A stretch of 32,257 nucleotides of DNA. Source: Oscillochloris sp. ZM17-4 (GTDB lineage: Bacteria > Chloroflexota > Chloroflexia > Chloroflexales > Chloroflexaceae). The notes beneath the pieces are model-generated. The model saw only the letters and a program-made list of their open reading frames with translations. It ran no database searches and was not told the origin of the DNA. The stretch lies in NCBI RefSeq assembly GCF_019599295.1, contig NZ_JAIEWN010000003.1:146263-178519 (forward strand). Reading direction: 5' to 3'. Positions 1-32,257 of this stretch are shown piece after piece (the stretch's first letter is position 1; each line of letters starts with the position of its first letter). A program made the translations under genes and the position numbers.

Positions 1-22
1 CTCCGCGTTCCAAACGCTGCTA

Positions 23-31
23 TGGTATACT
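23..31 (+). promoter_or_regulatory. Extended -10 promoter for the first gene
   Basis: TATACT at 26-31 is preceded by TG one base upstream, giving an extended -10 element. No good -35 is visible in the few bases available. It lies 41 bases before the first start codon, a reasonable leader length. Confidence 0.4.
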
Positions 32-72
32 AGAAGCCATATGCGCTCTGCGCCCAAGGAGAAAGTGCCACA

Positions 73-693
73 ATGAGCGGTGAGGTAGCTTCCGAGCTCG
101 ACCTGGTGGTCGGCTCGATGATCACGGTGCGCCCCGATGAGGACCGCGCCGCATACGACGAGGAGAAAGAGTCGGTCGCCGCGGTGCAGGATCAGCTGCG
201 CGAGGAGGGCGTCGACGTCGACCTGCTGAGCCAGCCCGGCACTGAGGTGTGGGAGGGCGCGCTGGAGAATATGGGCGCGCTCTACCAACTCTCGCGCTTG
301 GCCGCCCGCCTGGAGCACGATCAGGATGTCGCCGAGGTTATTGAGGACGGCCCGGTGATCTACGATGATCTCGACCGCGCTGTCACCGATGTCTGGGACG
401 ATCTGGTGAAGTCGCGATTCCAGCACCTGATCAACCTCCAGGGCATCAACAGCTACTATATGCCCGCCGACTTCGATGATCCGATCTGGCTCTCGTTTGA
501 GGATGACCAGGGCGAAGAGGATAACGCCTTCTTCGGCTCCTCCGCCCGCCTCCAGCGCGAGCTGGCCGAGCTCGCCCCGCTGCTCGTCAAGGCCGGTGTC
601 TCCGTGAACTCTGAGGCCTACCGCTGCCTTGAGCTGCTTCGCGCGGCTGCCGCCAAGAGCCTGGAGTTTGGCCTGCCGATTATTGTCTGGTAA
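73..693 (+). CDS. Acidic hypothetical protein, 206 aa
   Basis: I do not recognise the family. The protein is strongly acidic, soluble-looking and mostly helical, with no signal peptide or membrane segment. Residues 30-115 are rich in Asp and Glu; the C-terminal half (about 115-206) has more aromatic residues (SYYMP, PIWLSF) and ends in a hydrophobic LPIIVW. The ATG is preceded by AAGGAG at 58-63, 9 bases upstream, and an extended -10 promoter lies above it. Codon use (strong G/C third positions) matches the neighbours, so it is probably a real gene. It is followed by a heptamer-built inverted repeat that separates it from the tRNA-modification gene. Function unknown. Confidence 0.7.
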   Translation: MSGEVASELDLVVGSMITVRPDEDRAAYDEEKESVAAVQDQLREEGVDVDLLSQPGTEVWEGALENMGALYQLSRLAARLEHDQDVAEVIEDGPVIYDDLDRAVTDVWDDLVKSRFQHLINLQGINSYYMPADFDDPIWLSFEDDQGEEDNAFFGSSARLQRELAELAPLLVKAGVSVNSEAYRCLELLRAAAAKSLEFGLPIIVW

Positions 694-698
694 TTCCT

Positions 699-751
699 AA
701 TGCTGAATGTTGAATGTTGAATGCTGAATTCAACATTCAACATTCAGCATT
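699..751. repeat. Heptamer-built perfect inverted repeat
   Basis: Arms 699-721 and 729-751 are perfect reverse complements (23 bp) around a 7-base loop. Each arm is made of 7-base units of the TGAATGT/TGAATGC kind. It begins 6 bases after the stop of the first gene and ends 11 bases before the likely miaB start. No U-tract follows, so it is not a classical terminator, although RNA from it would form a long hairpin. Confidence 0.85.
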
Positions 752-762
752 CAACACTACAC

Positions 763-2115
763 ATGCAGGATCTGGTCTTCTTCGACACGCGGCCCCGGCC
801 CGACCGCGACGCCACCCCGCGCTCGCGGCGCTACTATGTCTGGACGGTCGGCTGCCAGATGAATATCTCGGACTCCGAGCGCCTTGAGGCGGCCCTTCAG
901 GGCGTCGGCTACAGCCCGGCCGCCCGCCCCGATGAGGCCAGCTTCATCGTGCTCAACTCGTGCAGCGTGCGCGCCAGCGCCGAGGAGCGTATCCTCGGCA
1001 AGCTCGGCGAGCTTGTGCGCGTCAAGCGCGAGCAGCCCGACACCCAGGTCGTCCTCTGGGGCTGCATGGTCGGCCCCGAGAACCGCTCGATCTTCGAGCG
1101 CCAGCTGCCCATGGTCGACCACTTCGTCTCCCCCTCGGCGGTCGATGAGGTCGTCTCCCTCGCGCCCAACTCGGTCTACACCCTCGATGAGCCGGCCCTC
1201 CCCGTGCGCGACCAGGAGCACCCGCCGGTCTCCGTCCACGTGCCCATCCAGTACGGCTGCAACATGAGCTGTAGCTACTGCGTGATCCCGCTCCGCCGCG
1301 GCCGCGAGCGCTCGCGCCCGCTGGAGGAGATCGTCGAGGAGGTGCGCCGGATCGTCGCCCGCGGCGCCCGCGAGATCACCCTGCTCGGCCAGATCGTCGA
1401 CTCCTGGGGCCACGACCTCCCCGGCCGCCCCCAGCTCGCCGACCTGATCGCGGCTGTCCACGAGACCCCCGGCCTGCTCCGGCTGCGCTTCCTCACCTCG
1501 CACCCGGCCTGGATGACCGACCATCTGATCGAGACGGTCGCCCGCCTGCCGCGCTGCATGCCCGAGGTAAACCTGCCCGTCCAGGCGGGATCGGACAAGC
1601 TGCTCAAGATCATGCGCCGCGGCTACACCACCGCCCGCTACCGCGCCCTGATCGCCCGCATCCGCCAGGCCATGCCCCATATCTCGCTCACCACCGACGT
1701 GATCGTCGGCCACCCCGGCGAGACGGCCGATGACTTCGCCCAGACGATGGCCCTCTGCGAGGAGATCCGCTTCGATAAGATCCATATCGCCGCCTTCTCC
1801 GCCCGCCCCGGCACCCCCGCCGCCGAGCAAGAGCTCGACCCGGCCCTCGCCGTGCCCGAGGACGAGAAGCAGGATCGCCGCCGCGCCCTAGAGCAGCTCC
1901 ACGAGCGGGTCGCCACCGAGCGCAACGCCCAGCTGCTCGGGCAGACCCTTGAGGTCCTCGTCGAGGGCGAGTCGCGCGGGAAGTGGCGTGGCCGCACCCC
2001 CGGCAATAAGCTGGTCTTCTTCTCCCACCCCGACGACTGGGCCGGACGCCTCGCCCGCGTCCAGATCACCCAGACGAGCCCCTGGGCGCTCCAGGGCGCT
2101 GCCCGTCCCGCTTGA
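763..2115 (+). CDS. miaB: tRNA methylthiotransferase MiaB
   Basis: Radical-SAM enzyme that adds a methylthio group to i6A37 of tRNAs reading codons starting with U. The N-terminal methylthiotransferase domain carries three cysteines for the auxiliary Fe-S cluster (VGCQMN, NSCSVR, WGCMV). The radical-SAM CxxxCxxC appears as YGCNMSCSYC near residues 165-174. A TRAM-like RNA-binding region covers roughly the last 70 residues. At about 450 aa the length is normal. An earlier ATG at 721 lies inside the inverted repeat and would encode repeat-derived residues, so I chose ATG 763. No Shine-Dalgarno site precedes it, so it may be translated leaderless or from a start altered by the repeat. Related families (MtaB, RimO) fit less well. 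Confidence 0.88.
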   Translation: MQDLVFFDTRPRPDRDATPRSRRYYVWTVGCQMNISDSERLEAALQGVGYSPAARPDEASFIVLNSCSVRASAEERILGKLGELVRVKREQPDTQVVLWGCMVGPENRSIFERQLPMVDHFVSPSAVDEVVSLAPNSVYTLDEPALPVRDQEHPPVSVHVPIQYGCNMSCSYCVIPLRRGRERSRPLEEIVEEVRRIVARGAREITLLGQIVDSWGHDLPGRPQLADLIAAVHETPGLLRLRFLTSHPAWMTDHLIETVARLPRCMPEVNLPVQAGSDKLLKIMRRGYTTARYRALIARIRQAMPHISLTTDVIVGHPGETADDFAQTMALCEEIRFDKIHIAAFSARPGTPAAEQELDPALAVPEDEKQDRRRALEQLHERVATERNAQLLGQTLEVLVEGESRGKWRGRTPGNKLVFFSHPDDWAGRLARVQITQTSPWALQGAARPA

Positions 2116-2162
2116 TCCGAGATGGCATAGGTCACAATTGAGAAAGATGTAGGAGCGATACC

Positions 2163-3011
2163 TTGGCAAAGCAAGATGAAAAGATGCGGATGCGCCGCAA
2201 GCTTCAGGAGAAGGCTGTCGAGCTCGCCGCGATGAACAACTGGGCCGACGCCCTGGATTTCAACCGCCAGATCCTCTCCCTCGGCGAGGACCCCGACACC
2301 TACAACCGCATGGGCAAGGCTCTGATGGAGCTCGGCCGCTACAGCGAGAGCCACGACGCCTACCAGCAGACCCTGCGCCTCTTCCCGACGAATGCGATCG
2401 CCCGCAAGAATATCGCCCGCCTCGATGCCCTGCTCTCCCGCGGCTTCGACCACGGCCAGGTCAGCCGCACGCCGCGCCAGCAGGTCGACCTGCGCCTCTT
2501 CATCACCGAGACGGGCCGCACCGCCCTGACAACCCTGATCGACGTGCCGCGCAGCCCCGCCGTCGACGCCCTCGTCACTGGCGAGAAGATGGATTTCCGT
2601 ATCGAGGGCAAGACGGTCTATGTGATCGACGCCGATGGCAATGTGGTCGGCCGCCTGGAGCCGAAGCTCGGACAGCGCCTCGCCGAGCTGATCAGCGGCG
2701 GCAACCGCTACATCGCCGCGATCGCCCAGACCGACCCGCGCATCGTCCGCCTGCTGATCCGTGAGACCTACCAGGACCCCAGCCAGCGCGGCCGGATCTC
2801 CTTCCCCGGCAAGCTCGGCGAGGGCGCGATGTATGTCTCCAGCCTGCGCTACGAGGAGTATGAGGACGTTATCGACGATGATGATGCGAGCGATGATGTC
2901 GATACCGGCGAGGAGGAGTACATCGGCGGCGATGAGGAGGAGGAGCTCGGCCTCGAGGAGATCGACCGGGATATGTCTGACGATGACGATAACCTTGAGG
3001 ATTCGCGCTAA
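2163..3011 (+). CDS. TPR protein with acidic C-terminal tail
   Basis: Protein of 282 aa. Residues about 15-85 form two or three tetratricopeptide-like helical pairs (for example YNRMGKALMELGRYSESHDA), a protein-interaction scaffold. A middle region (about 110-235) is probably a separate globular domain I do not recognise. The last 40 residues are almost only Asp, Glu and Ser, a disordered acidic tail. The start is TTG with GGAG 7 bases upstream; an ATG at 2184 is an alternative. It lies 47 bases after miaB on the same strand and before a AAA+ ATPase that has its own promoter. No signal peptide, so presumably cytoplasmic. Its role is unknown. Confidence 0.72.
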   Translation: MAKQDEKMRMRRKLQEKAVELAAMNNWADALDFNRQILSLGEDPDTYNRMGKALMELGRYSESHDAYQQTLRLFPTNAIARKNIARLDALLSRGFDHGQVSRTPRQQVDLRLFITETGRTALTTLIDVPRSPAVDALVTGEKMDFRIEGKTVYVIDADGNVVGRLEPKLGQRLAELISGGNRYIAAIAQTDPRIVRLLIRETYQDPSQRGRISFPGKLGEGAMYVSSLRYEEYEDVIDDDDASDDVDTGEEEYIGGDEEEELGLEEIDRDMSDDDDNLEDSR

Positions 3012-3047
3012 CAAGACGTTCCGCCGCACCCCGCCCTCCGCGATTCC

Positions 3048-3076
3048 TTGCGATCCCCGATGCGCGGGTTTATACT
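3048..3076 (+). promoter_or_regulatory. Sigma-70-like promoter for the AAA+ ATPase gene
   Basis: TTGCGA at 3048-3053 and TATACT at 3071-3076, separated by 17 bp. It leaves a leader of about 70 bases before the ATPase start at 3152. Confidence 0.5.
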
Positions 3077-3151
3077 ACGAGGTGCGGAGAAATTCCCCCG
3101 TTGTTTCTGCGATGAACCGGGTCCGGCAGCGCGTCTGCTGAAGGAGGATCG

Positions 3152-4531
3152 ATGACGTTCAGGCTACACGAGATCCCGACGTCCCAGCCGGCATCACGCC
3201 CATCTCAGGAAACGAAGATGCCCAATATCCCGGCCCAGCCCAGCTCCATCGCCGATTCGGGGCTGTCGATGGGCTTCCTGACCGATCTGATCCTCAAGAT
3301 TATCTACTTCACCGGCGCGGTCACCGGCCAGCGCCTTGAGGAGATGACGAAGCTGCCCTTCCTCGGTATTATCGACAAGGTGCTGGAGTTCCTCAAGCTT
3401 GAGGAGTTTGTCGATATCATCGGCGCCGAGGGCGGCTTCAGCGAGCGCTCGTTCCAGTATGTGATCGCCAACAAGGGCCGGTCGAAGATCCTTGAGGTGC
3501 TGGAGCGCTCATCCTACGCCGGCCCCGCCCCGGTGCCCTTCCAGCAGTATATCGAGATGGTTCAGCGCCAGAACGTCGGCGAGATGGTGATCGACCAGGC
3601 CGCGATCCGCCAGGCCTTCAGCCACCTTGTGGTGAATGAGAAGATGCTTGATAAGATCGGGCCGGCCGCCAACTCGGCCCGCTCGCTCTTCCTCTATGGC
3701 CCGCCCGGCAACGGGAAGACGACGATCGCCGAGGGTATCTCCAACATGCTCGGCGGCTATGTCCTTATCCCCTACACTGTGGAGATCGACGGCCAGATCA
3801 TTAAGATCTTCGACCCGCTTAACCACCAGATCGTGCAGCAGAATGAGGTCGGCCACTCCGAGGTGGCCACGCCCTTCCCCGGCGCCCCGGCGCGCCAGAC
3901 GGCCCACAGCTTCCCCGATGCGCGCTGGGTTGTCTGCAAGCGCCCGCGCGTGGTGGTCGGCGGCGAGCTGATCCTTGAGCAGCTGGAGCTGATCTTCGAC
4001 CCGATCGCCAAGATCTATGAGGCCCCCTTCCAGATGAAGGCGAACGGCGGCCTCTTCCTGATCGACGACTTCGGCCGCCAGAAGTGCCGCCCCCAGGATC
4101 TGCTCAACCGCTGGATCGTGCCCCTGGAGAAGAAGTTTGACTACCTCGCCCTCCAGACCGGCAAGAAGCTCCAGGTGCCCTTCGATGTGCTGATCGTCTT
4201 CTCGACGAACCTGAACCCGAAGGATCTCGTCGATGACGCCTTCCTGCGCCGTATCCGCCACAAGATCGAGGTGCCCAACCCCTCGCCCGCGGAGTTCCGC
4301 GCGATCTTCCAGATCGTCTGCAAGCAGAAGAAGATCCCCTATAGCGACGACGGCCTGCGCCATCTGATCCAGGAGCACTATATGAAGGCCGGGCGCGACC
4401 TGCGCTCCTGCCACCCGCGCGACTTGTGCGATCAGATCCTCGATGAGGCGAAGTACCGGAGCATCGAGCCCGCGATGAATAAAGATCTGATAGACCGTGC
4501 CTGTGAGGCCTACTTCGTGAAACTTGGCTAG
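3152..4531 (+). CDS. AAA+ family ATPase
   Basis: Protein of 459 aa with one AAA+ module in its C-terminal two thirds. The Walker A motif GPPGNGKTT is near residues 183-191, a Walker B-like GGLFLIDD near 300-307, sensor-1 VFSTN near 350, and an arginine-finger-like LRRIRH near 366. The N-terminal 110 residues form a separate domain I do not recognise, with a hydrophobic stretch (FLTDLILKIIYFTGAV) that may be amphipathic or membrane-touching. The ATG has AAGGAGG 4 bases upstream and the gene has its own promoter. It is followed after 50 bases by a CpaF-type ATPase, so the two may act together in pilus or secretion assembly. That link is inference only. Confidence 0.8.
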   Translation: MTFRLHEIPTSQPASRPSQETKMPNIPAQPSSIADSGLSMGFLTDLILKIIYFTGAVTGQRLEEMTKLPFLGIIDKVLEFLKLEEFVDIIGAEGGFSERSFQYVIANKGRSKILEVLERSSYAGPAPVPFQQYIEMVQRQNVGEMVIDQAAIRQAFSHLVVNEKMLDKIGPAANSARSLFLYGPPGNGKTTIAEGISNMLGGYVLIPYTVEIDGQIIKIFDPLNHQIVQQNEVGHSEVATPFPGAPARQTAHSFPDARWVVCKRPRVVVGGELILEQLELIFDPIAKIYEAPFQMKANGGLFLIDDFGRQKCRPQDLLNRWIVPLEKKFDYLALQTGKKLQVPFDVLIVFSTNLNPKDLVDDAFLRRIRHKIEVPNPSPAEFRAIFQIVCKQKKIPYSDDGLRHLIQEHYMKAGRDLRSCHPRDLCDQILDEAKYRSIEPAMNKDLIDRACEAYFVKLG

Positions 4532-4581
4532 GCCACCAGCTATACCCGCCGCCTCGGCGGCCACCAGGAGGTACGTGACCT

Positions 4582-6066
4582 ATGTCTCTGCTCAAACGCC
4601 TTGGCGGCACGACTCAGCCCCCCGAGAGCACTGCCACCGCACCGGTGCGCGGCCCCTCCCCCATGCCCCTTAGCCCGATCCCGGACGCTGCTCCGGTCGC
4701 GGTGGCACCCTCTGAGCCGCGCAGCGCGGCCCCTGCCTCTGCCTCGGTCGCCGTGGTGGAGGATCCGGTGCCCGCCACCGACCCCAAGCGCATGCTTGAG
4801 CTCTCCCTCTGGGTCGTCGACCGTATCCAGGCCTCCCTCGGCAATCAGAGCGAGCTGAAGCGCTCGGCCGAGAGCGAGAAGCTGCTCCAGGAGCGATTCG
4901 CCCGCGTCTACCAGCAGGCCGGCGTCAGCCTGCCCGACTCGGCGGTCAAGCAGCTCTTCACCATGGTCTGCGATGAGCTGATGGGCTTCGGCCCCCTCCA
5001 GCAGCTCCTCAACGATGACTCGATCTCTGAGGTCATGGTCAATGGCCCCAACATGATCTACGTCGAGCAGAAGGGGAAGCTTCGCCTCACCCCCGTGCGC
5101 TTCGTCAACGATGAGCACGTCCTCAAGGTCATCGACCGGATCATCCGCCCCCTCGGCCGTCGCATCGACCGCAAGTGGCCGATGGTCGACGCGCGCCTCC
5201 CCGATGGCTCCCGCGTCAATGCGATCATCCCGCCCTGCGCCATCGATGGCTCCACCGTCACCATCCGCAAGTTCTCCAAGAATAAGCTCAAGATCGACGA
5301 CCTGATCCGCTTTGGCTCGATGTCGCCCGAGATGGGCGAGTTTCTGCGCGCCTGTGTGATCAGCCGGCTCAATATCGTCGTCTCCGGCGGCACCGGCTCC
5401 GGCAAGACCACCCTGCTCAATGTGCTCTCCAACTTCATCCCCGAGGACGAGCGCATCGTCACGATCGAGGATAGCGCCGAGCTCCAGCTCGCCCAGGATC
5501 ACGTCGTCCGCCTGGAGGCGAAGCCTGCTGAGGTGGACGGCAGCGGCCTGGTCGCCATCCGCGACCTGGTGAAGAACTCGCTGCGTATGCGCCCCGAGCG
5601 TGTGGTGATCGGCGAGTGCCGCGGCGGCGAGACGCTAGACATGCTCCAGGCTATGAACACCGGACACGACGGCTCCCTCACCACCCTCCACGCCAACACC
5701 CCCCGCGACGCGCTGGCCCGCATGGAGACGATGTCGATGATGGCCGGCATGGATCTGCCCCTGAAGGTTATCCGCGAGCAGATCGCCGCCGCCATCGACG
5801 TGATCGTCCAGCAGACTCGCCTCGACGACGGCCAGCGCAAGGTGTCCTATATCACCGAGGTGCAGGGCATGGAGGGCGAGACGGTGGTGCTGCAGGATAT
5901 CTTCAAGCTGGAGCTGCTCGGCAAGACGCCCGAGGGCAAAATCCAGACGGAGATGCGCCCCACCGGCGTGCGCCCGCGCTTCACCCCGCGCCTGGAGGCC
6001 CACGGCTTCAAGCTGCCGCCCAGCATCTTCGGAACCCAGATGCCCGGACAGAAAAAGGGCTGGTAA
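4582..6066 (+). CDS. CpaF/TadA-type secretion ATPase
   Basis: Member of the type II/IV secretion ATPase superfamily, the hexameric motor that powers Tad (Flp) pilus assembly or related export at the inner face of the membrane. About 70 N-terminal residues are rich in Pro, Ala and Ser (flexible linker). The N-terminal domain follows (FGPLQQLLNDDSISEVMVNG), then the motor domain with Walker A SGGTGSGKTT near residues 269-277, an Asp box around TIEDSAELQL, Walker B RVVIGE and the His box TTLHANT. Length (494 aa) is normal for CpaF. The usual partners (tadB, tadC, tadZ, pilin) are not adjacent; only a AAA+ ATPase lies upstream. Whether it serves a Tad pilus coded elsewhere cannot be seen here. 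Confidence 0.85.
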   Translation: MSLLKRLGGTTQPPESTATAPVRGPSPMPLSPIPDAAPVAVAPSEPRSAAPASASVAVVEDPVPATDPKRMLELSLWVVDRIQASLGNQSELKRSAESEKLLQERFARVYQQAGVSLPDSAVKQLFTMVCDELMGFGPLQQLLNDDSISEVMVNGPNMIYVEQKGKLRLTPVRFVNDEHVLKVIDRIIRPLGRRIDRKWPMVDARLPDGSRVNAIIPPCAIDGSTVTIRKFSKNKLKIDDLIRFGSMSPEMGEFLRACVISRLNIVVSGGTGSGKTTLLNVLSNFIPEDERIVTIEDSAELQLAQDHVVRLEAKPAEVDGSGLVAIRDLVKNSLRMRPERVVIGECRGGETLDMLQAMNTGHDGSLTTLHANTPRDALARMETMSMMAGMDLPLKVIREQIAAAIDVIVQQTRLDDGQRKVSYITEVQGMEGETVVLQDIFKLELLGKTPEGKIQTEMRPTGVRPRFTPRLEAHGFKLPPSIFGTQMPGQKKGW

Positions 6067-6074
6067 TTGATTGT

Positions 6075-6135
6075 TGTAGGGCCGAAGCATTCGCCATTGG
6101 CGCGGAGCGCCAATGGCGAATGCTTCGGCCCTACA
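6075..6135. repeat. 29-bp perfect palindrome (dispersed-repeat type)
   Basis: Arms 6075-6103 and 6107-6135 are perfect reverse complements around a 3-base loop. The core GGCCGAAGCATTCGCC resembles small palindromic repeats that recur in intergenic gaps of many bacteria, cyanobacteria included. It fills nearly all of the gap between the CpaF gene and the desaturase gene. It could act as a transcription or processing hairpin, but no U-tract follows. Confidence 0.85.
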
Positions 6136-6143
6136 CTATATGT

Positions 6144-7646
6144 GTGACTTCCTTGAACGACCAGACAATCATCGTCGGCGCCGGCCTCGGCGGTCTCGCC
6201 GCCGCCATCCGTCTCGCCGCCGCCGGCTACCCAGTCACCCTGCTTGAGAAGAATGATCGCGTCGGCGGCAAGCTCAACCTCGTCCAGGAGCAGGGCTACA
6301 CCTTCGACACCGGCCCCTCGCTCCTGACGATGCCCTGGGTCATCCGCGAGCTCTTCACGGCCGCCGGGCGACGTATGGAGGACTACCTCAGCCTCGATCA
6401 GATCGAGCCGACCTGCCGCTACCTCTGGCCCGACGGCACGCGCTTCGACGCATGGCAGCGCCTCCCGCAGCTCATCCAGGAGATCGAGCGGGTTAGCCCC
6501 GGCGATGTCCCCGGCTTCTTCCGCTTCCTCGCTCACACCGCCGGGATCTACGACGCGGTGGCCGATAACTTTCTGCTCAAGCCCTTCGATGGTATCTCTG
6601 AGCTGATCACCCCGCGGCTGCTGCGCGACGGCCCGCGGATCGACGCGCTCCGCAACGTCGACGCGGCGGTGCGCGCCCACTTCCGCAGCCCCTACCTGCG
6701 CCAGATCTTCAACCGCTACGCCACCTACAACGGCTCGTCGCCCTACCTCTCGCCGGCGACCTTCAATGTGATCGCCTATATCGAGATGGCCGAGGGCGGC
6801 TGGTACGTGCGCGGCGGGATGTACGAGCTCGGCCGCTCCCTGCTGCGCCTCGCCGAGGAGCTCGGCGTGCAGGTGCGCACCGGCGCCGCCGTGGCCGAGG
6901 TGCTGCTTGAGGGCGGCGCCGCGCGCGGGGTACATCTGTCCTGCGGCGAGCGTATCCCCGCCGCCCGCGTGATCGTCAACGCCGACCCGCGCTACGCCTA
7001 TGCGGCGCTCCTCCCTGGTCAGAGGCGCACCGCCGCCCGCCTCGCCCGTCTGGAGCCCTCCTGTAGCGGCTACGTGCTCTTCCTGGGCGTCGATCACACC
7101 TACCCGCAGCTGGCCCACCATAACATCTTCTTCAGTGCCGACTACCCGCGTGAGTTTCAGGCGATCTTCCAGAAGGGTGTGCCCGCCGTCGACCCCACCG
7201 TCTATGTGGCCGCGACCTGCCTGGGCGACCCGCAGCACGCCCCGCCCGGCCATATGAACCTCTTCGTCCTGGTCAATGCCCCCGCCCTCGGACCGCGCGT
7301 GCGCTGGGGGCGTGAGTCCGCGCCCTACCGCGACCTGGTGCTGGCCAAGCTCGAGCGCATGGGCCTGTCCGACCTGCGCAGCCATATTGTGTACGAGCAG
7401 ATATGGACCCCGGCGGACATCCAGGACCGCTACAACGCCGCCGGCGGCGCGATCTACGGCCTTGCCTCGAACAACCCCTTCTCGGCCTTCATGCGCCCGC
7501 CGCTGCGCGCCCATGGCCTGCGCGACCTCTACTTCGTCGGCGGCGGCACGCATCCGGGCGGCGGCATCCCGCTCGTGCTGCTCTCCGGCAAGGCGATCAC
7601 CGAGCGCGTTGTCGCTGATGCTCCAAGAAACACTTTACACATTTAA
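6144..7646 (+). CDS. crtI: Phytoene desaturase family protein (CrtI type)
   Basis: FAD-dependent carotenoid desaturase or oxidase of about 500 aa that acts on membrane carotenoids. The dinucleotide-binding motif VGAGLGGLAAAIRLAAAG is near the N-terminus, followed by EKNDRVGGK. The C-terminal family signature GGGTHPGGGIPLVLLSGK is intact. The reading frame stays open far upstream through the cpaF gene, but homology begins at TIIVGAGLGG. I therefore place the start at GTG 6144, just after the palindrome; TTG 6153 is an alternative. No strong Shine-Dalgarno site is seen. Exact chemistry cannot be assigned: a CrtN, CrtP or CrtD type is possible. A carotenoid gene fits a pigmented Chloroflexia, and no other carotenoid gene is adjacent. 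Confidence 0.83.
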   Translation: MTSLNDQTIIVGAGLGGLAAAIRLAAAGYPVTLLEKNDRVGGKLNLVQEQGYTFDTGPSLLTMPWVIRELFTAAGRRMEDYLSLDQIEPTCRYLWPDGTRFDAWQRLPQLIQEIERVSPGDVPGFFRFLAHTAGIYDAVADNFLLKPFDGISELITPRLLRDGPRIDALRNVDAAVRAHFRSPYLRQIFNRYATYNGSSPYLSPATFNVIAYIEMAEGGWYVRGGMYELGRSLLRLAEELGVQVRTGAAVAEVLLEGGAARGVHLSCGERIPAARVIVNADPRYAYAALLPGQRRTAARLARLEPSCSGYVLFLGVDHTYPQLAHHNIFFSADYPREFQAIFQKGVPAVDPTVYVAATCLGDPQHAPPGHMNLFVLVNAPALGPRVRWGRESAPYRDLVLAKLERMGLSDLRSHIVYEQIWTPADIQDRYNAAGGAIYGLASNNPFSAFMRPPLRAHGLRDLYFVGGGTHPGGGIPLVLLSGKAITERVVADAPRNTLHI

Positions 7647-7664
7647 TAACTACTGTGCATCGTG

Positions 7665-7688
7665 TCTAGGGCATCTTGTTGCCCTAGA
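7665..7688 (+). terminator. Hairpin downstream of the desaturase gene
   Basis: TCTAGGGCA (7665-7673) and TGCCCTAGA (7680-7688) form a 9-bp stem with a 6-base loop, 18 bases after the desaturase stop. No U-tract follows, so if it ends transcription it is a weak or factor-assisted terminator. Confidence 0.4.
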
Positions 7689-7742
7689 TCGCTGGGGAGC
7701 CTCGTAATCTTGGCCTATCATCGTTAATATGCGATAGACTAC

Positions 7743-7771
7743 TTGATTTTAGTGCGTCACAGTGCTATTAT
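7743..7771 (+). promoter_or_regulatory. Sigma-70-like promoter of the candidate ncRNA
   Basis: TTGATT (7743-7748), a 17-bp spacer and TATTAT (7766-7771). The predicted start is near 7778. No start codon with a ribosome-binding site and a credible protein follows, which points to an untranslated transcript. Confidence 0.5.
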
Positions 7772-7777
7772 AGCCAC

Positions 7778-8364
7778 GAAGCCTCAAGAGAACAGCAACT
7801 GACCAGTGAACCTGTACAGCCGAACATGTGCAGCCGGATGGTAAGCGCTGAACCCCACTGTAAAGTGATTTACGTGGACGACGCGTACGTTAGGTGAAAT
7901 GACCGGGCATGTCGCCCGCTCAAGGAGACTAACAGACAAGCGCCAGGTCGCTGAGGAGCGACCGGATGCTCTGCGAACCAGATGGTGCCTCCAGTGCAAA
8001 GCTCACAGCGTACGGGACAAAAAAGAACCCTACGCACAGACGGAGCCACACCCAAAGGCAAAAGCTGACAGAGCGACTGTCGCACACACCGCCATACGGC
8101 AGGAGATGACATAATCGCTCCTTGGAGAGCAGCTTGAGGGGTCTGCAGCGGATAAGTAGGCGGGCAGCGAAACACAAACGGCGAAGCTGGTCTCTTGAGG
8201 CGTCAAGCTTGGACGCTCGGAAGACGGACGACCTGTACGCTCAGCGGATGGATCACGAACGGACTTCGGACGGACGTAGCAAGACACGTATAAAAGAGGA
8301 AAAAGCCGAGAAAATCTCAAACACAAAGGGGCCGCAGGCACGAGTGCCTGCGGCCCCTTTGTGT
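7778..8364 (+). ncRNA. Candidate long structured non-coding RNA
   Basis: About 590 bases between a promoter and a 21-bp inverted repeat, with no convincing protein gene. The small open frames here lack any family, good start or neighbour-like codon use, and the stretch is visibly less GC-rich than the genes around it. Short hairpins recur: 7812-7818/7827-7833, 7855-7864/7869-7877 (one bulged U, GTGA loop), 7904-7908/7914-7918, 7946-7952/7957-7963 (7 bp, GAGG loop) and 8194-8198/8203-8207 (GGCG loop). The 3' part (8283-8325) is A-rich and single-stranded-looking. I see no RNase P, tmRNA, SRP or 6S signatures. Decayed mobile DNA or a plain spacer remains possible. Confidence 0.4.
8321..8364. 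terminator. 21-bp inverted repeat, probably a bidirectional terminator
   Basis: ACACAAAGGGGCCGCAGGCAC (8321-8341) is perfectly complementary to 8344-8364, leaving two unpaired bases. It lies 5 bases beyond the stop of the - strand reductase and at the end of the + strand ncRNA candidate, so it could end transcription from both sides. The stem carries short A and T runs at its base (CCCCTTTGTGT), but no long U-tract. Confidence 0.65.
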
Positions 8365-8369
8365 GCGGA

Positions 8370-9119
8370 TCAGCCCGACATCCTCCAGCCGCCATCGACC
8401 GCGAGGGTGTGGCCGGTGATGTAGGAGGCCATCGGCGATGCGAGAAAGAGCACCGCCGATGACACCTCTTCGGGGCGGCCAGCCCGGCGCATCGCGATGA
8501 TCTCCTCACCCCAGGCCCGCACCTCGTCCGGCAGCACGTCGAGCTGCTCCGTCTCGACAAAGCCTGGCGCCACGGCGTTGACCGTGATCGACCAGGCGGC
8601 GGCCTCACGGGCGAGCGAGCGCGTGAACCCGAGGACGCCGGCCGTGGCCGCCGAGTAGTCGGCCTGGCCTGGGAACCCGCCGTTGGCGTGGAGCGCCGAG
8701 AGGTTGACGATTCGCCCGTAGCGGCGCTGCATCATCGGCCGCAGGGCCGCGCGGCAGGTGTGGTAGACGCCGGTGAGGTTCGTGGCGATGCTCTCTCGCC
8801 AGCGCTCGCTACTCATCGTCTCGATGGCACCATAGCCGACCCGCCCGGCGCAGTTCACCAGAATATCCAGTTGCCCCCAGCGATTGAGGGCGGCCCCCAC
8901 GAGCGCTGCGCCTGTGGCTGGGTCGGAGACATCGGCCTGCATCGCCTCGGCCACGCCGCCCGCATCCGCCACGATCTTCTGGGTCTCGGCCGCCGCCGCC
9001 GCCCGCTCACGATAGCAGAACAGCACGCGTGCCCCGCGACGGGCGAGCTCGCGCACAACGGCGCGGCCGATCCCCCGCGATCCACCGGTGACGATCGCCA
9101 CCTGCCCCGTGAATTCCAT
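8370..9119 (-). CDS. SDR-family reductase, FabG-like, catalytic Lys replaced
   Basis: Short-chain dehydrogenase/reductase of 249 aa, close to 3-oxoacyl-ACP reductases. The NADP-binding motif TGGSRGIGRA is at 11-20, the structural NCAG near 89-92, Asn114 in NLTG, Ser141 and Tyr155. The usual YxxxK, however, reads YSAAT: residue 159 is Thr (codon ACG, one base from Lys AAG). The family uses that Lys to position cofactor and lower the Tyr pKa, so activity is doubtful unless this is a sequencing error. The C-terminal ITGHTLAVDGGW is normal. It is last in the fab cluster, 119 bases after a paralogous fabG. Start ATG has AAGGAC close by. Confidence 0.85.
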   Translation of the reverse strand: MEFTGQVAIVTGGSRGIGRAVVRELARRGARVLFCYRERAAAAAETQKIVADAGGVAEAMQADVSDPATGAALVGAALNRWGQLDILVNCAGRVGYGAIETMSSERWRESIATNLTGVYHTCRAALRPMMQRRYGRIVNLSALHANGGFPGQADYSAATAGVLGFTRSLAREAAAWSITVNAVAPGFVETEQLDVLPDEVRAWGEEIIAMRRAGRPEEVSSAVLFLASPMASYITGHTLAVDGGWRMSG

Positions 9120-9191
9120 GTCCTTCTCCTCGTGCCGTATCAGACGGTGTCTCTGGCGTATTTCTGCGCGTCTAACGACATCGCGGTGCTG

Positions 9192-9233
9192 TCAACACTC
9201 AACACTCAACACTCAACACTCAACACTCAACAC
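9192..9233. repeat. Six perfect tandem heptamers (TCAACAC)
   Basis: The unit TCAACAC is repeated six times without mismatch from 9192 to 9233, between the two reductase genes. The array starts 5 bases outside the stop of the upstream fabG gene (which ends at 9239). It belongs to the 7-base-period repeats seen at several gaps in this window. Confidence 0.95.
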
Positions 9234-9238
9234 GCGCA

Positions 9239-9985
9239 CTACGGCATCACCCATCCACCATCGAGCGTCAGCACGTGCCCAGTGATGTAGGACGCGCGCG
9301 GCGAGGCGAGAAAGCTGGCCGCCGCCGCCACCTCCTCGGCCGTGCCGAATCGGCGCATCGCGATAGTCTTGAGCGCCCACTCGCGCAGCGCGGGCGAGAT
9401 CGTCTCAACCATATCGGTGTCGATATAGCCCGGCGCGACCACATTCGCGGTGATGCCCTCGGCGGCGACCTCGCGGGCCAGGGCCCGGGTGAATCCGATC
9501 AGGCCGGCCTTTGCCGCCGCGTAGTTTGTCTGACCGACATTGCCGGCCAGGCCAGCCAGCGAGCTGACGGTGATGATCCGCCCGTACTGGCGGCTGCGCA
9601 TCGCCGGCAGGGCCGCCCTACAGCAGAGGAATATCGAGGTCAGATCCGTCTCGATCACCTGCGCCCACTGCTCTGGCTTCAGACGCATGAGCGGGGCGTC
9701 GGCGGTGACACCGGCGTTCCCTATCAAAATATCGAGGCGGCCCCAGCGTGATAGGGTCGCCTCAAACATCTTCGTCACCGCAGACTCGTCGCCCACATCG
9801 GCCTGGTGTGCCAGTGCGTCGCCTCCGCCGCGGCGAATCTTCGCCGCCACCTCCTCGGCCGCCTCAGCGTTGCGCCGGTAGTTCACCAGCACGCGAGCGC
9901 CCTGCTGCGCGAGGTCGAGGGCGATGGCGCGGCCGATCCCGCGCGACGCGCCGGTGACGATCGCAACCTGATCATGAAGCATCAT
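9239..9985 (-). CDS. fabG: 3-oxoacyl-ACP reductase FabG
   Basis: NADPH-dependent reductase of fatty-acid elongation, 248 aa, cytoplasmic. The cofactor motif TGASRGIGRA is at 11-20, the active-site Ser is in VSSLAG (141-142), and YAAAK gives Tyr155 and Lys159. The helix-4 Asn of the catalytic tetrad is Asp here (residue 114, codon GAT), a departure from the usual NLT. The C-terminus ITGHVLTLDGGW is typical. ATG 9985 overlaps the fabD stop in an ATGA, so translation is probably coupled. Residues encoded further upstream in frame belong to fabD in another frame. The position after fabH and fabD supports the name. Confidence 0.9.
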   Translation of the reverse strand: MMLHDQVAIVTGASRGIGRAIALDLAQQGARVLVNYRRNAEAAEEVAAKIRRGGGDALAHQADVGDESAVTKMFEATLSRWGRLDILIGNAGVTADAPLMRLKPEQWAQVIETDLTSIFLCCRAALPAMRSRQYGRIITVSSLAGLAGNVGQTNYAAAKAGLIGFTRALAREVAAEGITANVVAPGYIDTDMVETISPALREWALKTIAMRRFGTAEEVAAAASFLASPRASYITGHVLTLDGGWVMP

Positions 9986-10796
9986 GAGCTGCTCTCTGCG
10001 ACGAATGCCCGCACATCTGCCACGCTGCTGAGCGTCACCAGCCGTGCCTGCGGTGCGATGCGTCGGATAAGGCCGGTGAGCACCTTGCCCGGGCCAATCT
10101 CCACAAAGGTGGTGCATCCGCGCCCGGCCATCGCCTGCACCGAGGCGATCCAGCGGACCGGTGCCACCACCTGCGCCACCGCCTCGTGCCGCACCTCATC
10201 TGCGGTGCGCAGCTCCTGGGCGCTTACATTCGCGATCAGGGGCACCGCGAGGTCGCGCACATCCGCATGCTCCAGCTCGTACGCCATGCCTTCGGATGCC
10301 TGGCGCATCAGCGGCGAGTGGAATGCCGCGCTGACCTTGAGCGGGAGCACGCGCTTGGCGCCGCGCTCCTTGGCCAGCAGCCCGGCCCGCTCGACCGCCC
10401 GCGCGCCGCCGCTGATCACCAGCTGGTCGGGGGCGTTGTAGTTTGCCACCACCACGATCCCGGCTGCCACGCCCGACTCTGAGTCGGCGCTGACCTGTTG
10501 GCAGATCTGCTCCAGATCGTCCTCGCCACCGCTATCGGTCGCGCCAGCCCTGCCCCGCCAAGATCCTCCAGCGCCCGCATCAGCGCGGTGCTCACCGTCA
10601 GCAGGGCCGGCTGCGCATTTTCCGTCGCGGTCAGCTCGGCCTCTGGCCCCTCGAAGCACAGCTGGCTGATGGGGATGCCGAGGGTCTCATCGGCCTGGTC
10701 GAAGATCGCGCGCGCGCCAGGGATCTGCTCGTAGAGGTCGCTGCCCATGCCGACCGCCTGCGAACCCTGGCCTGGAAATACCCACGCAATGCTCAT
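9982..10796 (-). pseudogene. fabD: fabD, malonyl-CoA:ACP transacylase, internally deleted and frameshifted
   Basis: The first part (from ATG 10796) reads as a clean FabD N-terminus: WVFPGQGSQAVGMGSDL and ENAQPALLTVSTALMRALED. The second part, in another frame, reads as a clean C-terminal two thirds: VVVANYNAPDQLVISGG, then LPLKVSAAFHSPLM with the active-site His, and GPGKVLTGLIRRIAP. Between them, near 10530-10565, the central stretch with the nucleophile motif GHSLGE is missing, roughly 40-50 residues compared with the E. coli protein. A clean loss plus frameshift means the gene cannot make an active enzyme as written. Because malonyl transfer is normally essential, an assembly or sequencing deletion is as likely as real decay. 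It sits between fabH and fabG, as expected. Confidence 0.82.
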
Positions 10797-10878
10797 ATCG
10801 TCCGTTATCCTCGCCGTCACATGTTGCCGCATCAATGCCGTTACCATTTGGCGTTATGCAGAGCGTGCTGATGTGCTC

Positions 10879-10917
10879 AATCTGCAATCTGCAATCTGCA
10901 ATCTGCAATCTGCAATC
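10879..10917. repeat. Tandem heptamers (AATCTGC, five copies plus AATC)
   Basis: Five exact copies of AATCTGC from 10879 to 10913 followed by AATC. It lies between fabD and fabH, beginning 3 bases beyond the fabH stop codon. Confidence 0.95.
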
Positions 10918-10920
10918 GCC

Positions 10921-11919
10921 CTACGGTCGCCCCCATCGGATAACCGACGAGCCCCACGTGAGCCCGCCGCCGAAGGCCGTGAGCAGCAGATAGTCGCCAT
11001 CACGTACGCGGCCCTGCTGGACGGCCTCGTAGAGAGCGATCGGCACCGATGCGGCCGAGGTGTTTCCGTAGCGGTCGAGGTTGACCACCACCCGATCCAT
11101 CGAGATCTCGAGCCGCTTGGCGACCGCGTCGATGATTCGCACATTGGCCTGGTGGGGGATCACGAGGCGAATATCGTCAAGGCTCAGGCCAGCCTCAGCC
11201 ACGGCCTGCTTCGCCGAGTCGCACATCTCGCGCACCGCGTGCTTAAAGATCTCGCGGCCGTTCATATAAACGTATTGTTTACCTTGATCAAGCAGATCGG
11301 GCGTGGCCGGCATGCGCGTGCCCCCGGCGTCGACCGCCATCATCGTCTCGCCCTCGCCGGCGGCCCCGATCTGGGCGCTGATCAGGCCCAGGGGCTGCTC
11401 CGTCGCCTGGAGCACCACGGCGCCGGCCCCATCGCCGAAGAGCACGCAGGTGTTACGGTCATTCCAGTCGATCAGGTGGGTGAAGATATCGGCGGCGATC
11501 AGGAGCAGCGTACGGCTCGCCCCGCTCTGGATCATGCTGGTTCCCACGCTCATGCCATAGAGGAACCCGCTGCACGCCGCCGCAATATCAAAGGCGGGCG
11601 CGCGCTTGATCCCCAGGTTCGCCTGCACGGCGCATGCGGTGGCGGGAAAGGGCCGGTCGGGGGTACATGTGGCTACGATCACCATATCGATATCGCTGGG
11701 CGATAGGCCGGCGCGCTCGATCGCCTCGCGGCCGGCTGCCGTGGCGAGCGTTGAGGTGAACTCACCAGGGCCGGCGATCCGTCGCTCTGCGATCCCGGTG
11801 CGCGAGCGGATCCACTCGTCCGAGGTGTCGATCCGCTGCGCGAGATCATCGTTGGTGACGACCTGCTGCGGGACGGCCATGCCCCAGCCGGTGATCGCCG
11901 CATAACGTGAGCTGCTCAC
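10921..11919 (-). CDS. fabH: 3-oxoacyl-ACP synthase III FabH
   Basis: Condenses an acyl-CoA with malonyl-ACP to start fatty-acid synthesis. The catalytic triad is visible: Cys in DIAAACSGFLYG (about residue 116), His in VIPHQANVR (about 257) and Asn in YGNTSAAS (about 287). Length (332 aa) is normal. The frame is open further upstream to a TTG at 11946, inside a terminator-like hairpin. I chose GTG 11919, where the family usually begins (SRYAAITGWG), with AAAGG 9 bases upstream. It is preceded by rpmF and followed by a heptamer array and the broken fabD. plsX, often found between rpmF and fabH, is absent. Confidence 0.92.
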   Translation of the reverse strand: MSSSRYAAITGWGMAVPQQVVTNDDLAQRIDTSDEWIRSRTGIAERRIAGPGEFTSTLATAAGREAIERAGLSPSDIDMVIVATCTPDRPFPATACAVQANLGIKRAPAFDIAAACSGFLYGMSVGTSMIQSGASRTLLLIAADIFTHLIDWNDRNTCVLFGDGAGAVVLQATEQPLGLISAQIGAAGEGETMMAVDAGGTRMPATPDLLDQGKQYVYMNGREIFKHAVREMCDSAKQAVAEAGLSLDDIRLVIPHQANVRIIDAVAKRLEISMDRVVVNLDRYGNTSAASVPIALYEAVQQGRVRDGDYLLLTAFGGGLTWGSSVIRWGRP

Positions 11920-11942
11920 TCCTTCGCTGCCTTTCACTATAC

Positions 11943-11989
11943 ACAAGGGGCGGCCGGCGCGGTGAGAACACCGGCCGGCCGCCCCTTGT
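11943..11989 (-). terminator. Strong hairpin between rpmF and fabH
   Basis: A 16-bp perfect stem (11943-11958 with 11974-11989), one bulged G, then a 5-bp stem (11960-11964 with 11969-11973) closed by an AGAA loop. On the - strand it follows rpmF by 28 bases. Only a short U-poor tail follows. It probably ends or attenuates transcription from the yceD-rpmF promoter before fabH. Confidence 0.65.
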
Positions 11990-12017
11990 CACCACGCTAC
12001 CGCAGGACGACCGGGCC

Positions 12018-12218
12018 CTAGCGGTTATCGGATGTCTCTTTTGCGACGGTGATGACCTGGCGGCCTTTGTAGGTGCCGCAGGTCTTACAGGCAATATGCG
12101 CGCGCATCAGATTGCCGCACTTCGGGCAGGTCACCAGCGTCGGCGCGGTCAGCGCCAGGTGCTGGCGGCGATTGCCGCGACGGTGGCGTGATACTTTTCG
12201 TTTCGGTAGTGCACCCAT
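12018..12218 (-). CDS. rpmF: 50S ribosomal protein L32
   Basis: Small 66-aa protein of the large ribosomal subunit. The N-terminus GALPKRKVSRHRRGNRR is typical. A zinc ribbon is present: CPKCG and CKTCG separated by 8 residues, so this is the zinc-binding (C+) form. It follows the DUF177 gene by 7 bases, the same pair seen in many bacteria, and is probably cotranscribed with it from a strong promoter. Confidence 0.95.
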   Translation of the reverse strand: MGALPKRKVSRHRRGNRRQHLALTAPTLVTCPKCGNLMRAHIACKTCGTYKGRQVITVAKETSDNR

Positions 12219-12225
12219 GGTTGTG

Positions 12226-12774
12226 TCAGCTCCTGCTCTGGTTGTTGTTCTGTTGGGCGGCCCAGGCCTTTAGCGCCTCGAACCGACTATCCACCACATC
12301 ATCCGTCTGATCATCATCAATATCATCAGACTGAACTGTGTAGCTCACTGGCGTATCGCGGTACGCGGGGCTCACCGGGCTGATCGGCAGATCCAGGATC
12401 GTGTAGTCCCGGATGGCATCGCCGATGTCAGCCATGTGCAGCTCATTGATCAGGTACGGGTCGTCCTCTTCCGGCTTCGGCATCCCGACCCCTGTCATCA
12501 CATCGACGGTCGAGTGAAACTCATCGCTAAAATCGAGCTCCACCAGGTGATCAAATGGCTCAAGGGAGCGTACACAGATCAGCTCGACCATCCCCCGCGC
12601 CCGTACCCGGGCATACACGCCGGTGACGGTGCGTGTGAAGCGCACCTCCCCGCGTATCGAACGGAGGACAAGCTGATTGTCTAGCGGGAGCGACTCCTCG
12701 GTGAAGGTGTACTCTCTCCGCCCGCCGACTATCTCGCGCAACAGCTGTGCGACGTTAAACTTAATGGTTGACAT
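12226..12774 (-). CDS. yceD: DUF177 (YceD) family protein
   Basis: Protein of about 182 aa matching the YceD/DUF177 family by its N-terminus (FNVAQLLREIVGGRREYTF), the central CVRSLEPFDHLVELDFSDEF region and its position immediately before rpmF. The family has been linked to 23S rRNA maturation; the biochemical role is not settled. The acidic C-terminal part (DDIDDDQTDDVVDSRFEALK) is typical. An in-frame ATG at 12798 would leave only about 9 bases after the predicted transcription start, so I prefer ATG 12774 (leader about 34 bases), although its Shine-Dalgarno site is weak. Confidence 0.85.
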   Translation of the reverse strand: MSTIKFNVAQLLREIVGGRREYTFTEESLPLDNQLVLRSIRGEVRFTRTVTGVYARVRARGMVELICVRSLEPFDHLVELDFSDEFHSTVDVMTGVGMPKPEEDDPYLINELHMADIGDAIRDYTILDLPISPVSPAYRDTPVSYTVQSDDIDDDQTDDVVDSRFEALKAWAAQQNNNQSRS

Positions 12775-12814
12775 GTCCGTGCGCGGCGCTGATCCCATGA
12801 GCTACAAACGCCGC

Positions 12815-12844
12815 ATTATAGGCCGGGGGGCTCGATATTGTCAA
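12815..12844 (-). promoter_or_regulatory. Near-perfect sigma-70 promoter for yceD-rpmF
   Basis: On the - strand: TTGACA (12844-12839), an 18-bp spacer and TATAAT (12820-12815). Both hexamers match the consensus exactly, rare in GC-rich DNA. The predicted start is near 12808, just upstream of yceD. Confidence 0.85.
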
Positions 12845-12852
12845 ACGCGCCG

Positions 12853-13293
12853 TTATGGCTCGGGCGTAGGCGCATCGCTGCCGCCAAGCGTGCTCAGCCC
12901 ATTGCGGACGCTCGTCACCAGCTTTGTCAGGCGCTCATCGAGGTCTTCGAGCACCTGTCGTGCGTAGTCATCGGCCCCGGCCCGCACCTGTACTGCCTCC
13001 TGCTCGGCCTGCTGGAGCAGCCGCGCGCGCTCTGTGTTAATCGCATCGAGCAGCCCGCGCTCTTCAAGCACCTGCTGGACGCGCGCCTGAGCCTCGGCGA
13101 TCAGTCGCTCTTGCTCCTGGATGATCCGTCTGGCCCGCTTCTGCTCCTCAGGGATCGCGACCCGCATCCGATCAATGATATCCAGGATGCGCTCCTCATC
13201 CACCAGCAGCCGGCCGCTAAACGGCACGCGCCTGCCCTCTGCCAGCGCATCCTCTATCTCATCGATCAAATCGTCCAGTTCGATGGCCGTCAC
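12853..13293 (-). CDS. Coiled-coil hypothetical protein
   Basis: Protein of 146 aa. Residues 1-50 are acidic; about 50-130 is one long charged helix with heptad-like spacing ([36 protein letters not shown]), predicted coiled coil. It superficially resembles DivIVA or the ATP synthase b subunit, but there is no membrane anchor and no DivIVA N-terminal motif. Its start overlaps the coaD stop by 4 bases (ATGA), so translation is coupled. Function unknown. The gene ends just before the yceD promoter. Confidence 0.75.
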
Positions 13294-13775
13294 CCCCTTT
13301 GCGCGAACTTCTGGCGCAGCGCCGCGACCACATGCGGCGGCGCGAACTCCACAGGGTCGCGGCCCAGGCCAGCCATCTCGCGCACCACGCTTGAGCTGAT
13401 GTGCCCGTACTGGCGGCCCGCCGCCAGCAGCACCACCTCGATCGTCGCGTCGAGCGACTGGTTGATCTGGGCCATCTGGAATTCGGCCTCGAAGTCGCTC
13501 ACCGTCCGCAGCCCACGTACCAGCGCACAGGCCCCGACGGATCGGGCGAAATCGACCGTAAGCGTGCTATAGCTCGCGACCTCAACCCCGCGTAGACCCT
13601 GCGCCGCCTCGCGCAGCAGATCCAGGCGCTCCTCCGTGGTGAAGAGCAGGTTCTTCTTTGGCCGGTCGAAGACGGCCATCACCACCCTATCGAACACCCG
13701 GCTTGCCCGCTCGGCAATATCCAGGTGTGCATAGGTTACGGGGTCGAAGCTGCCAGGGTAGACGGCGATGCGCAT
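13290..13775 (-). CDS. coaD: Pantetheine-phosphate adenylyltransferase CoaD
   Basis: Transfers AMP from ATP to 4'-phosphopantetheine, the fourth step of coenzyme A synthesis. The 161-aa length is typical. The nucleotidyltransferase motif is present as [15 protein letters not shown], where the usual (T/N)xGHxD has Ala-His in place of Gly-His. The ISSSVVRE motif is near residue 128. It lies between rsmD and the coiled-coil gene, 48 bases after rsmD; the rsmD-coaD pair is common in bacteria. CoA supply suits the fatty-acid genes further downstream. Confidence 0.94.
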
Positions 13776-13823
13776 ACAGGTGTTCGCTCTGTGGGGCTGC
13801 TGAGGAGCGCGCCTACGGTGGAT

Positions 13824-14399
13824 CTACTCTGCCTCGTCCGGTGGTTCGCCATCGAGCTCATAGATCGAGAAGCACGAGTCGCCGAGGCGACGAAACTTGA
13901 TCCTGCTCAGCTTCGGGTAGCTATCCGCCAGCGTCACACGCGGCGAGTGCCCGATGACCAGCAGGCTGCCGGGGTGTCCTACCCCAATCGTAGCCACAGT
14001 CGTCAGCGTGTGCTCGATCTGCGGATCGGCGTAAGGCGGATCCATAACAATTATATCATAGTGACCGCCCCCCCGATGGATCTGGAGAAAGCGATCTACC
14101 GGCATGCAGTGTACCTTGCCGAGCTGGTCGAGCTTGGTGTGGCGCAGATTGTCGGCGATGATCGCGCACACGTGCGCGCTCTGCTCAACGAAGTCAGCCG
14201 CGCCGGCACCGCGCGAGAGGCACTCGATACCAAGCGAGCCCGTCCCTGCATAGAGGTCGAGCACACGCCCGCGGATCGGCCCGTAGCCCTCCAGAATCGA
14301 GAAGAGCGACCCCTTGACCTTATCGAGCATTGGGCGGGTGCTAAGGCCCTTTGGGGCCTTAAGCGTATGCCCTTTGGCTTTGCCGGTGATGACTCGCAT
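13824..14399 (-). CDS. rsmD: 16S rRNA (guanine966-N2)-methyltransferase RsmD
   Basis: SAM-dependent methyltransferase of about 191 aa that modifies G966 of 16S rRNA. It starts with the usual MRVITGKAKGHTLKAPKG, has the SAM-binding VLDLYAGTGSLGIE and the catalytic MDPPYADP. A TTG 15 bases upstream would add five residues; I chose ATG 14399 from the family start. No clear Shine-Dalgarno site is seen; the leader is pyrimidine-rich. It follows a GC-rich hairpin after rpsI. Confidence 0.92.
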   Translation of the reverse strand: MRVITGKAKGHTLKAPKGLSTRPMLDKVKGSLFSILEGYGPIRGRVLDLYAGTGSLGIECLSRGAGAADFVEQSAHVCAIIADNLRHTKLDQLGKVHCMPVDRFLQIHRGGGHYDIIVMDPPYADPQIEHTLTTVATIGVGHPGSLLVIGHSPRVTLADSYPKLSRIKFRRLGDSCFSIYELDGEPPDEAE

Positions 14400-14430
14400 A
14401 CGTATGAGTCTCAAGAAAGGGGGAGGGCCA

Positions 14431-14449
14431 GGGAGGGCATCGCCCTCCC
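14431..14449 (-). terminator. GC-rich hairpin after rpsI
   Basis: GGGAGGGC (14431-14438) and GCCCTCCC (14442-14449) form an 8-bp stem with a 3-base loop, within a polypurine/polypyrimidine stretch between rpsI and rsmD. On the - strand a run TTTCTT follows. It may end the rplM-rpsI transcript. Confidence 0.5.
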
Positions 14450-14489
14450 CGAACCCACCCCCTCCCCTAAGCAGCTACCTTCGGCCGTC

Positions 14490-14891
14490 TTACCGCTTGG
14501 TGTACTGCGGTGCCTTACGCGCGCGCTTCAGGCCAACCTTCTTGCGCTCCTTCATGCGAGGGTCACGCGTGAGCAGGCCAGCCTTCTTCAGCACCGCCCG
14601 CAGGTCGGCGTCGAGGTCGAGCAGCGCGCGAGCGATGCCGTGGCTCACCGCGCCGGCCTGGCTCGCCACGCCGCCGCCGCGCACCTTTACCAGCACATTG
14701 AAGCTGTCCAGGTTGTTCGTCAGGGCAAGCGGGCGGCGGACATTGCGCTGGAGCAGATCCCGCGCCCCGAAGTAGTCCTCCGGGCTCCGGCCATTGACCA
14801 CGAACTCCCCGCTGCCGGGGAACAGGCGCACCCGCGCGACCGACGTCTTCCGCCGCCCGGTGCCCTGGTAGTAGCGCTTCGCATCCATCAA
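14490..14891 (-). CDS. rpsI: 30S ribosomal protein S9
   Basis: 133-aa protein of the small-subunit head whose C-terminal tail reaches the P-site t[20 protein letters not shown] is a clear N-terminal signature, [21 protein letters not shown] lies in the centre, and it ends YTKR, retaining the terminal Arg. It follows rplM by 12 bases with AAGGAG before the start; two adjacent Met codons make the exact start uncertain by one residue. Confidence 0.96.
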
Positions 14892-14903
14892 TCTATCTCC
14901 TTC

Positions 14904-15335
14904 TTAGCGCGGCGTCCATGCGATCGGCTGCTGGGCGGCGTGCGGGTGCTTCGAGCCGGCGTAGATCCGCAGCTTGGTCATCAGGCGGCGGCCCATACGG
15001 TTCTTCGGCACCATCCCCTTCACCGCAATGCGTAGAATGCGGTCAGGGTGCTTGGTGAGCATCATCTTGTAGGGCGTCGCCTTGATCCCGCCCGGGTAGC
15101 CGCTATGACGGTAGTAGACCTTCTGATCCGCTTTGCGGCCAGTGATCTTGATCTTCTCTGCGTTGATGACAATCACAAAGTCGCCGCCGTCTAGCGAAGG
15201 CGTATAGGTCGGCTTGTGCTTGCCGCGCAGGAGCGTTGCAATCTGGGTGGCGAGCCGACCGACAACCTGGTTGTCGGCATCGACCAGCAGCCAGTTGCGC
15301 TGTACTTCGGAGGGTTTCTGGTGGTAGGTCTTCAC
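14904..15335 (-). CDS. rplM: 50S ribosomal protein L13
   Basis: Large-subunit protein of 143 aa. The family N-terminus (KTYHQKPSEVQRNWLLVDA) fixes the start at GTG 15335, with AGGA 8 bases upstream; the upstream in-frame ATG would add 18 unrelated residues. VVGRLATQIATLLRGKHKP and GMVPKNRMGRRLMTKLRIY are characteristic. It forms the usual pair with rpsI and follows truA by 86 bases. Confidence 0.95.
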   Translation of the reverse strand: MKTYHQKPSEVQRNWLLVDADNQVVGRLATQIATLLRGKHKPTYTPSLDGGDFVIVINAEKIKITGRKADQKVYYRHSGYPGGIKATPYKMMLTKHPDRILRIAVKGMVPKNRMGRRLMTKLRIYAGSKHPHAAQQPIAWTPR

Positions 15336-15421
15336 TGCTGCTATCCTTGTGTCGTGTCTGGTTGCCGGCCGCGCCGCTCCACGGCCCAACCGACCTCAAA
15401 ACTGTTATGACTGGCAGGGTG

Positions 15422-16222
15422 TCATCTGCCTATCGCATTCTCGACGTCCTCATCGTCCCAACGTACCAGCCCGGTCGGGTACCCGACCGAGACCAGTGTC
15501 AGCCCGTGGGCTGGCGCCGTAGGTCCGGCTGCCTTGCGGTCACGGCCTTCCAGGATGCGCTGGAAGCCATCAGGGGTGATCTTCCCACGGCCGGCCAGGA
15601 CAACAGTCCCGACGATCACCCGCACCATGTGTTGTAAAAAAGCGTTGGCAGCCAGGTCTATCGCGATCAGGCGCCTGCCGAAGGTCTCTACCTCGCTCAG
15701 GCGTGCGGTGTAGCACGTTCGCACGGTCGAGCGTTGATCCGGGACGAGGGCCGAGAACGCCGCGAAGTCGTGTGTCCCCTCTAGCCGCATCACCGCCTCT
15801 GCCATTGCCGCCACATCGAGCTTCTGCTCGACATAGAGCACGTAGTTCCGCTGCGTGGGCAGCCAGGAGACGTTGTTATCGATCAGAAAGCGATACGCTC
15901 GCCGATGCGCCGAGTGCCGTGCGTGAAAGTCCATACCGACATCACACACCGCCTGGATCGCCACATCAGCTGGAAGCTTTGCATTCATCCCGCGGAGAAT
16001 CGTCTTCCGCGAGTGCTTCGTGGCCGTACGGATATTCGCCACCTGGCCTGCGGCGTGGACGCCGGCGTCGGTGCGCCCGGCGAGGGTGATGCGCTGGCGC
16101 TCCTGGGTGAGCTCCTCCCAAGCCTGCTCCAACGCACCCTGCACCGTGCGGCCCTGGTTCTGGTACTGTGAGCCGACAAAGTCGGTGCCGTCATAGGCCA
16201 GGCGCAGGGCGACATTCCGCAC
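15422..16222 (-). CDS. truA: tRNA pseudouridine(38-40) synthase TruA
   Basis: Makes pseudouridine at positions 38-40 of tRNA anticodon arms. The catalytic Asp lies in [16 protein letters not shown] near residue 52. The N-terminal [15 protein letters not shown] and the downstream [15 protein letters not shown] are family hallmarks. Length 266 aa is typical. The start is GTG 16222, two bases after the rplQ stop; an intergenic gap this short implies one transcript. The rplQ-truA-rplM-rpsI order is common in bacteria. Confidence 0.95.
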
Positions 16223-16224
16223 CG

Positions 16225-16575
16225 CTAGACCAGTTCGATCTGCGCCATCTCGGCGCCATCGCCGAGGCGCGGGCCGAGCTTGGTGATGCGCGTATAGCCG
16301 CCGTTGCGCCCCGAGTACTCCTGGGGTGCGAACGTGAACAGCTTCCGCATCGCCTCCTTGCTGTCCAGCTTCGAGAGCGCCATACGGCGCGCGTGGTTTG
16401 TGTCCTCGCGGGCGATCGTGATCAGCCGCTCCATCTCGGGCTGCACCGCCTTGGCCTTCGCCAGGGTGGTCTTGATCCGGCGATGATCGATCAGCTCGAT
16501 CATCAGGTTACGGTAGAGTGACTTGCGGTGCTCATACGAGCGACTCAGCAATTTCCCAGCGTGTCGGTGTCGCAT
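16225..16575 (-). CDS. rplQ: 50S ribosomal protein L17
   Basis: Large-subunit protein of 116 aa located near the exit tunnel. It starts [20 protein letters not shown], the standard L17 N-terminus, with AAGGAT 6 bases before ATG 16575; the earlier in-frame ATG adds 13 residues with no similarity. It lies after rpoA, as in most alpha operons, and directly before truA. Confidence 0.96.
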
Positions 16576-16649
16576 TGTTGTATCCTTACGACCACCGGGA
16601 ACAGCGGTGCCCATGCACCTGTTGCCGGTGGCCCGTTCGTGTGGTCTGA

Positions 16650-17645
16650 CTACTCTGCCCCAGCCGGCTCGAGTGCGGCCGGCTCCCCTTCGCCCGTCTC
16701 GCCATCAGCGTCTGTTGTCCGCGTGATGTAGCCACGCTCGACCAGCCGGTCGCGGATCTCTTCCATCGACTTCTGCCCGAGGTTACGCACCGAGAGCAGC
16801 GCCTTCTCATCCATCTGGAGCACCTGGCCCACCTTGGTGATATCGGCGCGCTTGAGGCAGTTGTAGGTGCGCGTTGACAGGTCGAGATCCTCAATGGGCG
16901 TATCGTAGATGTCTGACGGGATCGCGAGGCCGCTTGGCGCGGGGGACTCCTCTTCCTCAATCGCCAGGCGATTGAAGTCGGCGATCGTCTGACTGTACTG
17001 CACCAGAACCTGCGCCGCATGGCTGAGCGCATCGCCTGGCTTCACCGTGCCGTCCGTCCAGATCTCCAGGAGCAGCCGGTCGAAGTCGGTGGCCTGACCG
17101 ATACGTGTGTTCTCAACCACATAGTTAACCCGCGGGACCGGCGTAAAGATCGCATCGACCGGGATCTCACCGATCGGCAGGACATCGCGCTGATCGGCGG
17201 AGACATAGCCTCGGCCACGCTCCACCGTCATCTCAATCTCAAGCCGTGCCGAGTCAGAGTCGAGCGTGCAGATATAGTGCTTCGGGTTAACGAGCTCGAT
17301 ATTGCTCGGCACATCGATATCTTCAGCGGTAACGATGCCCGGGCCGCGCTTGGTCAGCAGTACCTTCACCGGGCGCTCAGCGTAGGAGCGCAGACGAACG
17401 CCCTTAATATTGAGCACAATCTCGGTGACGTCTTCTTTTACACCCTCAATCGTCGAGAACTCGTGAAACACCCCATCGATCTTTATCTTGGTGATCGCCG
17501 AGCCAGGGATTGATGAGAGTAACACGCGGCGCAGTGCATTGCCCAGCGTATGGCCGTAACCCGGGTCAAGCGGCTCGATCTTGAAGCGCCCATAATTCTC
17601 AGCCGCCTGCACAACCTCTATTTTGGGCATGGCGATATCAAGCAC
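16650..17645 (-). CDS. rpoA: RNA polymerase alpha subunit
   Basis: 331-aa alpha subunit that seeds polymerase assembly and contacts promoter DNA and activators. The N-terminal domain shows GYGHTLGNALRRVLLSSIPG; the C-terminal helix-hairpin-helix domain shows YNCLKRADITKVGQVL and LLSVRNLGQKSMEEIRDRL. The start is GTG 17645, with a perfect AAGGAGG 6 bases upstream; residues encoded further upstream come from a repeat in the rpsD-rpoA gap. A short acidic extension (GETGEGEPAALEPAGAE) follows the C-terminal domain. Confidence 0.97.
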   Translation of the reverse strand: MLDIAMPKIEVVQAAENYGRFKIEPLDPGYGHTLGNALRRVLLSSIPGSAITKIKIDGVFHEFSTIEGVKEDVTEIVLNIKGVRLRSYAERPVKVLLTKRGPGIVTAEDIDVPSNIELVNPKHYICTLDSDSARLEIEMTVERGRGYVSADQRDVLPIGEIPVDAIFTPVPRVNYVVENTRIGQATDFDRLLLEIWTDGTVKPGDALSHAAQVLVQYSQTIADFNRLAIEEEESPAPSGLAIPSDIYDTPIEDLDLSTRTYNCLKRADITKVGQVLQMDEKALLSVRNLGQKSMEEIRDRLVERGYITRTTDADGETGEGEPAALEPAGAE

Positions 17646-17682
17646 GGAAAGCCTCCTTAAAGCTTTAAAGATTTCAGATGAC

Positions 17683-17734
17683 AGATGGTAGATTGCAGAG
17701 AGCTCCACAATCGACCATCTGCAATCTACCATCT
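17683..17734. repeat. 17-bp inverted repeat of degenerate heptamers between rpsD and rpoA
   Basis: AGATGGTAGATTGCAGA (17683-17699) is repeated exactly in inverse at 17718-17734, leaving an 18-base loop. On the - strand the left part contains two 14-base near-copies (each two heptamers). It occupies most of the 99-base gap and would form a hairpin in the leader before the rpoA Shine-Dalgarno site. Confidence 0.85.
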
Positions 17735-17744
17735 CCAGAAGCTC

Positions 17745-18365
17745 TTACCGGCTGTAGAACTCAACGATCAGCTGCTCATTGATCCCAGCCTCGGCGTCCT
17801 CACGGCGCGGAAGCGCAAGAATCGTGCCGGAGAGATCAGCGGCGCTGAGGCGCAGCCAGTCAGGTGCCCGATACTTATTGAGTTCGCCGCTATCGACCAG
17901 ATTCTTAAAGTATGGGCGGCGGCGGCTCTCGGTGCGCACCGATATCACCTGGCCAACCTTCAGCGTATATGAGGGGATATTGGTCTTGCGCCCATCGACA
18001 GTGATATGTCCGTGGGTCACCAGCTGGCGAGCCTGCGCCCGCGTCGTCGCCATGCCCAGACGGTAGACCACATTATCGAGGCGGCGCTCCAGCAAGCTCA
18101 ACAGATACTCGCCGGTCACACCACTACGCCGGGACGCCTGCTCAAAGGTGCGTCGGAACTGCCGCTCAAGCACGCCGTAGATATACTTGGCCTTCTGCTT
18201 TTCCATCAGCTGTAGGCCGTAGTCGGACACCTGGCGGCGTCGCGCATTTGGCCCGTGCTGGCCCGGCGGATACGAGCGCTTATTGAGAACCCGCTGCCCC
18301 TTCTCGGTGATCCCGATGCCAAGGCGGCGGCTGATTTTTCCTACGGGGCCGTGATATCGCGCCAT
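17745..18365 (-). CDS. rpsD: 30S ribosomal protein S4
   Basis: Primary 16S rRNA-binding protein of the small-subunit body, 206 aa. It starts [17 protein letters not shown], with the [15 protein letters not shown] segment and the S4 RNA-binding domain ([27 protein letters not shown]) in order. No zinc-binding cysteines are visible (C- form). It is preceded by a 178-base gap with strong hairpins, a candidate site for S4 autoregulation, known for S4 in other bacteria. Confidence 0.97.
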
Positions 18366-18442
18366 GCTAGGTCATGCCTCCAATTGTGCGGGTCTCTCCC
18401 CGCCATACTGTCATCATCACGCCGAGGGATGGGCGCTTAGCG

Positions 18443-18511
18443 AGCGGAGCATCGTCCGCTTGAACTACCGTGGTGGGCGCCTGGGCCGTGCCCTGCGGTT
18501 CCGTCCACGGT
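18443..18511 (-). promoter_or_regulatory. Structured leader upstream of rpsD
   Basis: The rpsK-rpsD gap (18366-18543) is the longest in this part of the operon. It holds a 6-bp hairpin (18443-18448 with 18455-18460) and a 7-bp stem ACCGTGG/CCACGGT (18467-18473 with 18505-18511) enclosing further GC pairs. S4 represses its own operon through a structured leader in E. coli and Bacillus. This may be a similar site, by inference from position only. Confidence 0.35.
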
Positions 18512-18543
18512 CACCCCATCGGCTCCATTGCGATCATCCAACC

Positions 18544-18957
18544 CTACACGCGGCGGCGCTTTGGGGGGCGGCAGCCATTGTGCGGGATCGGCGTCACATC
18601 CGTGATCGCAGAGACCTGAAGGCCTGCGGCCTGGAGCGAGCGGATGGCCGCCTCGCGGCCGGAGCCCGGGCCCTTCACGAATACCTCGATCGAGCGCATC
18701 CCGTTCTCCATGGCCTTGCGGGCGGCGCTATCGGCCGTGACCTGGGCGGCGTACGGTGTGCTCTTGCGCGAGCCCTTGAACCCGCCCTGGCCGGCGCTCG
18801 CCCAGCAGACCACCGCGCCCGAGGGGTCGGTGATCGTCACGATCGTATTGTTGAAGGTGCTCAACACATGGGCCTGCCCGCGCGGAATGTTCTTGCGCTC
18901 ACGACGCCTGCCACGCTGACGGGTTGCCGCACCGGACTTCTGACCTTTCGGGGGCAT
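18544..18957 (-). CDS. rpsK: 30S ribosomal protein S11
   Basis: Small-subunit platform protein of 137 aa. [36 protein letters not shown] and [20 protein letters not shown] are diagnostic, and the C-terminus [14 protein letters not shown] is complete. ATG 18957 has AAGGAG 6 bases upstream; an earlier in-frame ATG only adds seven residues. The basic N-terminal extension ([17 protein letters not shown]) is ordinary. Confidence 0.97.
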
Positions 18958-18981
18958 AGGTGTCTCCTTAACACACAACTG

Positions 18982-19012
18982 GCACAGGCGGGCACACGAG
19001 GCCCACCTGTGC
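18982..19012. repeat. Hairpin between rpsM and rpsK
   Basis: GCACAGG-C-GGGC (18982-18993) pairs with GCCC-A-CCTGTGC (19001-19012), one mismatch, 7-base loop. It is an intra-operon stem-loop before the rpsK Shine-Dalgarno site, with no U-tract on the - strand. Confidence 0.6.
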
Positions 19013-19036
19013 AGGAAGCTATCGCTCGATACGCTG

Positions 19037-19417
19037 TTACTTCTTGGCCTTCTTCTTAATGCCGATCGCCTGGCCCTTGCGCCCGCGCCGCGTGCGCGCG
19101 TTCGTGCGGGTGCGCTGCCCGCGCACTGGCATCCCGCGGCGGTGACGCAGGCCGCGGTAGCAGCCGATATCCATGAGCCGCTTGATATTGAGCTGCACCT
19201 CGCGGCGCAGGTCGCCTTCGACGCGGTACTCGCGATCCACGATCTCGCGGATCCGGCCGACCTCTTCTTCGGTGAGGTCGCGCACCCGAGTCTCCGGGTT
19301 TACGTTGGCCTTATGAATAATATCCAGGCCATTCGAGGGGCCGATACCGAAGATGTACCGAATCGAGATCTCGATCTTCTTGTTGCGGGGAATATCTACC
19401 CCAGCGATACGTGCCAT
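19037..19417 (-). CDS. rpsM: 30S ribosomal protein S13
   Basis: Small-subunit head protein of 126 aa contacting the 50S subunit and P-site tRNA. The N-terminus [17 protein letters not shown], the central YIFGIG segment and [25 protein letters not shown] are typical, with a Lys-rich end. ATG 19417 is preceded by GAGGA 5 bases upstream; residues read upstream of it do not match the family. Confidence 0.97.
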
Positions 19418-19535
19418 GAACGTCCTCGTATAAACGCTATCGGCGACGGCCACTGGCCGCTCGCGCCTCCACTCCACCCGACCCGCGCGTAGCAAACAGC
19501 CGGGCGTAGGATCGCCAACTGCCGTATGCCGCCGA

Positions 19536-19652
19536 CTAACCCTGGCGCTGCTTGTGCTTCGGCGTGCGCGAGCAGATCACTCGGATGATCCCCTTGCGCT
19601 TGATGACCTTGCAATACTCACAGCGCGGCTTCACCGCAGCTCGAACTTTCAC
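19536..19652 (-). CDS. rpmJ: 50S ribosomal protein L36
   Basis: Smallest large-subunit protein, 38 aa. The zinc-binding pattern C-x2-C-x12-C-x4-H is complete ([14 protein letters not shown]), so it is the C+ form. The start is GTG 19652, with GGGAGG 5 bases upstream. It stands in the usual place between infA and rpsM. Confidence 0.95.
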
Positions 19653-19730
19653 AATAACCTCCCGTAGCGGCGGCGCAGGTGCCGCCGGATGCTGTGTTGT
19701 CGCCAACAGCGGGTATGATACAGGCAATAG

Positions 19731-19952
19731 TTACTTGTAGCGATAGGTAATCCGACCGCGAGTCAGATCGTATGGTGAAAGCTCAACCAGCACTCTATCG
19801 CCTTTAAGAATACGAATATAGTTCATCCGCATCTTGCCTGAGATATGTGCGAGCACCTCGTGGCCATTCTCAAGCTCTACCCGGAACATTGCATTTGGCA
19901 GTGGCTCCGTGATCGTGCCTTCCATCTCGATCACGTCCTTCTTTTTGGACAT
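19731..19952 (-). CDS. infA: Translation initiation factor IF-1
   Basis: 73-aa OB-fold protein that binds the ribosomal A site during initiation. [36 protein letters not shown] and the [13 protein letters not shown] end are typical. The AAGGAG site lies in the end of adk, and the start is one base from the adk stop, so translation is coupled. The map gene often found between adk and infA is missing. Confidence 0.97.
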
Positions 19953-19953
19953 A

Positions 19954-20631
19954 TCACTCCTTCGGTGGAGCCGTCAGCTCAGGATTGATCTTCAACGCAT
20001 GAAGCATCGCCTCTGTCACCAGAGAGATCTCACGTTGTCCATCGATCTCATGGAGCAGCTCCTGACGCTGATAGTACTCAATGAGCGGCATCGTCTGTTC
20101 AAAGTAGACGTCGAGGCGATGCTCTGCCGTCTCTATCGAGTCATCGCTCCGCTGGTACAGCTTGCCTCTACAGGCATCACAAATTCCCGGCCGGTGGGAC
20201 GGGAAATAATAGATATTATATGTGGCCCCGCAAGTTTTGCAAGTCTGCCGCCCTGCGATACGCCGCAGCAGAACATCACGTGGTACGCGCAGGTAGAGCA
20301 CTGCATCGATCTGGTTGTGATGCTCGCCCATCGCCGCCTCAAGCGCAGTGGCCTGCTCGCGCGTGCGGGGGAAACCATCGAAGATTACGCCAGCACCACA
20401 GTCAGGCTGTGCAATCCGCTCAAGTATCATGCGGATGACGACCTCGTTTGGCACAAGCTCGCCACGATCCATATACGACTTCGCCAACATGCCCAGCTCG
20501 GTGCCTTCACGCAGCGCCGCCCTGAAGAGGTCGCCGCTCGCCACGTGGGTTAGCGACGTCCGCTCTGAGAGTGTCTTTGCCTGCGTCCCCTTCCCCGCGC
20601 CAGGAGGTCCAAGCAGAATAACGTTGGTCAT
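19954..20631 (-). CDS. adk: Adenylate kinase
   Basis: Converts ATP plus AMP to two ADP; 225 aa, long-LID form. The P-loop [11 protein letters not shown] is near residue 8, then [11 protein letters not shown]. The LID carries a zinc site of four cysteines (CKTCG and CDACRGK) as in Gram-positive and many thermophilic enzymes. ATG 20631 matches the family start ([10 protein letters not shown]); the 18 residues upstream in frame do not. It has its own promoter candidate and leads infA, rpmJ and rpsM. Confidence 0.96.
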
Positions 20632-20752
20632 AGTCGGTGCCTCATGCGTATCGATCGCGCGCACTCCCGCGCGTCCAACATCCATATCTTCGCGTACAAG
20701 TCGTTGGCAACTCCGGCACGGAACAATGCCCAGACACCATACGTATAGAGAT

Positions 20753-20789
20753 CGCTTACTATACCACTAAACTGGCAAGGCTGTGTCAA
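20753..20789 (-). promoter_or_regulatory. Extended -10 promoter upstream of adk
   Basis: On the - strand, a perfect TTGACA is followed 20 bases later by TATAGT with TG one base ahead (TGGTATAGT). The spacer is long, but an extended -10 can compensate. It lies in the 239-base secY-adk gap and would drive adk-infA-rpmJ-rpsM and beyond. The rest of that gap shows no gene. Confidence 0.5.
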
Positions 20790-20870
20790 CCTGATGCGAG
20801 AAGCGTGGGCTCACATCGATGTCGATATTGTCCACGAGCCAGCCCAGCTCCTCGCAATCCGTGCCGATGC

Positions 20871-22223
20871 TTAGCGGCTCAGAAAGCCCTCATAGTCGCG
20901 CATGATCAGCTGGGACTCGAGCTGACGCATGGTATCAATGGCCACGCCGACCACAATCAGCAGCGCCGTGCTCCCCAGCCCAAGCTGTAGCCCCGTGATC
21001 GTCTGGGTGAGGAAGGGCAGAATTGCGACCAGCCCCAGGAACAGCGCCCCAACCAGCGTGATCCTGTTCAACACCCGGCCCAGATATTCCTCAGTCTTCT
21101 TCCCTGGGCGAATGCCGGGGATGAAGCCGCCGTTGCGCTGGAGACTATCGGGGATGTCCTGCTGACTAAACAGCACGACGGTATAGAAGTACGTGAAACC
21201 GACGGTCAGCAAGAACAGCAGGATCATATACACAATGCCGCCGCTCTGTCCGGTCGGGTTGAATGTTGTGTAGAAGAACCCAGCGATCGCGTTTCCAATC
21301 CCCGTGCCGCCTGGCTGGTAGAACCATGAGGCAATAATACCGGGGAAGATGATGATGCTCTGGGCGAAGATCAGCGGGATCATGCCGGCCATATTCACCT
21401 TGAGCGGGATATGGCTGCTCTGACCGCCGTAGACCTTGTTGCCGCGCACCCGCTTCGCGTACTGCACAGGGATGCGGCGCTGCCCCTCCTGGATGAGCAC
21501 AATGCCAATGATCGTGAGCAGTGCGATGGCCACGAAGCCGATCACGCCGATGATGGTGCTCACTCCGCCGGCCTGGCTCACCTGGAAGCCCTGGACGATT
21601 AGGCCTGGGAGGCGTGACACGATGCCGCCGAAGATGATCACCGAGATGCCCTGCCCGATGCCGCGCTCGTTGATCTGCTCGCCGAGCCAGACCAGCAGCA
21701 TGGTGCCCGCCACCATTGAGGTGAGGATCGTGAAGGTCGGCAGGAAGTTGCCGACGATATCGAATGGTGAGCGGAATAGCGATGCCGCCAGATCATTCGT
21801 TGGGTTGACGGTCCGCTCCAGAGTCAGCGTCTGCCCGTAGGCCTGCAGGTAGGCCAGCGGGATGGTCAGCCACATCTGGTAGCGGTTCATCCGGATCCGG
21901 CCCTGCTCGCCCTCTTTCGACAGCTCCTGAAGGGCCGGGATGAGGGGCTGGAGCAGCTGCATGATGATCGACGCCGTGATGTACGGGTAGACCCCCATCG
22001 CCGCGACCGAAAAATTCTGCAGGGCACCGCCGGCGAAGATGTTTAGCAGCTGGGCGAGCTGGTTGTTCGCCAGCGCATCCTGGAGCTGCTGGAGCGACGC
22101 CGGGTTGATGTTGGGCACGGGGATGTGCGCGATCAGACGGAAGATCAGCAGCATCCCCAGAGTGAAAAGAATTCGCCGCCGAAGGTCGGGCAGTTGGACG
22201 GCGCGTAGAACAGCTTGAAGCAT
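20871..22223 (-). CDS. secY: Protein translocase subunit SecY
   Basis: Core channel of the SecYEG translocon in the cytoplasmic membrane, 450 aa, with about ten hydrophobic segments. The first is RILFTLGMLLIFRLIAHIPV (the plug region follows), later MGVYPYITASIIMQLL and GQGISVIIFGGIVSRLPG. The cytoplasmic loop RRIPVQYAKRVRG and the C-terminal MRQLESQLIMRDYEGFL are standard. ATG 22223 has GAGG 9 bases upstream. Standard spc-operon position after rplO. Confidence 0.97.
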   Translation of the reverse strand: MLQAVLRAVQLPDLRRRILFTLGMLLIFRLIAHIPVPNINPASLQQLQDALANNQLAQLLNIFAGGALQNFSVAAMGVYPYITASIIMQLLQPLIPALQELSKEGEQGRIRMNRYQMWLTIPLAYLQAYGQTLTLERTVNPTNDLAASLFRSPFDIVGNFLPTFTILTSMVAGTMLLVWLGEQINERGIGQGISVIIFGGIVSRLPGLIVQGFQVSQAGGVSTIIGVIGFVAIALLTIIGIVLIQEGQRRIPVQYAKRVRGNKVYGGQSSHIPLKVNMAGMIPLIFAQSIIIFPGIIASWFYQPGGTGIGNAIAGFFYTTFNPTGQSGGIVYMILLFLLTVGFTYFYTVVLFSQQDIPDSLQRNGGFIPGIRPGKKTEEYLGRVLNRITLVGALFLGLVAILPFLTQTITGLQLGLGSTALLIVVGVAIDTMRQLESQLIMRDYEGFLSR

Positions 22224-22301
22224 CTGTATACCCTCTGGAAGATCTGCATGAAGCAGGCCGACGCCGGCGCTATTGCTGCCGGCATCGACACCTGCTGGTA
22301 C

Positions 22302-22823
22302 CTAGTCCTGGGCCTTCTTCTTCGCGTTCCGACCGCCGTAGTTGGCACCGCGCGAGCGCGACCGGCGCTCGACGCCCCACTCCAGCTGGATAGCGGTGCC
22401 GCCTGCGGCCTCGATCTTCTCGCGGGCGCTGGCCGAGAACTTATGCGCCTTCACTGTCAGCGCGGCGCTCAGCTCGCCATCGCCGAGCACCTTCACCGGC
22501 ATGCGCTTACGGCGCACGGCGCGGGCCTCAAGCAGGCTCTCTGGCGTCACCTCAATGCCGGACGGCCACTCGGTGAGCGTGCCGACATTGATCACCTCAT
22601 AGTCGACGCGGAAGATGTTCGTGAAGCCACGCTTGTAGGGCATGCGCTTCACGATCCTGTTCTGACCACCCTCGAAGGTGCGATACGGCCCAGGGCCGGA
22701 GCGGGCCTTCTGGCCCATCATGCCCTTGCCGCTCGTCTTACCCTTTCCCGAGCCGGCGCCGCGGCCGACGCGCTTGCTCTTATGGGTTGAGCCCTCGGCG
22801 GGCTTCAGATCGTGTAGTTTCAT
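22302..22823 (-). CDS. rplO: 50S ribosomal protein L15
   Basis: Large-subunit assembly protein, 173 aa. [20 protein letters not shown] and the Gly-rich [22 protein letters not shown] are diagnostic. The C-terminus is longer than usual and basic ([20 protein letters not shown]). ATG overlaps the rpmD stop by 4 bases (ATGA), so translation is coupled. A 78-base gap follows before secY. Confidence 0.96.
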
Positions 22824-23017
22824 TCCGTCACCTCGTCGGAGACCTCTTCGACCGACACCAGGTGCTTGACCTTGAAGATCATGCCCCTGATGGAGGGGTT
22901 ATCGGGCTTAATCACCGAGTGCTTCAGCTTATGCAGACCGAGGGAGGCAACCGTCTCCTTCTGATCCTTGGCATAGCCAATGACACTCTTGCTGTATGTG
23001 ATCTTCAGCTTGCTCAT
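22820..23017 (-). CDS. rpmD: 50S ribosomal protein L30
   Basis: Small large-subunit protein of 65 aa. [25 protein letters not shown] is the family pattern, and [22 protein letters not shown] completes it. Its start overlaps the rpsE stop and its stop overlaps the rplO start, four bases each, a tight coupling. Short acidic tail (EEVSDEVTE). Confidence 0.95.
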
Positions 23018-23562
23018 ACCGCCGCCTCCTGGTCCGTCGACTCCCGGCGGGTGCGCCGAGCGATCAGCTCCTGGGTGGTCATATCGCGGCGGCGCGCCAT
23101 ATCACCAAGCGAGATCAGCTCACTGAGTGCCTGAAACGCTGCCTTGACCACATTGACCGGGTTATTGCTCCCGTACACCTTCGAGAGCAGATCCTTAATA
23201 CCAGCGGCCTCCACCACCGGGCGGACGCCGCGGCCGGCGATCACCCCGGTGCCGGGGGCGGCGGGCCGGATCATCACCTTCGTCGCGGAAAACTTCGTGA
23301 TCACCTCGTGGGGGATGGTGGTGTTCACGAGCGGGATCCGGATAAGGTTCTTCTTCGCGGCCTCGGTGCCCTTGCGGATCGCCTCGGGCACCTCAGCGGC
23401 CTTACCCATGCCGACGCCGACATGGCCCTTGCCATCGCCGACCACAACCACCGTGCTAAAGCTAAAGCGCCGACCGCCCTTGACGACTTTCGAGACGCGG
23501 TTGATCTGAACGACGCGCTCCTCAAGCTCAAGCGACTCAGCGTTAATACGTTCTCGCTTCAC
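23014..23562 (-). CDS. rpsE: 30S ribosomal protein S5
   Basis: Small-subunit protein at the decoding entry, 182 aa. The double-stranded RNA-binding domain reads [27 protein letters not shown] with [21 protein letters not shown]. Two GTG starts are possible: 23592 (overlapping the rplR stop in TAGTG) and 23562. I chose 23562 because GGAGG lies 4 bases ahead and the family begins at KRERINAE. A Thr/Arg/Glu-rich tail follows the normal C-terminus. Confidence 0.95.
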
Positions 23563-23591
23563 AGTTCCTCCGGAAAGCTGCCCGAGGGGCA

Positions 23592-23957
23592 CTAGAAGTT
23601 GAGGCCAGCCTCACGGGCAGCGTCGGCCAGAGCCTTCACCCGCCCGTGATACTTAAAGCCGCCACGGTCAAAGACGACCTTCGTCACACCGGCCTCAAGC
23701 GCGCGCTCGGCGACAAGCTTACCGACCAGCGCTGCCTGCTCTGTCTTCGTCTTCGTCTCGTCAGCCTCAGCCCACGCCTTCTCATTTGTCGATGCGGCGG
23801 CCAGCGTGCGGCCGAGCGTATCGTCGATCACCTGGGCATAGATATGGACATTGCTGCGGAAGATACTCAGCCGTGGCCGCTCCTGCGAGCCACTGACCCG
23901 CTTGCGTAGCCGGTTGTGCCGGCGCATACGCAATTCGCGCGGAGATCGCTTCGCCAT
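23592..23957 (-). CDS. rplR: 50S ribosomal protein L18
   Basis: 5S rRNA-binding protein of 121 aa. [24 protein letters not shown] and [18 protein letters not shown] are diagnostic, with [26 protein letters not shown] at the C-terminus. It follows rplF after a 102-base gap that contains a 10-bp hairpin. Confidence 0.96.
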
Positions 23958-24019
23958 ATATTCCTCACTGTCGCAATAGAGATTATATCCCCTATCGCAA
24001 GCACTACTGCATTGCTATG

Positions 24020-24048
24020 GGCTGCGGGCACCAAATGCGCCCGCAGCC
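24020..24048. repeat. 10-bp hairpin between rplF and rplR
   Basis: GGCTGCGGGC (24020-24029) pairs perfectly with 24039-24048 around a 9-base loop. It begins 12 bases beyond the rplF stop on the - strand. No U-tract is seen; it may slow or process the transcript. Confidence 0.65.
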
Positions 24049-24059
24049 GCCAGACGAGA

Positions 24060-24623
24060 CTACCGCGCCTTACCGGCCTTGCCGGCCTTGCGGCGAACCT
24101 TCTCTTCGAGGTACTTCACGCCCTTGCCCTTGTAGGGCTCCGGCGGGCGCAGGCCGCGAATACGCGCGGCCTCCTCGCCGACCACCTGCTTGTCGATCCC
24201 GCGCACGAAGACGGGCAGCGGGTCGTTGGCACTCTTGCGCTCGCCGACCGCGTACTGCACATCTTTTGGCGGGTCAATCCGCACGGGGTGTGAGAAGCCA
24301 AGCTGGAGCACCAGAGTCTGGCCCTCAAGCTGGGCGCGGTAGCCCACGCCATTGATCTCCAGCGCCCGCTGCCAGCCGTCGGTGACGCCGACGACCATAT
24401 TGGAGAGCAAGGTGCGGGTAAGGCCGTGGAGCGACTTATGCAGCTTCCCGTCAGAAGGGCGCTTCACGGTCAGCTCACCACTCTCCTGCTCGATGATCAT
24501 GTCGGGGTGGAGTTGCTGGTGCAGCGTGCCCTTCGGCCCCTTCACCGACACAAGGTTGTCCTTGCTGATCTCCACCGTAATCCCTTTAGGAAGGGTGATA
24601 GGTTTCTTACCGATGCGCGACAT
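24060..24623 (-). CDS. rplF: 50S ribosomal protein L6
   Basis: Large-subunit protein near the GTPase centre, 187 aa. MSRIGKKPITLPKGITVEI, the middle LLSNMVVGVTDGWQRALEINGVGYRAQLEG and the C-terminal IRGLRPPEPYKGKGVKYLEE are standard. The C-terminus is a basic run (RRKAGKAGKAR). GGAGG precedes the start in the short gap after rpsH. Confidence 0.97.
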   Translation of the reverse strand: MSRIGKKPITLPKGITVEISKDNLVSVKGPKGTLHQQLHPDMIIEQESGELTVKRPSDGKLHKSLHGLTRTLLSNMVVGVTDGWQRALEINGVGYRAQLEGQTLVLQLGFSHPVRIDPPKDVQYAVGERKSANDPLPVFVRGIDKQVVGEEAARIRGLRPPEPYKGKGVKYLEEKVRRKAGKAGKAR

Positions 24624-24641
24624 TCGTTTCCTCCGTGGGCG

Positions 24642-25040
24642 CTACCAGATGTAGCAGAGCACCTCGCCGCCCACCCGCTCCTGCCATGCCTCGTGGCCGG
24701 CGAGGACACCCTTGGGGGTCGAGAGAATGCTCAGACCAAGACCACCACGCACCCGCGGAATCTCATCGCGCTTGGTGTAGATGCGTAGACCCGGCTTGCT
24801 CACGCGACGCAGGCCAGTGATGGCGGGGCGCCGGTCGGACATATACTTGAGTGTGATTGCGATTGTGCTGAAGGGCTTCCCCTCGATCAGGGTATAGTCC
24901 TTAATGAAACCCTCGCGCTTCAGGATGTCGGCAATCGCCATTTTCATCTTGGACGCAGGAATATTCACAACTACATGCCGCGCCATACAGGCGTTTCGGA
25001 TGCGGGTCAGCATATCGCCGATAGGATCGCTAACGCTCAC
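24642..25040 (-). CDS. rpsH: 30S ribosomal protein S8
   Basis: 16S rRNA-binding protein of 132 aa, an operon autoregulator in E. coli. [18 protein letters not shown] starts the family match, and [31 protein letters not shown] is the conserved end. The start is GTG 25040, with GGAGG 7 bases upstream; an earlier ATG adds unrelated residues. It ends in EVLCYIW, as usual. Confidence 0.96.
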
Positions 25041-25118
25041 AGTGTGCCTCCTCACACGTCGGGTGCCGGCGCGGCAAGTAGCCGCTTCGTGGCCGGTCGC
25101 CCGCAACGTTATGATGTT

Positions 25119-25304
25119 CTACCAGCTCGATTTGACGACACCCGGAATCAGACCCTTCAGCGCGTTCTCGCGGAAGCAGATGCGGCACATGCCAAACTTG
25201 CGCATATACGCGCGTGAGCGCCCGCACGTCTTGCAGCGATTGTACTCGCGCACCTTAAACTTCGCCGGGCGTGATGCCTTTACAATCAGTGAGGTCTTCG
25301 CCAA
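25119..25304 (-). CDS. rpsN: 30S ribosomal protein S14 type Z
   Basis: 61-aa zinc-binding form of S14. Two CxxC pairs, CKTCG and CRICF, make the zinc site, and [17 protein letters not shown] is diagnostic. The long non-zinc form is about 100 aa, so this is clearly the Z type. GGAGG lies before its start. Confidence 0.96.
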
Positions 25305-25356
25305 GGATGTTTCCTCCTAAACAGTTGGACTAGTTAGCCTTCGCTCCTGGCCCAGA

Positions 25357-25899
25357 CTAATCGCGAAATGGCATACCGAGACGCTTGAGCAGCGCGTAGG
25401 CGTGCTCATCATCGGTAGCGGTGGTCACAATTACCACCTCGAGGCCGCGAATCTTATCGATCTTATCGTAGTCGATATCTGGGAACACAATCTGCTCGCG
25501 TAGCCCTAGGCTATAGTTGCCACGGCCGTCGAATGATCGGCGGCTGATGCCGCGGAAGTCGCGGATACGCGGCAGGGCGAGGTTGATCAGCCGGTCGAGG
25601 AAGTCGTACATACGCTCGGAGCGCATCGTCACCATCGTGCCGATCGACATGCCCTCACGGAGCTTGAACGAGGCGATCGACTTCTTCGCCTTGGTGATCA
25701 CAGGCTTCTGGCCAGTGATCGTCGTCAGGTCGGCGACGGCAGCGTCGAGCGCCTTCGAGTTAGTCACGGCCTCGCCGACGCCGACGTTCACCACGATCTT
25801 CGTCAGGTGGGGCACCTGCATCACCGACGTATACTTGAACTCCTGCATGAGCGCAGGGACGATCTCGGAGCGATACTTTTCGCGCAGACGGACTGTCAT
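25357..25899 (-). CDS. rplE: 50S ribosomal protein L5
   Basis: 5S rRNA-binding protein of 180 aa. [20 protein letters not shown]-type N-terminus (here [19 protein letters not shown]), then [21 protein letters not shown] and [23 protein letters not shown] 25899 has GGAGAG 5 bases upstream; an earlier ATG adds 11 unrelated residues. Confidence 0.96.
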
Positions 25900-25960
25900 G
25901 ATCTCTCTCCAGGGGCTAGGAGGCGCAGGCATGCGCAGCTCCGGCCCTGAGCATGAATGG

Positions 25961-26293
25961 CTACTTGTCGATCACCGCATCGCAGGACTTGCAGAAGCGC
26001 ACCTTCCGCGGGCGGCCCTTATGATCGACCTCCTCAAGGAAGCGATGCCCCGTGCGCGCCGCGTGCCCACAGCTGGGGCAGATCAGCATCACATTGGAGC
26101 CATCGAGGGGGGCCTCCATCTCGATAATGCCGCCGGGCTTGCCGGGGCCGCGGGGCTTGGTGTGGCGCTTGACGATATTCCAGCCCTCGACCACCACCCG
26201 GCCCTCTTTGGGGATCACGCGCTTGATCTTGCCGCGCTCGCCCTTATTCTTGCCAGCGATGATCAGCACCTCATCGCCCATCTTGACATGCAT
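25961..26293 (-). CDS. rplX: 50S ribosomal protein L24, zinc-ribbon form
   Basis: Assembly-initiating large-subunit protein, 110 aa. The KOW motif reads [20 protein letters not shown], followed by [20 protein letters not shown]. The C-terminal part has two CxxC pairs (CPSCG, CKSCD), so it is the C+ form, here with a longer insert between the pairs ([19 protein letters not shown]). The ATG shares one base with the rplN stop (TAATG). Confidence 0.95.
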
Positions 26294-26661
26294 TACAGCA
26301 CCTCCGGTGCCAGCGACACGATCCGCATGAACTGCTTTTCGCGCAGCTCACGGGCCACCGGGCCAAAGATGCGCGTGCCGCGCGGGTTGTTTTCCTTGCC
26401 GATGATGACGGCCGCATTGTCGTCGAAGCGGATATGCGACCCATCAAGGCGACCGTACTCTTTGGTGGTACGCACGATCACCGCTCGCACCACCTCGCCC
26501 TTCTTGACCGACCCGCCAGGGGCGGCCTGCTTGACCGAGGCGACGATCACATCGCCAACCCGGCCGTATCTCACCCGCGAGCCGCCGAGCACGCGGATGC
26601 ACATGATCTCTTTGGCACCGGTGTTATCGGCAACCTTCAGGCGAGACTGAGGCTGGATCAT
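26293..26661 (-). CDS. rplN: 50S ribosomal protein L14
   Basis: 122-aa protein at the subunit interface. [43 protein letters not shown] and [20 protein letters not shown] are standard. It is complete, with AAGAGCC between it and rpsQ, and its stop overlaps the rplX start. Confidence 0.97.
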
Positions 26662-26666
26662 GGCTC

Positions 26667-26933
26667 TTACTCCTCACCGCGCTTCACGATCTCGGTCACC
26701 CGCCAGCGCTTTGTGCGGCTGAGGGGGCGAGACTCCTCGATCTGCACCGTATCGCCCACCTTACAGGTGTTGTCCTCATCGTGGGCGTGAAACTTGTTAG
26801 TCTTGCGGATAATCTTGCGGTAGAGCGGGTGGGGCTTGAGGTAATCCACCGCCACGACCACCGTCTTATCCATCTTATTGCTCACCACACGCCCGACCTT
26901 CATGATCTTGCGTGGCGTCTGCTGATCAGTCAT
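26667..26933 (-). CDS. rpsQ: 30S ribosomal protein S17
   Basis: 88-aa OB-fold protein binding 16S r[22 protein letters not shown] and [20 protein letters not shown] are typical, ending with [19 protein letters not shown]. It follows rpmC after 46 bases. Confidence 0.96.
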
Positions 26934-26979
26934 ATCGTCTTGCTCCGTGATGGTCGCTGCGGCGACCAGTGGTCACACG

Positions 26980-27174
26980 CTAGATCTCCAACTCGCGCTC
27001 GCGCAGGACCGTCTTAATGCGCGCAATATCTTTGCGGACCTGCGTAAAGCGCGCAGTGTTGGTCAGGCGCCCCGTCACCTGCTGGAAGCGCAGATTGAAC
27101 AGCTCCTCATCGAAGCCCTTCAGCTGGGCGCGCAGCTTCTCGTCATCCTGATTGCGCAGCTCACTCGCCTTCAC
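26980..27174 (-). CDS. rpmC: 50S ribosomal protein L29
   Basis: Two-helix protein at the exit tunnel, 64 aa. [19 protein letters not shown] and [20 protein letters not shown] are diagnostic, ending [12 protein letters not shown]. The start is GTG 27174, with GGAGG 6 bases upstream, so the gene overlaps rplP by 14 bases. An upstream in-frame ATG lies deep in rplP and is not credible. Confidence 0.94.
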
Positions 27175-27598
27175 TGGGCGCCTCCTCCACTTCGTCCCGG
27201 GTGATGATCTTACAGGGGACCGGCATCTTCTGTGCAGCGCGGCGCATCGCTTCCATCGCGATCGTCTCGCTGACGCCGCCGAGCTCAAACATCACGCGGC
27301 CCGGCTTCACCACCGCCACCCAGTGGTCGACCGACCCTTTGCCGCCGCCCATGCGGGTCTCAGCGGGCTTCTGGGTGACTGGCTTATCGGGGAAGATCCG
27401 AACCCAGACTTTGCCACCGCGCTTGATGTAGTTGGTGATCGTGCGGCGGGCGGCCTCGATCTGGCGGCTGGTGATCCATGTGCTCTCCAGCGCCATCAGG
27501 CCATACTCACCGAAGGCAACGCCGCTGCCGCGGTAGGAGAGGCCCCGATTGCGGCCGCGCTGCTGCTTGCGGTACTTTGTGCGCTTAGGAAGCAGCAT
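27161..27598 (-). CDS. rplP: 50S ribosomal protein L16
   Basis: Large-subunit protein near the A site, 145 aa. [21 protein letters not shown] is the standard start; [22 protein letters not shown] and [15 protein letters not shown] follow. ATG 27598, with GAGG 7 bases upstream, is preferred over an ATG two codons earlier. It overlaps the 3' end of rpsC by 14 bases. The C-terminus has a short acidic extension ([10 protein letters not shown]). Confidence 0.96.
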
Positions 27599-28313
27599 TA
27601 TCATTCCTCCTCGGCGAGCGCTCGCGCCGCTCGGTCGGGGCGCTGGGCGCGCTCGTCTGCTGCTCGACCGCCGCCTTCGCCAGCTGGTCGGGGAAGACCT
27701 CGCCCTTATAGATCCACACCTTCACACCGATGCGCCCATAGGTGGTGTGCGCGTGAACCTGCGCGTAGTCGATGTCGGCGCGCAGCGTGTGGCGCGGCAC
27801 GCGGCCCTCGCTCTCGTTCTGGATTCGCGACATCTCGGCGCCGCCGAGGCGGCCTGAGCAGCGCACCTTGACGCCCTGGGCACCGAGGCGAACCGCACGC
27901 TGCACCGCCTGCTTCATGGCGCGCTTGTAGGAGACACGCTTGCTGATCTGCTCGCCAATGCTTTCAGCCACCAGCTGAGCGTCGAGCTCGGGCTGATGGA
28001 TCTCTTGGATGTTGAGCTTAATCTTCTTGCCGGTCTTCTGCTCAAGCGTATTCTTCAGCAGGTCGACATTTGCGCCACGCTTGCCGATAACAATCCCGGG
28101 CTTGGCGGTGAAGACCGTCACCTCGATCTTGTTCGCCGAGCGCTCGATCTCGATCCGCGAGACGCCAGCGTTCTGCAGCTCTTTGGCGATCAGCTTGCGG
28201 AGCGCCAGATCCTCGTGGAGCTGCTCCGTGTAGGTGCGCTCAGCGAACCACTTCGACTGCCAGTCCTTGATGTAGCCGAGGCGGAAGCCGATCGGATGTA
28301 CTTTTCGTCCCAA
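27585..28313 (-). CDS. rpsC: 30S ribosomal protein S3
   Basis: mRNA-entry-channel protein of 242 aa. [18 protein letters not shown], the KH-domain GXXG loop [13 protein letters not shown], and the C-terminal [20 protein letters not shown] with [14 protein letters not shown] are clear. A charged tail ([16 protein letters not shown]) follows. Confidence 0.97.
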
Positions 28314-28336
28314 GACAACCTCCTAGTCCTGGCTAC

Positions 28337-28678
28337 CTAATAGATTTCGCCGTCGTCCACAATCACCGTGATGTGGGTCGTCGGCTTGCGAATGCTGTTG
28401 GCCATACCGCGGGCGCGTGGCATAAAGCGCTTGAGCACCGGGCCTTGGTCAGCATAGATCGTCTTAACCACGAGGTCGCTCGGGTCAAGGTCGAAGTTGT
28501 TCTCTGCGTTGGCGGCGGCCGACTTGATCGTCCGGAAGACCTCGCGCGCCGCCTTCTGCGGCATATACTGCAAGGTCGACAGGGCGCGATCCACCGGCAT
28601 CCCGCGCACCACATCCATCACCAGGCGAACCTTCAGCGGCGAGATCCGCACATATCGGGTTATAGCTTTGACTTCCAT
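28337..28678 (-). CDS. rplV: 50S ribosomal protein L22
   Basis: 113-aa protein lining the exit tunnel. [24 protein letters not shown] and [24 protein letters not shown] match the family. ATG 28678, preceded by AAGG, is the family start; the earlier in-frame ATG covers gap sequence and adds 27 unrelated residues. Confidence 0.95.
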
Positions 28679-28720
28679 TGCCTTACTCGTCTGCGGCCAG
28701 GCCGCGTGGTTGACGGCGTT

Positions 28721-28794
28721 CAGCTCGCACGCAAACCCGCCAATTGTACCACAATTCACGATTCGCGTACAACGCCCGCCTCACGTGCGAGCTG
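28721..28794. repeat. 11-bp inverted repeat in the rpsS-rplV gap
   Basis: CAGCTCGCACG (28721-28731) and CGTGCGAGCTG (28784-28794) are perfect inverse copies. They enclose about 52 bases with a smaller palindrome, AATTGT/ACAATT (28742-28747 and 28751-28756). The gap (28679-28825) has no gene. Confidence 0.7.
28743..28772 (-). promoter_or_regulatory. Possible internal promoter upstream of rplV
   Basis: On the - strand, TACAAT (28748-28743) with TG one base ahead (TGGTACAAT) and a weak -35 TTGTAC (28772-28767), spacer 18 bp. It could give extra transcription of rplV and downstream genes. Modest evidence. Confidence 0.35.
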
Positions 28795-28825
28795 ACCGGG
28801 CTCAGCGCGACACCCGAGGGCATCA

Positions 28826-29113
28826 CTACTTCATCTTGCCGCGCTTATCCGCCTTCTTGCCGCCGTGGCCGCGGAAAAAGCGGGTCGGCGCAAACTCACC
28901 AAGCTTGTGGCCGACCATGTTCTCGGTGACATAGACCGGGACGTGGCGACGGCCGTCGTGAATCGCGATCGTGTGGCCGATCATCTGCGGGAAGATGGTC
29001 GAGTCACGCGACCAGGTGCGCAGCACGCGCTTATCGCTGGTGCGATTCATGGTCTCGACGCGATCGAGGAGCCGAATATCGACGTACGGCCCCTTCTTTG
29101 AAGAGCGAGCCAT
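28826..29113 (-). CDS. rpsS: 30S ribosomal protein S19
   Basis: 95-aa small-subunit head protein. [19 protein letters not shown] starts it; [23 protein letters not shown] and [18 protein letters not shown] are the conserved parts. AGGAGG precedes the start 5 bases upstream. A 147-base gap follows before rplV. Confidence 0.97.
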
Positions 29114-29164
29114 AGAACCTCCTGTCAGAACAGCGTCGTGTGGGCATCGCCCACACTCGCCCGA

Positions 29165-29989
29165 TTAGGGCTTCCGCCGCCGGATAATAAACCGATCGCT
29201 GCGCGGGTTGTGGCGTGTCCTCACACCGCGGGCGGGCTTCCCCCACTTGGTCTTCGGGTTCATACCGCGCGGGGAGCGCCCCTCGCCACCGCCGTGGGGA
29301 TGGTCACGCGGGTTCATCACCGACCCACGCACGTGGGGCCGGCGACCGAGCCAGCGCGAGCGGCCGGCCTTACCGAGGCGGATGTTCTGATGATCCAGGT
29401 TGCCGACCTGGCCGATGGTGGCCATGCAGCGGATGTGGATCATGCGCGTCTCGCCGGAGGGCATACGGACGGTGGCGTAGTCACCCTCCTTCGCCATCAG
29501 CTGGGCCGAGGTGCCGGCGCTGCGCACCAGGACACCCCCGCGGCCGATCTCCAGTTCAATATTGTGAATCTGCGTGCCGAGGGGGATCGACGCGAGGGGT
29601 AGGGCGTTGCCGACACGGATATCGGCGTCGGGGCCATTGCCGAGCACATCGCCGACCTTCAGCCCCACCGGGGCGATGATGTAGCGCTTTTCGCCATCGA
29701 CATAGGCCAGCAGCGCGATGCGCGCCGTGCGGTTCGGGTCATACTCGATCGCCTGGACCTTCGCCGGGATGCCGAACTTATTGCGCTTGAAGTCGATGAT
29801 GCGGTAGAAGCGCTTATGGCCGCCGCCACGGTGGCGCACGGTGATCTTCCCGGTGTTATTCCGGCCCGCCTGCTTTCGCAGCGGCTCGATCAGGCCCGGC
29901 TCAGGGCGCTTCTTGGTGATTTCCTCGAAGGTGGACACCGACATGTTGCGCCGGCCCGCCGAGGTTGGTTTGTACTTGCGTACACCCAT
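29165..29989 (-). CDS. rplB: 50S ribosomal protein L2
   Basis: Universally conserved peptidyl-transferase-centre protein, 274 aa. [37 protein letters not shown]-type core (here [20 protein letters not shown]), and the catalytically important loop near [20 protein letters not shown], which keeps the His. ATG 29989 has GGAG 8 bases upstream; an earlier ATG is rejected. Confidence 0.97.
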
Positions 29990-30045
29990 CGCTTTGCTCC
30001 AGGTACATAGCACAGGGCACAGGGGGCTGTCCCCTCGTACTGTGA

Positions 30046-30330
30046 CTAGCTTTCAAAGATCTCGATGCGGTCGCCGGCGGCAAGGGTGACGATCGCCTTC
30101 TTCCAGTCCTTGGTGTAGCCGGACTCACGGCCACGTCGGCGCATCTTACCACGGACGTTCAGCGTGTTCACCCGCGTCACCGTGACGCTAAAGATGGTCT
30201 CAATGGCGCGCTTGATCTCGGGCTTGCTCGCCTCGCGCAGCACCTCGAAGGAATACTGGTTCGACTCCATAAGGATCGTATTCTTCTCAGTGATCAGCGG
30301 GCGGACGATAATCTGATGCGGCGTCGGCAT
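30046..30330 (-). CDS. rplW: 50S ribosomal protein L23
   Basis: 94-aa protein at the tunnel exit, docking site for trigger factor and [27 protein letters not shown] and [23 protein letters not shown] are standard. It starts 2 bases after the rplD stop, with GAGGAGG in the end of rplD. Confidence 0.96.
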
Positions 30331-30332
30331 CG

Positions 30333-30995
30333 CTATTCCTCCTCGCTCTGAGCAGACGCCGTGCCGGCGCCCAGGTAGCTCTCGATCACCTCGATCGCGG
30401 CCTTGGGCAGCACCACCGTATCGTAGGTGAGCAGGTCGCGCACATTGAGGTAACTGGCGAGCAGTGTCTTCACATTCGGCAGGTTATTAGTCGACCGCTG
30501 AATGACCCCGGTCTGCTCGTTCTTGCTGGCGATCACGATCAGGGTCTTGCCGCTCAGCGTGTGGTCGCTGAGAAACTTGACGATATCCTTCGTGCGCGGC
30601 TTCTCGATGGCGAGCGAGTCGATCACGCGGATCTGCGCTGCGGCGAGCTTGGCCGAGAGGGCCGAGCGCACGGCCAGGCGGCGCATCTTCTTCGGCATCT
30701 GGAGCCGATAGGAGCGCGGGTGCGGGCCGTGGGCGATGCCGCCGCCGATCCGGTGCGGGGCGCGGACGGAGCCCTGGCGGGCCCGGCCTGTGCCCTTCTG
30801 GCGGTAGATCTTCCTGGTGCTGCCGCGAACCTCGCCGCGACCGCGGGTGCTCTGCGTGCCCTGGCGGGCGTTCGCCTGCTGCATCAGCACATACTGGTGC
30901 ATGACCGGGATATTCGGCTCGATGCCGAAGATGGCCTCGTTGAGCTCGATGCTCCCGATCTGCTCGCCGGCCTGATTATAGAGAGTTGCTTCCAT
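30333..30995 (-). CDS. rplD: 50S ribosomal protein L4
   Basis: 220-aa tunnel protein, an operon autoregulator in E. coli. [20 protein letters not shown], then the basic loop [28 protein letters not shown] and VDLLTYD-type end (here [18 protein letters not shown]). A short acidic tail (AQSEEE) follows. The gap to rplC contains a small palindrome. Confidence 0.96.
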
Positions 30996-31012
30996 TGCTG
31001 TTTCCTATAGCC

Positions 31013-31042
31013 TTCTCCCCGCCAGCTTGCTGGCGGAGAGGG
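31013..31042. repeat. Palindrome in the rplC-rplD gap
   Basis: CCGCCAGC (31019-31026) and GCTGGCGG (31029-31036) form an 8-bp stem with a two-base loop, extended by a few more pairs after one mismatch. It resembles small dispersed palindromes and lies within the rplD leader. Confidence 0.6.
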
Positions 31043-31055
31043 TGCATAGTTATAT

Positions 31056-31685
31056 CTAGGCCTTCACCGCACGGCGGATTTCGATCAGGCCAGTGCGGGC
31101 GCCGGGCACCGAGCCCTTCACGAGCAGAAGGTTCTTCTCGGGCAGCACTTCGACGACCTCAAGGTTCTGGATGGTGATGCGCTTCCCGCCCATGCGGCCC
31201 GCCATCTTCTGCCCCTTCCAGACGCGGCCGGGGGTCGTTCCGGCGCCGATCGAGCCCGGGGCGCGATGGCGGTCGCTCTGTCCGTGCGTCTTCGGGCCGC
31301 CGTGGAAGCCCCAGCGCTTCACCACGCCGGTGAAGCCGCGGCCCTTGGATGTGCCCGAGATGTCGATCTTCTGCCCAGGCTGGAACAGCTCAACGTTGAT
31401 CACCTCGCCGGGAGTGTGCTCCTGGGGGTTATCAGCGGGGAACTCACGCAGATAGCGCAGCATCGCATTGGCGGCCTTCAGATGCCCCTGCTGCGGCTTG
31501 GTGAGCTTGCGCGGCTCTACCTGCTCGTACCCAATCTGCACCGCAGCGTAACCATCACGCTCAACGGTGCGCACCTGGGTGACAACGCAGGGGCCGGCGG
31601 CGATCACCGTCACCGGGATCACCTCACCTTTGTCGTTGAAGACCTGCATCATCCCCAACTTTCGACCCAACAACCCGCTAATCAT
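31056..31685 (-). CDS. rplC: 50S ribosomal protein L3
   Basis: 209-aa large-subunit protein reaching the peptidyl-transferase centre. [46 protein letters not shown]-type core and [24 protein letters not shown] are diagnostic. ATG 31685 has GGAGG 7 bases upstream; the longer reading frame includes heptamer-array sequence and is rejected. Confidence 0.97.
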
Positions 31686-31739
31686 TACTGCTACCTCCGC
31701 AGCATACGTCAGTGCGCAGCGGCTGCCTTTTACTTCTTT

Positions 31740-31767
31740 GACCAACGACCAACGACTAACGACCAAA
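31740..31767. repeat. Tandem heptamers (GACCAAC, four copies)
   Basis: Two exact copies of GACCAAC, then GACTAAC and GACCAAA, between rpsJ and rplC. Further weakly heptameric sequence follows towards 31815. It lies within the S10 operon. Confidence 0.85.
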
Positions 31768-31819
31768 GAATTCCGAGAAACAGCGTTCGTCGTCCGTCTT
31801 TATGTCGTCTGTCGAACCT

Positions 31820-32128
31820 CTAGAGCTTGATCTCGATGTCCACGCCGGCGGGAAGGTTTAGCTTCATTAGGGCGTTGATCGTCTGCTGGCTCGGGTCAAG
31901 CACATCGATAAGCCGCTTGTGCGTGCGGATCTCGAACTGCTCCTGTGAGTTCTTATCGATGAAGCCTGAGCGGATCACGCTGTACTTCTCGATCTTGGTC
32001 GGCAGGGGCACGGGGCCAGCTACGAGCGCCCCGGTGCGCTCAGCAGCCTCGACGATCTGGCGGGCCGATTGATCCAGGATTTTGTGGTCATACGCCTTGA
32101 GGCGAATACGCACCTTCTGCTTAGCCAT
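31820..32128 (-). CDS. rpsJ: 30S ribosomal protein S10
   Basis: 102-aa small-subunit protein, also NusE in antitermination. [40 protein letters not shown] and [14 protein letters not shown] are standard. ATG 32128 has GAGGAG 6 bases upstream; an earlier ATG adds 16 unrelated residues. Confidence 0.97.
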
Positions 32129-32214
32129 ATCACGCTCCTCAAACGAGGCTATAGATGTCGGCGGTGGCGGCCACACAGTTGGGCCGCCACCTCACGGCCA
32201 GGGATCACAAACGG

Positions 32215-32257
32215 CTACTCGATGATCTTGGTGACGACGCCGGCGCCGACGGTGCGG
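32215..32257 (-). CDS. tuf: Elongation factor Tu, 3' end only
   Basis: Only the last 13 codons and the TAG stop lie in the window. They read RTVGAGVVTKIIE, the typical EF-Tu C-terminus. The position directly upstream of rpsJ fits the usual fusA-tuf-rpsJ order. The rest lies beyond the window edge. Confidence 0.85.
   Translation of the reverse strand, partial: RTVGAGVVTKIIE

Follow-up and report, generated by a model that had tools for sequence, protein, structure and literature searches.

6S RNA, RNase P RNA and tmRNA are transcribed independently and act in trans, and RNase P RNA and tmRNA further resemble the Chloroflexales RNA described here in their length and in having paired ends. Bacterial RNAs of this size and structural conservation are rare, and several of them have proved to be central machines. 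OLE (ornate, large, extremophilic) RNA is reported to be a large, structured RNA with conserved sequence blocks whose exact biochemical function remains open; the Chloroflexales RNA is like it in being a large, structured RNA with conserved blocks that belongs to one bacterial group (PMC9723947; PMC12054373). The two differ, however, in that OLE RNA is about 600 nucleotides (nts) long and resides mostly in Bacillota, whereas the Chloroflexales RNA has no Rfam match, and no sequence common to both was found. GOLLD and ROOL are reported to be large, ornate bacterial RNAs, and the likeness to the Chloroflexales RNA lies in this size and in their elaborate folds (PMC12286853). Unlike them, the Chloroflexales RNA is a chromosomal gene with conserved neighbours, again without an Rfam match, and no phage, plasmid or viral copy of it was found. 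The Chloroflexi-1 motif (RF01698) is listed as a candidate structured RNA from Chloroflexus aggregans (PMC2864571). It differs from the present RNA in that RF01698 has no match in the window, by which we mean the whole 32,257-nt stretch of DNA analysed, nor in any of the seven relative loci scanned, among which one comes from a presumed C. aggregans genome. As a kind of molecule, a large trans-encoded RNA has precedents; at the level of the RNA family this one is new, since no described family sharing its sequence or fold was found. The searchable literature, which is incomplete and in which a 2017 survey of 224 candidate RNAs was not covered, yielded no paper describing it.

That an undescribed structured RNA gene sits at this locus, and is real, is virtually certain. 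It occurs in a single copy in its genome and lies between a carotenoid desaturase gene and a reductase gene, with the following features in and around it:

6096–7646, + strand: CrtI-family carotenoid desaturase, the upstream neighbour (PF01593, TIGR02734; start codon undetermined, frame open from 5616)
7633–7639, no strand assigned: CTTTACA element, upstream of the dyad at a constant spacing; the UGUAAAG loop in the RNA is its complement; function unproven
7720–7735, + strand: dyad ATCGTTAATATGCGAT, upstream of the promoter and centred at about −50; at a fixed place in 41/41 loci
7743–7771, + strand: promoter, with −35 TTGATT, 17-bp spacer and extended −10 TGCTATTAT, from a promoter scan and recurrence in relatives
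7777–8205, + strand: RNA body, about 425 nts, from conservation and covariation, its ends inferred from the promoter, helix P1 and T-runs behind P1 in relatives
8206–8320, + strand: 3′ tail, repetitive, A-rich at its end; sequence aligns within the genus only
8321–8341/8344–8364, no strand assigned: perfect 21-bp inverted repeat, with a T-rich stretch on the − strand side
8370–9119, − strand: SDR-family reductase (PF13561), the convergent neighbour, present at many loci but missing from others

The 5′ end of the RNA is predicted to lie 6–9 nts past the −10 box, and its 3′ end directly behind the 3′ strand of P1. Because the promoter arrangement is fixed relative to the 5′ strand of P1, the body most likely starts at about 7777–7780. 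Both the exact ends and expression are inferred, and no transcript has been shown. The first-pass annotation of this DNA had proposed an undescribed structured RNA of about 590 nts that ended at 8364. The candidate itself is supported, being kept in relatives with a full-length structure that covaries, but its extent has to be revised: the conserved RNA measures only about 425 nts, and the 3′ boundary was placed too far downstream, since P1 closes the body at 8201. The A-rich 3′ region and the 21-bp repeat, which had been counted as part of the RNA, do exist, the repeat being 100% complementary, but both fall outside the conserved body. The lower GC content and A-richness remarked on at the outset are borne out (GC of 0.47–0.60, where the neighbours have about 0.70, and an AT skew as high as +0.48), as is the absence of a credible protein: none of the open frames keeps a constant position throughout the 27 homologs compared. 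Most of the indels that separate close relatives have lengths not divisible by three. With no reading frame conserved, a protein gene was rejected.

The stretch folds better than all of its shuffles, with a z of −7.0 when the terminal hairpin is included and −3.6 when it is left out, and the well-formed hairpins seen in the first pass are confirmed as helices by covariation in relatives. Single-sequence folding returned a z of −4.9 for 7778–8206 and of −5.2 for the RNA of a genome that we presume to be C. aurantiacus; folded independently, these two distant members both close with P1. Alignment A2, comprising 36 sequences of families f1, f4 and f2 over a 33-pair structure, has 94.4% of its cells paired and changes on both sides in 23 of the 33 pairs, and pairing drops to 35–41% when the partners are slid by 1–3 columns. 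Alignment A3, with 27 full-length sequences and a 63-pair structure, is 93.9% paired. In both alignments, none of 500 shuffles reached the covariation score (0/500 each). The A3 counts favour the chosen helices, because these were selected on the same alignment. A covariation scan of A3 revealed helices not recovered by energy folding alone, most notably P3, within the following set, all on the + strand:

7781–7790/8192–8201: P1, joining both ends; 98% of cells paired, compensatory changes in two pairs within Chloroflexaceae
7819–7821/8159–8161: P2; compensatory changes in 3/3 pairs, 85% paired
7830–7835/7984–7988: P3, closing the core domain; compensatory changes in 5/6 pairs, the strongest signal of the covariation scan
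7845–7848/7883–7886: P4, from the covariation alignment
7853–7856/7875–7878: P4b, from the covariation alignment
7859–7865: UGUAAAG loop, within P4/P4b
7889–7893/7929–7933: P5; 100% paired, with UA, CG and GC types
7900–7902/7920–7922: P6, which with P5 flanks a conserved internal loop, GGGGAAA/GGGAGAC
7939–7970: P7 hairpin, the most conserved sequence of the RNA; 99% paired, six pairs with compensatory changes
8001–8004/8043–8046: P8; no compensatory changes in A3, hence weaker
8008–8011/8032–8035: P9; compensatory changes in 3/4 pairs
8064–8067/8130–8133: P10
8071–8073/8118–8120: P10b; compensatory changes in 3/3 pairs

The best conserved part of the RNA is the P3 domain with its P5/P7 core. 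P1 is maintained by pairing and not by sequence in three loci (L065–L067), where its strands differ but still pair. The fold is supported by covariation. Were there no RNA gene here, but merely a conserved DNA element or a decayed sequence that folds by chance, the conservation of the dyad and of CTTTACA, both of which look DNA-like, would be accounted for, but not the compensatory changes in 32 of the 63 A3 pairs, against which slid controls fall far lower (33–41% paired), nor the conservation over four families of the order of a single-copy sequence without mobile-element relatives; we leave that explanation next to no chance. Mobile or repeated DNA was rejected as well, on the single copy and the lack of relatives in phage, plasmid and viral records, collections in which nothing related to the RNA was found.

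The structured RNA is widespread within its order. A sequence search of 60 relatives located it in the five other genomes of the genus, at 75–84% identity, and in the majority of those of the family. Covariance model R1, built on the RNA core from 30 sequences and run on 158 genomes of the class, matched strongly in 45 of them, namely in 35 of the 41 genomes of the window's own family (f1), nine of f4 and one of f2. Model R2, which includes distant members, contributed five more genomes, four of f2 and one of f3, so that homologs are found in 50 Chloroflexales genomes from four families. Run with stricter filters on 400 genomes drawn from the whole phylum, R2 found the RNA in none outside the order. 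A scan for the core pattern covering one genome per species (84,980 species) encountered it in Oscillochloris, the genus of the nearest relatives, and in Chloroploca, Chloroflexus, Roseiflexus and Kouleothrix; its matches in other phyla (Massilia, Shewanella and others) are attributed to chance, as the covariance model does not recognise them. Among the bearers are genomes that we take to be those of well-studied phototrophs in culture, namely C. aurantiacus J-10-fl, C. aggregans DSM 9485 and Roseiflexus RS-1. The first-pass annotation had named a lack of conservation in related genomes as one outcome that would refute it, and this did not materialise. Several genomes of the order have no detectable copy, so the RNA is not universally essential. 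One contig filed under Candidatus Gracilibacteria also carries the RNA (L095, 5826–6012, 139.7 bits); it may correspond to a contig of a Chloroflexaceae genome (G021:C158) and looks misnamed or mis-binned.

None of this conservation can be credited to a known family. Searched at the gathering score of each family, the 4227 models of Rfam 15, among them 6S RNA, RNase P RNA, tmRNA, SRP RNA, OLE, GOLLD, ROOL and HEARO, gave no family at the RNA, either in the window or in 14 relative loci. When the region was searched permissively, the only matches were sub-threshold, and each lay on the terminal hairpin or extended into it. RNase P RNA, tmRNA and 6S RNA, whose cores the first pass already reported missing, indeed give no Rfam match here, and the Chloroflexales RNA is set apart from all three by their presence at other loci of the same genome: the genome's only match to RNase P RNA (RF00010) is on contig C128, at 64.8 bits; tmRNA (RF00023) scores 164 bits on C115, with none at the RNA locus; and 6S RNA (RF00013) scores 54 bits on C128. 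Because each lies elsewhere, an aberrant version of any of the three is rejected. A match to a known RNA family or to decayed transposon DNA, which would likewise have overturned the original proposal, was looked for and did not appear.

The size and complexity of the RNA, together with the invariant unpaired positions of its core, raise the question of a ribozyme, in which the P5 internal loop (GGGGAAA/GGGAGAC) and P7 would catalyse cleavage or another reaction. That the core recurs in a second, Roseiflexus-type RNA with a different P1 and promoter would agree with this. Conservation of unpaired bases is, however, equally expected from protein binding, no Rfam ribozyme family matches, and there are no activity data; catalysis is accorded only a slim chance.

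The proposed −35 box TTGATT (7743–7748), 17-bp spacer and −10 box TATTAT (7766–7771) are confirmed, with the addition of an extended −10 TG. A scan of the stretch found no sigma-70-like site besides this promoter (expected number 0.3), and the promoter recurs in the homologous loci. Across 41 loci, the dyad has the form ATCGTTAA-N4-CGAT in most and ATCGTCAA or ATCGTAAA in a few; it stands 7 nts from the −35 box (10–11 in some f4 loci), the spacer measures 16–18 nts, the extended −10 reads TGCTATNAT or nearly so (CGTATCAT in one locus), and the 5′ strand of P1 follows about 6–9 nts on. The f2 and f3 loci show a similar arrangement of dyad and promoter, as judged by eye. The exact dyad is nearly private to the RNA: eight genomes contain one to four copies each, usually only at the RNA locus, and in the window genome the sole exact copy is the one at the RNA. 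The dyad is a probable site for a regulator or activator.

Further upstream, CTTTACA lies about 87 nts before the dyad in most Chloroflexaceae loci, wherever the desaturase stops, and the complementary UGUAAA lies near +82 of the RNA; element and loop are both missing in Roseiflexaceae-type loci. This joint occurrence, a complementarity that reaches 13 bases in one locus (L028), and a desaturase gene that precedes the RNA in the same orientation at 41 of 46 loci invite the interpretation that the RNA regulates the desaturase in cis, its loop pairing with CUUUACA near the end of the mRNA and affecting stability or termination. The pairing is unproven, because the flanking bases do not covary, and some loci have mismatches. 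The spacing of CTTTACA is fixed to the promoter and not to the stop codon, and the element falls partly outside the coding end of the mRNA, as a DNA element might; the upstream copy may be just that. With a promoter of its own besides, an RNA that persists away from the desaturase, and desaturase orthologs that lack it, regulation in cis appears rather unlikely.

Directly downstream of the desaturase and on its strand in those 41 of 46 loci, the RNA keeps this order in Roseiflexus-type genomes and in f2 genomes without a detected reaction-centre gene, but stands apart from the desaturase in five loci (L015, L018, L025, L164 and L168), and several genomes have orthologous desaturases without such an RNA downstream. 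The genes that follow it vary in kind and strand, and many are convergent. Since RNA and desaturase are separable and the downstream genes vary, the RNA is an independent gene with conserved synteny, neither a 3′ UTR nor a leader. A leader RNA or riboswitch for the downstream gene could be imagined for the few genomes with same-strand open frames within about 0.7 kb (L069, L164, L166), but in the window, as at many other loci, the gene that follows is convergent, its kind is not constant, and P1 closes the molecule with a T-run behind it in several families, so that transcription probably ends there; we think a leader very unlikely. A riboswitch or leader should consistently precede one kind of gene in the same orientation, which this RNA does not. 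It has two of the features expected of an independently transcribed ncRNA gene, namely a structure with compensatory changes and its own promoter at the 5′ end of that structure (41/41 loci by sequence), while the third, a discrete transcript, is inferred. Conservation, covariation, a conserved promoter of its own and separability from its neighbour are established for the RNA.

Most RNA-bearing genomes encode a type II photosynthetic reaction centre, but the RNA is also present where none was detected (G007, G045, G059 and five f2 genomes), and in G072 the reaction-centre match is sub-threshold only. As a strict marker of phototrophy the RNA was rejected, some bearers lacking a reaction centre and several phototrophs lacking the RNA. 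Its neighbourhood with a carotenoid desaturase weakly suggests the membrane or pigment apparatus, and the RNA, kept with its own promoter across an order of mostly light-harvesting bacteria, offers a testable link, or the absence of one, to carotenoid and phototrophic physiology. Two side observations concern the surroundings: a CAACACT unit is repeated about five times in tandem between two convergent SDR genes of the window (9194–9233), and in two Roseiflexaceae-type loci SAM riboswitches lie a few kilobases off, on the strand opposite the RNA (L065, 3880–3988; L071, 3443–3578).

Taken whole, a new large structured ncRNA gene with its own promoter that encodes the RNA of a trans-acting ribonucleoprotein is the likely reading. 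Expression, action in trans and a protein partner are inferences, and no partner has been identified. By analogy with large RNAs such as OLE, action in trans seems quite likely, and on the same analogy it is reasonably likely that the RNA is part of a ribonucleoprotein (PMC12054373; PMC9723947). RNA polymerase would start at the extended −10 promoter beneath the nearly private dyad, which would set when the RNA is made, and the transcript would begin at the 5′ strand of P1. In the resulting molecule of about 425 nts, P1 would join the ends around a multi-helix body, P2–P10, with the conserved unpaired A-rich strands as putative contact sites. The product would then act in trans within a ribonucleoprotein, in the manner of 6S, RNase P and OLE RNAs. 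A local role, too, would be compatible with the desaturase lying upstream in 41 of 46 loci. An order-wide Chloroflexales RNA machine of OLE- or RNase P-like complexity, having its own core as catalyst or ribonucleoprotein scaffold and a divergent second version of Roseiflexus type, may be entertained but is doubtful. Whichever function applies, the alignment and covariance model define a new RNA family.

Beyond the conserved body, a terminator scan of the stretch found none, and the perfect inverted repeat has no U-run on the + strand. Given this lack and the end of the convergent reductase at 8370, the hairpin is probably, by inference, a shared terminator. In several other lineages, a T-run directly follows the 3′ strand of P1 (L032, L065, L166, L167, L168), which suggests that P1 itself aids termination and that the ancestral RNA stops there. 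The tail may belong to the RNA or be an element of its own. It changes fast between genera (8206–8320 in the window; the stretch behind P1 in L009–L025) and contains internal repeats such as GTACGCACGTCGGTAACC in g5 and ACGGACTTCGGACGGACG in g1.

A second, divergent RNA that shares the core occurs in Roseiflexus-type genomes, at 3974–4129 of L158 (G042:C1:3251473–3251628) and in L159–L163. Its core elements are CAAGCG and GUAAG..GGGAAACG / GGGGAGACCAGC, and it has its own promoter (TTGTAA-17-TATACT) and its own P1 (CGCCCUGAC/GUCAGGGCG). It lies upstream of a long frame on the same strand, which in L158 encodes M50-peptidase and cNMP-binding domains. One genome, G054, bears this second version only.
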